A DNA stretch of 61,558 nucleotides from Nitrospirota bacterium (GCA_029261215.1 JAJDBT010000075.1:1-61558); one strand, 5' to 3'. Positions 1 through 61,558 are shown, numbered from the stretch's first letter. Notes: generated by a model from the sequence alone, not told the origin. Numbers and translations: made by a program.

Positions 1-44
1 AGACGCGTCTTTTCCCAGCGCCTATAGATCTCTTCAAATCTCAT
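1..44 (-). CDS. Transposase N-terminus (partial, ISNCY-like)
   Basis: Only the first 14 codons are visible, giving MRFEEIYRRWEKTR. This resembles the conserved start of ISNCY-type transposases (MRFEExYxxWxxxRLTQEEAA...), which continue into a helix-turn-helix. A GAGGAG ribosome binding site lies 9-10 nt upstream of the ATG on the minus strand (around 54-59). The rest of the gene is outside the window. Confidence 0.5.
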   Translation of the reverse strand, partial: MRFEEIYRRWEKTR

Positions 45-139
45 TATTCGTGTCTCCTCTAGCAGTTTTGTCCGTCTCATCCCACCCCCTCTTTCTAGGA
101 CAGAATAATCCGGACAGTCTATGTGCTAAATACCGGACA
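1..139 (-). mobile_element. Left-edge insertion sequence terminus (ISNCY-like), truncated by window
   Basis: The first ~139 bases look like the 5' end of an insertion sequence whose transposase is read leftward out of the window. GGACA/CCGGACA motifs recur at 98-102, 110-116 and 133-139, as expected for transposase-binding repeats at an element end. The outer boundary probably lies at the last CCGGACA near 139. The ccm promoter starts about 35 bp beyond it, so the element sits directly upstream of the cytochrome c maturation operon. The family call rests on the 14 visible transposase residues. Confidence 0.5.
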
Positions 140-174
140 CATTATTAACTCTTAACATCGGCTTGTAGGTCGGC

Positions 175-203
175 TTGACCCTCTCTGAAGAGCATGATAA
201 CAT
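175..203 (+). promoter_or_regulatory. Putative sigma70-type promoter of the ccm operon
   Basis: TTGACC at 175-180 and TAACAT at 198-203 are separated by 17 bp. A TG one base before the -10 makes it an extended -10 type. It lies between the insertion sequence end and ccmA, so transcription would begin near 210. Confidence 0.5.
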
Positions 204-251
204 CTCCAGCTTTCCTTAGATTCGAACATGAGGTTTTCTCAGTTATCTGAC

Positions 252-929
252 ATGAATGCGATTCTTGGCTCATCCCTTTCCAAATCTTTCCAGCATTATC
301 AGGTCTTAAAAGAGGTTTCGGTTGAAATTCAACAAGGGGAGTGTTACGCCCTTTTCGGCCCAAATGGCGCGGGTAAAACAACCCTGCTTCGGATTTTTGC
401 GACACTGCACCGCCCGACTTCGGGACGATTTGAAATCATGGGAATGGATGGCAGTCGCGACCGGGTCAAGGTGCGAAACACGATTTACCTGATCGGGCAC
501 GGTTCTTACCTTTATGACGATTTAAGTGTGAAAGAAAATATTCAGTTTGCGATTGGCATTCGAGGCTGGAATCCGACAGATGGCGAGATTAAAAAGGCAT
601 TGGATCAGGTGGGGATTGGTCGTTTTTCCCGTTTGAGGAGCCGTTATTTATCGGCGGGGATGAAAAAAAGGCTGTCCATCGCAAAAGCACTTTTGATTCG
701 CCCCAAAGTCTTGTTTCTAGATGAGGGCTATGCCTCGCTGGATGAACGGGGTGTGGATATGATGAATGAATGTATTCGGACTTTTACAAAAGCGGGGACG
801 GCAGTACTCATGACAACCCATGATCGGGGCCCCACGGCTGAGGTGGCGCACCGGGTGGGTGTTTTGAATCGCTCCGCGCTGACGGAAATGACTGTAAAAG
901 AAATGGTGGCGGCTGATGCACTTTTTTAG
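252..929 (+). CDS. ccmA: Haem exporter ATP-binding protein CcmA
   Basis: ATPase subunit of the CcmABCD complex that drives release of haem-loaded CcmE during System I cytochrome c maturation at the inner membrane. Visible are Walker A GPNGAGKTT (about residues 36-44), an ABC signature variant LSAGMKKR, Walker B with FLDEG in place of the usual DEP, and a switch His in MTTHD. The length of about 225 residues is normal. The upstream ATG at 228 would add eight residues not expected in the family, so 252 is preferred; neither start has a clear ribosome binding site. The gene overlaps ccmB by 14 nt and opens the ccm operon. Confidence 0.9.
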   Translation: MNAILGSSLSKSFQHYQVLKEVSVEIQQGECYALFGPNGAGKTTLLRIFATLHRPTSGRFEIMGMDGSRDRVKVRNTIYLIGHGSYLYDDLSVKENIQFAIGIRGWNPTDGEIKKALDQVGIGRFSRLRSRYLSAGMKKRLSIAKALLIRPKVLFLDEGYASLDERGVDMMNECIRTFTKAGTAVLMTTHDRGPTAEVAHRVGVLNRSALTEMTVKEMVAADALF

Positions 930-1593
930 TGTGATCCGGTGGATTGCCTGGAAAGATCTCCTGAGTGAGTACCGGAATCGGGAAAATATCTCTTCGATGT
1001 TTTTCTTTGCTCTGAATGTCATTTTAATTTTCAGCTTTAGTTTCTCGCTTGATCCGGTAACGATTAAAGAGATCATGCCCGGCATTATCTGGGTGGCGTT
1101 CGGGTTTACAGCGATTATTGGTTTGGGGAAATCGTTTTTGATCGAAGTCAATAATGATTGTATGGAGTATTTTCAGACCCTTCCGGTTCCCAAAGGAGCC
1201 ATCTATCTAGGCAAGTTTCTGGGCAACCTACTTTTTATGCTGACTGTGGAAGTGATCCTGTTTCCACTATTTGTTCTTTTTTTTAATCTGGATATCCTTG
1301 ATCAACTGCTACCACTTCTGTTAATCTCTGCGGTTGCGACAATCGGGTTGTCCGCGTTGGGAACGCTTTTTTCGGCGCTGACGGTTCAAGTCCGTGCGCG
1401 GGAAGTCATGTTCCCGATTTTGTTGCTGCCCTTGTCGGTTCCCATTTTTATCGGTGCGGTTGAGGCAACACGGGGGGCGCTGAGTGGTGACGCTTTTTCG
1501 ATGTACAGCCACTGGATTGAACTGTTACTTGTTTTCGATGTAATATTTGTCATTGTGTCATTCTGGATTTTTGAATTTATTTTAGATTATTGA
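916..1593 (+). CDS. ccmB: Haem exporter permease CcmB
   Basis: Integral membrane subunit of the Ccm ABC complex, working with CcmA and CcmC at the inner membrane. The 225-residue protein has about six hydrophobic segments, the usual CcmB architecture, and an N-terminal amphipathic stretch (IRWIAWKDLLSEYRNRE) typical of the family. It overlaps ccmA by 14 nt, consistent with translational coupling, and is followed 18 nt later by ccmC. The assignment combines position and topology. Confidence 0.88.
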   Translation: MHFFSVIRWIAWKDLLSEYRNRENISSMFFFALNVILIFSFSFSLDPVTIKEIMPGIIWVAFGFTAIIGLGKSFLIEVNNDCMEYFQTLPVPKGAIYLGKFLGNLLFMLTVEVILFPLFVLFFNLDILDQLLPLLLISAVATIGLSALGTLFSALTVQVRAREVMFPILLLPLSVPIFIGAVEATRGALSGDAFSMYSHWIELLLVFDVIFVIVSFWIFEFILDY

Positions 1594-1611
1594 GCAGATA
1601 GGTGAGTTAAA

Positions 1612-2325
1612 GTGGTTGCAACCCATTTCATAGGTAAACTTCGAAAATTTGAAAAGTGGTTTGGCATCGTCGCGGGGGTACTCATCGCGGTGGGTCTATA
1701 TACGGGCCTGGTGACCTCTTCTCCCGACTACTATCAAGGAGAGGTCGTGCGGATCATGTATATTCATGTTCCTTTTGCACAGACCGCGATGCTCGCATAC
1801 TCTTCCCTCTTTCTTTGCAGTATTTGGTATCTTTGGAAGCGCGAATCAGTGGTAGACAATGCCTGTCACGCCGCTGCCGGACTTTCTTTGTTTTTTACTG
1901 CGGGTGGGTTGCTCACCGGCTCCATTTGGGGAAAGCCCACGTGGAATGCCTGGTGGGTGTGGGATCCCCGTTTGACTTCATTTGCGATCATGTTTTTGAC
2001 CTTGGTGGGTTATTTGATGTTGCGGACTTTTTTGGATGACAAGGAAAAACGGGCGACGTTTTCAGCGATTTTGGCGATCATTGGTTTTATTGACCTGCCC
2101 ATTATCCATTTTTCGGTCGAATGGTGGCGCTCGCTTCACCAGCCTCTTTCCGTCTCGACCCGTGGAGTCAGTATCGCCCCGGACATGTTGATCCCTTTTA
2201 CGTTAATGTCTTTTGGTGTGGGACTGTTGTTTACTTATATGTTGATGGTTCGCACTCAGATGCTCTATTTGGAGCATCTGCTTGAGGCAAAACAAGGCCG
2301 CCTGCTCAACGAAGGCCAGGGGTGA
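1612..2325 (+). CDS. ccmC: Haem handling protein CcmC
   Basis: Delivers haem to CcmE on the periplasmic side of the inner membrane. It carries the WWD haem-binding signature WNAWWVWDPRLTSF (about residues 111-124) between transmembrane helices, and flanking His residues in IHVP (residue 52) and later LHQP, which in CcmC ligate haem. About six transmembrane segments and 237 residues match the family. The start is GTG. It lies between ccmB and the unusual CcmE-like gene at 2366. Confidence 0.92.
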   Translation: MVATHFIGKLRKFEKWFGIVAGVLIAVGLYTGLVTSSPDYYQGEVVRIMYIHVPFAQTAMLAYSSLFLCSIWYLWKRESVVDNACHAAAGLSLFFTAGGLLTGSIWGKPTWNAWWVWDPRLTSFAIMFLTLVGYLMLRTFLDDKEKRATFSAILAIIGFIDLPIIHFSVEWWRSLHQPLSVSTRGVSIAPDMLIPFTLMSFGVGLLFTYMLMVRTQMLYLEHLLEAKQGRLLNEGQG

Positions 2326-2365
2326 GGCGCATGAGTGGCATCCTGTGTGATGAGGCAGGCCGCCC

Positions 2366-2863
2366 GTGAGAGCTTTCTATATTCGATGGGTCATTCTGTT
2401 GGCGATATTTGGCGGCATTGCAGGTTTGGGCGGATTGCGATACATTCGCGAAGTGAAAACGATTTCACCAAAGGACGTTATGGCACAGTCGTCTGTCGCA
2501 GGTGTTCGGCTGATGGGGATGATTGAGGCCGGAAGTTTTATAAAGGCTTTGGCAGGTGAACCCTTTCGGTTTAATTTGTCTGAAAAAGGAGAAAAAGTGG
2601 CGGTCGTTTTTAGCGGTGAAGATACCGATTCCTTGTTGCGGGAACTCAAAACGATTGTGGTCGTTGGACGGTGGGATCGCGAAGCCGGGGTATTTCATGC
2701 CTCGGAAATTGCCCTTGTTCCTAACTATGGGTTCATCACCTCGGCCTATGTTTTTTCTCTTGTTCCTTTAGGGTTTTTCCTCTTTTATATGGAAAGACGT
2801 GTCGCTTTGCTCTATGTTATGATCAAGGAAGAAAAAGCCTACCAAGCGGAGACAGGACAATGA
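2366..2863 (+). CDS. CcmE-like OB-fold protein with CcmD-like C-terminal helix
   Basis: This 165-residue protein occupies the place where a short ccmD gene normally lies. It has an N-terminal membrane anchor (about 5-25), a CcmE-type OB-fold (VRLMGMIEAGS...GVFHASEIAL), and a C-terminal helix followed by basic residues (YVFSLVPLGFFLFYMERRVALL) resembling CcmD. The haem-binding KHxxxY motif of CcmE is absent; the equivalent region reads VPNYGF. It may be a fused or duplicated CcmE/CcmD adaptor that no longer binds haem covalently. Start is GTG, with an in-frame stop just upstream. It overlaps ccmE by 4 nt (ATGA). The role is inferred. Confidence 0.6.
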   Translation: MRAFYIRWVILLAIFGGIAGLGGLRYIREVKTISPKDVMAQSSVAGVRLMGMIEAGSFIKALAGEPFRFNLSEKGEKVAVVFSGEDTDSLLRELKTIVVVGRWDREAGVFHASEIALVPNYGFITSAYVFSLVPLGFFLFYMERRVALLYVMIKEEKAYQAETGQ

Positions 2864-3315
2864 TTTCTAAAAAAACAATGGGTATTGCAGGAAGCATTGC
2901 AGTTGTAGTGCTGGGGCTCGGCTATCTTGCCCTTGGAAATTTTGGGGAAAATCTGGTTTATTTTGTTACTCCATCAGAGGTGGTGGTGCTGGAGTCTGAC
3001 CGTTATGGAAAGAAGATGCGTGTTGCGGGCATGGTGGTGGAATCCAGTATGGAAGTTATTCCAGAAACCCTGAAAATCCGGTTTGATTTGACGGATGGCG
3101 CTGAGACGATTCCGGTTGCTTTTGAGGGCATTCCGCCTGATCTCTTTAAGGAGGGCAAAGGGGCAGTCGTTGAAGGGTATTGGGACAACGATGGTATTTT
3201 TCACTCTCACATGATTATGGCAAAACATGAAGAAGACTATATGCCACTTGAAATGAAAAAAGCAGGTGTCGCATTTGAAACGAAGGGGCTCATCAAAACG
3301 CTGAAAGTGAATTAG
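2860..3315 (+). CDS. ccmE: Haem chaperone CcmE
   Basis: Periplasmic, membrane-anchored chaperone that binds haem covalently and passes it to CcmF/CcmH. One N-terminal transmembrane anchor (about 8-28) precedes an OB-fold. The motif KHEEDYMPLEM places the haem-attachment His at 123 and the axial Tyr at 127, as in functional CcmE proteins. The length of 151 residues is typical. Its start overlaps the stop of the preceding CcmE/D-like gene, and ccmF follows after a 96 nt gap. Confidence 0.93.
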   Translation: MISKKTMGIAGSIAVVVLGLGYLALGNFGENLVYFVTPSEVVVLESDRYGKKMRVAGMVVESSMEVIPETLKIRFDLTDGAETIPVAFEGIPPDLFKEGKGAVVEGYWDNDGIFHSHMIMAKHEEDYMPLEMKKAGVAFETKGLIKTLKVN

Positions 3316-3411
3316 CAGCATGATTTTGATGTGCCTGAGGGGGCGGCAATATCCTTGGCGGTTCCCGTTTTTTGATTTCACCGTTTTTATCCAGACTGAG
3401 GAAACGAAACA

Positions 3412-5430
3412 ATGATGATAGAAATTGGACATTTTGCAGTTGTCACGGCGCTGGTTTTGTCTTTTGTTGGCATTGTGACGCCACTCATTGGACTTAAGAC
3501 CCGCGATGCGACCTGGGTGGTTGTTGGCCGTCGAGCGATGATTTCGATGTTTGTACTCATTACCATCGGGATGGCCGCTATGTTTTACGGATATTTGACC
3601 GAAGATTATTCCGTCAAATATATCTATGCCACCTCCAACAGTAAGTTGCCGATATTTTATAAGATTGCTGGGCTTTGGGGCGGCCATGAAGGCTCTTTGT
3701 TGTTGTGGGCCTGGATTCTTGCGCTCTATTCTATGCTGGCGACCTTGATCCATTGGAAATCTCAACCCGTGGTGATGCCCTATCTTATTTTGATCGAATC
3801 GATTGTATTGTGCGGTTTTTTGTTGTTGATTCTTTTTCTGTCGAACCCATTTGAGCGTATTTTTCCGGTACCGGCCGATGGGAAGGATTTGAACCCGCTG
3901 CTTCAAGACCCGGCGATGGTGGTCCATCCGCCTCTGTTGTATTTAGGATATGTCGGACTTTCGGTGCCCTTTTCATTTGCCATGGCGGCACTTTTTTCAG
4001 GGCGGCTGGGTGAAGAATGGGTGAAGGCGACACAGCGCTGGACTGTTTTTGCCTGGCTGTGTTTATCCTGCGGAATTTTGATGGGCGGCTATTGGGCTTA
4101 TTATGAACTCGGTTGGGGTGGTTATTGGGGCTGGGATCCTGTCGAAAACGCAGCTTTTATGCCTTGGCTGGTGGCGACAGCTTTCCTTCATTCCACGATG
4201 GTGCAGGAAAAACGAAAGATGTTTAAGGTCTGGAATCTCTTTCTGATCATCCTCGCCTTTTCGCTCTCCTTGATTGGTACCTTTCTCGTACGGAGCGGGA
4301 TTCTTTCGTCCGTCCATTCTTTTGCAGCAGATCCGGGTCGAGGCGTTTTTATTCTCGGATTCGTGATCTTTATGTTGATGCTTTCGTTCGGAACACTGAT
4401 GATTCGATCCGCGAAACTGAAGAGTACGGTGCGTATGGAATCGATGGTTTCACGGGAATCCGCTTTTTTGTTCAACAACCTCTTTTTTCTTGTGGCCTTG
4501 GCAACGGTTTTTGTCGGTACCTTGTATCCTCTGCTGATGGAGGTCATGGAGCTGCAAAAGGTTTCGGTGGGTGCCCCTTATTACAATGCGGTGTTCATGC
4601 CGGTTGCTTTAGGTCTTGTCTTTTTGATGGGCGTCGGTCCCTATATCCCCTGGAGAAAGTCAAAACCTGAAAACATGAAAAAGTTACTGACAGTCCCCTT
4701 GCTTGTGGCGTTGACGTCGACCATCCTCTTTTTCATTCTGGGTGTGCGCAAACCTTACGCCCTGGCAGGTTTGGCGGTCGTCTTTTTTGTGCTCACGGCG
4801 ATCGTCATTGATTTTAATAAGGTCTCCACCTTTTTTGCGAAACGTGAAAAGGTTAACAAGGCGCAAGGATTTGTTTCGGCGTTTAAGGGAAACCCAAGAC
4901 GAATTACAGGAATTATCATTCACTTGGGTGTGCTGGTCATGGTGGTTGGCATTATTTTCTCATCCATGTATCAAGCAGAAAAAATATTGATTATGAAACC
5001 GGGTGAAGAGGTCAATATCAAATCTTTCCGTTTTCGTATGGCCAATCTTTATGGAGTCAAGGGGGTGAATTGGGGAGGACAAGAAGCCCTTTTTGATGTC
5101 TACCAGGATGGAAAAATTATTACCCAAATGCGTCCCCAAAAACGTTTTTACACCGTTTCCCAAACGCCAACAACTGAAACGGCCATCTATCAGCTTCGGA
5201 TGGGACATCTTTTTGTCACAATTCCGGAAGTTGCCCCCGATGGCACTTGGGCGCGTGTCCGGATTTTGCACAATCCTCTGGTGCTTTGGGTCTGGTATGG
5301 CGGCGGTATTATGGCGATCGGAGCCTTCATGAATATCTTCAGGCGAGATCGGCGGAGAAGCGTGCCGGTGGCGGATAGCAAAGGGGTCATCCCCGAGGTA
5401 TCGCCCAATGTCGCACAGCCGACGAGGTAA
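3412..5430 (+). CDS. ccmF: Cytochrome c haem lyase subunit CcmF
   Basis: Large inner-membrane haem lyase component that takes haem from CcmE and joins it to apocytochrome c CXXCH motifs. The 672-residue protein has many transmembrane helices, the motif GGHEGSLLLW, and a WWD signature GWGGYWGWDPVENAAFMPW (about 233-252). A C-terminal periplasmic domain with a final helix follows, as in the CcmF/CycK family. GAGGAAAC precedes the ATG. The stop is 3 nt before the ATG of the next gene. Confidence 0.94.
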   Translation: MMIEIGHFAVVTALVLSFVGIVTPLIGLKTRDATWVVVGRRAMISMFVLITIGMAAMFYGYLTEDYSVKYIYATSNSKLPIFYKIAGLWGGHEGSLLLWAWILALYSMLATLIHWKSQPVVMPYLILIESIVLCGFLLLILFLSNPFERIFPVPADGKDLNPLLQDPAMVVHPPLLYLGYVGLSVPFSFAMAALFSGRLGEEWVKATQRWTVFAWLCLSCGILMGGYWAYYELGWGGYWGWDPVENAAFMPWLVATAFLHSTMVQEKRKMFKVWNLFLIILAFSLSLIGTFLVRSGILSSVHSFAADPGRGVFILGFVIFMLMLSFGTLMIRSAKLKSTVRMESMVSRESAFLFNNLFFLVALATVFVGTLYPLLMEVMELQKVSVGAPYYNAVFMPVALGLVFLMGVGPYIPWRKSKPENMKKLLTVPLLVALTSTILFFILGVRKPYALAGLAVVFFVLTAIVIDFNKVSTFFAKREKVNKAQGFVSAFKGNPRRITGIIIHLGVLVMVVGIIFSSMYQAEKILIMKPGEEVNIKSFRFRMANLYGVKGVNWGGQEALFDVYQDGKIITQMRPQKRFYTVSQTPTTETAIYQLRMGHLFVTIPEVAPDGTWARVRILHNPLVLWVWYGGGIMAIGAFMNIFRRDRRRSVPVADSKGVIPEVSPNVAQPTR

Positions 5431-5433
5431 GTC

Positions 5434-5994
5434 ATGAAAGGGTTTCGCACGTGGCATGGCCTGCTATTAATGGGCCTTTTTGGACTCTTTTTCCTATTCT
5501 ATCAAGGTCTTTGGGGTGACCCGACGGCCTTGCCTACCGTCATTATTGCAGAACCTGCACCCGAAATTATAGCTCCCTCACTCTACGGTGAAAAACAGAT
5601 GGTGCTTAGCGAACATCGTGGGAAAGTGGTTGTGCTTAATTTCTGGGCCTCCTGGTGCCAGGAATGTAAATTGGAGCACAAGTTTCTTTTGGCGATTCAG
5701 AAACGTTTTGAAGATAATCCTAATTTTGTGATGTACGGGGTAAATTATCAGGATAAAGATAATCTTGCGAAAGCCTATCTTGACCAACATGGCAACAATT
5801 TTGAGCATATAGTGGATTTAAAGGGAAAGATTTCCATCGACTATGGGGTCTACGGTGTACCTGAGACCTTTGTGATTGATCAGGAGGGGGTCATTCGCCA
5901 CAAGATCATTGGTCCAGTGTTGGGGGATACCTTTTCCGATCTTGTCCAAAACAAGATCGAACCGCTTTTAAATCAATCGGCGCCTTTATCATGA
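5434..5994 (+). CDS. ccmG: Thiol:disulfide interchange protein CcmG/ResA-like
   Basis: Membrane-tethered thioredoxin-fold reductant that keeps apocytochrome or CcmH thiols reduced. It has one N-terminal membrane anchor (about 9-25) and a redox motif WASWCQEC with Cys75 and Cys78. The spacer QE is less common than the usual PP/PT/GP. The cis-Pro loop reads GVPETF, typical of CcmG. It is coupled to ccmF upstream and overlaps ccmH by 4 nt downstream. Confidence 0.87.
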   Translation: MKGFRTWHGLLLMGLFGLFFLFYQGLWGDPTALPTVIIAEPAPEIIAPSLYGEKQMVLSEHRGKVVVLNFWASWCQECKLEHKFLLAIQKRFEDNPNFVMYGVNYQDKDNLAKAYLDQHGNNFEHIVDLKGKISIDYGVYGVPETFVIDQEGVIRHKIIGPVLGDTFSDLVQNKIEPLLNQSAPLS

Positions 5995-6497
5995 ACTTGC
6001 GTTCTCTCCTTATACTCCTTTTTGTAATGACATCCTCTTTTTTAGGGGTCTCATCCCTTTTTGCCCAAACCGAGCCCTTGCCTCCTGCTTTATCGATGGA
6101 TGAAGATCTTTTACAGCAAAAAACGAAAGAGATCAGCCGGACCCTTCGCTGTGCGGTTTGTCAGTCCGAATCGATTTGGGAATCAAACGCAACGCTTGCA
6201 ATTCAAATGCGTGACATTATCAGGGAGCGCTTGATTGCCGGGGAGAATGCCGATGAAATTCGGGCCTATTTTGTCAGCCGTTATGGGGACTATATCGTGT
6301 TTAAACCGCGTTTTAGGGGGATCAACATGCTCTTGTGGGGCGGGCCATTTATTCTGTTGCTGATTGGAGGCATCTTTTTGTCGCGGGCCTTGCGGAGATG
6401 GACGACTCAAAAAGTAGAAGATGCGCCGGAACCTCTTGCGCCTATTGATGAAAAACAACGTGAAAGAATAGAAGCCGAACTACGTTCTTTCAAATAA
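5991..6497 (+). CDS. ccmH: Cytochrome c maturation protein CcmH
   Basis: Periplasmic thiol protein of the haem lyase complex. After a cleavable signal peptide (about 1-25) it has the conserved LRCAVCQSESIWESNA block, with redox Cys54 and Cys57 as in CcmH/NrfF (consensus LRCxVCQNQSIxxSNA). A transmembrane helix follows at about 110-128. The 168-residue size matches the short CcmH; the CcmI part is encoded separately downstream. Its start overlaps ccmG by 4 nt. Confidence 0.92.
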   Translation: MNLRSLLILLFVMTSSFLGVSSLFAQTEPLPPALSMDEDLLQQKTKEISRTLRCAVCQSESIWESNATLAIQMRDIIRERLIAGENADEIRAYFVSRYGDYIVFKPRFRGINMLLWGGPFILLLIGGIFLSRALRRWTTQKVEDAPEPLAPIDEKQRERIEAELRSFK

Positions 6498-6611
6498 GGA
6501 TCGTTTAGAAGAACACTCTTTTGTACGATAGGCTACTCATAATTGATGAATTCGAGGATATGATTATACGATGCAGAATACGATGAATTCATTTATGGCT
6601 TGGAGAAAATA

Positions 6612-7541
6612 ATGTTTCCTTTTTTAATTACGACGTTGCTTTTTCTCGTGATCTCTTCCTTGCTTTTTCCATTTTTTCGTAAGACAGACATGGTTTTAAT
6701 TGATGCGCAAGCGGCCGCAATGGACGAAGAGCAGGTCGATCTGGAGATCGAGAGGCAATCGATTGCCTCTTCGCTTTCAGAGCTTGAGCTTGATTTTGAA
6801 TACGGGAAAGTGTCTTCCGAAGATCATCGCCGGATCAAGCTGGATTTAGAGCATCGCCTGCTTACGGTATTGGATGGTGTCGGTCGTTATAGAAACAAGG
6901 CATTGGACAAATCAAAAACAAAACAAGTAGAGAAAAAGTTTACCGGGAAAACGTGGTTTTCGATGATCTTGGTGGGACTTATTGTTGGCGGAGGAGCGAC
7001 GGGATCGTACCAATTGGTTCAATGGAAATTAGAACGGGCAGCATTTTCACCAGATAATGCTGGGATGAGTAATGCCGCGCCCATCGACCCTAAAGTCATG
7101 GTCGAGCGACTAGAAAAAAAATTAAAAGAGAATCCCGATGACCTTCAAGGGCAACTCATGATCGGTCGATCCTATATGGCGATGGAGAGATGGGATGATG
7201 CTGAGCGTGCCTGGAAAAAGGTCATTGAATTGGATCCGCGAAATTTTACAGCCTATTACCGACTGGGTGAGCTGATTTTAAGTAATCCCAAAACCGGGAC
7301 GCGCGAAGAGGCGGAAGCTGCGCTTGCTTATTTTGATCAGGCGCTTGTATTTGTTCCTCAGGATGCGAGTGTGCTCTGGGCACGAGGAATTGTCTTGCTT
7401 CAGTTGGGACGTCCCAATGAGGCGGATGAAGTCTGGACCGAAGCCTATCAATATATTCCCAGAGGATCACCAGAGTCGGAAATGGTTAAAAAAGCATTGC
7501 AAGATCTTCGAGCGGGGAGGATGCCGGGAGCACCGGAGTAG
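6612..7541 (+). CDS. ccmI: CcmI-like TPR protein of the haem lyase complex
   Basis: Probable apocytochrome c chaperone, corresponding to CcmI or the C-terminal half of CycH. Visible are an N-terminal helix (about 1-20), a cytoplasmic coiled-coil segment, a second transmembrane helix near 115-135, and TPR repeats from about 160 (LQGQLMIGRSYMAMERWDDA, FTAYYRLGELIL, ASVLWARGIVLLQLGR). The ATG at 6612 has GGAG six nt upstream; the in-frame TTG at 6600 lies upstream of that site and is rejected. The 114 nt gap after ccmH contains no gene. Confidence 0.8.
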   Translation: MFPFLITTLLFLVISSLLFPFFRKTDMVLIDAQAAAMDEEQVDLEIERQSIASSLSELELDFEYGKVSSEDHRRIKLDLEHRLLTVLDGVGRYRNKALDKSKTKQVEKKFTGKTWFSMILVGLIVGGGATGSYQLVQWKLERAAFSPDNAGMSNAAPIDPKVMVERLEKKLKENPDDLQGQLMIGRSYMAMERWDDAERAWKKVIELDPRNFTAYYRLGELILSNPKTGTREEAEAALAYFDQALVFVPQDASVLWARGIVLLQLGRPNEADEVWTEAYQYIPRGSPESEMVKKALQDLRAGRMPGAPE

Positions 7542-7543
7542 GT

Positions 7544-8131
7544 ATGATGAATGAAACCCCAGACAATAAACCATCTGTCTGTTATAAATTCATGGGGCTT
7601 TTAGTCTTTTTTTTATTTGTCGCGTTATTGGAAACCGGGTGTTCCCAAAATCCAAACAGTGCATCTGAAAAAGGGAATACAGGACAAAAACTGGGCGTAG
7701 AGGTTGGAAATCTCGCACCGGATTTTCGTATTGCCAATTTAAAAGGCGGCGAATCCTCTCTCTCAGATTACCGGGGGAAAGTGGTATTGGTGAATTTTTG
7801 GGCGACATGGTGCGGGCCCTGTAAAGCGGAAATGCCTTCAATGCAGGCCCTTTATGGCAGTTATCCGAGGGAGGATTTTGAGATTCTTGCGGTTTCCATC
7901 GACCTTGAGGCGAATGCCCCGATTCAAGCTTTTATTTCAGATTTTGGTTTTACCTTTCCCGTTTTGCTGGACGAAATGTTTGAAGTGAATGACCGTTATC
8001 AGGTTCGTGTCGTGCCGACCAGTATCGTTGTGGATCGAAAAGGCGTGATTACGCATCGATTGCTCGGTGCAAAAGATTGGAATGCACCGGATTCAAAATT
8101 GTTTCTTGATAAATTGATTGCAGCGAGTTGA
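7544..8131 (+). CDS. TlpA/ResA-family thioredoxin, membrane-anchored
   Basis: Periplasmic thioredoxin-like reductase, probably fed electrons by the CcdA encoded next. An N-terminal hydrophobic segment (about 16-32) ends in ETGC, which could be a poor lipobox or part of an anchor. The catalytic motif is WATWCGPC (Cys90, Cys93), with an AhpC/TSA-type fold and cis-Pro in VVPTSIV. GGAGTAGGT precedes the start. As the second thioredoxin of the operon it may reduce a different partner from CcmG. Confidence 0.85.
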   Translation: MMNETPDNKPSVCYKFMGLLVFFLFVALLETGCSQNPNSASEKGNTGQKLGVEVGNLAPDFRIANLKGGESSLSDYRGKVVLVNFWATWCGPCKAEMPSMQALYGSYPREDFEILAVSIDLEANAPIQAFISDFGFTFPVLLDEMFEVNDRYQVRVVPTSIVVDRKGVITHRLLGAKDWNAPDSKLFLDKLIAAS

Positions 8132-8164
8132 ACGATGTTTCAACGTCTTTTTTAAGGGTTTAAG

Positions 8165-8908
8165 ATGCAACCATCTGGGAACATGTCTTTTTTTATCGCC
8201 TTTTCGGCAGGCTTTCTTTCCTTCATTTCTCCTTGTGTATTACCCGTCGTCCCTTCTTATATTTCGTATATTACAGGTCTTTCACTTGAGGAGTTGACTT
8301 CTCAGGAAGGAAAAGCGCAGGCGAGAGATAAGGCAATGAAAAACTCCTTGTTGTTTATCCTGGGGTTTTCAACGATTTTTATCTTTTTTGGGGCCTCGGC
8401 CACCTTTATGGGCCAGTTTTTTCTCTCAAATCAGAATATCATTCGTAAAATTGGCGGTCTTTTTATTATCTTTTTCGGTCTCTATATCATGGGGCTTTTC
8501 AAGCTGCCCTTTCTTGCACGGGACAAGCGTTTCCACTTTAAATCCAAACCGGCGGGTTATCTGGGGTCTTACTTTGTTGGCGTCGCATTCGGGGCAGGCT
8601 GGACGCCTTGTGTCGGGCCGATTTTGGGTTCTATTTTGTTGTACGCGAGCACAGCCGGTTCCGTGTCCGTTGGCATCCAGCTTTTGGCGGTTTATTCTCT
8701 CGGTTTGGGTCTCCCACTCTTTTTGTCTTCTCTCGGAGTCCAGTCTTTTTTGCTGACATTTAAAAAGACCGCGCGCTATATGGGCTTGATTAACGGTGCG
8801 AGCGGGGCATTTCTCATTGCAGTCGGCGTTATGATTTTTACAAATTCTTTAACGCGACTGACCTCATTTTTTACACAAATTGGTTTTGGCTGGACGATCG
8901 GGCAGTAA
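8165..8908 (+). CDS. ccdA: Cytochrome c biogenesis protein CcdA (DsbD-like)
   Basis: Inner-membrane electron carrier that moves reducing equivalents from cytoplasmic thioredoxin to periplasmic thioredoxin-like proteins. Six hydrophobic helices and the two conserved redox Cys are visible: SPCVLP (Cys24) and TPCVGP (Cys149). Length 247 is typical. Position directly after the TlpA gene supports functional pairing, and it probably ends the ccm transcription unit. Confidence 0.93.
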   Translation: MQPSGNMSFFIAFSAGFLSFISPCVLPVVPSYISYITGLSLEELTSQEGKAQARDKAMKNSLLFILGFSTIFIFFGASATFMGQFFLSNQNIIRKIGGLFIIFFGLYIMGLFKLPFLARDKRFHFKSKPAGYLGSYFVGVAFGAGWTPCVGPILGSILLYASTAGSVSVGIQLLAVYSLGLGLPLFLSSLGVQSFLLTFKKTARYMGLINGASGAFLIAVGVMIFTNSLTRLTSFFTQIGFGWTIGQ

Positions 8909-8944
8909 TACTGCGAACACCGCTTAGCTTGTCTTTAAAATACA

Positions 8945-10018
8945 ATGAAAATAAAATCATCTTTTATTTTTATCACGCTTCTCCTTTCTGTTTCTTTCCT
9001 ATCTTTTTTTGTGAATCTCCTTTGGGCGGAGAGTGTTCCTCAATCTTATTCATTCAGAGAATTGGTTCGGAAAGAACGCCGTTCCGTTGTGAATATTCGC
9101 TCGGAAGACATCGCCAGAAACGGCGGTGGGCCTTTAAAAGACTATTTTAAACTTGGAAATTACCTCAAGCCCGAAGTGAAAGAGGGCAGTCTGGGCACGG
9201 GATTTATTGTGAGTTCAAGCGGTCTGGTGCTGACCAACTACCATGTGATCGCTCCGCCGCCCTCATATAATGAGGCAAAAGAAATCCGCGTCCGTCTTTT
9301 CGATCAGAAAGAGTACCTCGCAAAAATCATCGGTCGTGATCAAAAAACAGATGTAGCACTTCTTCAGATTGAAGGGGGCGACGGATTTTCCCCGGTCACC
9401 CTGGGGGATTCCAAAGGGATTGATATTGGGGAATGGGTAATGGCGATCGGGAACGCATTTGGCCTCGAAGAATCGATTTCGGTCGGTGTGGTCAGTGGAA
9501 AAGGCCGTGTCCTGGGTGCGGGACCTTATGATCAATTTATTCAAACTGATGCAGTGATCCATGCCGGAAACACCGGAGGGCCTTTGTATAATATTCGAGG
9601 GGAAGTCATTGGAATGAATACGACGGTCAATGTGACGGGTTATGGTATTGGTTTTGCGATTCCGATTAACGTGGTTAAAAATATGTTGTCCATGCTTGAA
9701 AACGACGGTCGGGTAACACGAGGGTGGTTAGGTGTTATGATTCAACCCCTGACGCGCGATTTGGCAAAGGTCTTCGAGCTTGAAGATGATCACGGTGCAC
9801 TTGTTTCAGAGGTGATGCGACGGAGTCCCGCAGAAGAGGCCGGAATTCAGCGGGGGGATGTCATTATTCGCTTTGATGGGAGTGTGGTGAAAAAAATGCA
9901 TGATTTGCCTACATTGGTTGCTCTAACGCCTGTAGGGAAAACAGTTGTAATGGATCTGGTTCGAGAAGGAAGGCCAATGAAAATGGATGTGACCGTGCGT
10001 GCGCTGCCATTGGAGTAG
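8945..10018 (+). CDS. HtrA/DegP-like trypsin-fold protein with Thr in place of the catalytic Ser
   Basis: A signal peptide (about 1-28) is followed by a trypsin-like domain with LTNYHV (His100) and KTDVALLQI (Asp136), then one PDZ domain (about 258-345; GALVSEVMRRSPAEEAGIQRG). The nucleophile motif GNSGGP reads GNTGGP, so residue 210 is Thr (ACC at 9572-9574). It is therefore either a threonine-nucleophile variant or an inactive chaperone-like homologue. Length 357 fits a single-PDZ DegS/HtrA form. No strong ribosome binding site is seen. It follows ccdA after 36 nt and may respond to misfolded periplasmic cytochromes; that role is a guess. Confidence 0.85.
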   Translation: MKIKSSFIFITLLLSVSFLSFFVNLLWAESVPQSYSFRELVRKERRSVVNIRSEDIARNGGGPLKDYFKLGNYLKPEVKEGSLGTGFIVSSSGLVLTNYHVIAPPPSYNEAKEIRVRLFDQKEYLAKIIGRDQKTDVALLQIEGGDGFSPVTLGDSKGIDIGEWVMAIGNAFGLEESISVGVVSGKGRVLGAGPYDQFIQTDAVIHAGNTGGPLYNIRGEVIGMNTTVNVTGYGIGFAIPINVVKNMLSMLENDGRVTRGWLGVMIQPLTRDLAKVFELEDDHGALVSEVMRRSPAEEAGIQRGDVIIRFDGSVVKKMHDLPTLVALTPVGKTVVMDLVREGRPMKMDVTVRALPLE

Positions 10019-10068
10019 GGGGATAAGGTCTGTTGCGCGTGCCTCAGTCAGGGATTCAAGCTTTTTAT

Positions 10069-10242
10069 TTACGCAATTTTTTGTAACATCCAGCCGATCA
10101 TAAAAATGGCCATGCCGACTACGGTAAAGGTGAACATGAAACCCATGTCACCATCAAACATGGCCGAAGTCACCAATACATAAAAAATCAAAAAAAGCCC
10201 GGAAGCCTGCACGCCTTTCGCGATATAAAAAAAAGTTTTCAT
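10069..10242 (-). CDS. Small two-helix membrane protein (57 aa)
   Basis: A 57-residue ORF begins MKTFFYIAKGVQASGLFLIF and ends GMAIFMIGWMLQKIA. Two hydrophobic segments (about 13-28 and 36-52) are separated by a short acidic turn (MFDGDMG). AGGA lies six nt upstream of the ATG on the minus strand. Composition, start site and hydrophobicity pattern suggest a real small inner-membrane protein of unknown function. It is convergent with the HtrA-like gene. Confidence 0.55.
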   Translation of the reverse strand: MKTFFYIAKGVQASGLFLIFYVLVTSAMFDGDMGFMFTFTVVGMAIFMIGWMLQKIA

Positions 10243-10336
10243 TTTCTATCCTGAAATGTGGATCATCAAAATTTCGTCAAATCTAGCACAGGGCGGGGGT
10301 GAAAGGCAAAGCCTGAGTGGCTTTGAATGATTGATT

Positions 10337-10373
10337 ATAGCCGCCCACAATCATGCTTGTTGTGGGCGGCTAT
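10337..10373. terminator. Strong stem-loop, 14-bp perfect stem
   Basis: ATAGCCGCCCACAA at 10337-10350 pairs perfectly with TTGTGGGCGGCTAT at 10360-10373 across a 9-nt loop. It lies just beyond the stop of the leftward cytochrome peroxidase pseudogene. It is not followed by a clean U-run on either strand, so it may be a transcript-end stabiliser rather than a classic intrinsic terminator. Confidence 0.5.
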
Positions 10374-10383
10374 CGGTTTGTGT

Positions 10384-11470
10384 TTATTGAGGAAATGTGT
10401 CTGGCGCTTTAATCTGTTGCCAGCCTTCGCCGCTGAGGGATCTCATAAAGGCGACTAAATCCTTTTTTTCCATGTCTGTCAGATTAAGCGGCACGATAAA
10501 TGCCGAGAGAAACGGGTTTTTGATTCCGCCTTGGTTGTAGAAATCAACGACTTCTTCCAGGGTGTGTAGGCTGCCGCTGTGCATATAGGGCGCGGTGTGC
10601 TCAATTTCTCTCACGGTCGGTGTTTTAAAGGCGCCGATATCTGGATTTTTTTTAGTCACATTGTAACGTCCGAGATCGACCGATGACTGATTCCATCCAT
10701 CACCGATATTGTGAAAGCCTTCATCGGCAAAATTAAATCCTGAGTGGCAAATGCCGCATCGGGCCTTTCCTCTGAACAGTTTCAATCCACGCTGGGCCGA
10801 TTCCGAGATGGCATTGGGGTCTTTTCCGGTTTCAAAACGGTCAAAGGGGCTGTTGCCTGAAAAAAACGTGCGCTCAAAGGCTGCGATGGCCTTCCCGACA
10901 CCATCCACGGTGATGCCTGTTCCAAATACTTTTTTAAATTCCTTTTTATAGCCTTCAATTTAATTCAACTTTTCAATCATCTGATCATAGTTGATAAACC
11001 CGTGTTCGATCGGATTATTCAGAGGACCGATGGCCTGGGCTTCCAGTGAAGGGGCCCGCCCATCCCAGAACTGGGTTTTCGTAAAGGCACGATTTAAGGC
11101 GGTTGGGGACCTCTTCCACCCTGCTGCCGGTTAATTCCGGTGGAAACGGGCTGTCCGTCCGTAAACGCAAGCGCGGGCATGTGGCAGGTTGAACAGGCAA
11201 TGCTGTTGTCTCTGGAGGGCGTTTATCAAAAAAGAGAAACCGGCCCAAGGCGACCTTTTCCACAGTCATGGGATTATCCGCAGGAATCTGCAAGGCAGAG
11301 GCATTTAAGCCCAATGGCACGTTCAGTGTCATCTCTTCCGCTGAGACGATTTGTGTGTACCCTGCTGAAATGGAAAATGCAAAAAAGAAAACGAAGAACA
11401 CACGACGAGATGTCGGCTGCATCGGGATTATGGTTTTTTTGATCTGGTTTTTTAGACTCAGCTTTTTCAT
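10384..11470 (-). pseudogene. Di-haem cytochrome c peroxidase (CCP/MauG family), decayed
   Basis: The parts of a periplasmic di-haem peroxidase are present but in different frames. The N-terminal piece (11470 downward) has a signal peptide and VALGRFLFFDKR. A first frameshift near 11214-11222 moves to the frame carrying RDNSIACSTCHMPALAFTDG, the first CXXCH. A second near 11104-11112 moves to the frame with PTALNRAFTKTQFWDGRAPS. An in-frame TAA at 10960-10962 then interrupts MIEKLN/IEGYKK. The C-terminal half (to 10384) keeps the second haem site CGICH and the MHSGSLHTLEEVVDFYNQGG block. Three independent lesions argue for real decay. The intact enzyme would reduce H2O2 with cytochrome c. Confidence 0.85.
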
Positions 11471-11664
11471 TTCGGCCGCCTCCTTATTTAAAAGTGGGTT
11501 TTGTTCAGTTGACTTGAATCCCTGATTTCAGTCTAACCTTCAGGCTTCACCCCAATCAAGAAAAAAGGGGCTATTCATCCAAATCAGGAGTGACGAGGGG
11601 CCATGTGTTTTAGGACTCAAGACAATTGATCTTATGGGGAGGTGAGAGGGAGAAAACAGGTGTG

Positions 11665-13089
11665 TTATTGATGGGAAGAAAAGCGCTTCAAGATCTTTTC
11701 AGAGGTGTCCTTGCCTTGTTGAATGCAGTCGGGTATGCCGACGCCGCGATAGGCGGCACCCGCCAAAAAAAGTCCGGGATGTTGTTGCACTTGCTGCTCA
11801 ATTTTAGAAACCCAGTCGAGGTGGCCCACATGATATTGAGGGTTGGCCCTGTCCCATCGAAAAACGCGTGCAATCACCGGATTGCCCTTTATTCCTAAAA
11901 TTGTATGCAGTTCTTTTTTGACAATCGAAATAAGTGCGGCGTCATCTTGTTTCAGAATATCCTGATGATAGGCCCCTCCGAGAAAAACACGGATGAGGAC
12001 ATGATTTTCGGGCGCGCGGCCTGGAAATTTTGTCGAACTCCATGTGGAGGCCATCATCGACGACCCCTCTCTCCGGGGAATGACAAAGCCAAAGCCGTTT
12101 AGAGGATGGGGCACCTCTTTTTTATGGAAGCCCAGAGACACCGTTGCCGTTGAAACGTAGGTCATTTCCTGAAGGGATTTTGAAAGCAGATTGTCCCATT
12201 TCTGTATCCAGTCGGCGGCTTTGTAGGTCGGTGTGGTGATCACAAGCGCATCTGCCGTTATCCTCTCATTGTCAGTGAGGACTTCATATCCGGATTCAAG
12301 AGGCAAAACAGATTTAACGGGAGTGCCAATTTTAATTTCGACCTGATCCAGTCTTTTCCTCAGTTCTGAAATGATACTGGAAAGCCCTTCTTCAAGGGTG
12401 ACAAAAAGAGACCATTGCGGAGGCGGGCCGCCTTTTGTTGATGCCTCTGCTTGACGTTTCAGCATTCCTTTGATCAGACTGCCATGCGCTTGCTCAAGCT
12501 GGGCAAACTGGGGGAAAGTGGCTTTCATGCTCAGTTTTTCGGCGTCTCCGGCAAAGATCCCGCCCAGTATGGGTTCGGCAAAGAGCTGTACGGCTTCTTC
12601 TCCCAGGCGTCGTCTCACAAAAGAGGCGATACTTTCGTCTTCTGTGGAGGCCCTTTTGGGGATAAACAGCTCCATCCCCATCCGTGCCTTACCCGCAAAA
12701 GAGATGAGTGGGCTTAGCGCAAAGGGCAGGAGTTTTCCTGGAACCATTAAATTAAAGCCCTGGGGCATGGGCACGAGCCTGCCTTTTGAAAGAATAAAAA
12801 CAGACTTTTCGACCGGATGCGTTTGCACCAGTCGGTCGGCTAAGCCCAGTTGCTGGATTAATGCCATCCCCCATTTTTTTTGTGTGATAAAGGAGTCCGG
12901 CCCGCCTTCAATGACAAAACCATCCACCTGTTCAGAGGTGATTTTTCCGCCAAGGCGTTGACTGGATTCGATGAGGCAAAGATCAAGTGGAAGCTCTTCC
13001 TTTTTGATGGCTTCTCGCAGGAAGTAGGCCGTGGAGAGACCGGTAATGCCTCCACCGATAATCACAATTTTTTTGTTGGATGATGACAT
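11665..13089 (-). CDS. hemY: Protoporphyrinogen oxidase (HemY type)
   Basis: FAD enzyme oxidising protoporphyrinogen IX (or coproporphyrinogen III) in haem synthesis. It shows a Rossmann GxGxxG motif IVIIGGGITGLSTAYFLRE at the N-terminus, the internal GGPDSFITQK block, and C-terminal GLFLAGAAYRGVGIPDCIQQG closing the FAD site. Length about 474 is typical. The ATG at 13089 (MSSSNKK) is preferred; an in-frame TTG at 13125 adds 12 residues not expected before the dinucleotide fold. Neither has a convincing ribosome binding site. It is monocistronic here, but hemE lies 34 kb away in the same window. Confidence 0.9.
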   Translation of the reverse strand: MSSSNKKIVIIGGGITGLSTAYFLREAIKKEELPLDLCLIESSQRLGGKITSEQVDGFVIEGGPDSFITQKKWGMALIQQLGLADRLVQTHPVEKSVFILSKGRLVPMPQGFNLMVPGKLLPFALSPLISFAGKARMGMELFIPKRASTEDESIASFVRRRLGEEAVQLFAEPILGGIFAGDAEKLSMKATFPQFAQLEQAHGSLIKGMLKRQAEASTKGGPPPQWSLFVTLEEGLSSIISELRKRLDQVEIKIGTPVKSVLPLESGYEVLTDNERITADALVITTPTYKAADWIQKWDNLLSKSLQEMTYVSTATVSLGFHKKEVPHPLNGFGFVIPRREGSSMMASTWSSTKFPGRAPENHVLIRVFLGGAYHQDILKQDDAALISIVKKELHTILGIKGNPVIARVFRWDRANPQYHVGHLDWVSKIEQQVQQHPGLFLAGAAYRGVGIPDCIQQGKDTSEKILKRFSSHQ

Positions 13090-13259
13090 TCGCGACAGTT
13101 TACGTGAAAGTGAAATTTGTTTCAAATGGCAGGTTATAACCAGGTCTTCCTGTATTTTTGGCGAGACGCGGCTTGTGCACTAGAATGATGATAAAGGCAT
13201 TTTACTGCAAGTCGTGTTATTCTGAACAATAAGATTTGTTTAATCGAGGGCAAAAAGAG

Positions 13260-13457
13260 ATGACTGAAAAAATATTGATAGAGAAAGCATCAGGTGGCTA
13301 TATTTTAGCGGAAGCGAATCCCGACCCGAAAAACCCCAATGACCTTTGGACAAACAAAGCCGTACTCCACGATTTTACCGCTGTGGTCGAAGAACTCCGC
13401 CGTCGGTTTTGCGTCTCGGATATCATTGCCTCACAAGAAGGAAAGTTTACCCTCTAG
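13260..13457 (+). CDS. Small hypothetical protein (65 aa)
   Basis: The 65-residue soluble protein starts MTEKILIEKASGGYILAEANPDP and ends DIIASQEGKFTL. GAGGG lies about 9 nt upstream of the ATG; the in-frame TTG at 13236 lies upstream of that site and is rejected. It looks like a compact alpha/beta polypeptide without membrane or signal sequences. No family is recognised. Confidence 0.5.
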   Translation: MTEKILIEKASGGYILAEANPDPKNPNDLWTNKAVLHDFTAVVEELRRRFCVSDIIASQEGKFTL

Positions 13458-13565
13458 CTTTTCCTCTGCTCCACTGCATTCACCGCACATCTCATAATAA
13501 TTCAATAATGACCATATAAATTCATGGTTCTTTGCGTAAGCTCTCTCTAAATCTCCCTCTTTCAT
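13431..13565 (-). CDS. Possible small protein or remnant (44 aa)
   Basis: On the minus strand an ORF reads MKEGDLERAYAKNHEFIWSL, then about 24 more residues with two Cys (CGEC). It has protein-like composition, and the open frame extends at least 30 codons upstream of the ATG, without a better start. It overlaps the end of the 65-residue ORF by 27 nt on the opposite strand. It may be the end of an older gene. No family is recognised and no ribosome binding site is evident. Confidence 0.22.
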   Translation of the reverse strand: MKEGDLERAYAKNHEFIWSLLNYYEMCGECSGAEEKLEGKLSFL

Positions 13566-13631
13566 TGCGGAAGTAAAAAGATCTGCTAGCTTTAATACCG
13601 TAGGGAGTGTTTCTAAACAGCGTATCTGAAT

Positions 13632-13849
13632 GAAACTGTGGAGAAGGGAATGATGAGGAAAATGCTTGCAACGCGTTCTGGTTAAAGCAGGTTTTTCAGG
13701 AGGGAACCGTTCCTCCCGCCATTCTCAAAGACCATATGGCGCTCATTAATGCGCTCCGTAAAAACGATGGTGCGATCGCCTATGTTTCATCGGATGACTT
13801 CAAGGGTGAAGAAGGGATCAAGGTATTGCTCATGATTAAAGGGGAATAA
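13632..13849 (+). pseudogene. C-terminal remnant of a PstS-like periplasmic binding protein
   Basis: One frame carries AFWLKQVFQEGTVPPAILKD, an Ala-Leu-rich helix, then NDGAIAYVSSDDFKGEEGIK and a stop at 13849. This matches the C-terminal region of phosphate-type binding proteins (FW...F.G...PP..., GAIGYVS). The frame opens after a TGA near 13630 with no usable start, so only the last ~70 codons survive. It abuts the chemoreceptor start at 13851, suggesting an ancestral binding protein-receptor pair. Confidence 0.55.
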
Positions 13850-13850
13850 G

Positions 13851-15797
13851 ATGGTCAGGGTCAATATTCGAGGGAAACTTATCGGTGGCTTCCTTTTGCT
13901 TGTCGGGATTTTCTTGGCCATAGGCAGTTTTGCTTACTGGGATAGTGCAAAAATCCTTTCACTCAGTACCCGTTTGGATGCGCATACCCTGCCCATTCTT
14001 CAGGATGCGAGGCAGTTAGAAGGCGATTTTATGGACATCGCAAATCTATTTGCCTCTGCGGTCTCTTTTGGTGATGAAGACCGATTGGATAAAGCGCATG
14101 AGTTGAGCCAGGTCTTTAGCCGCAGACTGGAAACCCTTAAAGATGCTTCTGTCGATGATCGGGCGATCCTGCTAGAAATCGCATCAGGTTTTGAACGATA
14201 CCGCACGAGTGGGGAAACAATCGCCAAAGCAATGATTTCCGGCCAGGAATATCCAGGCCTGAATGATCAGATGAGGGCGTTCGGCGAAACCGCCACCTTG
14301 CTGAATCAGCAATTGTCAGATTTTAAATTATCCAGGGAATTGGTTTTAAAACAAGAGATTGGCCTTATCAGTGAACGGGGAGAGCATATTCAATGGGTTG
14401 TGGTCTTGATTGCAGGCGTTTCAGGCATTTGTGGGGTTGTGACGGCCCTTGTTTTGAGCCGTGCCATTGCCAACCCGCTACGTGAAATGTCGGAGGTTGC
14501 AAAAAAAATCTCCGAGGGCGATCTCTCTCATACCCTGGAAGTCAAAGGCACTGATGAAGTCGGAACCCTGTCCGCAAGTTTTAATAAAATGGTGGAAGGA
14601 CTCAGAAAGACGGATGGCCAACGGCTTAAAATGGTTCAGCTCTCTGCAATGGTTGAAAACGCCACAAATGGCATGATGTTTGCCGACAATACGTTCAGAA
14701 TTACCTATATGAACCCGGTCTCTGTGCGGATGTTTAAAAAACTTGAACATCTGCTCCCCTGCCGCGCAGATGAAATTGTGGGAAAATCGATCGATACCTT
14801 TCACGCCAATCCGGAAGGGGTGAGGAAACTTCTTTCAGATCCGGAAAATCTGCCCTATGTGACAGAAATAAAATTTGGAGACGAAGTGATTGAGTTGATG
14901 GCCACCGCTGTTTTTGATGATCAAAAAAATCGTATTGGCACCTTTGCGTCATGGCAGTTTGTGACCACAGAGTCCCGCATTTTAGATACCTTGAGAGAAA
15001 CAGCCGCCTCGCTGACCTTTGAGTCGACACATCTCTCGGATTCCAGTCAGCAGATGAGTCAGAATTTGGAAAATGTCGTGAAAAAAGCCAGCTGTGCCAG
15101 CAGTACGAGCGAAGAGACGACAGGCAGTATTGAAGTGGTGGCGTCTTCCTCTGAGGAAATGGCGGTGACGGTCAAGGAAATTTCGAGAAATGTTCAGCAA
15201 GCCAGTCAGATTAGCGCCGAAGCGGTTGAAAAGGCAAAACAGGCCAATTTCACGATTACGAAACTGGGGGAATCTTCGCTTGAAATCGGGAAGGTGATTC
15301 GGGTGATCAGTTCGATTGCGGCACAAACCAATCAACTGGCCTTAAATGCGACGATAGAGGCGGCACGGTCGGGTGAGGCGGGCAAAGGGTTCTCAGTGGT
15401 CGCCAACGAGGTGAAAAGTCTTGCCAAGCAGACTGCTACTGCGACGGCTGAGATTCAACAAAAAATCCTGGCGATTCAGGAAAGCACAGAAGAAGCGGTG
15501 ATCGCCATCGAACAAATCAGCATGATCATTAGTAAAAACAGTGAAATTTCAACGTCCATCGCAGGCGCAATAGAAGAGCAGTCGGTCACGACAAATGAAA
15601 TCAGTAATAATGCGGGAGAAGCGGCAAAAGGGGCCAATGAGGTTCTTCTCACCATTGAGGAGATTTCATCCGCGACAAACGATACAGCGAAAGAAGCAGA
15701 GCACGTTTTGATGGCCTCCAAAAATCTTTCTGATTTGGCCAAAGACCTCGAAGGGCTGACCCATGATTTGATCAAGAATCAAGCAAACCGGAACTAA
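13851..15797 (+). CDS. Methyl-accepting chemotaxis protein with HAMP and PAS domains
   Basis: Inner-membrane chemoreceptor signalling to CheA/CheW. The order is TM1 (about 10-30), a helical periplasmic sensor (about 31-180), TM2 (about 183-203), HAMP (about 204-255), a PAS-like domain (about 262-375; [20 protein letters not shown]), then the signalling domain. The hairpin tip is intact: [18 protein letters not shown] with [13 protein letters not shown]. Length 648 is normal. A binding-protein remnant lies immediately upstream and an intrinsic terminator about 20 nt downstream. The ligand is unknown. Confidence 0.93.
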
Positions 15798-15816
15798 TGT
15801 TCCTCCGCATTCATCC

Positions 15817-15855
15817 CCTCTGGTAAAAGGTAAAGCCCTCCAGAGGCAGATTTTT
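15817..15855 (+). terminator. Intrinsic terminator after the chemoreceptor gene
   Basis: CCTCTGG (15817-15823) pairs with CCAGAGG (15840-15846) and is followed within a few bases by a T5 run (15851-15855). It lies just downstream of the chemoreceptor stop. Confidence 0.6.
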
Positions 15856-16006
15856 CAGAGCATCAGAGTTCATCTTCAAAGGGTGTTTCCATTTTTTTCT
15901 CCTTCAATTTTCAAAAAACATTTAAAAACGAAGTCAATCGGATTATGCTTTGAGGTCTGTGAAGAACCCTTCCATAAGGGGAAGCTTCGGGGCAAAACCA
16001 AAACTG

Positions 16007-16067
16007 TTCAGTGCTTGAGCAAGCCCGTGTGAAGCCCGAAAAAAGGGCAGGCTTCATCAGCGCTGAA
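16007..16067 (+). promoter_or_regulatory. Structured leader upstream of kbl (candidate cis-regulatory RNA)
   Basis: A nested fold is visible: outer arms TTCAGTGCT (16007-16015) and AGCGCTGAA (16059-16067), inner arms TGAAGCC (16030-16036) and GGCTTCA (16050-16056). An alternative GCCC/GGGC pairing sits inside. It lies about 40 nt before the kbl start codon. It does not match the glycine riboswitch or other classes I recognise. Confidence 0.35.
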
Positions 16068-16107
16068 TATAGGCATGTGATCGACCCGGACAGATTGAGG
16101 TGAAGTG

Positions 16108-17295
16108 ATGGACAAAAAAAGCAGGTCTGTTTTTGAAAAACAATTGCAGCAAATGACTCAGTCCGGCTTAAAAAAAGAAACACATGTGATGCAGTCCCCG
16201 CAGGCCGGATATATCGACATCGGTGGACGGAAGGTGCTGAATCTCTGCGCCAGCAATTACCTCGGTCTTGCAAATCATCCAGACATTGTGAAGGCCGCCA
16301 TTTCGGGACTGTACGAACGGGGATACGGCGTGGCCTCTGTGCGGTCCATCTGTGGCACACAAGATGTGCATCAAGATCTGGAAAACAGAATCAGTGCGTT
16401 TTTTGAAACGGATGAAACGCTTCTGTATTCCTCCTGTTTCGAAGCCAATACAGGTCTTTTTGAACCCTTGTTGGGAGAGGAAGACGTCGTGCTCTACGAT
16501 ACGATGAATCACGCCTCCATTATTGACGGCGTACGTCTCTGCAAGGCCAAAGCGTACCGCTACCGTCATAACGACATGAGTGACCTGGAATGTCTTCTGA
16601 AAGCGAGCAGCGAAAACATGCTTCGCCTGATCGCAACGAATGGTGTTTTTTCGATGGATGGTGACATGGCCCACTTGGCAGAAATCTGTGATTTGGCAGA
16701 GCAGTACGAGGCAATGGTGATGGTGGACGATTCTCATGCCACTGGCATTATGGGCGATCAGGGGCGGGGCAGCCTCAGCCATTGTGGTGTCATGGGCCGG
16801 ATTGACCTCGTGACCAGTACCTTGGGCAAGACGATGGGCGGCGCCACGGGAGGATTGACCTCGGGCCGAAAGGTGTTGATCGACCTGCTTCGTCAGGGTT
16901 CGAGACCCTATCTCTTTTCAAACGCACTGCCTCCGGTGATTGTGGCGGCTGCCATTAAAGCTTTTGAGCTGGTAGAGGCTGCCGATGATTTACGTGCGAG
17001 ACTCCGTGAAAACACCTTCTTTTTCCGGGAAGGCCTGGAGCGAATGGGGTTTATGGTCAAACGCGGGACGCATCCGATTATTCCGATTTTATTTACAGAA
17101 CCGCAGCAGGCACAGCAAATGTCTCAGGCCTTGTTTGAAGCAGGCATTTATGCCGCCGCAATAAGCCCTCCTGTTGTGCCGGAAGGCGGGGAGCGCATTC
17201 GAATTCAAATCTCCGCCCTGCACACAAAAGCTGCGCTTGAATGGGCGCTTCAGCAGTTTGAAGCGATTGGCAGATTACTTGAGTTGATTGCTTGA
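16108..17295 (+). CDS. kbl: 2-amino-3-ketobutyrate CoA ligase (glycine C-acetyltransferase)
   Basis: PLP enzyme of the alpha-oxoamine synthase family that cleaves 2-amino-3-ketobutyrate with CoA to glycine and acetyl-CoA, the second step of threonine degradation. The sequence follows Kbl closely: CASNYLGLANHP, RSICGTQDVHQDLE, DTMNHASIIDGVRLCKAKAY, MVDDSHATGIMG, and Schiff-base Lys241 in TSTLGKTMGG. BioF is less likely because of the GTQDVHQDLE and GVRLCKAK motifs. The ATG at 16108 follows GAGG; a GTG lies one codon earlier. No threonine dehydrogenase (tdh) is adjacent. The 3' end overlaps the convergent GGDEF-EAL gene by 21 bp. Confidence 0.88.
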   Translation: MDKKSRSVFEKQLQQMTQSGLKKETHVMQSPQAGYIDIGGRKVLNLCASNYLGLANHPDIVKAAISGLYERGYGVASVRSICGTQDVHQDLENRISAFFETDETLLYSSCFEANTGLFEPLLGEEDVVLYDTMNHASIIDGVRLCKAKAYRYRHNDMSDLECLLKASSENMLRLIATNGVFSMDGDMAHLAEICDLAEQYEAMVMVDDSHATGIMGDQGRGSLSHCGVMGRIDLVTSTLGKTMGGATGGLTSGRKVLIDLLRQGSRPYLFSNALPPVIVAAAIKAFELVEAADDLRARLRENTFFFREGLERMGFMVKRGTHPIIPILFTEPQQAQQMSQALFEAGIYAAAISPPVVPEGGERIRIQISALHTKAALEWALQQFEAIGRLLELIA

Positions 17296-19077
17296 TTTAT
17301 AAGACGTATCGGAAGAAGTCAAAACAGCCACTCCTGTTTCTATAAAGGGCGCCGCTTGCGTTAATAGGTTTTCCATTTTATTGCGCGGGAGTGCGGGGCT
17401 GAAGATGTGACCCTGAATCTGGTCGCAGTCAATGTCGCGCAGGAAATCAAGCTGGGCTTCCGTTTCAACCCCTTCAGCAATGACTTGGATTCCCATTTCG
17501 TGCGCCATCAGAACAATGGCTTTTGCGATGGCGCTGTTTCTTCGATTATCGGGTAAATCCAGAACAAACGAGCCGTCCATCTTGAGGATGTCTATGGGAA
17601 GCTGAGCGAGGTAGTTGAGGGAAGAATAACCCGTCCCAAAATCATCAATTGAAACACTGAAGCCCTGCTCTCGCAGAACGCTAAGGTGTTCAATGGCGAG
17701 CTTCATGTTTTTTATCAACATCGTTTCCGTGATTTCGATCCCGATATGATGAGGTTCGAGTCCAAACCACTGCACCACATCCAAAAGGTGTTTGCATAGA
17801 TCGATACGTTCAAAATCCACGCTTGAGAGGTTGACGGAAACGTGCGTCTTTTGCGCCAATGTGTTTGACGTATTCGAGATGATCTCTTGTACAAAGCCAC
17901 AGGCTTTGTGGATCATAAATTTATCAATATCGGAAATCAGGCCTCTTTTTTCTGCGAGCGGAATAAATTCATCTGGCGGGATGAATGTGCCGTCTGCTTG
18001 AGGCCAGCGGATCAGCGCTTCCATCGAGATAATCTGATGGTCTTTTAAGCTGATGATGGGTTGAAAATAGGTTTCCAGTTCTTTTCGTTTCATTGACTTT
18101 CGTAATGCAGTTTCGATGGCCGCCTGTTTAATAATCTTTTCATTGAGGGTTTTTGTAAAAAAATGAAAGCGATTTTTTCCGGTTTTTTTGGCGTGATACA
18201 TGGCGACGTCGGCATTTTTGAGCAGGGATTCAGAGGATGTGCCATTTCGGGGACAGACAGAAATCCCAATGCTCACACTGGCGTAAATACTTTCATCAAG
18301 GTGATAAAAGGGTATGGAGATCAACTTGACAATCCGTTCTGCCACGATGGCGGCTTCTTTTTCTTCGGTCAATGTTTCTAAAATCAGGGCGAATTCGTCA
18401 CCACCCAGTCTGGAGACCGTATCTCCTGCGCGGGCACACTCCTTTAAACGGCGGGCGATTTCCTGAAGATAGAGGTCTCCGACCCAGTGTCCTCTGGTGT
18501 CGTTGATGGTTTTAAAATTGTCGAGATCAATATAGAGCAAGGCACAGATAGTGTGATTGCGCTTGACGTGTTGAATCGTTTGCTCCAAACGATCATAAAA
18601 AAGCTGCCTGTTTGGCAGGCCCGTCAGGGGGTCTTTGTAGGCACTGTTCTCGACTTCTTCTTTCAGTGTGTCGTTGTTCTTTTTATCTAAGGGGTTTTCG
18701 GTGTGCGCTTGCAGGATCTCGATCAAGCAGGCTTTCTGACCTGTTTGATCTGAACAAACAGTGCCTTGTGCTTTTAAAAGGCATTCCTGTCCATTTTTTT
18801 GAATCATACGAAATTCAATTTCATAATGGTTTTGATCCGCAATGGCCTCTTGACGGGCGGAAAGAAGATGTGCCCGGTCTTCCGGGTGTACTGTGCTGAG
18901 CAGAAGGTCTGTTGAAGGGAGTGTTTTTTCAGGGGAAAGTCCCAAGATGCGATAGAACGTTTCAGACCAGCGCTGCGCTCCCGTTAGAATATGGGATAGG
19001 GAATAAGCGACCTGGGCCGTATCCAGTATTTCAATGAAAAGATGTGCGTCAAGATTGATGGTTTTTTTATTTTTCAT
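17275..19077 (-). CDS. PAS-GGDEF-EAL c-di-GMP turnover protein (cytoplasmic)
   Basis: The 600-residue protein has no transmembrane segment. It has an N-terminal PAS-like domain (about 15-125), a GGDEF domain with intact RLGGDEF and the RxxD inhibitory site (RAGD) five residues before it, and an EAL domain (about 325-575) with MEALIRW, DDFGTGYSSLNYL and EGVETEAQLDFL. Both diguanylate cyclase and phosphodiesterase residues appear intact, so the net activity cannot be predicted. It is convergent with kbl. Confidence 0.92.
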   Translation of the reverse strand: MKNKKTINLDAHLFIEILDTAQVAYSLSHILTGAQRWSETFYRILGLSPEKTLPSTDLLLSTVHPEDRAHLLSARQEAIADQNHYEIEFRMIQKNGQECLLKAQGTVCSDQTGQKACLIEILQAHTENPLDKKNNDTLKEEVENSAYKDPLTGLPNRQLFYDRLEQTIQHVKRNHTICALLYIDLDNFKTINDTRGHWVGDLYLQEIARRLKECARAGDTVSRLGGDEFALILETLTEEKEAAIVAERIVKLISIPFYHLDESIYASVSIGISVCPRNGTSSESLLKNADVAMYHAKKTGKNRFHFFTKTLNEKIIKQAAIETALRKSMKRKELETYFQPIISLKDHQIISMEALIRWPQADGTFIPPDEFIPLAEKRGLISDIDKFMIHKACGFVQEIISNTSNTLAQKTHVSVNLSSVDFERIDLCKHLLDVVQWFGLEPHHIGIEITETMLIKNMKLAIEHLSVLREQGFSVSIDDFGTGYSSLNYLAQLPIDILKMDGSFVLDLPDNRRNSAIAKAIVLMAHEMGIQVIAEGVETEAQLDFLRDIDCDQIQGHIFSPALPRNKMENLLTQAAPFIETGVAVLTSSDTSYKSSNQLK

Positions 19078-19228
19078 AAGATGTCACTTGATGGGGAATG
19101 ATATGAACAAAGGTTAAAAGCATACTCAAACATCCATCCGAAGTCTCTGCGATGCGTTGACGATTCCTGAGTGTGTTTATTTATAATGTAACCGAAGGCC
19201 TGTCTTCTGACAAGGAAGGGCAAGGGAA

Positions 19229-22200
19229 GTGTCAAAGCCATTTCCCAGCGGGTTCTTTTTTCATTATAATCATCACATGTCTCTATCGGCCTTTCATCCG
19301 CTGATTTCAACCTGGTTTAAAAAGCGCTTTGGCGCGCCGACTTCGGCACAAGCCGAAGGCTGGCCTGCCATTTTAAAACATCAGGACACCCTCATTGCTG
19401 CCCCTACAGGATCGGGAAAAACACTTGCAGCCTTCATGGCCTGTTTGGATCAGCTTGTTTGCGCCGCTTTGGCCGGCACCTTGTCTGACAGACCCAGCGT
19501 ACTCTATGTGTCTCCGCTTAAGGCTTTAAGCAATGACGTGCAACGCAACCTCGAAACGCCGCTTCAGGAAATCCGTGCGCTTGCAGCCAAAGAAGGGATC
19601 GTTCTCCCTGAAATAAGGGCATGGGTTCGCACGGGAGACACGCCGCAGAGCGAGCGGCGCAGCATGTTGAAACGGCCGCCCCATATTATCATTACCACCC
19701 CGGAATCCCTGTATCTGCTTCTGACGGCCGAATCAAGCCGGGTCTTGCTCACAGGCATTGAAACCATTATTGTCGATGAAATTCACGCCCTTGCCCGCGA
19801 CAAACGCGGATCTCACCTCAGTCTTTCTTTAGAGCGACTCTCACATCTTTGCGAAAAACGACCGGTGCGGATCGGTTTGTCCGCCACACAAAACCCGATA
19901 GAACGCATGGCCCAGTTTCTTGTTGGGGCGATGGGGGTCGATGCCGCCGGGCAAACACAGTGTCATATTGTAGACACCGGACATCTTAGAGAACTTGATC
20001 TCGCCATCGAAAGCCCCTTGACGCCGCTTTCTGCCGTTTGCTCCAACGCACAATGGAAGGAAGTGTATGAGCAGATTGGCGAGATGGTGCAATTGCACCG
20101 GAGTACGCTTATTTTTGTCAATACCCGCAGGCTTTCGGAGCGGGTGACCCATCACCTTTCGGAGTTGATCGGGGCCGAGCACATCACCTCGCATCATGGC
20201 AGCCTCTCAAAAAAGAGCCGCCTCTCTGCGGAAAAGCGTCTCAAATCAGGGGACTTGAAGGCTGTCGTTGCGACGGCATCGCTTGAGCTGGGCATCGATA
20301 TTGGTACGATCGATTTGGTGATACAAATCGGAAGTCCCCGCGCCATCGCCACATTTTTGCAGCGTATCGGCCGTTCCGGCCACGCCCTCGGCATGATTCC
20401 AAAGGGCCGTTTGTTTGCCCTCACACGCGACGAATTATTAGAGGCGGCCGCCCTCATCCGGGCCATCCGTGCGGGACGACTGGATCAAATCGTGATCCCC
20501 AAAGGGCCGCTCGACATTCTCGCCCAACAGGTCGTCGCCATGTGCGCAGCTGAAGAATGGGACGAAGGGGCCTTGTTTGAACTTGTGTGTAAAGCCGATC
20601 CTTATCGAAATCTTTCAAAAGAGCGGTTCGAGGCCCTGCTGACGATGCTGAGTGAGGGCATACCCAGCAGCAACGGGCCGAAGGGCGCTCACCTCTATCG
20701 AGACCGGACACAAGGCCGGCTTAAAGCCCGCAGAGGAGCGCGGCTTGCGGCTTTGACCTCGGGCGGGGCCATTCCTGATTTGGCCGATTACAAGGTCGTT
20801 GTCGAGCCGGAAGGCGTTACGGTCGGCTCCGTCGATGAAGACTTTGCTGTCGAGAGTCTGGCGGGGGATGTGTTTTTGCTGGGGAATACCTCCTGGCGGA
20901 TTCAGCAGGTCCGATCCGGTGAAGTCGTCGTTGTGGATGCCCACGGTGCGGCCCCAACCATCCCTTTTTGGCGCGGGGAGGCGCCCTCGCGAACACTGGA
21001 GCTTTCTCAAGCGCTTTCAGCCTTACGGGAAGACCTTGAAGCGCGGCTGGATGATCCGGCTGGGGCGGCCGCATGGCTCATGGCAGAGGCCGCACTTTCT
21101 GAAAAAAATGCCAGGGATGCGATTGAATACCTGAGGACGCAAAAAGCCGCCGTGGGCATGATCCCGAGCGAAAAACACCTGTTGTTTGAACGCTTTTTTG
21201 ACGAGTCTGGGGGCATGCAGCTGGTCATCCACGCCCCGTTCGGCGGACGGGTGAACCGCGCCTATGGGCTTGCGTTGCGGAAACGGTTTTGCCGTCGTTT
21301 TGATTTTGAACTGCAAGCCAGCGCCGACGACAATGGTTTGGTGATCTCGCTGGGGCCTCAGCAAGGTTTTGCCCTCGAAGAGGTGGTCAAGATGATCCGG
21401 CCGGAGGGTGCTCGGGACATGCTGGAGCAGGCGCTCCTGCCTTCCCCTTTTTTTACAAACCGCTGGCGATGGAATACCACCCGGGCCCTGGTTGTGCTCC
21501 GGCATGGGGGCGGGAAACGGGTGCCGCCGCCGCTGCAGCGTTTTCGAGCAGATGATCTTTTGACCCATGTGTTCCCGGCGCTCACGGCCTGCCCCGACAA
21601 CGGGAACTATGCCGGAAATCTGGACATTCCGGATCACCCCCTGTTGAGGCAAACAGTCGATGACGTACTGCACGAAGCCATGGATGTCGAGGCCTGGATG
21701 AGGCTTTTGGAAAAGATTGAAGCCCGGGAAATTTCAGTGACTTGCGTTGATACGCGGGAGCCTTCTCCATTTTCCTATCAACTGTTAAATGCACAACCGT
21801 ATGCTTTTCTGGATGATGCGCCGCTCGAAGAGCGTCGTGCGCGCGCTGTGGCAACCCGACGAACGCTTTCAGTGGAATCCCTGCGTGATCTCGGCCGACT
21901 CGATCCGGAAGCCATTGCCCAGGTTCAAAAAGAAGCCTGGCCCCTGATTCGGGATGCCGATGAGTTGCATGACCTCTTGCTTTCGCTCGGATTACTTCCG
22001 GAGAGCGAGGCGCACTCTGTTCATCCCCTGCTGAAGCAGGATGGGAGCGGGATGAAATGGGATGCCTGGTTTCAGCTTTTGTTGAAAGATGGCCGCGCCG
22101 TACGGCGAATTGATGCGCAGGGAAACTGTTTCTGGATGGCCAGTGAAAAATGGCCGATGGTTCAGGCGGCCCGTCGAGACTGGGTTGAGCCGGAAGCCGT

Positions 22201-23614
22201 GAGTGTGTCGGAAGGAGTGCGGCAGGATTGGGAGGCTTCCGAAGCCTGGGTAGCGCTGGTTCGAGGTCGTATGGGCCTGATGGGGCCGGTGGGGGCGGGG
22301 GGATTATCGGTCTCCCTTGGCCTTTCTATCCATCAGGTCGAAGCTGCACTTGCGGCGCTGGAAGGGGAGGGTCTTGTTTTGCGCGGACGTTTTACCCAGA
22401 GCGCTCACGAAACAGACTCATTGGAATATTGTGCCCGGCATCTACTGGCCCGTATCCATCGTTTGACGCTCAATGGTCTTCGTCGCCAGATGGCTCCGAT
22501 TACGCCTGCGGCACTTCTTCGTTTCTTGCTCGACTGGAGCCATCTTTCTGAAAGCAAGTGGCTTTACGGGAAGGAAGGCGTGCTTACGGTCATTGCCCAG
22601 TTGCAGGGTTTTGAAATGCCCGCCAAGGTCTGGGAAAAGCAGATTCTTTCCTCCAGAGTTTCATCTTATGAGGAGCGATGGCTGGATGAACTGTGTCTTT
22701 CTGGTGAGTTGTGCTGGGGCAGAGTGACAGCGGGTTTGACCCGGAACGCCAGCAAGGTGTTGCCACTTTCTCTGATGTTGCGGGAGGATTTAATCTGGCT
22801 TCGGTCTTGTCCCCGATCTTTAGCGGAGAATGGCCTGAAGCCCTTGGGGGGTGATGCAGAGACTGTTGTTCAGCTTTTGATTGAAGAAGGCGCCCTCTTT
22901 TTCAATGAGATTCAAATAAAAACGAAGCTATTGCCGGTGCAAGTGGAAAAAGCCCTTTGGGAGCTGGTGGCTGCCGGACGGATTAGCGGAGATGGCTTCA
23001 GTGCGGTGAGATCCCTGACCCAAAAAAAACGGAAAAGCACAGACGACATGAAACGGCGCGCAAAGCGGTTTTGGGGCGGACGGGTGCCTATTTTAAAACA
23101 GCCGGGAAACGGCCGCTGGTGGCGGCTGCCTGATCCCTCAGGGGATCTTGCAATCGATACAGCGGAGGATGCGCTTCGTCTCTGGGCCTTGCAGCTGCTT
23201 GCGCGGTACGGCGTTTTCTTTTGGGATCTGCTGGCCAGAGAATCGGCCGCTCCGCCCTGGCGGGCGCTGTTGCCGATTTTTAGAAGGATGGAGGCACGCG
23301 GAGAGATTCGGGGAGGACGTTTTATTAGGGGTGTGGCCGGAGAGCAATTTGCGCTGCCTGCGGTGGTTCCGCTTCTGAGAATGGCAAGTCAAGGTTCGCC
23401 TAAAAAGGCATTGACGATGGTTTCGGCTTCAGACCCGATGAATCTGGTCGGGATTTTGACCCCTGGCGCGAAGCTTCCTTCCACAGCCTCGAATGTGGTC
23501 GTGTATCTTGATGGAAAATATGTCGGGCATCGACAGGGAAAAGAGGTCTGGTGTGACTCAGGTCTTGAGCCATCGACAGTGATGGAAATTCAGGAAAAAA
23601 TCAAGCTGTACTGA
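19229..23614 (+). CDS. lhr: Lhr-type superfamily 2 DNA helicase
   Basis: Large ATP-dependent 3'-5' helicase implicated in DNA repair. Helicase motifs in order: Q-like PTSAQAEGWPAI, Walker A APTGSGKT (58-65), DEIH, SAT, and motif VI QRIGRSGHALG. These are followed by the winged-helix and Lhr-specific C-terminal regions. Length 1461 is close to full-length bacterial Lhr (about 1500). The GTG at 19229 has a GGAAGGG site; the ATG at 19277 (MSLSAFHPL) is an equally plausible start. The gene is richer in G+C than its neighbours. No partner exonuclease or phosphoesterase gene is adjacent. Confidence 0.93.
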   Translation: MSKPFPSGFFFHYNHHMSLSAFHPLISTWFKKRFGAPTSAQAEGWPAILKHQDTLIAAPTGSGKTLAAFMACLDQLVCAALAGTLSDRPSVLYVSPLKALSNDVQRNLETPLQEIRALAAKEGIVLPEIRAWVRTGDTPQSERRSMLKRPPHIIITTPESLYLLLTAESSRVLLTGIETIIVDEIHALARDKRGSHLSLSLERLSHLCEKRPVRIGLSATQNPIERMAQFLVGAMGVDAAGQTQCHIVDTGHLRELDLAIESPLTPLSAVCSNAQWKEVYEQIGEMVQLHRSTLIFVNTRRLSERVTHHLSELIGAEHITSHHGSLSKKSRLSAEKRLKSGDLKAVVATASLELGIDIGTIDLVIQIGSPRAIATFLQRIGRSGHALGMIPKGRLFALTRDELLEAAALIRAIRAGRLDQIVIPKGPLDILAQQVVAMCAAEEWDEGALFELVCKADPYRNLSKERFEALLTMLSEGIPSSNGPKGAHLYRDRTQGRLKARRGARLAALTSGGAIPDLADYKVVVEPEGVTVGSVDEDFAVESLAGDVFLLGNTSWRIQQVRSGEVVVVDAHGAAPTIPFWRGEAPSRTLELSQALSALREDLEARLDDPAGAAAWLMAEAALSEKNARDAIEYLRTQKAAVGMIPSEKHLLFERFFDESGGMQLVIHAPFGGRVNRAYGLALRKRFCRRFDFELQASADDNGLVISLGPQQGFALEEVVKMIRPEGARDMLEQALLPSPFFTNRWRWNTTRALVVLRHGGGKRVPPPLQRFRADDLLTHVFPALTACPDNGNYAGNLDIPDHPLLRQTVDDVLHEAMDVEAWMRLLEKIEAREISVTCVDTREPSPFSYQLLNAQPYAFLDDAPLEERRARAVATRRTLSVESLRDLGRLDPEAIAQVQKEAWPLIRDADELHDLLLSLGLLPESEAHSVHPLLKQDGSGMKWDAWFQLLLKDGRAVRRIDAQGNCFWMASEKWPMVQAARRDWVEPEAVSVSEGVRQDWEASEAWVALVRGRMGLMGPVGAGGLSVSLGLSIHQVEAALAALEGEGLVLRGRFTQSAHETDSLEYCARHLLARIHRLTLNGLRRQMAPITPAALLRFLLDWSHLSESKWLYGKEGVLTVIAQLQGFEMPAKVWEKQILSSRVSSYEERWLDELCLSGELCWGRVTAGLTRNASKVLPLSLMLREDLIWLRSCPRSLAENGLKPLGGDAETVVQLLIEEGALFFNEIQIKTKLLPVQVEKALWELVAAGRISGDGFSAVRSLTQKKRKSTDDMKRRAKRFWGGRVPILKQPGNGRWWRLPDPSGDLAIDTAEDALRLWALQLLARYGVFFWDLLARESAAPPWRALLPIFRRMEARGEIRGGRFIRGVAGEQFALPAVVPLLRMASQGSPKKALTMVSASDPMNLVGILTPGAKLPSTASNVVVYLDGKYVGHRQGKEVWCDSGLEPSTVMEIQEKIKLY

Positions 23615-23858
23615 ATTACTTTTTATATAGATCCCGTTTAGTTTATGCCATCACGAGGTGTAAGTTTTCCCTTTTTTCTTTCATTTTGAAAAAAGCTTTT
23701 AATAGGCCGATTGATTTTGGTATATTGAGTCTACACTGACATGACCGTACACTTTTGGTTCTCTTTCTCCTTTCTGTTTTGAACGAAGAACACGCTTGTT
23801 TGCTGCGTATTTGATGCTTGCAAAAGCGGACGCACTGTTTTAAATCATTGAAAATACT

Positions 23859-24770
23859 GTGTTCATTTCTAAAAAATGGAGATTTGTTTTAGCCCTCGAC
23901 AGCCGAAAACCCTTTGGCCATTTAACGGGTTCTCTCGTGATGATCTGCGTGCTTATGACGGTCTTTGTGCTGCTGTCGTCCAGTGTCGCATCTCCAGGAA
24001 TTTCTCAAAAGATCATTTCTGAGAAAAACCCCTATGTTTTCGGGGTTTTCCCGTTTATCTCTATCCAGCGGGTTGAAGCTGTTTTTTTGCCTGTTGTTTT
24101 AGATCTGGAACGGGTCTTAGGTCGGAGGATTCAGTTTCAAAGTGCGTCGAGTTTTGAGCGATTTCAAGACCGCCTTTCTCACGCGGCCTACGATATTGCC
24201 TTTATCCAGCCCTTTGATTACGTTGAAGTGGCAGTCTTGCAGGGCTATGAACCGGTCGCCAAAGTCAGCCAAGCGCTTTCGGCGGTTCTTGTGACTGCGA
24301 ACAGAAGCGAAATTAAAACAGTACAAGACCTAAAACACCATGCGATCGGGCTGCCTCCGCAATCTGCGGCAGTGAGCCGACTGGTTCTGCGCATACTCAA
24401 ACAAAACGGGATTGATCCTGAACGGGACCTCACACTCAGATATTTTAAAACACACGATTCCTGTCTTCAGCAGGTCTTGATCCATGCGATCAGTGCCTGC
24501 GGCACAGCGCCTAATCCATTGGCATTGTTTGAAAAAAAAATGAACGTTGTCTTTAGGCCTTTAGGACGGTCGGAAGCGATTCCGGGAGCACTTTTTGTGG
24601 TGCATCCCCGGGTGCCGGAAGTTGAAAGAAAGAGGATCCAGAAAATGCTGATTGCATTATCGACTGAAAGGGCAGGAAGCTTTTGGGCCGAGATGCGTAC
24701 CGAAAGCCCTTTTGTATCTGCTCACGATGCTGATTTTGATATTGTCCGGAAGATGTTGCTTGGAGAATAA
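23859..24770 (+). CDS. PhnD-like periplasmic phosphonate/phosphate-type binding protein
   Basis: An N-terminal hydrophobic segment (about 22-48) is followed by a PhnD/SsuA-type solute-binding domain: YVFGVFPFISIQRVEAVFLP, YDIAFIQPFDY, and FKTHDSCLQQVLIHAISACG. Start is GTG. It lies 6 nt before a membrane GGDEF-EAL protein and far from any ABC permease, so it more likely presents a ligand to that sensor than serves import. Ligand unknown. Confidence 0.8.
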   Translation: MFISKKWRFVLALDSRKPFGHLTGSLVMICVLMTVFVLLSSSVASPGISQKIISEKNPYVFGVFPFISIQRVEAVFLPVVLDLERVLGRRIQFQSASSFERFQDRLSHAAYDIAFIQPFDYVEVAVLQGYEPVAKVSQALSAVLVTANRSEIKTVQDLKHHAIGLPPQSAAVSRLVLRILKQNGIDPERDLTLRYFKTHDSCLQQVLIHAISACGTAPNPLALFEKKMNVVFRPLGRSEAIPGALFVVHPRVPEVERKRIQKMLIALSTERAGSFWAEMRTESPFVSAHDADFDIVRKMLLGE

Positions 24771-24776
24771 CGCGTC

Positions 24777-27512
24777 ATGAGCCGTCTCCGGCTGAAATAT
24801 CGCATTGCTGTCACCATTTTCCTCTTGGAAATGGTGATGGTGCTCTGCCTCCTGTGGGTCACCTTGTCCTATTCATTGTCCACCAGCAGGGCCCATCTTG
24901 ACGAGATGCACCAGCTTATTTTTAATCTCACGGCAGATTTGAGTCGAACAGCGCTCTTGACTCAAGAATTTGTTGACCTTCAGGCAGAAGTTGAAAATGT
25001 CATCAGGTTATCAAACGCTTCGCATGTGGTGCTTTCCGATGAGCGGGGTCGTATCGTCTCCAGCAACATCCCGTCCGAAATCGGAAGTTTTTTATCTTCC
25101 TTCAGTGAACAGGAGAACCACTTTTGGATTTCTGAGGATGTGCTCAGTCTTTCCGGGAAAATCGGCCGTTTGTCTGTTGAATTTTCAAACGAGGCGGTGG
25201 CTCAGGCATTTTATAATGCGCGAAATCATGCGATTGCTGTGGCCGTGGCGGGCATGGGCATTATTGCGCTGGCGGGAATGATTATGGGGCGAGTGCTCAC
25301 CCGGCGTTTGGACATTTTAAAAAATACTGCGCGGCAGATTACGGAGGGCCGTTTTGAAACCCGCTTCGACTTAAAGGGAAGCGATGAAGTGGCCGAAGTG
25401 GGGCAGGCATTCAATGTGATGGCAGAGGAAATCGGGCGGCGTATCCACGCGGTGAAAGAAAAAGAAGCACAATTCCGGACCCTGGTGGGTAATCTGCCTG
25501 CCGTAGTGTATCGTATGGCTCATGACCAGCAGGTGTGGCGGGTGCAATATGTCAGCAGTAGTAGTCGCCGTCTGTCCGGTTATCCCGCCGAAGGTTTCAT
25601 GAATCAATCGCTTGATTATATGACCCTGATTTATTCTGAAGACCAGGCTCGGGTGCGGCAGGCTATTTTGGACAGTATTCAGGAAGGTAGACCCTATTCT
25701 ATTGAATATCGCTTTCATCACCAAAACGGCACCGTCCTCTGGGTTTCGGATTTGGGGCAATGTATTCTTGATGAGCAGGGGCGGCCTCTTTTTCTGGATG
25801 GTGTTGTATTTGATATTACAGCGCGAAAACAACATGAGGAAGAGACTCGAAAGTTATCGAGTGCGATCGAACAAACCGGGGATGCGATCATGATTACGGA
25901 CCCCGATGGGACGATTGAATATCTTAACCCGGCTGTTGAACACTTGAGCGGGTATTCTAAAGCGGAACTTCTGGGAAAAAACGTCAGTCTTATAAAATCC
26001 GGAAAGCACGATAAAGCATTTTTCGAAAACTTATGGAAGACGCTCCAGGCGGGCCAGGCGTTTCAGGATGTCCTGATTAATCGAAAAAAGGACGGCTCCC
26101 TGTTTTATGAAGAGATGGTCATTACGCCTCTGGAAGACAATGCGGGCAACATTACACACTATATTTCCACAGGCCGGGACATTTCAGAGCGGATCAAAAC
26201 CCAGGAACGGCTTTACCATTTGGCCTATCACGATCTGCTCACCAAGCTGCCTAACCGGGCCTTTTTTATGGAACGGCTCAATCATGCCATGCAGGGCGTT
26301 CATTCGAAAGACACCTTGCTCGGTATTTTATTTATGGATCTGGACCGATTTAAAAACATCAATGACAGCCTGGGGCACGATGTGGGCGATAAGTTGCTGC
26401 AGGCGTTCTCGATTCGAATACGGAAGTGCCTTCGGGAAGTAGATACGGTGGCGCGACTTTCGGGAGATGAATTTGTGGTCTTGCTCGAAGGCATGACCTC
26501 TCGTGAAGACGCCGTCATGATTTGCCGTAAAATTCTTGAAGCTACAGCCCAGGCATTTTTGATTGAGGGTCGGGAGTTATTTATCACGACCAGTATCGGC
26601 ATTAGTCTTTATCCTCAGGATGGCCGCGATGGCTTTACTCTGATGAAAAATGCGGATATCGCGATGTATCGCGCAAAAGAACTGGGTCGGAATGACTATC
26701 AGTTTTATGATGCTGAAATGAGTGTGATGTCTGCCAGTCAGCTGAATCTGGAGACCCAATTGCGTGGTGCCCTGGAACGGGGAGAGTTTGCTCTTTATTA
26801 TCAGCCGCAGGTTTCGGGCGGGTATCATCAGATTACAGGGGTCGAAGCCTTGTTACGATGGCATCATCCAGAAATGGGGATGATTTACCCAAAAGAGTTT
26901 GTCCCCATGTTAGAAGAAACCGGGCTGATTATTCCCGTGGGGGAGTGGGTTTTGAAGACAGCTGTGATGCAGGCCAGGGCTTGGCAGCTTGCCGGAATTG
27001 TGCCCGCTCGTGTGGCAGTCAATCTCTCCAGTCGGCAAATCAATGGTTCTCGCTTGGTCGAGAAGATTTTCAGCTTGTTAAAATCATCAAAACTTGATCC
27101 AGGTATCCTGGAACTTGAGATGACAGAAAGCCTTTTGATGGAAAACAAACCCCTGACCCTGGGCATTTTAAAAAAGCTTAGTGGCGCAGGGATTCGGCTG
27201 TCTATAGATGATTTTGGAACAGGTTATTCTTCACTTGCCTATCTCAAGCGTTTTCCAATTGATACGCTCAAGATTGATGGCTCTTTTATTCGGGATATTA
27301 CGACGAATCAGGATGATGCGGCGATTGTCCAGGCCATTATTGCGCTGGCGACGAGCCTTAAAATGGAAGTCGTGGCCGAGGGTGTGGAAACAAGGGAGCA
27401 GCTTCGCTTTTTAGAGGATCAGCATTGCCAGAAAATTCAGGGGTTTTTCTTTAATCCGCCGCTTTCTACAGAAGCAATGACGGCCCTTCTCGAAAAAAGC
27501 CGGGCTGTGTAA
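24777..27512 (+). CDS. Membrane HAMP-PAS-PAS-GGDEF-EAL c-di-GMP protein
   Basis: TM1 (about 10-32), a short periplasmic domain (about 33-145), TM2 (about 148-175), HAMP (about 176-225), two PAS domains (about 235-350 and 358-475), GGDEF (about 480-645) and EAL (about 655-905). The cyclase motif is SGDEF rather than GGDEF, a variant that can be active, with RxxD (REVD) five residues upstream. The EAL part has VEALLRW, DDFGTGYSSLAYL and EGVETREQL. It is co-transcribed with the PhnD-like gene, suggesting periplasmic ligand control of c-di-GMP. Confidence 0.92.
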   Translation: MSRLRLKYRIAVTIFLLEMVMVLCLLWVTLSYSLSTSRAHLDEMHQLIFNLTADLSRTALLTQEFVDLQAEVENVIRLSNASHVVLSDERGRIVSSNIPSEIGSFLSSFSEQENHFWISEDVLSLSGKIGRLSVEFSNEAVAQAFYNARNHAIAVAVAGMGIIALAGMIMGRVLTRRLDILKNTARQITEGRFETRFDLKGSDEVAEVGQAFNVMAEEIGRRIHAVKEKEAQFRTLVGNLPAVVYRMAHDQQVWRVQYVSSSSRRLSGYPAEGFMNQSLDYMTLIYSEDQARVRQAILDSIQEGRPYSIEYRFHHQNGTVLWVSDLGQCILDEQGRPLFLDGVVFDITARKQHEEETRKLSSAIEQTGDAIMITDPDGTIEYLNPAVEHLSGYSKAELLGKNVSLIKSGKHDKAFFENLWKTLQAGQAFQDVLINRKKDGSLFYEEMVITPLEDNAGNITHYISTGRDISERIKTQERLYHLAYHDLLTKLPNRAFFMERLNHAMQGVHSKDTLLGILFMDLDRFKNINDSLGHDVGDKLLQAFSIRIRKCLREVDTVARLSGDEFVVLLEGMTSREDAVMICRKILEATAQAFLIEGRELFITTSIGISLYPQDGRDGFTLMKNADIAMYRAKELGRNDYQFYDAEMSVMSASQLNLETQLRGALERGEFALYYQPQVSGGYHQITGVEALLRWHHPEMGMIYPKEFVPMLEETGLIIPVGEWVLKTAVMQARAWQLAGIVPARVAVNLSSRQINGSRLVEKIFSLLKSSKLDPGILELEMTESLLMENKPLTLGILKKLSGAGIRLSIDDFGTGYSSLAYLKRFPIDTLKIDGSFIRDITTNQDDAAIVQAIIALATSLKMEVVAEGVETREQLRFLEDQHCQKIQGFFFNPPLSTEAMTALLEKSRAV

Positions 27513-27642
27513 AAGAAAAAATCAGGACTTGTCAGCAACGCAAGGGGATACCGGGGCAACACAGAAGAGAAGCACACTTTATGATCCTGAAAGAAGACCG
27601 CGTCAGAGCCGGATTTTTAGCCTGGTTTTATTGCAGATCGTT

Positions 27643-29172
27643 TTACGAGGTAGCGCCCAGGTTAAAATCGCTGATATCTGACTTGAGTTGGGTGGATAAT
27701 TCTGTGAGCCTTTTCGCGTTGAGCGCGGTTTGTTTTGTGGTCGTGGCAAAAGACCGCGTGACCCGGTCGATATCGGACATGGCTTCAACCACTTGTTCGG
27801 CCGCCGATTTTTGTTGTTGTGTTGCGACTGAAATTTCCTTAACCACTTGAGCGGTGTCTGAGACCATTTCCAAGCCCTTGTCGCTCCACTTGGTCGTTTC
27901 CTCAACACTCATAATCGTGGCATTCATTTCAGATTGAATCTCATGAATCAATTGTCGAATATCGCTTGTTGATTCAACGGAGCGCTCAGCAAGCTTTCCG
28001 ACTTCTGCCGCGACGACGGCAAATCCTCTTCCGGCTTCTCCCGCTCTGGCGGCTTCAATGGCTGCGTTGAGTGCGAGCAGGTTGATGCGGTCAGACATTT
28101 CGTCAATCAATTTGGTGATGTTTCCGATCGATTGCGATTTTTCCCCTAAGGCCAGGATTTTTTTTGTAACGAGGTCTACATTCGTCTTGATGCCCTTCAT
28201 GCCTTTCAGGGTTTCCTCTGCGGATTGCGCCACATCTTGTGCGTTTTCGGCAATGCGGCCTGCTGTTTGAGAAAGCTCTTCAATCGTTGTGGAGACTTCT
28301 GTTACGGTTGAGGATTGTTCTGCTGCGCCCTCGGCTTGTTGATTGGCGCCCAGATTAATCTCGGAGGCTGAAATATTAATCTGAAGGCCCGCATCGCGAA
28401 TGCCCTGCATGATTCCGCGAAAACTGCCCATCATCAGGTTGAAGGAGGTTGCAAGTTGGCCCAGTTCATCGTCGGATTCTACCGGGACATTGAGCGTCAA
28501 ATCTCCTTTTGCAATCTGTCTCGCTGCGGCCGTCAACTTGTCGAGCGGTTTGCTTAAGGTTTTAACCATCCAGATTGAAACAATGCCCATAATGGCGAGT
28601 GCAACACAGGTTGCAAATAGAAAAATGGCCAATCCCGTTTGATATTCCTTTCGTGTTTTACTCAATACATCGGCCATTTTTTCCTGCCGGATTTTTACAC
28701 CTTCTTTCAAGCGTTCAGAAATCATTGTCCGCGCTGTCGCCATTCTTCTGAGATCTTCAAATAGCTGTTCTTCTGTGCTTCCCGTAATCATTTTCTGTGT
28801 TGTATCTCGGGTTAAGGTGTAATATTCCTGAAATTCCTCAGAAATGGCATTCAATACGTCGCGATCTACGACGGGATTATTATTTTCCCGTGTGATTCTG
28901 CTTAAAAAGGCGTCTCTTTGCTTATCATTTATTTTCAGTATGATTTCATCGGCAAAGGAAACGGCGTCTTCAAAGCCCCGTTGCGTCAAAGTTAAAATTT
29001 CTTGAAGTTCTTGGCTCATTTGCAGTGCGGGGAAGTAACCTTCTTCAATGTTGGCCAGAAGTGTCGTATTTTTGCGATGCCCTTCTCCCATAATGACCAG
29101 AAGCGTAATCATCGCGCCTGCAGCAATGATGGGAAGAATAAATATTTTGTATTTAAATTTTAGGTTCTTAAT
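27643..29172 (-). CDS. Methyl-accepting chemotaxis protein (likely ATT start)
   Basis: Chemoreceptor with an N-terminal TM, a four-helix-bundle-like periplasmic domain, TM2 (about 183-205), HAMP and a signalling domain with an intact hairpin ([20 protein letters not shown]). The first ATG (29112) would cut away most of TM1. The open frame continues upstream without ATG, GTG or TTG to ATT at 29172, which has AGGGAG six nt upstream (29179-29184). It restores [20 protein letters not shown], a normal basic-then-hydrophobic TM1. I therefore place the start at ATT; 29112 is the conservative alternative. The C-terminus lacks the CheR-tethering pentapeptide. Confidence 0.88.
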
Positions 29173-29519
29173 GATCGTCTCCCTGTCAGAACGATATCCA
29201 TATTTTGTTTCCTGGGTATTTTATCTTGATCGGCCGTACATTTTATGGAGATACATTTTCCTTTAAAAACAAACAGTGGAAAGCACTCTTCAATCCTGTC
29301 GGTTCTCCCCAAGATCCCTTTGTATTTTAGTTCGGACTTATTTTTAATGATATCTTGGAAATGAGTGGTGTCAATAGTCTGTGACCCGGTTTAAGGGTGT
29401 TGTGACCGTTTGTATTGATGATCCACTGTTCTTTTTTGCTCACCTGCTGATGGGATGCTCTTTCTCTGCAGATCTCATTTGTTTGTTTTAAAACATAAAA
29501 AGCCATTGCCGATTTAAAA

Positions 29520-29573
29520 TGTCCTAAAAAAGTGTAACTTTTTTGTGTTTGATGGGTCTATCCCATTAGGACA
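29520..29573. promoter_or_regulatory. Inverted repeats in the region before the DUF2892 genes
   Basis: In the ~450-bp gene-free stretch 29173-29621, TGTCCTAA (29520-29527) is mirrored by TTAGGACA (29566-29573). A smaller hairpin ATGGG/CCCAT lies just inside the right arm. It could be an operator for the small membrane genes that follow. Nothing else in the stretch is recognised. Confidence 0.25.
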
Positions 29574-29621
29574 AAGGAATATGGATTTAAGAAAGAAGTC
29601 CTTGTTAAAGGAGGTAGAGGG

Positions 29622-29825
29622 ATGAACATTGAACGGGCCCTTCGTTTAATTGCTGGGGCATTCATTATTTTAAGTCTGGTTTTGTCCACTATGCACAGCC
29701 CCTATTGGCTTTTCTTTACGGGTTTTGTGGGACTCAACCTGTTTCAATCGGGGATCACCAACTGGTGTCCGATGATGTGGTTTTTAAAAAAACTGGGTCT
29801 CAAGCATGCTGAAAGCGTATCATAA
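29622..29825 (+). CDS. DUF2892 family small membrane protein
   Basis: The 67-residue protein has two hydrophobic helices (about 7-22 and 28-44) and the family pattern NIERALRLIAGAFII...GLNLFQSGITNWCPM, as in DUF2892/YgaP-type membrane domains. AAAGGAGG lies about 8 nt upstream of the ATG. A second DUF2892 gene follows 15 nt later. Such domains often accompany rhodanese or sulfur-handling proteins, but here they precede an RND exporter. Function unknown. Confidence 0.8.
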   Translation: MNIERALRLIAGAFIILSLVLSTMHSPYWLFFTGFVGLNLFQSGITNWCPMMWFLKKLGLKHAESVS

Positions 29826-29840
29826 ATAGGAGGGAAAATC

Positions 29841-30071
29841 ATGAAATGCAATGTGGGTAAAACAGACCGTATTTTACGAATTTTACTAGGAATTATGGTC
29901 ATGGGCATCGGGGTTTCAGTCGGCAGTTGGTGGGGGGCCATCGGGCTTGTTCCGCTTTTGACCGGCTTGGCCGCGCGCTGCCCGGCCTATCAATTATTCG
30001 GCCTTTCCAGCTGTGCGAATAAGAAAGAAATACACGATGACAGTGCATTTACCGGACATCACGTCGGCTAA
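29841..30071 (+). CDS. DUF2892 family small membrane protein
   Basis: The 76-residue protein starts MKCNVGKTDRILRILLGIMV, the standard DUF2892 opening, and contains two hydrophobic helices plus GLAARCPAYQLFGLSSC. TAGGAGGG precedes the ATG. It is a paralogue of the preceding gene and is followed 16 nt later by the RND exporter, so the three are probably one transcription unit. Confidence 0.82.
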   Translation: MKCNVGKTDRILRILLGIMVMGIGVSVGSWWGAIGLVPLLTGLAARCPAYQLFGLSSCANKKEIHDDSAFTGHHVG

Positions 30072-30087
30072 TCTATAAAGGTGTCCG

Positions 30088-31068
30088 ATGAAACGCATAC
30101 TTAATTACCCGAAGCTCATCACGGTTTTGATGGCGCTGACCACCCTTGGATTCATCCTGGTGGCGGCACTGCCGAGCCTGTGGCCTGATCGATTTCCAGC
30201 GCTGCATTCGATCCATGTCGATACCGACCCGGAAAACATGCTGCCCTCGGACGAGCCCGCCCGTGTCTTTCACAACGACATGAAAAAGAAGATGTCGCTC
30301 CACGACATGGTGGTACTGGGCGTCGTCAACGAAAACCATCCGGAAGGTGTTTTTAATCGCGCCTCCCTTGAAAAAATCTTTGAGCTGACGGAATACGCCA
30401 AGACCCTGCGCTGGCCCGACCCCAAAAACCCGGAGGAGAAGATCGGGGTGGTGGAGATGGATCTCTTGGCGCTTTCGACGGTGGACAATATGGCGCAGGG
30501 CGGACTGGGCGTCGTGACCTTTGAGTGGCTCATGCCCCGCCCGCCCCTTAATGATGCGGAGGCCCTCGCCATTCGGCAAAAGGCGGCGCGGATTCCCTTT
30601 TTAAACGGCACGCTCATTTCCGAGGATGGTCAGGCCGTGGCGATTTATATTCCCATTACCTCTAAGGAAGTCAGTCATCGTGTCGCCATGGCTCTGGAAG
30701 AAAAGATCGCCACCTTCAGTGGCGACGAGGATTTTCACATTACCGGCCTCCCGGTCGCGGAAGACACTTTTGGCGTAGAAATGTTTATTCAAATGGCGAT
30801 TTCGGCCCCCATTGCCATGATCGTAATTTTTCTACTGATGTATTACTTTTTTCGGCGGATTGTGCTGATTGTTTCGCCAATGATTGTTGCAGTCGTTTCA
30901 GTGATTTGGACGATGGGTTTTCTGATTGCCAGCGGAAACACGATCCATATCATGAGTTCGATGATCCCGATTTTTATCATGCCCATTGCCGTGCTCGACG
31001 CCATTCATATCCTTTCCGATTTTTTTGATGTTTACGATGAAAAAAAAAACGGAAGGAAATTGTACTAG
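30088..31068 (+). CDS. RND/MMPL-family exporter, N-terminal part (frameshifted at A10)
   Basis: Encodes TM1, the first large periplasmic domain (about 30-230) and the first block of MMPL helices (about 232-320), ending artificially at DEKKNGRKLY. The natural continuation, RKEIVLEVMKTLFKPMLYTT, lies in the -1 frame. The switch point is a run of ten A at 31040-31049. Re-reading one A, or adding one A in the transcript, fuses this ORF to the next. The product is an inner-membrane transporter of the RND superfamily (MMPL/hopanoid-lipid exporter type). Either it is a recent frameshift, a base-calling error, or slippage-dependent expression. Confidence 0.8.
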   Translation: MKRILNYPKLITVLMALTTLGFILVAALPSLWPDRFPALHSIHVDTDPENMLPSDEPARVFHNDMKKKMSLHDMVVLGVVNENHPEGVFNRASLEKIFELTEYAKTLRWPDPKNPEEKIGVVEMDLLALSTVDNMAQGGLGVVTFEWLMPRPPLNDAEALAIRQKAARIPFLNGTLISEDGQAVAIYIPITSKEVSHRVAMALEEKIATFSGDEDFHITGLPVAEDTFGVEMFIQMAISAPIAMIVIFLLMYYFFRRIVLIVSPMIVAVVSVIWTMGFLIASGNTIHIMSSMIPIFIMPIAVLDAIHILSDFFDVYDEKKNGRKLY

Positions 31069-31070
31069 AA

Positions 31071-32777
31071 GTGATGAAAACCCTTTTTAAGCCGATGCTT
31101 TACACCACGCTTACGACAATGGCCGGATTCGCCTCGCTCGCTTTTACGCCGATCCCTCCGGTAAAAACCTTTGGTTTGTTTATCGCTTTCGGGGTCTTTG
31201 TTGCTTGGTTTTGGACGATGATTTTTATCCCGGCTTCGATCATGTTTATTCCAAAAAGGATGTTGCAAAACTTTGGATTGAAACAGGAAAAACGCGTCAA
31301 TAAAAACCCCTCCAAAATGCTCCGTTTTCTTGAATCGATGGGAGAAGTGACATATCAACAGCCAAAGCGGGTGATCGGAGTGACTGTTCTACTTGCATTT
31401 GTTGCGGTATATGGGATTTTACAAATTCGGATCAACGACAACCCGATTCTTTGGTTTAATGCTTCCCACCCGATTCGCATTGCGGATCGGATTTTGAACG
31501 AACATTTTGGCGGAACCTACATGGCATATTTAAGCCTCGAACCGGAGGTCATAGCGGGTGAGCCAGGCCAGTATGTTGAGGGTTTCACGAAGGACCTGTC
31601 GGCCCATGTCAAAAAACAGGAGGGTCTCATCCCGATGATTGGGGATGTTGCGGTACAGACGAATATCGAAGCAGAGCATTTGCGAGACGAGGGACTTTTG
31701 GGGGGAGTTTTTCTTGATCGACTTGAAAGTTTTATCAACAATAAACTGGACACGGCCTCCCTTGAAACAATGGAGGCCTGGGAAGAAATGCTTCTCGTGA
31801 TCGATCAGCAAGGCCAGAAAGACCAAACATTCAAACAACCTGAGGTTTTGCAGTATATGGCGCAGCTGCAAATGCACTTGCTGAATACTGGCATCGTTGG
31901 AAAATCCAATTCATTGGCCGATGTGGTCAAAACCGTGCATCGTGAACTCTTGTTAGGGGAAGATGCGGCCTATCGCATTCCGGGTACGGCCAATGCCGTG
32001 GCACAAACCTTGATCACTTATCAAAACAGCCACAGGCCTCAAGATCTCTGGCATTTCGTGACGCCGGACTACCGGACAACGTCCATTTGGGTGCAACTAA
32101 AAAGCGGCGACAATATCGACATGGCCCAGGTCGTTCAAAGCGTTGATCAGTTTATTCAAAGCACGCCACCGCCCATGCCGTTGAAACATCAGTGGTTTGG
32201 ATTAACCTATATCAATGTCATCTGGCAGGAAAAAATGGTCAGCGGTATGCTGGAAGCCTTTATTGGCAGCTTTGTGATTGTGCTTCTTATGATGATCGTT
32301 CTTTTTCGTTCGGTGCTTTGGGGTGTGCTTTCAATGATCCCGCTGACCCTCACCATTGCGCTCATTTATGGCATGATTGGTCTTATCGGGAAGGATTACG
32401 ATATGCCGGTGGCCGTGCTTTCTTCTTTGAGTCTGGGGCTTTCGATCGATTATGCGATTCATTTTCTGGTACGTTCCCGAACGCTTCATGAAAAATATGG
32501 GACTTGGGCGAAGGCCCACAGACATGCTTTTGGAGAGCCGGTTCGAGCTATTGTGAGGAACGCGATTGTCGTTGGTGTGGGTTTTCTCCCCTTACTGGCT
32601 GCACCGCTGGTGCCCTATCAAACGGTTGGCTTCTTCATCGCGGCCATTTTATTGTCTGCGGGTGCGACAACAGTTGTCATTCTTCCGGCGCTCATCACGT
32701 TAATGGAGCCCTGGCTTTTCCCACAAAAACACGCTGTGACTCCGGCAAGTCCTGATTTGAAAGGAGGTGCTTTTTGA
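31071..32777 (+). CDS. RND/MMPL-family exporter, C-terminal part
   Basis: Continues the exporter from the end of the first MMPL membrane block through the second periplasmic domain (about 100-390) and the second membrane block (about 395-545; LSLGLSIDYAIHFLVRSR is the conserved MMPL helix). Read together with 30088-31068 it gives about 895 residues, a normal size. It would start at GTG 31071 only if translated separately; no ribosome binding site supports that. The downstream LolA-like and barrel genes overlap, forming a probable envelope export set. Confidence 0.85.
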   Translation: MMKTLFKPMLYTTLTTMAGFASLAFTPIPPVKTFGLFIAFGVFVAWFWTMIFIPASIMFIPKRMLQNFGLKQEKRVNKNPSKMLRFLESMGEVTYQQPKRVIGVTVLLAFVAVYGILQIRINDNPILWFNASHPIRIADRILNEHFGGTYMAYLSLEPEVIAGEPGQYVEGFTKDLSAHVKKQEGLIPMIGDVAVQTNIEAEHLRDEGLLGGVFLDRLESFINNKLDTASLETMEAWEEMLLVIDQQGQKDQTFKQPEVLQYMAQLQMHLLNTGIVGKSNSLADVVKTVHRELLLGEDAAYRIPGTANAVAQTLITYQNSHRPQDLWHFVTPDYRTTSIWVQLKSGDNIDMAQVVQSVDQFIQSTPPPMPLKHQWFGLTYINVIWQEKMVSGMLEAFIGSFVIVLLMMIVLFRSVLWGVLSMIPLTLTIALIYGMIGLIGKDYDMPVAVLSSLSLGLSIDYAIHFLVRSRTLHEKYGTWAKAHRHAFGEPVRAIVRNAIVVGVGFLPLLAAPLVPYQTVGFFIAAILLSAGATTVVILPALITLMEPWLFPQKHAVTPASPDLKGGAF

Positions 32778-33586
32778 AAAATCGTTATGTTCAGTTGATT
32801 TTGTCCCTATTCTTGTTGATGGTTCTTTCCCGCCCAGGTTTTTCGGCGGATACCGATTTAAGCGCCGAAGCGATTGTCGAAAAAGCGGTTCAAGCGGCCT
32901 ATTACCAGGGGAAGGACGGGCGCGCGCAGGTCTCGATGAGTATTACCGACAGCCAAGGCAGGGAAAGGGAAAGACGCTTCACGCTTTTGCGCCGCAATGT
33001 TTCAGAGGCGGGTGTGATCGGGGATCAACAGTTTTATGTCTATTTTCACCGCCCGGCCGATGTGAACAAAACGGTGTTCATGGTTTGGAAAAAGGTCGGG
33101 AAAGACGATGATCGCTGGCTTTATCTGCCTGCGCTGGATTTGGTGAAACGCATCGCCGCAACGGATGAGCGCAGCAGTTTTGTCGGCTCCGACTTTTTTT
33201 ATGAAGATGTTTCGGGCCGAGGGACAAATGAAGACCATCACACCCTGCTTGAAACCCATGCCAATTTTTTTGTGATCGAAAGCCGTCCAAAAGATCCGAA
33301 CGCTGTGGAATTTTCCTCCTACAAGGCGTGGATTCACCGCACGAGCTTTGTTCCGATCAAGATTGCCTATTACAACAAAAACAAAGAAAATTACCGAACC
33401 TATGAAGCGCTCAAAGTTGAAAATATTCAGGGATTTCAAACGGTCGTCACATCGCGGATGAAAGACCTGCGCGCAAAGAGCGAAACGACCGTGCAATACA
33501 GCAAGGTCGAATACAACCTGAATCTGCCCGAAGAGATTTTTTCAGAACGCTATCTGAGAAATCCGCCCAAGAGGTTTCTTCGGTGA
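32774..33586 (+). CDS. Outer-membrane lipoprotein-sorting (LolA-like) periplasmic protein
   Basis: A signal peptide (about 1-24) precedes a LolA-type fold of the family fused or linked to RND exporters: AQVSMSITDSQGRERERRFT, YVYFHRPADVNKTVFMVWKK, RWLYLPALDLVKRI and GSDFFYEDVSGR. The TTG start is supported by AAGGAGG at 32761-32767 with 6-nt spacing and overlaps the stop of the RND gene. It likely binds the lipid or lipoprotein substrate handed over by the exporter. Overlaps the next gene by 4 nt. Confidence 0.85.
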   Translation: MKNRYVQLILSLFLLMVLSRPGFSADTDLSAEAIVEKAVQAAYYQGKDGRAQVSMSITDSQGRERERRFTLLRRNVSEAGVIGDQQFYVYFHRPADVNKTVFMVWKKVGKDDDRWLYLPALDLVKRIAATDERSSFVGSDFFYEDVSGRGTNEDHHTLLETHANFFVIESRPKDPNAVEFSSYKAWIHRTSFVPIKIAYYNKNKENYRTYEALKVENIQGFQTVVTSRMKDLRAKSETTVQYSKVEYNLNLPEEIFSERYLRNPPKRFLR

Positions 33587-35067
33587 AAAAATCGACGGCT
33601 CAATGGAGCGGACATTTACTCGGCTTCGTGGTGGTTTTTTCTGCGTTTTTTATCGCCTCGGTTCCACTCCTCGCACAGGAGGCCCCGACGCTTCCGCCCG
33701 GTATTGAGGAACCCCGACCCAAAAAACCGGAGACGCAAAACGGCGGCCCGGCCTTGCCGGAAGGCTTGGGCAGTGAACTGACTCCAGATATGCCGACACT
33801 TCCCTCGGGTTTGAATGATGGGCTTTCCCCGACGAAAGAAAGTAATCAACCCTCCACCGTTGTTCCTCTGGGATTTTCTGGATTTTGGGAAGCTCTGGGC
33901 GGAGGGCGTATCCAAAACGATCCGAATGAAAAAGAGGTTTCCATCGCGGAAACCCGGCTGCAAGTACAGTTGGAGCAGAGCATCCAGCAAACCACGTTTC
34001 ATCTGACGGCCGATTTTCTCTACGATCCGGTGCTGGATCGGCATGACATCGACCTCGAAAAAGGGGAAGGAATGATCGATCTCAGGGAAGCCCGTGTGCT
34101 TTTAAGACCAGGAGAGGTCATTGATCTTAACATCGGACGGCAGATTCTGACCTGGGGTACCGGCGATTTGATTTTTATCAATGACCTCTTCCCGAAGGAT
34201 TGGAACGCCTTCTTTATCGGCCGCGACACCGAATATCTTAAAGCGCCGTCCGACGCGGTCAAGGCTTCATTGTTTAGCGCCTTGGCAAACCTTGATATCG
34301 TGTACACGCCCCGTTTTGATCCGGACCGTTTCATCGATGGGCAGCGAATTTCCTATTTCAACGCACAATCCGGCCGCCGCGCCGGGCGAAACGCAGTGGT
34401 TCAGGCAGACACGCCGGATGAATGGTTCGACGATGATGAAATCGCATGGCGGCTTTATCAAAACATCAGGGGCATTGAAGTGGCCTTTTATGGATATCGC
34501 GGATACTGGAAATCCCCCGGCGGTTTCGATCTCAATACCGGACAAGCGATTTTTCCTGCATTGTCCGTCTATGGCGGCTCAGCCAGAAGCGCCGTTTGGG
34601 ATGGCATCGGAAATCTTGAAGTCGGTTATTACAATTCCGAAGACGACTCGGATGGGGATGACCCTCTCGTCCGGAACAGCGAATTCCGGTTTTTAGCGGG
34701 CTACGAACAGGAAATCGTGCAAAATCTTACCGCCGGGTTTCAATATTATCTGGAGCACATGCTTGACCATGCCGCGTATGTGCGCACTCTCCCAGTCGTC
34801 AGCCCAAAGGCTGACGAGAACCGGCATGTTGTCACTCTTCGTTTGACACAGCTCCTGATGAATCAAGATCTCATGCTCTCGCTCTTCACCTTTTATTCTC
34901 CCTCGGACGAGGACGTCTATCTCCGCCCCAAGGCCGAGTACAAACTCGACGATTTCTGGTCAGTGGCCGTTGGCGGAAACATATTTTTTGGGAAAGAACA
35001 GCACACCTTCTTCGGGCAGTTCAAGGAAAACAGTAATGTATACGCAGGGGTGCGGTACGGGTTTTGA
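33583..35067 (+). CDS. DUF1302-like outer-membrane beta-barrel protein
   Basis: A signal peptide (to about residue 32, ...LLAQEA) is followed by a Pro-rich linker (about 33-90) and a long beta-strand-rich region with REARVLLRPGEVIDLNIGRQ and WGTGDLIFINDLFPKDWN, as in DUF1302 barrels. The protein ends GVRYGF, with a terminal Phe suited to Bam recognition. It is translationally coupled (GTG within the LolA-like stop region). In such operons the barrel is thought to accept the RND cargo; that is inference. Confidence 0.82.
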   Translation: MKKSTAQWSGHLLGFVVVFSAFFIASVPLLAQEAPTLPPGIEEPRPKKPETQNGGPALPEGLGSELTPDMPTLPSGLNDGLSPTKESNQPSTVVPLGFSGFWEALGGGRIQNDPNEKEVSIAETRLQVQLEQSIQQTTFHLTADFLYDPVLDRHDIDLEKGEGMIDLREARVLLRPGEVIDLNIGRQILTWGTGDLIFINDLFPKDWNAFFIGRDTEYLKAPSDAVKASLFSALANLDIVYTPRFDPDRFIDGQRISYFNAQSGRRAGRNAVVQADTPDEWFDDDEIAWRLYQNIRGIEVAFYGYRGYWKSPGGFDLNTGQAIFPALSVYGGSARSAVWDGIGNLEVGYYNSEDDSDGDDPLVRNSEFRFLAGYEQEIVQNLTAGFQYYLEHMLDHAAYVRTLPVVSPKADENRHVVTLRLTQLLMNQDLMLSLFTFYSPSDEDVYLRPKAEYKLDDFWSVAVGGNIFFGKEQHTFFGQFKENSNVYAGVRYGF

Positions 35068-35211
35068 TCCATACGATAGGGGATAATGGGTTTTTTAGAA
35101 AAGCAGGGAAATATTGTAGGTTGCTTATTTTTAATGATGAAAAACAACTATGAATGGGGGACTATTGGATAGTAATGTGAATGTCTATTGAGGGGTTTCA
35201 TGGGTTTGAAT

Positions 35212-35251
35212 AAAAAAACCCGCCGACCAATGAAGTCGACGGGTTTTTTAT
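35212..35251. terminator. Bidirectional terminator between barrel gene and csp
   Basis: AAAAAACCCGCCGAC is followed by a 6-7 nt loop and GTCGACGGGTTTTTT. The stem is 9 bp with one mismatch, and A/T runs on both sides let it work for the rightward barrel operon and the leftward csp gene. Confidence 0.8.
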
Positions 35252-35266
35252 TACAATAAAATTATG

Positions 35267-35470
35267 TTAGGAAATTTTACTGACGTTGACGGCTTGTGGG
35301 CCTTTTTGGCCTTGGGTGATTTCAAACTCGACTTCGTCGCCCTCATCAAGGGATTTGTAGCCATCACCGGCAATCGCTGAAAAGTGGACAAAAACATCAT
35401 CCCCTTCTTCAGGTGTGATAAAACCAAAACCCTTGCTGCCGTTAAACCATTTTACTGTTCCTTTGCTCAC
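35267..35470 (-). CDS. Cold-shock-domain protein (CspA family)
   Basis: The 67-residue single-stranded nucleic-acid-binding protein has RNP1 (KGFGFITPE) and RNP2 (DVFVHFSAI) motifs and the typical GTVKWFN start. ACAGGAGAA precedes the ATG. It is preceded by a gene-free leader of roughly 300 bp, common for csp mRNAs, containing a stem-loop at 35547-35574. It acts as an RNA chaperone. Confidence 0.95.
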
Positions 35471-35537
35471 TGTGTATTTCTCCTGTTATGTTATCAGCAA
35501 TCCGCTGACGAAACGTCCAAAGTTAGCTCAAATTACC

Positions 35538-35574
35538 AAAAAAAAAGCTGTAGCAAATTGGAAAGAGCTACAGC
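35538..35574 (-). terminator. Intrinsic terminator or leader attenuator between comM and csp
   Basis: On the minus strand GCTGTAGC (35574-35567) pairs perfectly with GCTACAGC (35554-35547) and is followed by nine T (35546-35538). It lies about 210 nt beyond the comM stop and 70 nt before csp, so it terminates comM read-through or attenuates csp transcripts begun upstream. The remaining 35575-35783 shows no gene. Confidence 0.65.
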
Positions 35575-35783
35575 AAATTGCTTTTTCTGTTCACTTTCGT
35601 ACTATGGACCTGTCATTTTATACCACAACAGCAGGTAGAAATCAAACAATTAAAAATCAAAGCCGATGTATAGATATTTTTAGATGGGTGTGTCTAAAAC
35701 GAAGGGGGAAATCTTGTGTATGAAGGCGTTCGCTTTGGTTTAGATACAGGTTTCCCAAAAAATAAATAAGAGAGCCAATTGCA

Positions 35784-37316
35784 TCAGGCAAGTATTTTTC
35801 GATCCAGGCTGCGGTATTGGATTGCTTCTGAAATGTCCGGCGTGGAAATGTCTTTTCGTTGATCAAGGTCAGCGATGGAGCGGGCAACCTTTAAAATACG
35901 ATTGTAGGCCCTGGCGGAAAGCCCTAGTTTCTCCATCGCCATTTCAAGAAGTCGTTTTGACGGCTCATCAATTTGGCAGTATTTTTTGAGATGTTTTGGC
36001 CGAAGCTGGGCATTGGATCGAATGCCATCTTCCTGATATCGTGTTAATTGAAGAGCCCTCGCTTTTTGCACACGTGTTTGAATTGATTCTGATGTTTCGT
36101 CTTTTGTTTCAATTGTGAGATCTCGAAATGGCACGGCGGGAACCTCGATATGAAGGTCGATGCGGTCAAGCAAAGGGCCGGATACTTTGGAGCGATATCG
36201 TTGAATTGTTGTGGGAGTGCAAACGCAATTACGTTGCGGATCCGTAAAGTAGCCGCAGGGGCAAGGATTCATGGCGGCCACAAGCATGATCCGTGAAGGA
36301 TAGGTCAATGAGGCGCTTGCGCGAGAAATTGTGACCTTGCCTTCTTCTAGTGGTTGCCGGAGGACTTCGAGTACGTTGCGTTTAAATTCGGGCAGCTCAT
36401 CTAAAAAAAGGACTCCGTTGTGTGCCAAACTCACCTCTCCGGGGCGGGGGACTTGTCCTCCTCCGATTAAACCGGCATCGGAAATCGTATGATGGGGCGA
36501 TCGGAAGGGGCGTGTGCGTAACAGGGGTTCACTCTCTGGCAGCAGTCCGACGACACTGTGGACTTGTGTGACCTCAAGGGATTCTTCAAAGTGCATGCGA
36601 GGTAAAATTGAGGGGAAGCGCTTGGCAAGCATTGTTTTTCCTGAGCCCGGCGGCCCGACCATGAGGATATTGTGTCCACCCGCTGCCGCAATTTCCAAAG
36701 CCCGCTTTGCGTGAGCCTGCCCTTTTACCTCTGAATAATCCTCGCTGTAACTGAGAGGCTCTGATAAAAGGTGAGGGATATTGACCGCAACCGGAGGAAG
36801 GTCGAGCCTGCCACTCGCGAACTCAATGACCTGGGGCAGGGTCTCCATGCCCAACACATGAATCCCTGCAACTACGGCCGCTTCAGCGCCATTTGCGGCG
36901 GGTAAAATGACGCCTTTTTTGCCTAAATGTTTGGCCAGAATGCCGATAGACAATGCGCCCTTAACGGGTTTTATTCGACCATCTAAAGAGAGTTCCCCTA
37001 CAATTAAATATTGGTCCAGGGCTTCTTTTAGGATGACCCCTTCCGCACTTAAAATACCAAGTGCCATGGGAAGATCAAAAGCAGCACCTTCTTTTTTTAA
37101 GTCAGCAGGGGCTAAATTGATGGTAATTTTTTTTACGGGGAAATGAAATCCGGTGTTCTTTATCGCAGAACGGAGTCGATCCTTGCTTTCTTTGACGGCC
37201 AAGTCCGGAAGTCCGACAATAGAAAGCAGGGGAAGCCCTTGCGAGAGGTCAATTTCGACATCAATCAGGTGGGCTTCCACACCAAATAAAGCGGCACTGT
37301 TGATTCTGGCAAGCAC
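35784..37316 (-). CDS. comM: ComM/YifB family Mg-chelatase-like AAA+ ATPase
   Basis: Hexameric branch-migration helicase used in natural transformation and homologous recombination. An N-terminal Lon-S5-like domain (about 1-165; LLSIVGLPDLAVKESKDRLR) precedes the AAA+ module with Walker A GPPGSGKTMLAKR, Walker B VLFLDELPEF, and a C-terminal Mg-chelatase domain with the zinc-like MNPCPCGYF...CVCT segment. Length 510 matches the family. Confidence 0.95.
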   Translation of the reverse strand: MLARINSAALFGVEAHLIDVEIDLSQGLPLLSIVGLPDLAVKESKDRLRSAIKNTGFHFPVKKITINLAPADLKKEGAAFDLPMALGILSAEGVILKEALDQYLIVGELSLDGRIKPVKGALSIGILAKHLGKKGVILPAANGAEAAVVAGIHVLGMETLPQVIEFASGRLDLPPVAVNIPHLLSEPLSYSEDYSEVKGQAHAKRALEIAAAGGHNILMVGPPGSGKTMLAKRFPSILPRMHFEESLEVTQVHSVVGLLPESEPLLRTRPFRSPHHTISDAGLIGGGQVPRPGEVSLAHNGVLFLDELPEFKRNVLEVLRQPLEEGKVTISRASASLTYPSRIMLVAAMNPCPCGYFTDPQRNCVCTPTTIQRYRSKVSGPLLDRIDLHIEVPAVPFRDLTIETKDETSESIQTRVQKARALQLTRYQEDGIRSNAQLRPKHLKKYCQIDEPSKRLLEMAMEKLGLSARAYNRILKVARSIADLDQRKDISTPDISEAIQYRSLDRKILA

Positions 37317-37349
37317 GAAGCACCCTATGTTTTGGGGGAGATAAAAATA

Positions 37350-37802
37350 CTAAAACCGGAGCCTGGCGCGTAAGCGGTCCTTAAGTTCGAGTAATCGGCT
37401 TTTATCCGGGGGATCACTCAGCCAGCGTCCAAGTTCCAGGGAAAAGGCTTCTTGTTCCATATCCAAGTTTAAACGAAAGGGATCTTTATTGGCGACACGC
37501 CCGATTAATCGACTTCTTCTGACTGGCGTTCCAATCAATATCCCGACTTTGTGTATTTGCCAGTTGGTTTGAAAGAAGCCTATTTGTTTGTCTTCAATGA
37601 CGATATGGTCATAATACAAGAGGCTGGCTTCCAAAGAAGACTTCCAGGCTTGATCGTAAGGGACTGGGGACTCTGGAAGGGCCAGGCGGAGTGCGCGTTG
37701 CTGCACGCAGGCGAGCTGACTTAAAAAGAGGATAGAAAAGATTCCCAAGTGAAACCATTGTCGAAATGGACGGTGGTTTATCGAGATGACTTTACTTCGC
37801 AT
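37350..37802 (-). CDS. Predicted lipoprotein of unknown function
   Basis: From the ATG at 37802, an N-terminal basic and hydrophobic signal ends in the lipobox LSQLAC, predicting lipidation of that Cys. The mature part of about 120 residues (ALPESPVPYDQAWKSSLEAS, then a beta-rich region) has no recognised family. A GTG at 37829 in the same frame would overlap the pilZ gene; the ATG gives a normal signal length. The close arrangement with pilZ suggests one transcript. Confidence 0.65.
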   Translation of the reverse strand: MRSKVISINHRPFRQWFHLGIFSILFLSQLACVQQRALRLALPESPVPYDQAWKSSLEASLLYYDHIVIEDKQIGFFQTNWQIHKVGILIGTPVRRSRLIGRVANKDPFRLNLDMEQEAFSLELGRWLSDPPDKSRLLELKDRLRARLRF

Positions 37803-37812
37803 CGCTGTATTC

Positions 37813-38187
37813 TCACGCTTCTTCAGCACTATTTCTTAGGAATGAAGGTGTTGTTTTTCCTTCATGGCCATCGACCCAGTTATATAAGGCGGGTTCTTTT
37901 TCGGGACTTAAATATCCGATAAAGCGGACTCCAAATGAATTACCAGCAGGACCACGATGAACGGCTACAATTCTTCCGATAGTACGTTCTTTAAATGCTT
38001 TCTCTTTAAATTTTCCGGAGATATTGATCGTGACCATTTTGCCAAGTTCAAAGACAGCTGTGGTATGAAAAAGAAGGCCGCCAAAACTCATATTGCTCAC
38101 TGTGACATCAACTGGGATTGTATCTTCCGTAGAAAGCTTTGCCTTCGCAGAAAATGGAACACGAATATGTTGCCTTTTATCAACCAT
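37813..38187 (-). CDS. PilZ domain c-di-GMP receptor
   Basis: The 124-residue single-domain protein has both c-di-GMP-binding elements: RQHIR near the N-terminus (RxxxR) and NMSFGG about 25 residues later ([D/N]xSxxG). The remainder fits the PilZ beta-barrel, ending with VRFIGYLSPEKEPALYNWVD. It is an effector for the c-di-GMP network shown by the two GGDEF-EAL proteins and the riboswitch in this window. It lies just upstream of the lipoprotein gene. The ~315 bp before it (38188-38502) is AT-rich and shows no gene. Confidence 0.9.
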   Translation of the reverse strand: MVDKRQHIRVPFSAKAKLSTEDTIPVDVTVSNMSFGGLLFHTTAVFELGKMVTINISGKFKEKAFKERTIGRIVAVHRGPAGNSFGVRFIGYLSPEKEPALYNWVDGHEGKTTPSFLRNSAEEA

Positions 38188-38502
38188 AGCGTGACCTTAT
38201 ATCATATCTTTTTTCAAGAAACAAATGTCCGCTGTGATAATGTTTCGAATGACGATATATTGGGGGCATTATTTGATATTGTCCACATGTAGTATCTTGA
38301 CTCGGATATCTTTAATCCTTGAAGCGGGTTTAATGAAGTGAAATTGGTGGCTCTTATCTAAGTAGTTGATTTTATTTAGTAAAATGTTGTGCCTTATTCT
38401 TATGCATTTTCATGAAGTCCTAATAAAATCAGGGGATTTAGAGGTAATGACTAAAGATATCCTCATGTTATACACAATTTCTGTGGAAAACGTTTGAAAG
38501 GC

Positions 38503-39099
38503 CTATTTTCCATAATTTGAACGTCCTGAAGTCTCTCTTTGAACTCGATCCCGACTTGCTGCGTGAAACAGGTCATCGTCGATATAGGTGACTGAGTAGG
38601 TTTGAACTGTATCTGTTTCGTCAATTTGAAGAATCATTCGCGTCGCACCGTCATCCCAGAACAAAAGGCGGACTCCCGTGAAGGAATTCACACGAGGCGG
38701 TCCATAAAGTTCTGTATTTTCATCAATTAAAACGTGCAGAACCTGACTGGATTTGGCGATGGGGAGATAGTTCATTTCAATACGAAAAAGCCTGTGATTG
38801 TAAAAATCAGCAAGGACTTTTGTCAGGGTTTCAGGGTAAGTGGACAGATCCATTTCATATCGATACTCATCTGAAAATTGACCAATGGCTTTTTCGGAGG
38901 CCTTGGCTTTAGTCGATTGCATAAAGGATTCGTGTGGCATATTGAGCTGAATGGGGCCATGTGCTCTTGGGATGGGTGCGGCCCCTTGAAAAATCGCGTG
39001 AATGGCAAAAAGATCGGTGGGCAGAAAGCATAGAAAAATAGGGAAAACGAGAAAAAAAATCCCCCGAAAAGTGGCCCTTATTGTGATTAAAACTGCCAC
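38503..39099 (-). CDS. Exported protein of unknown function, end of the PCP_red operon
   Basis: A 198-residue protein with an N-terminal hydrophobic signal (about 12-32, ending near LFAIHA). The mature part is mixed alpha/beta with HVLIDENTELYGPPRVNSFT and GVRLLFWDDGATRMILQIDE; no family is recognised. Its start overlaps the end of the CopD-like gene by 13 nt, so it is probably the last gene of the leftward operon that begins at 44680. Confidence 0.65.
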   Translation of the reverse strand: MAVLITIRATFRGIFFLVFPIFLCFLPTDLFAIHAIFQGAAPIPRAHGPIQLNMPHESFMQSTKAKASEKAIGQFSDEYRYEMDLSTYPETLTKVLADFYNHRLFRIEMNYLPIAKSSQVLHVLIDENTELYGPPRVNSFTGVRLLFWDDGATRMILQIDETDTVQTYSVTYIDDDLFHAASRDRVQRETSGRSNYGK

Positions 39100-39527
39100 T
39101 GCCTCAGCATTGCTGCGATAAAAACGATAATCATGCCTATGGCGAGGTTCATTTTAGCCTGAGGTAAGTTGAAGGCTTTTGAGGGATTTTCTTCGTCTAC
39201 CGGGCGGATAAGGCTAAATACTGGAAATGCCGCCATGCCAACAACCAAAAAAATTTTGACTGCAAGCGCCGAGATATAACCGGGTGGAATGACCTCGTGC
39301 CCGGCGCGTCTAACGCCAAAGTTCATGCCTCCGGTCACGACGAGAACAATGAGGAAGAAAAGGGATATCTTGGTAAATCTCTTTGAAATTTTTAAAAGTG
39401 TTTCGTTTGAAGGGTCCCCTGGTTTGATAAATGGGCTTAAGACAAAAACTTGAAAGGCATTTCCGCCGATCCAAAAGATGACTGAGATAAGATGTAACCA
39501 ATGGTTAACGACGGCAAAAGAGTTCAT
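39087..39527 (-). CDS. CopD-like four-helix integral membrane protein
   Basis: The 146-residue protein has four hydrophobic helices and the opening HWLHLISVIFWIGGNAFQVF, typical of CopD/DUF-type membrane proteins in which His residues may bind metal or haem. TGGMNFGVRRAG follows helix 2 to 3. HemJ-type protoporphyrinogen oxidase has a related topology and was considered, but its signature residues are not evident. It sits between the exported protein and the PCP_red genes. Confidence 0.65.
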   Translation of the reverse strand: MNSFAVVNHWLHLISVIFWIGGNAFQVFVLSPFIKPGDPSNETLLKISKRFTKISLFFLIVLVVTGGMNFGVRRAGHEVIPPGYISALAVKIFLVVGMAAFPVFSLIRPVDEENPSKAFNLPQAKMNLAIGMIIVFIAAMLRQWQF

Positions 39528-39586
39528 GAGTCCTCACAGGAAAATCAGGGTGGACGCGAGTAATAATTGTATCACTCAAGCGGTTT

Positions 39587-40579
39587 TTACATTTTTTTAG
39601 AAGTCGGATCCTTTAAATAGTCTTTCATCCGTTCAAGCATCTCTTCATCCATGAGACCAATGGTCCCCTTGGTTTCCATATAATCTTTGATGTCATCCAG
39701 GCGTTTTGCCGCTTCTGGATTATTTTGAAGCCGACGGATCTTTTCTTTTGCATCCTCAAAACCATCGAAGGTCATCTCGTTATAACCAAAGGTTCGTAAC
39801 CGTTTCATGGCCTTCATCATGGCTTCGTTTCTAAAAGTGGTGAGATGTTCTGACCCAATGGTTGTCAGTCCCATTTTTCGGGCACGTCGCTCAGCCGCTT
39901 TTTTGATGCCGCTCCGGACAAAGTCAGGTGAAGTCATCAAGCGCTTTTCTGCCTCGACACTCCAGGTAATGTCACTTTTTGGGGAGTCCCATATTTGTGT
40001 GGCGGCGGCCAGATCGATTCGAGTAATGCCAAGGTCACGTGCCAAATCTTCCGCATCATTTTTCAGCATGTCCCGGACGAAGTCTCGCGCCATTTCAGGG
40101 GATTCTTCTATCTTTTGCTCAAGCCGAACTGTCGCGGCATCGGTCCATTCAATGCCAGACGGAGCCTTGTCTTCCTGAACGTCACCCAAGGCTTCAGCCT
40201 TTTTAAGCAGTGCCATATCGACTTCGAGGTGGCCTCGTTCAAGGGCGACTTCTTCCGCAATTTTTTTGATCATACCCCGCATAAACTCAGGGACGGTTTC
40301 AAGTCGTTCCTGCGCTTCGCGCGTCCAGGCGAGTGATTTTGTTTCAACCCCTGCGGCCATATGGGCAGCGCCTGTGCCTTCTGCGGCCATTGGGGTCATC
40401 ATTTTATCTTTGAATTGGGCAAGAACATCCTCTGTGATGAGTGTGATGCCCAGCTCTGTTGCCTTTTTTTCAGAGAGGTTGCGGACCATTTTCCGCAAGA
40501 AAAAAGGGGCTTTTTTTAAGCGCGCTTCGGCCTCAGGCGTCCACGTAATCAATGATTCCTCTTTTTTTGATCCAAACAT
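39587..40579 (-). CDS. Protein with four tandem PCP_red domains
   Basis: The 330-residue soluble protein holds four copies of the ~45-residue PCP_red fold (PF08369, known from the C-terminus of the light-independent protochlorophyllide reductase subunit ChlB/BchB). They begin at Trp13, Trp85, Trp145 and Trp206 (pattern W...A...L...P.F.R...), followed by a helical tail (about 265-330). No catalytic or metal-binding residues are conserved between copies. The ATG at 40579 follows AGAGGG; the open frame upstream is not used. It lies 10 bp after the radical SAM gene in the same operon. Confidence 0.75.
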   Translation of the reverse strand: MFGSKKEESLITWTPEAEARLKKAPFFLRKMVRNLSEKKATELGITLITEDVLAQFKDKMMTPMAAEGTGAAHMAAGVETKSLAWTREAQERLETVPEFMRGMIKKIAEEVALERGHLEVDMALLKKAEALGDVQEDKAPSGIEWTDAATVRLEQKIEESPEMARDFVRDMLKNDAEDLARDLGITRIDLAAATQIWDSPKSDITWSVEAEKRLMTSPDFVRSGIKKAAERRARKMGLTTIGSEHLTTFRNEAMMKAMKRLRTFGYNEMTFDGFEDAKEKIRRLQNNPEAAKRLDDIKDYMETKGTIGLMDEEMLERMKDYLKDPTSKKM

Positions 40580-40589
40580 TTTAACCCTC

Positions 40590-41978
40590 TTATTTTTTGT
40601 CGGGTGCCGTGGATTCAGGCACGCCGCGTTCAAATTCTGTAAAATTGAAACGCCGACCCAGGCGTATCTCTGCCTGCTCTCGAACCGTTTGCATCACCTC
40701 TATTGTAATGAAATGAATGTTGTTCTCTTTTGCGTATCGCTCAACGCCGCTTGAGACCATGCCCCTTGCAAAGGATGGGAGTCCATTCAGTCGTTCTATG
40801 GAGGCCGCATCCCACTCCAGGGTCATCTTTACTTCCAAGCCAAAAGTTTGATCTGTCCCCAAGGTAATTTTTTCTCCGCCATATTGGCCGGGTTGATAAT
40901 CACAGGCCGGATCTTCTGCTAAATAATCATCGTGTGCGGCATAGGCTCTGCAACGACACCCGCCACACATTTCTGAAAATTCACAGTCGCCGCAACGTCC
41001 GCCGAGCACAGGATCTCTGAGATCATTCAATACGGGCGATGTCTCCCAGATTTCATCAAAGGACTTCTCTCTCAGGTTGCCTGCGGTGACGGGCATATAA
41101 GGACAAGGGGTGATGTCGCCCGATGGGGTAATTCGGCAATAGTATTTTCCCGCCGGACAGCTTCCCTGTGCGTAATTTTTGAGTAGTGGAGAATTTGGGT
41201 CCAGTTCGTAGATCACTCGTCGGAAATGCGGTGCGCATTTTGCCCGGAGAATTAATCCGTGACTCTCTCCCGCTGGAGTGGTCCAGGGGTCGTCATAGGA
41301 GGTAAAAAGCGCGTTTTCTGTGGCTGTCGTTTGGGTTCCGACTCCTTGAGCACGGGCCAGATAGGTCAGAATTTCACGATATTGATTGGGGGTGATATCT
41401 ACAATGCCTTCCCCTCGGCCGGTCTGAACAAGAAAGAAAAAGTTGAGAACCTTGGCCCCTAACTCTCTCGAAAGATCGATCATCTTGGGGATTTCAGAAA
41501 CATTCCATTCCATTACACTCATATGGATTGAGAAATCCAGCCCCTGCTCCTTCAGATGACGCATCCCTCGGACGGCATTTTCCCAGGCATTGGGAAGCTG
41601 ACGAAAACGGTCATGTTTTACCGGATCGACCGAGTCAAGGCTGATGGATGCTCCTTGCAGTCCACTTTCGCGCATTTTGCGGGCTTCGGTTTTTCCTAAG
41701 AGTACGCCGTTGGTTCCGAGCACGCAGGTAAAACCTTTATCTGAACCATATGCAGCAATATCAAAGATATCTTTTCTTACCAGGGGCTCGCCGCCGGTGA
41801 GAATCAGGAAGACATTGGGATTGACCTTTTCAATGTCATCCATCACCTTGAAACACTCTTCCGTCGTCAGGTCGCTGGAGATATCGGCATTCGGAAAACC
41901 GCTGATATAACAGTGCGTGCAAAAAAGGTTGCACCTTTGGGTCAAATTCCATGAAACGGAATAGGCTTGATAAGACAT
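40590..41978 (-). CDS. Radical SAM/SPASM protein with C-terminal PCP_red domain (NirJ/Ahb-like)
   Basis: Radical SAM enzyme with the [4Fe-4S] motif CNLFCTHC (Cys16, Cys20, Cys23), LTGGEPL, and a SPASM-type C-terminal cluster region (CRITPSGDITPCPYMP ... CGDCEFSEMCGGCRC). The core resembles NirJ and AhbC/AhbD, which modify tetrapyrrole side chains in haem d1 and alternative haem synthesis. A PCP_red domain is appended (about 389-432; WDAASIERLNGLPSFARGMV). Its ATG shares one base with the stop of the Usp-PCP gene (TAATG), so translation is coupled. Substrate unknown. Confidence 0.85.
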   Translation of the reverse strand: MSYQAYSVSWNLTQRCNLFCTHCYISGFPNADISSDLTTEECFKVMDDIEKVNPNVFLILTGGEPLVRKDIFDIAAYGSDKGFTCVLGTNGVLLGKTEARKMRESGLQGASISLDSVDPVKHDRFRQLPNAWENAVRGMRHLKEQGLDFSIHMSVMEWNVSEIPKMIDLSRELGAKVLNFFFLVQTGRGEGIVDITPNQYREILTYLARAQGVGTQTTATENALFTSYDDPWTTPAGESHGLILRAKCAPHFRRVIYELDPNSPLLKNYAQGSCPAGKYYCRITPSGDITPCPYMPVTAGNLREKSFDEIWETSPVLNDLRDPVLGGRCGDCEFSEMCGGCRCRAYAAHDDYLAEDPACDYQPGQYGGEKITLGTDQTFGLEVKMTLEWDAASIERLNGLPSFARGMVSSGVERYAKENNIHFITIEVMQTVREQAEIRLGRRFNFTEFERGVPESTAPDKK

Positions 41979-44680
41979 TAAAATCCCTGACTGCGCATGG
42001 TTTCAACCCAGCGCTCGGTCATTTCATTTAAGACTTCGAGTGAAATACGCGTAATTCCTTTTTCCTCGGCGGAGGCCTCTATTTCCTGAACAACCGTTCC
42101 TCTCACAAAGGAGGGAATGATGGAAATTCGAGAGACAGCGGCATCATCCCAAGTCAGGCGACGTTCCACTTTTTTAGAGACCTGAGCCCATTGGGTATAC
42201 TTGTTGTTCACGACTGAAGGGTCGATTTCTCGAATGCCTTTTTTTCGGGCATCGGCTTCAATGCGCCAACGGGTCATTTCTCGCATGAATCCTTCCGGAA
42301 TTTCTTCCAAAATAGCCTTCGCTGTTTCCGTCCAAACCATGGGGGAATCGTCTTTTAAATGACTTTCTTTGCGTTGTAGCTTTAATGAATATTCTCCTCC
42401 TGCGCCACAAAGAGAGCAATGTTCCGGCGAAACTTGTTCCGTGACAAGGCTGCAAACCATGCAGATAAAATAATCGATTGTTTCCTGCATTAACATGAAG
42501 CGGCTCTTTTTAGCATCACAAACAGGGCAGTGCTCCGGAATCTGGCTGGTCACATGTCCGCACATGCCGCAGAAGTGGAGGCGTTCTTTTTCTACGGTAA
42601 TGGGTGCTTCATCTCCTGCCATTAACGCCATTTTCTTTTTAATGTCTGCCAGACTGGTTGCACCGGAAAGCACATCCTCCATCTCCTGTGTGGCCTTGGA
42701 GATCCCGGCTTCGGCCACTTCCAATGTAATGTGTTTGATGGTATTCGAGTAGGCATAATTCTCGATGTGTTGTCGTGTCGCATCCCGCATAAATCCTACG
42801 GGGACTCGCTCTAAACGGGCTTTGCCCTCATCACTCCAGGTAAATTGGGGTGTCGCAGGTTCGGACTTTCCAACAGCTGTTTGAATTTCTTCTTTTTTAG
42901 GTTGGTCTTGATTGGCTGCTCTCGAAATCGCTTTGGCTGCGATTTCCAGTCCTTCTTCAGCATCTTCATCCAGCCCTTTAAGCATCCGGATTGCAAACTC
43001 ATTTGTAATGGTCGTAAATCCCATTTTTCGAGCTGTTTTTTCTACCTTTGCTTTTCCGCGTCGCCGTTCAAAGCCAGCGGGGATGGCCCGAAGGGTGTTT
43101 TTGGCATCTTCAGTCCAGTTGAGCGGTACGCCATCATAGCCCATCTCCTGAGAAAGTCCGCCTTCGGCTTTGGCTGCGGATTCAAAAAGGGACTTGTCCA
43201 GAAATTGAAAGGCTTCGCCGTCCGCGCTGCAGATCGGACAGGTGACCGGTTTTGATCCTTTGGCTGTGTACCCGCAATTGCTGCAAACATGGAAGTCTGC
43301 TTTCGATTTTTCTTCGTAGCTTTCGGCACGTTCCGTATCGCGGTCTTTCACGATGTCGGTCATCATGCCTGCAATGCCGCCACTTCGCAGACTTTCTGCC
43401 ACTGCGTCATCGGCTTTCATTTTATTTCTGTCAATGCCTTTTTCATCCAGTACTTTTCCCATGTTCTTCATCATATCAATGGAGGACTGTGGCAGAATCT
43501 CGCCCATGGCCCCATCCACGACCGAGTTGGTGATGATGGAGTAGCCTTTTTCGACGGCATAACGGTAAACGGCTGTTTTGGCTACACCGCGTGCAAAAAT
43601 CGGCACTTTTTCCATGCGTTTGGACGCTTCTTCTGTCCAAGCAACGGTGTATTCGGCGATGGCATCAATGGGTGGCATGTAGGTTTTATTGGAAATCAAG
43701 ACATTACAGGGCGCCATTCGGACGAGGTTTTCCGAATTGCTGCCGATATCCATATCGCTGTCGGAGTGAACGCCGATGCGACCGACAACCAAGAGCCAGG
43801 GTTTTTCTTTTTTAATGTATTGAAGGACTTTTTCAAAGGGTTTTCCGTCGAGAAGCGAAGTGCTGATTTTGACGCCTTCGTCTTCGGCGAGCTTGGTACA
43901 CACTTCAAGATGAGACTGATAAATTTTGGCCAAGCCGGAGTCGATCACGTCTTCATGCAGTTTTTCCTGCTCTTTAAAACGGAAGACTTTCCCGGCTTCT
44001 TCATTTAACACACCGGAAATGGAGTTAAACACCGCATAATGGTAATAAGGATCAAAGGCAGAAACGATATCAAGCGGAAGCTCGTAGGCCTTGGCCAGCG
44101 CGAGAGCAGTCTTAAAACCGCCAAAAGAATGATGGCTGCCATCAACGGCAACGACAATTTTTCTCAAGCTTTTAGGGACATCCGAGGTGGGCTCTTTTAC
44201 CACAAAAATATCTGATTTTCGTACTCGACGGATTGTACGTTCGGTGACACTGCCGATCATGCTTTCTTTGACCGCGCCGACACCGAGAGCGCCTAAAATG
44301 ACGAGATCATAACCATTTTTAATGATATCTTCGACCAGCACCTTGTAGTTTTTTCCCTCCAGGGAAACACGCTCCATGGGGACATTGCTCTCACTCGCTT
44401 TTTGATCAATGATATCAAGATAGGAATCTGTAATAATTTCTAAACCGCGTGTGATCAAAGAGTCATGTATCTTTCGTTGACGTTCCAGTTCGTTTTCGTC
44501 ATGATATTCTTCAGGAAGCCCCGCTTCCATCTGTTTAAAACGTTTATCATGTAACTTGGCTGCGTAAGCATGGCTGCCAATGACCTTCGAACCAAACTGC
44601 TGGGCCAAAGCGATGCCAATTTCGATGGCCGTGTTCGAAAAATCCGAGTTGTCCACCGGAATATAGATTGATTTATACAT
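41978..44680 (-). CDS. UspA-UspA-PCP_red x5 protein with three rubredoxin-like knuckles
   Basis: This 900-residue cytoplasmic protein has an unusual architecture. Two universal stress domains (about 1-163 and 173-332) both keep the ATP-binding pattern G2xG9xGS. PCP_red domains start at about 348, 522, 615, 783 and 844. Between them lie three CxxC...CxxC knuckles (Cys466/469-481/484, 704/707-718/721, 740/743-755/758) resembling rubredoxin or zinc ribbons. It looks like an ATP-sensing redox scaffold. GGGGGAG precedes the ATG by 10 nt. First gene of the leftward operon. Confidence 0.8.
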   Translation of the reverse strand: MYKSIYIPVDNSDFSNTAIEIGIALAQQFGSKVIGSHAYAAKLHDKRFKQMEAGLPEEYHDENELERQRKIHDSLITRGLEIITDSYLDIIDQKASESNVPMERVSLEGKNYKVLVEDIIKNGYDLVILGALGVGAVKESMIGSVTERTIRRVRKSDIFVVKEPTSDVPKSLRKIVVAVDGSHHSFGGFKTALALAKAYELPLDIVSAFDPYYHYAVFNSISGVLNEEAGKVFRFKEQEKLHEDVIDSGLAKIYQSHLEVCTKLAEDEGVKISTSLLDGKPFEKVLQYIKKEKPWLLVVGRIGVHSDSDMDIGSNSENLVRMAPCNVLISNKTYMPPIDAIAEYTVAWTEEASKRMEKVPIFARGVAKTAVYRYAVEKGYSIITNSVVDGAMGEILPQSSIDMMKNMGKVLDEKGIDRNKMKADDAVAESLRSGGIAGMMTDIVKDRDTERAESYEEKSKADFHVCSNCGYTAKGSKPVTCPICSADGEAFQFLDKSLFESAAKAEGGLSQEMGYDGVPLNWTEDAKNTLRAIPAGFERRRGKAKVEKTARKMGFTTITNEFAIRMLKGLDEDAEEGLEIAAKAISRAANQDQPKKEEIQTAVGKSEPATPQFTWSDEGKARLERVPVGFMRDATRQHIENYAYSNTIKHITLEVAEAGISKATQEMEDVLSGATSLADIKKKMALMAGDEAPITVEKERLHFCGMCGHVTSQIPEHCPVCDAKKSRFMLMQETIDYFICMVCSLVTEQVSPEHCSLCGAGGEYSLKLQRKESHLKDDSPMVWTETAKAILEEIPEGFMREMTRWRIEADARKKGIREIDPSVVNNKYTQWAQVSKKVERRLTWDDAAVSRISIIPSFVRGTVVQEIEASAEEKGITRISLEVLNEMTERWVETMRSQGF

Positions 44681-44744
44681 TAGATTAAACTCCCCCTTTT
44701 ATATCATTTGCCTCTAAATCAACACTGCATGTCGAGAAAAATTT

Positions 44745-44767
44745 CCGGATTATAGCACCCAATCCGG
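44745..44767 (-). promoter_or_regulatory. Palindromic operator candidate over the PCP_red operon promoter
   Basis: CCGGATT (44745-44751) and AATCCGG (44761-44767) form a perfect 7-bp inverted repeat with a 9-bp centre, covering the spacer and part of the -10 element of the leftward promoter. It is well placed for a dimeric repressor. Read rightward it also resembles a hairpin followed by T6, but no rightward transcript is expected to end there. Confidence 0.45.
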
Positions 44768-44778
44768 TTTTTTGACAA
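44749..44778 (-). promoter_or_regulatory. Sigma70-type promoter of the Usp/PCP_red operon
   Basis: On the minus strand TTGTCA (44778-44773) and a perfect TATAAT (44754-44749) are 18 bp apart. Transcription would start near 44742, leaving a leader of about 60 nt. Confidence 0.65.
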
Positions 44779-44937
44779 GCCCTTATTCCCGGCTCCTGGA
44801 TGTGCTTTTTTGTTAGATTTTATGAAAGGTGTATGTTTGAAAGATTGGGGTGGCGTTCTTTATCAAGGAAAAGTTTTATCCTATCTTTAGTTTGGGGTAT
44901 AACTTTTTAATTTGAGTGCTAAATTAAGGGTAGACTG

Positions 44938-46866
44938 ATGGGCAAACGAGCAATTCCTGTCTTGTTGGTTCTCTATTTTACAGGGGTTCTTTCATCACAA
45001 GCAGAGGAAAAACTTCTTGCGGAAGAAGCACTTCCCACTCTGATGGATCCGATTGTCGTCACGGCATCGCGTTTACCCACCCCTTTATCCAAAACCCCAG
45101 CAAATACAACGATTATCACCCGTGAGGATATTGAAGCGCGGCAGCCTCGGACGACAATGGATTTGCTGACACAGGTTTCAGGGCTTCATGTGGATCAGCC
45201 GGGCGGACGCGGAGGCACAAGTTCTGTGTATCTTCGCGGAAGTGATCCGAATTTCACGGTGGTTTTTATCGACGGAATTAAGATGAATGACCCGACCAAC
45301 AGCCGGGGCGGTTCTTTTGATTTTTCTAGCGTGGACCCAGCCAGTATTGAACGGATTGAAATTGTGCGCGGGCTGCTCTCTTCGGTTTATGGTTCTGATG
45401 CAATCGGCGGGGTGATTCATATCATTACGAGAGAAGGAACGGCTGCGCCTGAATCGACTGTGTCGCTGAGCGGTGGCACCCACGACGAGATGCATGCCGA
45501 CATTGAAACACGCGGACCGCTGGGTAAGGTCGATTATGCCTTGCAATTTAGCTATGATGACGATGGTTCCCCCGTGGCAGGCAGTGACTTTGTGGGGAAG
45601 TCTTTCAATGGAAAACTCAGGTTTTCTCCCTCGAAGACGACATGGCTTAAACTGGTGTCGCGTTACAGCGAAAGCCGCGCGAAAAGTTTTCCTGATGACA
45701 GTGGCGGGCCTGAATTTTCCGTACTGAGAACTGTTGATGAGCGAGATATTTCAGAAAGTGCCATTGGATTAAGCTTCAGACAGGATCTCTCCCGGCTCTG
45801 GGCACATGAGCTGAACAGCAGTTTTTATTACCGAAAAGAAGCGGTTATTTCTCCCGGCGTTGCGCCAGGCGTGCGGGATTTTTTTGGCATTCCCGCAAAC
45901 CGAACGGACAATCGTTTTGAACGATTAGATGTCGTATGGCATTCCATTTTTACTCCCTTGGCGTCTACACGGTTGAACTTGGGAGTGAATGCTCAGCTTG
46001 AAAAAGGGAAAAGCGAAGGTCGATTAGATTTAGGAGTCACTCAGCTTTCAAGCCAATTTGAAGACGAACGGACAATTGTGGGGCCGTTTTTTGAGGTCGA
46101 ATATACGACCTCGGGCGGGGTGATTTTAGAAGGCGGACTTCGCGTGGATGCTGGGGAAGGTTTCGATGCTGAAGTCTCGCCTCGTGTCGGGATCTTATAT
46201 CGCATTGATGCGACAAAAACAGTTTTGAGGGCGAATTGGGGTGAAGGCTTTAAACTGCCCAGTTTTTTTGCCTTAGGCCACCCGATTGTCGGCAATACGG
46301 AACTCGTGCCAGAGACAAGCCGGAGCACTGAAGTCGGTTTGACACAGCGTTTTTCAGAAAACCTGCAGGTGCGCGGGACTTATTTTCAGAACCGGTTTTT
46401 TAATTTGATTGATTTTGATGAAGGTCCACCGCCCAGGCTGGTTAATCGATCTGAAGTGAAAACGCGGGGATTTGAAATCGGATTTTCTTTTGAGCCCCAC
46501 GATGTTCTTTTGATAGGCGGGCATGTGACCTATACAACATCAGAAATCGTGGGATCAGATGAAGTGCTGCGCAACCGGCCAAAGTGGCGCGGCGGACTTA
46601 AAACCCGCTTAAAACCGACAGAAACATTTTCGACCGAACTGGATTTATTGTACGTCGCCCGGGTTCATGATTCGTCGATTCCCACAGGCGACCGCATGTT
46701 AGGGGACTATGTGCGTGTCGATCTGGCCGCCGTATGGACGATGTCACGAAGATGGCGAGCTTCGTTGGTATTCGATAATGTGCTCGATACCGATTATGAA
46801 GAAGCTGTGGGTTTTTCAGCGCCAGGAGTCCGGGCCTATTTGGGTTTGCGTTACCTCATTGATTAG
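44938..46866 (+). CDS. TonB-dependent outer-membrane receptor (BtuB-like)
   Basis: A signal peptide (about 1-22) is followed by a TonB box region (MDPIVVTASRLP), a plug domain (TTIITREDIEARQPRTTMDL, RIEIVRGLLSSVYGSDAIGG) and a 22-strand barrel ending GVRAYLGLRYLID. Length 642 fits BtuB/siderophore-type receptors, and BtuB is the nearest by the plug sequence. Possible ligands are cobalamin, haem or an iron chelate. It diverges from the PCP_red operon. I found no cobalamin riboswitch in the 257-bp intergenic region. Confidence 0.9.
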   Translation: MGKRAIPVLLVLYFTGVLSSQAEEKLLAEEALPTLMDPIVVTASRLPTPLSKTPANTTIITREDIEARQPRTTMDLLTQVSGLHVDQPGGRGGTSSVYLRGSDPNFTVVFIDGIKMNDPTNSRGGSFDFSSVDPASIERIEIVRGLLSSVYGSDAIGGVIHIITREGTAAPESTVSLSGGTHDEMHADIETRGPLGKVDYALQFSYDDDGSPVAGSDFVGKSFNGKLRFSPSKTTWLKLVSRYSESRAKSFPDDSGGPEFSVLRTVDERDISESAIGLSFRQDLSRLWAHELNSSFYYRKEAVISPGVAPGVRDFFGIPANRTDNRFERLDVVWHSIFTPLASTRLNLGVNAQLEKGKSEGRLDLGVTQLSSQFEDERTIVGPFFEVEYTTSGGVILEGGLRVDAGEGFDAEVSPRVGILYRIDATKTVLRANWGEGFKLPSFFALGHPIVGNTELVPETSRSTEVGLTQRFSENLQVRGTYFQNRFFNLIDFDEGPPPRLVNRSEVKTRGFEIGFSFEPHDVLLIGGHVTYTTSEIVGSDEVLRNRPKWRGGLKTRLKPTETFSTELDLLYVARVHDSSIPTGDRMLGDYVRVDLAAVWTMSRRWRASLVFDNVLDTDYEEAVGFSAPGVRAYLGLRYLID

Positions 46867-46890
46867 TTTTGGAAGGAGGTATAGAAAAAA

Positions 46891-46995
46891 TTGCTATTAC
46901 ATTTGTATGCTACGTGGATGAAAAAAGAAGATGCGAGAAAGTTTGGAACAGAGGCGAAACACACAAAGGAATTGCGGAATCAGGTTGTGCCTTAG
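46891..46995 (+). CDS. Possible 34-aa small protein behind a perfect ribosome binding site
   Basis: GGAAGGAGGT at 46871-46880 is a near-perfect Shine-Dalgarno directly after the receptor gene. The only ORF it could serve with ordinary start codons is TTG at 46891 (10-nt spacing), giving a basic 34-residue peptide (TWMKKEDARKFGTEAKHTKE in its middle). No homologue is recognised. It could be a leftover of a deleted gene. Confidence 0.25.
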   Translation: MLLHLYATWMKKEDARKFGTEAKHTKELRNQVVP

Positions 46996-47139
46996 TGTGA
47001 AAATCCCTGAGTGCTTCATATCCGTGAAAACGGGCATCAAGGAGTTTGGATGTCTGGGTTCCCGTTTATGTGAGAATGAGCCCTTTAAATGATGATTCTA
47101 TCTAAAGCAAACTGAGACACAATCTACAGTCGATAGGAT

Positions 47140-47168
47140 TTGACTCCCTTTTTGTGGGGTGCTAAAAT
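47140..47168 (+). promoter_or_regulatory. Sigma70-type promoter of hemE
   Basis: TTGACT (47140-47145) and TAAAAT (47163-47168) are separated by 17 bp, about 40 bp before the hemE start codon. The rest of 46996-47139 shows no gene. Confidence 0.6.
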
Positions 47169-47208
47169 CCGCCACCTTTGACCCCTTATTTTAGAGGAGC
47201 ACTTTTTG

Positions 47209-48243
47209 ATGAATGATCGATTTTTGAAAGCCTGCCTTCGGCAGCCGGTGGATGCCACCCCGGTGTGGTTCATGCGGCAGGCGGGACGCTATATGAAGGC
47301 TTTTCGCGATATCCGGGCGAAACATTCTCTTTTGACTGTTTGCAAAACGCCGGAACTGGCTTGCGAAGTCACCTTGCAGCCGATCAACCGTTTCGACTTT
47401 GACGCGTCTATTATTTTCGCAGATATTTTACTTCCCCTGGAACCGATGGGGCTGAATCTCGAATTTGTCAAAGGGGAAGGCCCCTGCATTCATAACCCAA
47501 TCCGTTCTGAAAAGGATGTGGATGCGCTGAAGCCGGTCGTACCACAGGAATCTCTGGCGTATGTAATGGAAGCCATCAAACTGGTGCGCGCCGAATTGAA
47601 TGTACCCTTGATCGGTTTTGCAGGTGCGCCTTTTACTCTGGCAAGTTATATGATTGAAGGCGGATCGTCCCGAAATTATCTCGATACCAAAAAAATGATG
47701 TATGGTGCCCCCGATGTCTGGGATCGTCTCATGAAAAAACTCACCCGTGTGCTGGCAGATTATCTTTCGGCTCAGGTGGATGCAGGTGCGCAGGTGCTTC
47801 AGATTTTTGACAGCTGGATTGGCGCACTATCGCCGGGCGATTACCGGCGATATGTCTTTCCCCACATGAAGCGGCTTTTATCCGAACTGCACACCTTTGG
47901 CGTACCGGTCATTCATTTTGGTACAGGCACGGCCACGTTACTTCAAATGCAAAAGGAAGCGGGCGGCGATGTGATTGGTCTGGATTGGCGGGTGAATCTT
48001 GATGAAGCTTGGGCACTTTTGGGACATGATGTGGCAGTGCAGGGCAATCTCGACCCCCTGACTCTTTTTGCCCCGATTTCAGAGATTGAAAAACGCGTGG
48101 ACGATATTGTGACACGCGTCGGAAAACGCCCCGGTCATATTTTTAATCTCGGTCACGGTATTTTGCCGGAAACACCGCTCGAAAGTGTCGAAGCGGTTAT
48201 CCAGATGGTCCACGAAAAAAGCGCCAAGATTCTTGCCGCTTAG
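47209..48243 (+). CDS. hemE: Uroporphyrinogen decarboxylase
   Basis: Removes the four acetate carboxyls of uroporphyrinogen III to give coproporphyrinogen III. It contains signature 1 (PVWFMRQAGRYM) with substrate-binding Arg residues, IIFADILLPLEPMG with the catalytic Asp, and signature 2 (GFAGAPFTLASYMIEGG). C-terminal HIFNLGHGILPETP completes the TIM-barrel site. 344 residues is normal. The ATG at 47209 follows AGAGGAGC; an in-frame TTG lies one codon earlier. It supplies tetrapyrrole precursors upstream of protoporphyrinogen oxidase and any radical SAM tetrapyrrole chemistry. Confidence 0.96.
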   Translation: MNDRFLKACLRQPVDATPVWFMRQAGRYMKAFRDIRAKHSLLTVCKTPELACEVTLQPINRFDFDASIIFADILLPLEPMGLNLEFVKGEGPCIHNPIRSEKDVDALKPVVPQESLAYVMEAIKLVRAELNVPLIGFAGAPFTLASYMIEGGSSRNYLDTKKMMYGAPDVWDRLMKKLTRVLADYLSAQVDAGAQVLQIFDSWIGALSPGDYRRYVFPHMKRLLSELHTFGVPVIHFGTGTATLLQMQKEAGGDVIGLDWRVNLDEAWALLGHDVAVQGNLDPLTLFAPISEIEKRVDDIVTRVGKRPGHIFNLGHGILPETPLESVEAVIQMVHEKSAKILAA

Positions 48244-48336
48244 GAGTCTGTCGGACTTAGGCTGATTCTACTCCGGCAGCGGGAAATCGGCGCTTTTTTC
48301 TGATTTAATTCTACGATACGATCGAGTTTGTCTTAT

Positions 48337-48663
48337 CTACCGATATCTAGGAATACTGGGATCGACCATCTGTGAATAGGCGTCGATGCCGCCGCTCAAA
48401 TTCTTCACATCTTTAAAGCCGTTTTGGACAAGAATGCCGAGTGCGGCCTGGCTTCTCATTCCATGGTGGCACAAAGTGACATAGGATTTTTCCGAATCCA
48501 GCTCGCCGATTCGTGCCTGAAGTTCGCCAAGCGGAATGAGGATAGAGTCCGGGATTTTAGCGGTTTGATATTCCACGGGCTCTCGTACATCTAAAATGAT
48601 AAACGATTCTCCCGCGTCTCTATTTTGCTTTACTTCGATCGGTGAAATTTGATCCTCTCTCAC
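48337..48663 (-). CDS. Single-domain rhodanese-like protein
   Basis: The 108-residue protein has the rhodanese fold: ILDVREPVEYQTAKIPDSIL and the active-site loop LCHHGMRS with the catalytic Cys intact, then LSGGIDAYSQMVDP. It probably carries persulfide sulfur or acts in thiol detoxification. GGAGG lies upstream of the ATG. It is convergent with hemE and precedes a DsrE-like gene on the same strand, a frequent sulfur-trafficking pairing. Confidence 0.9.
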   Translation of the reverse strand: MREDQISPIEVKQNRDAGESFIILDVREPVEYQTAKIPDSILIPLGELQARIGELDSEKSYVTLCHHGMRSQAALGILVQNGFKDVKNLSGGIDAYSQMVDPSIPRYR

Positions 48664-48823
48664 ACGTTCCTCCTTAAACTGTTTAAAATGAAATCAATCA
48701 AGTGCATTGATCATAATCTGCGTGATTCTCATTCGTCAAACTGATTATTTAAAAATGAGTTGTTCTCCATTTTTGTTACTCGTTTTTGACTTTATCGTGC
48801 CCTTTTCACTGTGAAAACCGAAT

Positions 48824-49162
48824 TTATAACGTAATCACCTGATCGGGCATATTTCCTGACAAGGCTTCATACAGGTTTGGGAAACAGCCGATGACCGCGC
48901 CTTCGACCAGTTTGCCGTCGATATTGCGTTCGTAACAACACTGGTCGCAGCCCATGAGTAACATCCCTTTTTCTTTGGCGAGTTTTGCCAGGCGTTCGCC
49001 GATGGGGTCGCCCTTGACGAGTACATAATTGTTATCCTCGAAAAAAAACATGCCGACAACGTCCACGCCATGCGCGTTCTGTTCGAGTTGTGGCAGAATC
49101 ATTTTCCCGAGTTTGTAAGAGACCGTGTGGCCTTGTGTCGTAAAGATATAAGCGACTTTCAT
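48824..49162 (-). CDS. DsrE/SaoD-like sulfur relay family protein
   Basis: The 112-residue protein starts MKVAYIFTTQGHTVSYKLGK and continues LPQLEQ...GVDVVGMFFFEDN, RLAKLAKEKGMLLMGCDQCC and GCFPNLYEALSGNMPDQVI. This pattern fits small DsrE-like proteins of the SaoD type. The GCDQCC Cys cluster could carry sulfur or selenium. The ATG at 49162 follows AGGAG; the open frame upstream is rejected. It neighbours a rhodanese gene. Confidence 0.7.
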   Translation of the reverse strand: MKVAYIFTTQGHTVSYKLGKMILPQLEQNAHGVDVVGMFFFEDNNYVLVKGDPIGERLAKLAKEKGMLLMGCDQCCYERNIDGKLVEGAVIGCFPNLYEALSGNMPDQVITL

Positions 49163-49255
49163 GAACTCTCCTTTATTAAGATGAATAGGTGATTGAAGTT
49201 TTGTTTTATAACACGAAAGCAACACGAAATCTTCCATATAAACACGGTCTTCTCT

Positions 49256-50608
49256 TTAGAGTGTGAGTCCTGAGGGGATTTCGTTGCCCGCATCTCTCAC
49301 ACCTTTTTTGATCTTCACCCTGGAAAACAGGATAAGTCCGAGCACAAAAAAGATGATCAGGGAAAAGAGGGCGATTCGATAACTCTCCGTGAATTGCAGC
49401 GCAAGACCAAAAAGCAGTGGGCCAATCCAGCTTGTGCCGCGTTCGCTGATTTCATACAGACCGAAGTATTCCGCTTCCTGCCCTTTGGGGATCATCAAGG
49501 AATAAAGCGAGCGGCTAAGCGCCTGGCTGCCGCCCAGCACAATCGCAATGACAGCGGCCAATATAAAAAACTGCTGTTCTGTTTTTAAAAAGGCATAGGC
49601 GTAAATGAGTGTCCCGCTCCAGATCACGAGACTGAGCATAATGGCCCGCTTTGTGGTGATGATCCGCGCGAGGGTGTTGAATAAAATCGCCCCGAAAAAG
49701 GCAACAAATTGCACCATTAAAATAACGGTGGTGAGCGTGGCGATGGGAAGGCCCAGTTCCTCTTGCCCGAATTGAGAAGAGAGGGCGATGACTGTCTGGA
49801 TGCCGTCGTTGTAGAGCAGGTAGGCCGCGAGAAAGAGAAAGGTTTGTGGGTATTTTCGGGTATTGCTCAGGGTGTGTCGGAGCTGTTTAAAGCCCGCAGT
49901 GAAAATATGTTCTCCCGGCTTTAAGTGTTTAATGGGCTGCCGGGTGCGCAGGCTGGCGAGTGGAATGAGCGTGAAGACGGCCCACCAAAGCCCGGCGGAG
50001 CCGAGGCAGATCCGGACGGCCTCTCCCGTGGTGAGCCCAAGGCTTTCCGCTCGCGAGAAGATCAGCAGGTTCATGGCGAGCAGCAGTCCGCCACCGAGAT
50101 AGCCCAGGGCCCAGCCTTTTGAGGAGACGGCATTTCGTTCTTCAGCGCTTGAAATTTCTGGCAAAAAGGCATTGTAAAAAACGATGGAGGCTCCAAAACT
50201 GAGGTTCGCAATGAGGAAAAGTGAGCCCCCGAAGAGGTAGCGGGTGCCGTCGAGAAAAAACAGGGCCATTGTTGAAAATGCGCCGAGATAGGCAAAAACG
50301 CCGAGCATCATTTTTTTACGATGCGAGTAGTCCGCAATCGCGCCCAGTATGGGCAGGGTAAAGACTTGCAGGAGCACTGAAAGTGAGACGACGTAAGGGA
50401 AAAAAGCGCCTGCTTTAATTTCAAAACCAAAGGGATGCACAAAGCCATAGGCATCGGCGGCCGCTTTTGTGACAGAGGTAAGGTAAGGGCCTAAAAATAC
50501 CGTGACGACGGTTGTTGCAAAGGCGGAGTTGGCCCAGTCATAAAAATACCAGCCCCTTTGTTCGCGGCGATGTGAATGAGATGAATCTGGGTTTGATGGT
50601 GTGGGCAT
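49256..50608 (-). CDS. UMF1/Atg22-like major facilitator transporter
   Basis: The 450-residue protein has about 12 transmembrane helices. The opening RGWYFYDWANSAFATTVVTV is the UMF1 family signature, and the A-motif-like loop GAIADYSHRKKMM is present. C-terminal GSQALSRSLYSLMIPKGQEA is also characteristic. Substrates of this family are not well defined; nutrient or amino-acid efflux has been proposed for relatives. It appears to be transcribed alone. Confidence 0.85.
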   Translation of the reverse strand: MPTPSNPDSSHSHRREQRGWYFYDWANSAFATTVVTVFLGPYLTSVTKAAADAYGFVHPFGFEIKAGAFFPYVVSLSVLLQVFTLPILGAIADYSHRKKMMLGVFAYLGAFSTMALFFLDGTRYLFGGSLFLIANLSFGASIVFYNAFLPEISSAEERNAVSSKGWALGYLGGGLLLAMNLLIFSRAESLGLTTGEAVRICLGSAGLWWAVFTLIPLASLRTRQPIKHLKPGEHIFTAGFKQLRHTLSNTRKYPQTFLFLAAYLLYNDGIQTVIALSSQFGQEELGLPIATLTTVILMVQFVAFFGAILFNTLARIITTKRAIMLSLVIWSGTLIYAYAFLKTEQQFFILAAVIAIVLGGSQALSRSLYSLMIPKGQEAEYFGLYEISERGTSWIGPLLFGLALQFTESYRIALFSLIIFFVLGLILFSRVKIKKGVRDAGNEIPSGLTL

Positions 50609-50716
50609 TCAGGTATTCCTGGAATTGGATGCCCTGTTTTAACATACTTGTTCTTGAAAGTGGAATGTCCATGAATGGATGTCTTGAAAAGTGAAGCGAG
50701 GACTGTTTTGATTTGT

Positions 50717-50880
50717 CCGGTCTCAGCATCGCTTTTCCCTGGGGGGGGGTAGGGGGTGGGAGAAACGGAAAAAGACGATGCTGAAACCGGAACAGCGGGG
50801 TATCACGCCTGGGTAGAACGACGCCCGCTTCCAGGGGTAGGGAGTCGGGAGAAACGGAAGTGAGCGCCGTTCTATCACCA
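50717..50880. repeat. Two adjacent hairpin elements with a shared loop and different stems
   Basis: Copy 1: CCGGTCTCAGCATCG (from about 50718) pairs with CGATGCTGAAACCGG (50776-50790). Copy 2: TAGAACG-CGC-CTTCC (from about 50814) pairs with GGAAG-GCGCCGTTCTA (to about 50876). Each encloses the similar core GGGTAGGGxGTxGGGAGAAACGGA (50750-50770 and about 50839-50861). Loop conserved while stems differ but still pair suggests a repeated structured element. The 288-bp gap contains no gene. Confidence 0.5.
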
Positions 50881-50896
50881 ATCGGATACGCGTTAT

Positions 50897-53218
50897 TTAT
50901 GTTTTAAAAATGGATGCGTTTAATCTGCATACTCCTTTTTTTAGCCATACAAAAATGAGGACTCCGATCAAGGACAGCATGGCTGCCGCATCACCCGGCG
51001 TGGGAGGGTCTCCCCCCCCCGGACGAATCATCCCGCATCCGCCACCACCTGAAGTGGCCGCGCCTGATGTGGTATTGCTTGCAGCATTCTTTGTGATGGC
51101 CGAGACAAAGACCGTGCTCTGGAAATTGCCGCTGTCGTCATAGGATGCGGCCAGATAAAAATAAGTGGATCCATCGGCAAGTCCGGTGTGTGTCGTGCTG
51201 ATGCCTGCTGAAGGAGCTCCGCTAATATCCCCTAAAAGCTGCCCATCATTGATATCCGTGGGGAAACGATCCGTTCGATATCGAATGCGGACACCGACAA
51301 AATCGCTGTCTTCTGGATTGATCCACGAGAGTGCGACCTGCCGACTTCCTCCGACTGCTGTAAAGGATTGGATATCGCCCGGAGGTGTGGTATCTCCTGT
51401 TTCCGCTGCGGCGGTTTGAAAGCTTGCATCACTTGTTGTCGAGAGATTGCCGCTGCCATCCGTACTCTTTACCCTGAAGTGGTAAGACGTGTTCTCAGTA
51501 AGTCCGGTGATGATTTGGTTGTGGCTCATCTGCAAGGTTTCATTCTTTGTTGTACTTGCGCCGTAGGAAGCGCTTGGCCCAAATTCTATCTGAGAGGTGG
51601 CCGGTTCATCTGTTGTCCAGGTCAGCGTTGCATTGCTTGCCGAAATATTCTGAACGGTGACGCTTGAAATAACGGGTCCGGTGTTGTCGGAAGCCACACC
51701 CGTGGTGAACGTCTTGTCTCCTGACATGGCGGTGTTGCCGGTTCCGTCCTGACTGGTGACACGATAATGGATCGTGGTCGCCGGGCTTAAGCCGGATAAG
51801 GTCTGGCTATGACTCGTGACCAATGTGTTGCTGATTGTTGTCGTCGAGCCGTAGGCGTTTGTGATGCCGTATTCAACCTTTGATGTGGCGGCTTCGTCGG
51901 TTGTCCAGGTGATGATCGCACCGGTGCTGCTGATGTTGCTGGCAGTGACCGTTGAAATGACGGGGGCTGTGCTATCGGGATTTGAAGTTGTGGTAAAGCT
52001 GTTGTTGCCCGATATGGCAGTATTGCCTGCCGCATCTGTACTGACCACACGGTATTGATATGTGGTGGCATCGCTTAACCCACTGAGGGTGCGGCTATGG
52101 CTGCCGACATAGGTTGTGCCAATGGAAGAAGATGATCCATAAGCCGTTGTTGTGCCGTATTCAACGGTTGATGTGGCACCTTCGTTCGTTGTCCAGGTCA
52201 CGACCGCAGACGATGCATTGATATTGCTGACGGCGATGCCGGAGATAACAGGCTCGGTCGTATCCGCAGGGCTTTGTGTTGTAAAAGTATTGTCTCCAGA
52301 GCTTGCCAGGTTGTTTGCGGCATCCCGGCTGAGCACTCTGTAATGATATGTCGTGGAAGCTAAAAGCCCGTTCAGGTTTTGGCTGTGCGATGTAAGAAGG
52401 TTGCTGTCTAAGCTTGAAAGTGCGCCATAGGATGTTGTCGTTCCATACTCGATCCGGGTGTCTGAGGCCTCATCCGTTGTCCAGCTGATGGTTGCGCCTG
52501 TGGCGCTCACGCTGGTACTGGTAATACCTGAAATAGCCGGCGGAGTGGTATCGGGCGGGGTCAATGTTGTGAAGGTGTTATCTCCGGATGTTGCGAGGTT
52601 TCCCGCCGCATCACGACTTAAAACACGGTAATGATAAAGGGTTGAAGCTGAAAGTCCGCTGAGAGTGCCGTTGTGTGATGTCAGCAGTGTTGAATCTGCT
52701 GTGGTGGAAGAGTCGTAAGAAGTGCTTGTGCCATATTGAATTTGTGTGTCTGAGGCTTCATCCGTTGTCCAGGAGATATTCGCGCTACTGGTTGTGATGC
52801 TGCCTGCAGCGGTTCCTGAAATGACGGGGGCTGTCGTATCCGTGCTTGGAAAGCTTTTATTAACTTCGGAAGAAAATCCGCTTTCGTTTCCTGATGTATC
52901 GTACGCCGTCACGGCAAAATAGTATGTTGTGCCGCTCCCTAGCCCGGAAAGGCTATGCGTGGTGGTATCTCCAACATCAATGGGTAAGCCGTAACTTCCT
53001 GATGAAGTCCCATAATAGACTTTATAGCCGGAAAGGTCGGACTCTGTATTTGGATTCCATGTCAAAGTTGCATTTTCGGCAAAGGCCAGTGTATTCAGAG
53101 TGGAGAGGATGATGAGCGCGAGAGTCCATCCGGGTTTGATTTTTTTAGAAGGCCACAGGCGTATGTGAGATAAAACCATTGAAGAAGACTTAATGGCATA
53201 AGATAAAATTGAATTCAT
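50897..53218 (-). CDS. Fibronectin type III repeat surface protein with Gly/Cys C-terminal anchor
   Basis: A 773-residue secreted protein. A long signal region (about 20-47, ending LAFAEN) is followed by a divergent Fn3 domain (about 48-125), five nearly identical ~92-residue Fn3 units (about 128-586, each with ISWTTDEA, YGTxTxYG, SHxxxLSGLxxxTxYHYRV and DAAGN elements), and another divergent Fn3 (about 590-690). The C-terminus has GGGGCGMIRPGGGDPP, a hydrophobic helix, and basic residues, resembling a sorting/anchoring tag. GGAGG precedes the ATG. A c-di-GMP-I riboswitch and sigma54 promoter lie upstream, so it is probably a biofilm or attachment protein. Confidence 0.85.
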   Translation of the reverse strand: MNSILSYAIKSSSMVLSHIRLWPSKKIKPGWTLALIILSTLNTLAFAENATLTWNPNTESDLSGYKVYYGTSSGSYGLPIDVGDTTTHSLSGLGSGTTYYFAVTAYDTSGNESGFSSEVNKSFPSTDTTAPVISGTAAGSITTSSANISWTTDEASDTQIQYGTSTSYDSSTTADSTLLTSHNGTLSGLSASTLYHYRVLSRDAAGNLATSGDNTFTTLTPPDTTPPAISGITSTSVSATGATISWTTDEASDTRIEYGTTTSYGALSSLDSNLLTSHSQNLNGLLASTTYHYRVLSRDAANNLASSGDNTFTTQSPADTTEPVISGIAVSNINASSAVVTWTTNEGATSTVEYGTTTAYGSSSSIGTTYVGSHSRTLSGLSDATTYQYRVVSTDAAGNTAISGNNSFTTTSNPDSTAPVISTVTASNISSTGAIITWTTDEAATSKVEYGITNAYGSTTTISNTLVTSHSQTLSGLSPATTIHYRVTSQDGTGNTAMSGDKTFTTGVASDNTGPVISSVTVQNISASNATLTWTTDEPATSQIEFGPSASYGASTTKNETLQMSHNQIITGLTENTSYHFRVKSTDGSGNLSTTSDASFQTAAAETGDTTPPGDIQSFTAVGGSRQVALSWINPEDSDFVGVRIRYRTDRFPTDINDGQLLGDISGAPSAGISTTHTGLADGSTYFYLAASYDDSGNFQSTVFVSAITKNAASNTTSGAATSGGGGCGMIRPGGGDPPTPGDAAAMLSLIGVLIFVWLKKGVCRLNASIFKT

Positions 53219-53244
53219 TCAAGACCCTCCATGTTGAATAGAGA

Positions 53245-53264
53245 CCGCCAAAGTCCTTTGGCGG
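53245..53264 (-). terminator. Hairpin in the riboswitch expression platform
   Basis: CCGCCAAA (53245-53252) and TTTGGCGG (53257-53264) form an 8-bp stem with a 4-nt loop, followed on the minus strand by TCTCTATT. It shares bases with the 3' arm of the aptamer closing stem, so the two are mutually exclusive. The U-run is weak. Confidence 0.5.
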
Positions 53265-53383
53265 CCCGGCCGGCATGGAGATCAAAGCGTAGAATATCGA
53301 TTCGAGATGCGCTTTTTTGATCGCCTCCTTTAGCCCCGCTGCTCTGCGTCCCCAGTTTTCACTGGGTTTGCTCTTAGCAAAGG
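53255..53383 (-). ncRNA. c-di-GMP-I (GEMM) riboswitch
   Basis: On the minus strand the aptamer core reads GAGCAAACCCAGTGAAAACT, then GGGGACGCAGAGC, GGGGCTAAAGG, a long arm GGAGGCGATCAAA/TTTGATCTCC, and GCCGGCCGGGCCGCC. These correspond to the GEMM elements GCAAACC, GNRA-capped helix, GGACGCAAAGC, GGnCUAA and tetraloop receptor. A closing stem CCTTTG (53383-53378)/CAAAGG (53260-53255) competes with the downstream hairpin. CTCCATG (53280-53274) can also pair with CATGGAG (53233-53227), which covers the ribosome binding site. Control is likely transcriptional, translational or both. Confidence 0.85.
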
Positions 53384-53416
53384 TTTTGATGCGATGTTCG
53401 TATTGAGGGGGATTAA

Positions 53417-53433
53417 CGCAAGGGCGGTGCCAA
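53417..53433 (-). promoter_or_regulatory. Sigma54 (-24/-12) promoter of the riboswitch-Fn3 gene
   Basis: The minus strand reads TTGGCACCGCCCTTGCG, matching the sigma54 consensus TTGGCACG-N4-TTGCW with the required GG and GC ten bases apart. Transcription would begin near 53406, about 20 nt before the riboswitch aptamer. The rest of 53434-53749 shows nothing recognisable. Confidence 0.75.
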
Positions 53434-53749
53434 CCTTTTATGAGCGGTCTCACGTTTTAGAAAAGGGCTTGCTAGACGAACCTAAAATGAGAAGATGTAT
53501 TGAATAAATTTAAATTATATTTATTTATTACAAGTTAATCGTGGGCAGTTTCTTCAGGTGTCTTGAGGCGGTTTAGGTAGCGCACTACAGAGTGACTATG
53601 AAAATGTATTCCGTATTGCGCGGATAAAGGGGGATTCCGAGGGTTTGCCTCTACTTAAAATAACGCCTGTTTTCGGGGCATTTGAAAAACCCGGAACACT
53701 GGACGACAAGGGGCATGGCCCGGGGCTTTTTGTTTTGTTTCTATTTGTT

Positions 53750-54055
53750 TTAAAGATAGTGCCCTTGATATTGTGAGGGTTCTTTTTCGCTTTCTGTCAT
53801 GATTTTGATCGGGCCGAATTTTTCTTCATAACGACGAATATTTTCCTGCAAGGCGGCGAGAAGTCTTTTGGTCTGTATCGGGTTGGAGAGAATCCGTGCC
53901 CGAACCTTGGCTTTTGGGGCTTGTGGCTGTATAAAAACAAAATCCAGAATAAATTCGGTTTCATTATGGGCCATGAGGGTCAGGTTGCTGTAGATGCCCT
54001 GTGAGGTGGCTTCATCGATTTCTATCTGAATTTGAACGGGTTCCTGTTTTGACAT
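53750..54055 (-). CDS. DUF3467 domain protein
   Basis: The 101-residue protein begins MSKQEPVQIQIEIDEATSQG and continues IYSNLTLMAHNETEFILDFVFI, KAKVRARILSNPIQTKRLLA and NIRRYEEKFGPI, the full DUF3467 pattern. It is small, soluble and of unknown function. The ATG at 54055 has AGGAG upstream; the longer open frame (to 54148) has no such site. Confidence 0.85.
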   Translation of the reverse strand: MSKQEPVQIQIEIDEATSQGIYSNLTLMAHNETEFILDFVFIQPQAPKAKVRARILSNPIQTKRLLAALQENIRRYEEKFGPIKIMTESEKEPSQYQGHYL

Positions 54056-54241
54056 GGATCTCCTTTTTCCGAATAAAAATGCTGTCCGGTGGTTTAAATG
54101 GATGATTTCAAGATCCCCTTTACTACTGAAAAATGAAGCTGAAGTCAAACCCCCTGAGCATGAGCGAATGTTCGTTTTTAGAAATGTAGGCCGAGCGCTT
54201 GACCTATTGTTTTTCTGAAGCTAAAGTAAGCGCTATTATTG

Positions 54242-55492
54242 ATGCCGAATGCCTTGTCCAAAAAATTTGATCTGATTGTTGTCGGTGCCGGCGTCGGGGG
54301 CTTGATTCTCTCGTTGCTTATGGCCCGGAAAGGCTTCCGGGTTGCTGTCCTGGATCAACAGGCACACCCTATGCCTTTGCCGCGTGGGGAGATTCTTCAA
54401 CCCAACGGCTTGAACATTCTTGCTCAACTGGGTTTGCTGGAAGCGCTCTTAAAGTCAGATGTTCATTTCAACAAAAAGGTGCATTTTCATCAGTCGTCCG
54501 GTGCACATCTTTGCACAATAGACTATATGAGACTGCCGTTACCGTACCCATATTCGGTGGTTCTGCTTCCGGCGATACTTCAAGAGATTTTGCTCGACGC
54601 CCTCGCTGCTTCGCCGAGGATAGAAACTTTTTGGGGGACTTCCTTTAAGGGCCTTATAAAAAAGGATAATTGCATTGTCGGGCTTGAAGCCATGCAAGCG
54701 GAATCTCCTGTTACATTTGAGTGTTCTATCGTAGCGGGTGCAGATGGTGCGGGTTCTCGCGTCCGTGCTGCTTTTCAGGTTGCGCATCGGACTCACGCCT
54801 ATGAGGATGGATATATTACGATGGTTGTGGATCGCCCGCCAGGCTTTCAGGAAGATTCGCGGTATTATCTCGGAAAAGGGACGATTTTTGGAGCTTTCCC
54901 GGTTTCAGATACAAAGGTGTACCTTTTTTATATGATTCCGACGCATCAGATCGCAGCAGTCAAAAACCGCGGGATTGATGATCTTAAATTAGCGATATTT
55001 TCGCTAAACCCGGAGATTGAAATCATGTTTGGGGGCCCGCTTCAGGCTGTGTCTGGCTGGGAGCAAACGGCCTATATGCGGTGTTTTCGGGTGAGATGTG
55101 ACCAATGGGCGGTGGATGGGGGCGTATTATTGGGTGACGCCGCACATGCCATGAATCCGCATGTCGCCCAGGGTAGAAATTCCGCGATGGCGGATGCTGT
55201 ATTGCTTGCCGATGTCTTGGAAGACTGTTTTCAGCAAGGTGATTTTTCACAAAACAAGCTGAGACGATATGAACAGGCCCGCCGGGTCGAGATTGAGAAG
55301 CTTCAGTCGCTTGGGGACGAAATGGTCTTTTTTTGGAACAGTACTTCGCCCGTCCTGCTTTGGCTGAGAGACCGCGTTTTTAAAAAGGTCGAGCGGAAAC
55401 CGCATTTACATGATAAATTGTTAAAAACGGTTGCGGGGATTGATGTCAGTCCCTTTAACCTGATAGATCGCTTGAGTGCGGTCTGCCTGTAA
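54242..55492 (+). CDS. FAD-dependent monooxygenase (UbiH/PHBH-like)
   Basis: Class A flavoprotein with the GxGxxG dinucleotide fold (DLIVVGAGVGGLILSLLMAR), the DG motif region (GADGAGSRVRAAF) and the GD motif (GVLLGDAAHAMNPHVAQGRN). Length 416 is typical of aromatic hydroxylases and geranylgeranyl-reductase-like enzymes. The substrate may be a quinone precursor or a lipid but cannot be read from the sequence. The ATG at 54242 is used; an in-frame TTG lies one codon earlier. No ribosome binding site is obvious. Confidence 0.85.
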   Translation: MPNALSKKFDLIVVGAGVGGLILSLLMARKGFRVAVLDQQAHPMPLPRGEILQPNGLNILAQLGLLEALLKSDVHFNKKVHFHQSSGAHLCTIDYMRLPLPYPYSVVLLPAILQEILLDALAASPRIETFWGTSFKGLIKKDNCIVGLEAMQAESPVTFECSIVAGADGAGSRVRAAFQVAHRTHAYEDGYITMVVDRPPGFQEDSRYYLGKGTIFGAFPVSDTKVYLFYMIPTHQIAAVKNRGIDDLKLAIFSLNPEIEIMFGGPLQAVSGWEQTAYMRCFRVRCDQWAVDGGVLLGDAAHAMNPHVAQGRNSAMADAVLLADVLEDCFQQGDFSQNKLRRYEQARRVEIEKLQSLGDEMVFFWNSTSPVLLWLRDRVFKKVERKPHLHDKLLKTVAGIDVSPFNLIDRLSAVCL

Positions 55493-55577
55493 AAAATCTG
55501 ACTGGATGGACTCACCATTTATTGATAAGTTTATCCAATTTACCTATAGTTCTTGAAATGATGTCTTGGAGGCGTTT

Positions 55578-56912
55578 ATGAATATTGCAATCATCGGAAG
55601 TGGATATGTCGGTTTGGTCACGGGTGCCTGTTTTGCTGAATTAGGTGTGAATGTCGTTTGTGTTGATAAAGAAAAAGAAAAGATTGAGAACTTAAAAAAG
55701 GGCGTAATTCCGATCTACGAGCCGGGCTTAGAGGAGCTTGTGAAAAACAATGTTGCTGCCGGGCGGCTTTCTTTTACGACAGACTTAGGCGAGGCGATTC
55801 GGGAATCTCTGGTTATTTTTATTGCGGTGGGTACGCCGCCGCGAGGGGATGGTTTTGCCGACCTTTCTCATGTGGAGAAGGTTGCCGAGACGATTGCGGA
55901 AACGATGAATGGTTACAAGGTGATTGTGACAAAAAGCACTGTTCCGGTGGGAACCGGAGAACGACTTCGGGAAATTATCGGAAGTGGTCTTAAGGAACAT
56001 TTCGATTTTGACATTGTGTCCAATCCAGAGTTTTTGAGGGAAGGATCAGCCATTGAGGATTTCCTTCATCCGAATCGCGTGGTGATCGGAACCAGTGGTC
56101 AGCAGGCGGCTGCGATCATGAAAGATCTCTATCGTCCGCTTTATCTCATCGAAACCCCGATGCTGATTACGGATGTCAAAACGGCAGAAATGGTCAAGTA
56201 CGCTTCAAATGCCTTTTTAGCGACAAAAATATCCTTTATTAATGAAGTCGCGAATCTCTGTGATGCCGTGGGGGCCAATGTTCAGGATGTGGCGAAGGGT
56301 ATGGGGCTGGATCGTCGTATCGGCCCGAAGTTTTTACACCCAGGCCCGGGATATGGGGGATCTTGTTTTCCTAAGGATGTATCGGCCTTGTCCAAGATCG
56401 CAAAAAATAATGGGTATGACTTTAATATCATTGATGCGGTGATGGCTGTGAATCAAAACCAGAGAAAACGAATGGTTGATAAAATTAAACAGGCCGTGGG
56501 GAATTTGAAAGGAAAACGTCTGGCTGTGATTGGTCTCTCATTTAAACCCAATACGGATGATATGCGTGATGCACCCTCAATAGAGATTATTCAAGCGCTT
56601 CAAAAAATGGGGGCCCAGATTGTGGCGTGTGACCCCGCCGCGATTCATGAAGCAAAGAAGGTCTTGTCCGGGGTGACTTTTGTGGAGGATCCGTATGAAG
56701 CGATTGAGGGCTCGGATGCGATGATTTTGATGACGGAGTGGAACCCGTATCGAAATCTTGACCTTCAACGTATAAAAAAGGGGCTTAACGCTCCGATTAT
56801 GATTGATCTTCGAAATATCTATCACCCGCAGCAGATGATCGATTTGGGGTTTCAGTATGTGAGTGTGGGGCGTCCTGTTTCACATCCCTCTTTGAACGAG
56901 TCTAAAAAATGA
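55578..56912 (+). CDS. ugd: UDP-glucose 6-dehydrogenase
   Basis: Oxidises UDP-glucose to UDP-glucuronate with NAD, providing acidic sugar for polysaccharide. The N-terminal IIGSGYVGLVTGACFAELG binds NAD; GGSCFPKD contains catalytic Cys263; GLSFKPNTDDMRDAPS is the C-terminal domain signature. GGAGG (55568-55572) precedes the ATG at 55578; the in-frame TTG at 55566 is rejected. The stop overlaps the start of the TPR lipoprotein gene (ATGA), making ugd the first recognisable gene of the exopolysaccharide locus. Confidence 0.96.
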   Translation: MNIAIIGSGYVGLVTGACFAELGVNVVCVDKEKEKIENLKKGVIPIYEPGLEELVKNNVAAGRLSFTTDLGEAIRESLVIFIAVGTPPRGDGFADLSHVEKVAETIAETMNGYKVIVTKSTVPVGTGERLREIIGSGLKEHFDFDIVSNPEFLREGSAIEDFLHPNRVVIGTSGQQAAAIMKDLYRPLYLIETPMLITDVKTAEMVKYASNAFLATKISFINEVANLCDAVGANVQDVAKGMGLDRRIGPKFLHPGPGYGGSCFPKDVSALSKIAKNNGYDFNIIDAVMAVNQNQRKRMVDKIKQAVGNLKGKRLAVIGLSFKPNTDDMRDAPSIEIIQALQKMGAQIVACDPAAIHEAKKVLSGVTFVEDPYEAIEGSDAMILMTEWNPYRNLDLQRIKKGLNAPIMIDLRNIYHPQQMIDLGFQYVSVGRPVSHPSLNESKK

Positions 56913-59206
56913 AGATTCTCAGGCGATTCTCCCCATTACTGCTTCCTCTTGTGCTCGTATTTGTTGCGAGCCTTTTTCTGCAATCCTGTACGTCCAAGGA
57001 GGATAAGATCAAGGGGCATTATGAGCGTGGCCTTCAGTATTCAAAAGAAGAGAAGTTGGATGAGGCTTCTATTGAGTTTCGAAACGCCATTCAGCTTTCC
57101 CCGGATTATGCGGACGCAAAATACGAGCTTGCAAAAATTTATATGGAAAAAGGGGAAACCGCCAACCTGAGGAATGCCTTCAAATTGTTAAATGAGGTAG
57201 TTGCAGTCAAGCCGGACCTTATTGATGCACAGGTGTGGCTGGGGCTTTTTTACTTTATGTCCAATGACTATAAACATGCAAAAGAAAAGTCGGATCTTGT
57301 CCTTTCCAAAGAACCCAATAACAAAGATGCGCTGCTGATTCGTACCCGAATTGATGTCAGGGAAGCGCAGTATGATTCGGCAGTGAAGGGTTTTGAAAAA
57401 CTGTTGTCCCTTGATCCCGATGTGCTTGCATTTTACTACGAATTTGCAGATCTCCATGTCGTGAGAAAAGATTTTGTGGCTGCGGAATCGCTTCTCAAAA
57501 AAGCATTGGACAAAGAACCGGATAATGCAGTGACCTATTCAGGGCTTGGCCGGTTTTATCATATGAGGGGAGATCTTCAAAAAGCGGAGGATTTTTACCA
57601 AAAAGCCATTTCACTGGCCCCGGATAATGCAAGCCTGTATTTGCCCTTGGCAAACTTTTATCAGAATGAAAAACGTGTTGATGATGCAGAACGTATTCTG
57701 GTCGAAGCCACAAAGGTTGATGGGAAAGATCCCAAACCCTACATGGTCTTGGGCGAATTTTATGCAATTCAAAAACGTCTGGGCCAGGCTGAAACGGCCC
57801 TTTTAAAAGCCAAGGCGCTTGAGGCAGATGGAAATGAAAGCCAGAAACGACTTGTGCAGTTGTATCTGATGCAGGGGAAAAAGGAAGAATTAAGCGCTTC
57901 GATTGAGGGGATTCTCGAAAAATCGCCAAAAGATCCTGACGGCTTGTATTTCAAGGGGCGTCTTTTGCTTTCGAGGGGTGATGTGTCTCCCGCCGGAGAT
58001 CTTTTCCGTGAAGTTATACAAATCAATCCGGACTATCCAACGATCCATTTTTACCTGGCCCAAATTCATGTACTTCAAAACGAGATTCAGCAAGCGAGAA
58101 CCGAACTGATTGAAGCGGTAAAGCGTGAACCGAATCATGTGCCTGCCCGCTTGTCTCTTGCGGAAATCTACCTGCGCTCCCGTTCATTTGAGTTGGTGAT
58201 GGAGGAAGTTAATCCCGTACTTAAAGTCGATCCGGAAAATATGAAAGCTCATATTCTAAAGGGGGACGCTGCAATGGGCCTGGGTCAAGGAGAGCAAGGC
58301 GAAACCCATTATCTGAATGCAATCAGGTCTCATCCGGAAGATCCCACGGGTCATTTTCGGATGGGTCTTTTGCGACTATCGCAGAATAGAAGTGCGGACG
58401 CGATGGCTTTTTTTGAAAAAACACTTTCTTTAAACCCCAATTTACTTGATCCGCTTTCCAGAATTATTGGGATCAAATTAAGGGATAAAGATCTTAAAGG
58501 CGCAATTCTCAGGGTAAGTCAGCAGATCAAGCGTGTGCCAGAAAATGGTCTTTTTTATCGATTGAGAGGCAGACTTTATTCGGGAAATAACGCCGATGAT
58601 CTTGCCGTGATTGATTATAAAAAGGCGATTACCTTGAATCCGGATGATCTTGCGGCGTATCTGGATCTTGGCAACCTCTACGGTCGTCAAAAAAAGTATA
58701 CACAAGCCATCAAGGAGCTAGACGATGGGATTCAGAAAAATCCGAACCTTCCGCAACCGTATATGCTAAAGGGGGTTATTTACGAAGCGCAGGCGCAGTA
58801 TGAAAAAGCGCAGGCACAGTATGAAAAGGTGCTGGAACTTAACCCTAAATTTGCACCTGCGGCAAATAACTTGGCGTGGATTTATGCAGAACGAGGCGGA
58901 AACATTGATCAAGCGCTTTCTCTGGCCCGAATCGCTAAGGAACAATTTCCTGACGATCCGAGTATATCGGATACGCTCGGATGGATTTATTATAAAAAGA
59001 ATGCCTTTTTGAAGGCGATTTCTCTTTTGGAGGAAAGTGCCGAAAAATTGCCGAAAAACGCCGTGATTCATTATCACCTGGGAATGGCGTATGCCAAAGA
59101 GGGAAAGACAGAACAGGCCCGGGTCGCATTGACTGACGCGTTGAAACTGGACCCGAAGTTTCCCGGCGCTGAGGAAGCGGAAGCGACACTCAAATCCTTA
59201 TCCTAA
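56909..59206 (+). CDS. PrsT-like TPR repeat lipoprotein of an exopolysaccharide locus
   Basis: A signal peptide with lipobox FLQSC (lipidated Cys about residue 27) is followed by about 18-20 TPR-like repeats through the whole 765-residue chain, for example FYHMRGDLQKAEDFYQKAIS, YLPLANFYQNEKRVDDAERI and IYYKKNAFLKAISLLEESAE. Architecture and neighbours (ugd, LuxR regulator, polysaccharide export protein) resemble the PrsT lipoprotein of PEP-CTERM/exosortase-linked exopolysaccharide clusters. No exosortase gene is inside the window; it may lie to the right. Confidence 0.82.
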   Translation: MKILRRFSPLLLPLVLVFVASLFLQSCTSKEDKIKGHYERGLQYSKEEKLDEASIEFRNAIQLSPDYADAKYELAKIYMEKGETANLRNAFKLLNEVVAVKPDLIDAQVWLGLFYFMSNDYKHAKEKSDLVLSKEPNNKDALLIRTRIDVREAQYDSAVKGFEKLLSLDPDVLAFYYEFADLHVVRKDFVAAESLLKKALDKEPDNAVTYSGLGRFYHMRGDLQKAEDFYQKAISLAPDNASLYLPLANFYQNEKRVDDAERILVEATKVDGKDPKPYMVLGEFYAIQKRLGQAETALLKAKALEADGNESQKRLVQLYLMQGKKEELSASIEGILEKSPKDPDGLYFKGRLLLSRGDVSPAGDLFREVIQINPDYPTIHFYLAQIHVLQNEIQQARTELIEAVKREPNHVPARLSLAEIYLRSRSFELVMEEVNPVLKVDPENMKAHILKGDAAMGLGQGEQGETHYLNAIRSHPEDPTGHFRMGLLRLSQNRSADAMAFFEKTLSLNPNLLDPLSRIIGIKLRDKDLKGAILRVSQQIKRVPENGLFYRLRGRLYSGNNADDLAVIDYKKAITLNPDDLAAYLDLGNLYGRQKKYTQAIKELDDGIQKNPNLPQPYMLKGVIYEAQAQYEKAQAQYEKVLELNPKFAPAANNLAWIYAERGGNIDQALSLARIAKEQFPDDPSISDTLGWIYYKKNAFLKAISLLEESAEKLPKNAVIHYHLGMAYAKEGKTEQARVALTDALKLDPKFPGAEEAEATLKSLS

Positions 59207-59243
59207 TTTATCTTAAATCACCAAAGTTGTATAAGTCGAACGC

Positions 59244-60506
59244 GTGAAGAATCTATCTCAGTTGCGAAAAGAAAAGTTGATTCAGAAAATCCTGGGAATT
59301 GATTCGTTCAGTAAAGGGCTGAGTGAGTTTGTCGGCGGAATTTTTTCTGTTCTTCAGGAAGAGGTCGCTTTTCATGTGGGATGGTTTTTTTTAGTTGATT
59401 CAGCCACTCTGAAGCGAGTGGAAAATAGTCTCCAGTTTTGGGCCGATTCTTCTTCTGAGACGGAAACAGGTCCACTTTTTCTGGATGACGGCTTATTCCC
59501 GAGTGTCCATGATTTTGATCAACAAGGGATTGTGTTACTTCGAGGGGAAGAGTGGTGGAGCAATGCTCAGTTTAGCCATCATGCGTTATATCAAAAAACC
59601 CTGAAACCGGAAAAACTCTTTTTTTCTTTAATTGCACTTGTATTCGATGCCGAAAAAAAATGCCTTGGGTACTTTGTTCTCTGGAAAAAAAGAAGTAAAC
59701 GGCGATTTTCTGATAAAGAGATGATCTTGATTTCTGGGGTGCTTCCTGCAATAGGTCTTGCATTAAAGGACCATCTTTCTAAAAAAGTGACTCAAGCGGG
59801 AGGGCTGTCTAGCGGGATGGAGCCACGATTACTGGGTCCGCTTGAAAAGGTTTCAGGCATCGGAGAAGAAGAACTCTATTCTTTGATCAGGCGGCGTGCC
59901 CAGCCAGGTATCCTTATTTTGGATCATGTCGGTAATGTACTGTACTTGAATCATGATGGGAAGGTTTTTTTGAAAGGTTTAACAGCAAAGTCACGCTCAT
60001 TCGGCTTGAGTGGAGATGGCAAAGGGAGCAGAGATAATGATCACGATGAACATAAAAAGGCTAAGGGTGTCGTGTTGCCTGAAATTGTGAGTCAACTCTA
60101 TACGCATTTTTCCAAGATGATTCGACTTCGAGGAGAAGAGTCAGGGACCGCAATGCCAACTGTGAACCGAATTTGTATTCATGATGGGATGGTGTATCTC
60201 CTTAGGGCACTCTTGTTACAACAACCGCAAAATGCCCAGGAGCAGTCCCATTTTATGATTTTGATTGAGAAGGTCTCGCAAGGGGTACGTATGGATCAGA
60301 TTGACTGGAGTATCAAATTGACCCCGAGGGAAAGTGAAGTGGTTCAATTGTTGCTCGAAGGAAAAACAAACAAGGAAGTCGCTGTTTGTATCGATATTGG
60401 TGAGTATACGGTCAAGGACCACATAAAACGAATTATGAAGAAGCTTGAAGTCTCGACTCGGGCAGGCATTGTTGCAAAAGTGTTACAACATCATTTTCCA
60501 TCCTAA
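59244..60506 (+). CDS. GAF-like sensor with LuxR-type HTH regulator
   Basis: A 420-residue cytoplasmic regulator with a GAF-like N-terminal half (about 10-180), a PAS-like middle (LYSLIRRRAQPGILILDHVG) and a C-terminal LuxR/GerE helix-turn-helix (about 355-415; LTPRESEVVQLLLEGKTNKE, TVKDHIKRIMKKLEV). There is no receiver Asp pattern. Start is GTG. Position between the TPR lipoprotein and the export gene suggests it controls the exopolysaccharide operon. Confidence 0.85.
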   Translation: MKNLSQLRKEKLIQKILGIDSFSKGLSEFVGGIFSVLQEEVAFHVGWFFLVDSATLKRVENSLQFWADSSSETETGPLFLDDGLFPSVHDFDQQGIVLLRGEEWWSNAQFSHHALYQKTLKPEKLFFSLIALVFDAEKKCLGYFVLWKKRSKRRFSDKEMILISGVLPAIGLALKDHLSKKVTQAGGLSSGMEPRLLGPLEKVSGIGEEELYSLIRRRAQPGILILDHVGNVLYLNHDGKVFLKGLTAKSRSFGLSGDGKGSRDNDHDEHKKAKGVVLPEIVSQLYTHFSKMIRLRGEESGTAMPTVNRICIHDGMVYLLRALLLQQPQNAQEQSHFMILIEKVSQGVRMDQIDWSIKLTPRESEVVQLLLEGKTNKEVAVCIDIGEYTVKDHIKRIMKKLEVSTRAGIVAKVLQHHFPS

Positions 60507-60637
60507 AATTCAGAAGTTTATCTTTCATGTTAAGTAAATGTTAAGTGATTGTTAATTCGGATGTTTTGCCTACCCCCCTCTTTCGAGGGGCTTGACGTTC
60601 TCGTCCTCTTCCCCTAAAGTAAGAGTCAGAATTTTTC

Positions 60638-60679
60638 AAAGAATCATTATTTTATATGACTCGAAAATAATGATTCTTT
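60638..60679. promoter_or_regulatory. Perfect 16-bp AT-rich inverted repeat upstream of the export gene
   Basis: AAAGAATCATTATTTT (60638-60653) and AAAATAATGATTCTTT (60664-60679) are perfect mirror arms with a 10-bp centre. It lies 65 bp before the polysaccharide export start and directly after the LuxR gene. It could be an operator for that regulator or an RNA hairpin ending the preceding transcript (T4 follows). Confidence 0.5.
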
Positions 60680-60744
60680 TCGCAAGAGAAAAGGCGGTTT
60701 ATAAACATAACTTTTTTAGAAGCAATGGTGGTTTTTTGGGAGGC

Positions 60745-61419
60745 ATGATGAAGACAGGGCGGTTTATTCTCTTAATTTTTTTAGCAGGGTCTTTCTTGTT
60801 GAGCGCTTGTGGAGTGGTTCGCGTTTTGCCCAATACACAGAGTGGACGTACTTTGGGTCAATCCGAAAAATCAAGCGAGAATATGGTGGCTTCCATATCC
60901 CCTTCCCTCCCCTCGGACTCACTTGATATTGATCCATCGGACTATGTCCTCGGGGCGGAAGATCTGATTGAGGTCTCGGTGTGGAAGAATCCTGATCTGT
61001 CCAGCACTGTGTTTGTTCGTCCCGACGGTAAAATTTCATTGCCTCTCATTGGCGATTTACAGGCGGCCGGACTCACAACGATTGAGCTGAGAGACTCCAT
61101 TAAGGTTCTTTTAAGGAGATATAAAAAGACCCCTGAAGTTTCAGTGATTGTTCGGGAGATCAATAGTTTCTCGATTTTCTTTGTGGGAGAAGTGGTTAAG
61201 CCTGGAAAGATTTTACTAAAGAGTGAGACCAGTTTTCTTCAGGCGATGACTCTGGTGGGCGGATTTACAGAATTTGCCAGTGTTAAGAAAATTGTTTTAT
61301 TAAGAAGAGAAAACGGCCAGGAGCAGCGGATCAGGATTAACTACAAAGATATCGTCAGTGGTGACAATCCGGATGGTAATATTATGCTAAAACGAGGCGA
61401 TACGATACTGGTTCCCTAA
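60745..61419 (+). CDS. Polysaccharide export lipoprotein (Wza/GumB-like)
   Basis: Outer-membrane channel component for exopolysaccharide. Signal peptide with lipobox LLSAC (Cys about residue 20), then the Poly_export domain (about 70-150; YVLGAEDLIEVSVWKNPDLS, VRPDGKISLPLIGDLQAAGL) and an SLBB domain (FFVGEVVKPGKILLKSETSF, LVGGFTEFA). The ATG at 60745 (or 60748) follows GGGAGG; the open frame upstream to 60592 is rejected because it places the lipobox too far in. About 224 residues matches the short exosortase-cluster type. Confidence 0.88.
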   Translation: MMKTGRFILLIFLAGSFLLSACGVVRVLPNTQSGRTLGQSEKSSENMVASISPSLPSDSLDIDPSDYVLGAEDLIEVSVWKNPDLSSTVFVRPDGKISLPLIGDLQAAGLTTIELRDSIKVLLRRYKKTPEVSVIVREINSFSIFFVGEVVKPGKILLKSETSFLQAMTLVGGFTEFASVKKIVLLRRENGQEQRIRINYKDIVSGDNPDGNIMLKRGDTILVP

Positions 61420-61558
61420 ACTAGTGTAGTGTCCTAAACTGATAGACTATTATGGTGGTTGATGTTATTATACCGAACAACTATTATAAATGAGAGAGTC
61501 GGGATGAAAGTCGCAGCCAAGATTTCATTGTCATTGGAAGAGCAACAACAGTTAAAGA
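61420..61558 (+). mobile_element. Right-edge insertion sequence (IS630-like), truncated by window
   Basis: Directly after the export gene, sequence including TAGTGTAGTGTCCTAAACTG (about 61424-61443) precedes a transposase-like start and probably holds the element's left terminal repeat. IS630 elements duplicate TA at insertion, consistent with the TA at the boundary. If real, it separates the export gene from the rest of the polysaccharide locus. Confidence 0.4.
61504..61558 (+). CDS. Transposase N-terminus (partial, IS630-like)
   Basis: Eighteen codons are visible: MKVAAKISLSLEEQQQLK. This resembles the opening of IS630-type transposases (...KI.LS.EE...L...). A GAGAG ribosome binding site lies about 8 nt upstream. 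The remainder is outside the window. Confidence 0.4.
   Translation, partial: MKVAAKISLSLEEQQQLK

Follow-up and report, generated by a model that had tools for sequence, protein, structure and literature searches.

The window, the whole 61,558-nucleotide stretch of Nitrospirota DNA that was analysed, contains a run of five genes between positions 38503 and 44680, all on the minus strand. Gene A (41978..44680) encodes a protein of 900 amino acids with two Usp domains, five PCP_red domains (PF08369) and three rubredoxin-like knuckles, as assigned from Pfam, motifs and class-wide orthologues. Gene B (40590..41978) encodes a 462-amino-acid radical SAM protein with a SPASM domain and one PCP_red domain, characterized with Pfam, NCBIfam, a tree and a structural model. 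Gene C (39587..40579) encodes a protein of 330 amino acids in which four PCP_red units precede a conserved C-terminal tail (PF08369, homologues and model). Gene D (39087..39527) encodes a CopD-like membrane protein of 146 amino acids and gene F (38503..39099) an exported protein, seen in the survey of loci, with no family match in Pfam or NCBIfam. Genes A and B have the sequence TAATG in common, C begins just past B, and D and F overlap, so the sequence-only reading that A, B and C are consecutive and coupled was correct. The most likely start of C is the ATG at 40579 rather than the TTG at 40633. A protein with two PCP_red copies, here called E, is encoded on a different contig of the same genome.

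The profile search detected ten PF08369 matches in the three coupled genes, distributed 5 + 1 + 4 as first counted by eye, and nine of them scored above the Pfam cut-off of 32.5 bits. All lie on the minus strand: A1 (43511..43639, 51.9 bits), A2 (42995..43117, 35.7 bits), A3 (42710..42838, 40.7 bits), A4 (42206..42334, 42.2 bits) and A5 (42023..42151, 41.2 bits) in A; one unit in B (40683..40814, 40.1 bits); and C1 (40409..40543, 56.8 bits), C2 (40196..40327, 52.4 bits), C3 (40007..40147) and C4 (39839..39964, 44.4 bits) in C. C3 scored 25.2 bits, below the cut-off, and has the same fold as the other units in the AlphaFold model of C, which was built with 17 homologues. In this model the four units have the same element order, with C3 arranged as strand-helix-helix-strand-helix like its neighbours. 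The model had a mean pLDDT of 72 and a pTM of 0.39, so the arrangement of one unit relative to another is unreliable. Its best PDB matches in Foldseek were 2l09 and 2kru, both of which are PCP_red structures, with a target TM-score of 0.75 and a probability of 1.00, and with E-values of only about 0.035. The expectation of a common fold was thus borne out for the four units of C. Together with the two copies in E, the genome contains 12 PCP_red copies. Conserved Cys or His residues were absent from the units in the homologue alignments, which makes the units unlikely metal sites; we infer that PCP_red serves as a docking or ring-holding module. A histone-like half-fold was also considered for PCP_red and was rejected because the histone matches in Foldseek were non-significant.

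By profile and predicted fold, these units are the same domain as that of DPOR ChlB/BchB (2kru, 2ynm) and of the stand-alone Nostoc asr4154 (2l09), and the gene set shares this feature with DPOR. Here, in contrast, the domain is repeated up to five-fold and combined with modules of the Usp, knuckle and radical SAM types, in a genome without NifDK-like catalytic subunits. PF00148, which represents NifDK-like BchN/BchB, had no match in the window's genome and was detected in the four control genomes. The earlier remark that no bchN or bchB lies nearby therefore extends to BchN/BchB-type genes of the whole genome, and a DPOR remnant is ruled out by the lack of a nitrogenase-like subunit.

The tandem Usp domains of A (43694..44680, minus strand) both keep the G-2X-G-9X-G(S/T) motif, at residues 130-144 and 300-314. 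The two UspA domains recognized from sequence are thus Pfam Usp domains, and both are predicted to bind ATP on the strength of the intact motif. The three CxxC-CxxC knuckles are likewise real and correspond to the rubrerythrin-type rubredoxin-like family of Pfam (RUBY_RBDX for the first, at 43229..43285; the others, supported by Pfam and motif, at 42518..42571 and 42407..42463; all minus strand). D passed the Pfam CopD cut-off only just (32.9 vs. 32.1 bits), which leaves the description of a CopD-like membrane protein standing by a narrow margin. It was far under the NCBIfam copper_CopD cut-off (35.2 vs. 195 bits), matched UPF0093/HemJ below the cut-off (15.9 bits), and belongs to a conserved set without copper genes, in which it differs from CopD. 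The marginal CopD match and the weak UPF0093/HemJ match liken D to four-helix membrane proteins of the CopD/HemJ type, and on the weak match D may be HemJ-like.

The Pfam domains of B are Radical_SAM and SPASM, and the radical SAM CX3CX2C and SPASM cysteines are invariant among 21 homologues. The highest-scoring NCBIfam families were NirJ2 (311 bits) and AhbD (TIGR04545; 299.7 bits against a cut-off of 500), both below their cut-offs; NirJ of haem d1 synthesis (TIGR04051) scored 193.5 bits against 515 and PqqE 121 bits. A maximum-likelihood tree placed B in its own clade (support 94/94, with one f21 member in it; f1, f22 and similar names are family labels from the genome search). This clade is sister to AhbD-type proteins of the same phylum (joint support 98/97) and separate from the other NirJ/AhbC-like rows; several branches are long and the deeper joins are unsure. 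The domains, the top scores and the sister position agree with the initial description of a NirJ/Ahb-like radical SAM/SPASM enzyme. B resembles AhbD (haem b synthase) and NirJ in its radical SAM and SPASM domains and its AhbD-sister clade; it differs in its sub-threshold scores, in its C-terminal PCP_red domain and in lying outside the AhbD clade proper. True AhbD and B are both present in some f16 genomes, where B is therefore a paralogue. In addition, the window's genome contains HemE (47206-48243), HemY (11665-13125) and HemH, which should make B dispensable for haem b and an unlikely substitute for a missing step in its synthesis. The gene set thus belongs to neither DPOR nor AhbD. B and C occur in f22 as a single fusion protein of 706-730 amino acids, which is evidence that both work together, and a protoporphyrinogen oxidase gene (304 bits against a cut-off of 97.9) follows the fusion. 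The suggestion that the set acts on a tetrapyrrole or a metal cofactor gains support on its tetrapyrrole side from the AhbD-sister clade and from this adjoining oxidase gene in one family.

E is flanked on one side by a P-loop Fe-S ATPase of the Mrp/NUBPL type and on the other by a haem-oxygenase-like protein nearest the CADD family. The ATPase resembles the Mrp/ApbC/NUBPL Fe-S carriers through PF10609 (240 bits), but scored below the equivalog cut-offs of MrpORP (256 vs. 450 bits) and ApbC (166 vs. 348 bits) and is coupled to a PCP_red protein; its score against BchL was 26 bits, compared with a cut-off of 345. Neighbouring Mrp and E genes occur in 24 genomes from 10 families. In f9, f11 and f12 the genes for C, CADD, E, Mrp and DUF420 form one group, and in f9 and f12 this group lies close to A-B, which joins two loci that are separate in the window's genome.

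PCP_red was detected in all 98 Nitrospiria genomes searched, mostly with 10-13 copies each. The profile matches and this class-wide occurrence rule out an artefact or an oddity of a single genome. A pattern scan identified relatives in Candidatus Manganitrophus, Troglogloeales and soil Nitrospirae; beyond Nitrospirota the scan reaches close relatives only, and its matches were confined to Nitrospirota. A and B are directly adjacent on the same strand in 40 genomes from 15 families, and in almost every Nitrospiria locus viewed D comes after B or C. The five-gene order is not unique to the window's genome, and the part of it that is widely kept comprises the A-B and B-D pairs. The full order, in contrast, was found only in the taxonomic order of the window's genome (f1 and f5, and f3 up to the contig end), as was F. 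The simplest form of the system occurs in f30, f31 and f35, where A consists of two Usp domains with no PCP_red unit and its gene adjoins one for a radical SAM/PCP_red protein.

The presence of PCP_red followed that of a bd-like oxidase. Among 198 Nitrospirota genomes, all 86 that encode the oxidase contained PCP_red, and the oxidase was absent from all 90 that lack PCP_red. The 22 genomes with PCP_red and no bd-like oxidase, mostly from f15 and f23, have one copy each in other architectures. Outside Nitrospiria the association persisted (table 21/22/0/90; Fisher p about 7e-13, a value that ignores kinship), and within f22, where both traits are patchy, they occur together in four genomes and are absent together from at least two. 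In ten families (f9, f18, f20, f21, f22, f30, f31, f32, f35 and f40) at most 12 kb separates a bd-like gene from A, B, C or E; the loci were mostly picked by PCP_red or A matches before the oxidase search and in some cases with both known. In several of these families the linked bd-like gene is the only one of the genome. The neighbouring genes encode the bd-like protein (PF01654, N-terminal half), cytochromes c, and cytochrome c joined to EB_dh, the latter being of the gamma-subunit type of type-II DMSO reductases. The linkage is closest in f30, f31 and f35, where a single operon contains the USP, radical SAM/PCP_red, bd-like, cytochrome c and type-II DMSO-reductase-like genes. This operon (loci L207-L209) starts with USP and radical SAM/PCP_red genes in variable order, bd-like genes and genes for small or cytochrome c proteins, followed by a delta-type chaperone, a molybdopterin alpha subunit, an Fe-S beta subunit and an EB_dh gamma subunit. 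For Nitrospiraceae, f16 and part of f30, presence is linked and position is not, as the genes lie away from the oxidase genes. Two properties of a maturation system, presence that follows the client and genes linked to those of the client, were thus both found.

A B12-binding radical SAM protein (slr0320-like) was considered as a further member and rejected, since its distribution tracks neither the oxidase nor PCP_red: it is present in bd-negative f15, f22 and f23 and missing from f16 and f20. Its gene lies directly before A in Nitrospiraceae and near the bd-like cluster in the window's genome.

Nitrospira and its relatives are thought to respire with bd-like oxidases whose subunit composition is without experimental confirmation (PMC10839748, PMC12342949), and studies of Nitrospirales, Nitrospinota and Manganitrophaceae describe the bd-like oxidase as a putative OR-N CydAA' or TO_1/TO_2 (PMC12342949, PMC10839748, PMC9040806). 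The oxidase that co-occurs with PCP_red resembles these reductases in matching PF01654 and in having cytochrome c and EB_dh genes as neighbours. We propose this oxidase, encoded outside the window, as the client, and the likeness is drawn from PF01654 and the neighbours rather than from a subtype tree. The domains, the conserved linkage of the genes, their joint occurrence with the oxidase and the place of B beside AhbD are observed; from these we infer the chemistry of the system and the cofactor that it handles. We consider the chances about even that the operon, E and Mrp are dedicated to maturing the bd-like, CydA-related complex and its cytochrome c/EB_dh partners, with a haem-type tetrapyrrole as the likeliest cofactor. 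In such a system, Mrp would supply Fe-S clusters, B may act on an iron tetrapyrrole by analogy with its sister AhbD, and D would work at the membrane. The Usp domains of A could provide control by ATP and its knuckles could bind metal, and the PCP_red units of A, B, C and E would serve as a common module for docking or for holding the ring, by which the proteins stay associated. Several observations weigh against this reading: the lack of proximity to oxidase genes in Nitrospiraceae, f16 and part of f30, the effect of kinship on co-occurrence, the scores of B under the AhbD and NirJ cut-offs, the likeness of its fold to PqqE and peptide-modifying SPASM enzymes, the absence of conserved Cys or His from PCP_red, and a neighbourhood that also fits a supply of Fe-S clusters.

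A role in Fe-S biogenesis or repair in oxygen-exposed chemolithoautotrophs is the main rival, although a rather unlikely one. Mrp and E would carry clusters, A would sense ATP and redox state, B would be a client or helper, and the link with the bd-like oxidase would reflect the many clusters needed by its molybdoenzyme and ferredoxin partners. The adjacency of Mrp and E across the phylum and the rubredoxin-like knuckles of A favour this role, as do the genes beside A-B in genome G168, which encode a NifU scaffold (206 bits, over the cut-off) and a class-V aminotransferase of the IscS/NifS type. However, B groups with AhbD, which acts on tetrapyrroles, any radical SAM enzyme requires an Fe-S supply anyway, and it is the oxidase rather than Fe-S enzymes in general that predicts the presence of the system, given its absence from many genomes of the phylum that are anaerobic and Fe-S-rich.

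The second rival, which we regard as unlikely, is that B belongs to the SPASM enzymes that modify peptides or proteins and has a target such as a subunit of the bd-like complex, with PCP_red docking the target in the manner of precursor-recognition domains. The solved folds nearest to the model of B in Foldseek were those of PqqE, SkfB and SuiB, all peptide-modifying SPASM enzymes, PCP_red lacks conserved metal ligands, and in f30, f31 and f35 the operon also encodes the target complex. Against this, the NirJ2 and AhbD scores of B are far over that of PqqE, the tree places B with AhbD, and no precursor peptide gene was recognized among ORFs of 60 amino acids or more in the listed loci. A regulatory scaffold for stress or energy state, in which A reports ATP and redox and PCP_red only assembles partners with no cofactor chemistry, would fit the two intact ATP motifs of A and its occurrence as a plain Usp pair in three families, but is improbable given the invariant radical SAM and SPASM cysteines of B and the tracking of one respiratory complex.

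The maturation reading has a more specific and more tentative form, namely that the product of the system, which it also delivers, is a haem-type tetrapyrrole of undescribed structure that bd-like reductases and their cytochromes need in nitrite-, manganese- and related oxidisers; we consider this form rather unlikely. A precedent exists in a neighbouring lineage, where cytochrome 579 of Leptospirillum contains a haem of novel, unsolved structure with a spectrum that matches no known haem (PMC8126622).

Searches of the open PMC literature found neither PCP_red proteins outside DPOR nor the present gene set described, which agrees with the initial judgement that no described pathway has this set. 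The link between the PCP_red gene set and the bd-like oxidase is new and was invisible from the window. We rate the set as a candidate system dedicated to maturing the cofactor of one respiratory complex, built from an undescribed combination of parts. PF08369 is among the marker families used for phototrophy (PMC12815261), a use that can mislead because Nitrospirota have many copies, with no DPOR in the genome tested. If the maturation reading is true, a domain of chlorophyll synthesis is active outside chlorophyll synthesis. A gene set that follows the bd-like oxidase of nitrite, complete-ammonia and manganese oxidisers provides named candidates for the assembly or cofactor synthesis of that oxidase and makes the question testable.

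Downstream of the five-gene operon (38503-44680, minus strand) lie PilZ, a small lipoprotein-like gene and ComM (window 35784-38187), and the three were found downstream of the operon in every relative seen from the same order as the window genome. They are conserved neighbors, and a functional link to the operon is not evident. The operon is flanked, one per side, by genes for the heme biosynthesis enzymes HemY (protoporphyrinogen oxidase; window 11665-13125, about 25 kb away) and HemE (uroporphyrinogen decarboxylase; window 47206-48243, about 2.5 kb away).

Further neighbors were noted for the genes of the Usp/PCP_red/knuckle protein (A) and the radical SAM/SPASM/PCP_red protein (B). In one genome (G168), A and B were directly preceded by an Rrf2-like regulator, an IscS/NifS-like aminotransferase and NifU (L212 4484-9555). 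In families f30, f32 and f40, a protein of 217-244 aa with the common start LxWLxxSRxxF...GKPLRYFSA repeatedly adjoined A or B (L073 6172-6825; L211 12325-12984; L212 9559-10290; L213 8050-8784); Pfam and NCBIfam searches with one member gave no match. In Nitrospiraceae, the gene immediately before A (L058 6917-8560) encodes a B12-binding radical SAM protein, a relative of cyanobacterial slr0320; in the window's own genome this protein is encoded close to the cluster of bd-like genes (L218 3074-4666, contig C106). Its occurrence does not track the PCP_red system.

PCP_red domains were also detected in other architectures. Family f23, which is without the bd-like oxidase, has kept a different protein of 338-344 aa with a single PCP_red towards the N-terminus (L076 8035-9060; L077 8082-9116; L078 6239-7255), adjoined in L076 and L077 by a conserved gene of 172 aa. 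In f15, a small PCP_red protein adjoined a PmbA/TldD-type protease homolog (L079 1094-3069; L088 344-2101), which in L079 scored 354 bits to PmbA. In f30, a small PCP_red protein was flanked on one side by a radical SAM protein of the B12-binding type and on the other by a putative 3-isopropylmalate dehydratase small-subunit gene (L080 8359-10883; L081 7003-9505).

The bd-like proteins are CydA-related (PF01654) and the proposed clients of the operon's system. In f30, f31 and f35 (L207 7434-9122; L208 7596-9287; L209 7634-9319) they carry Met at a position, aligned with the first heme-ligand region of CydA, that is a conserved His in most relatives.
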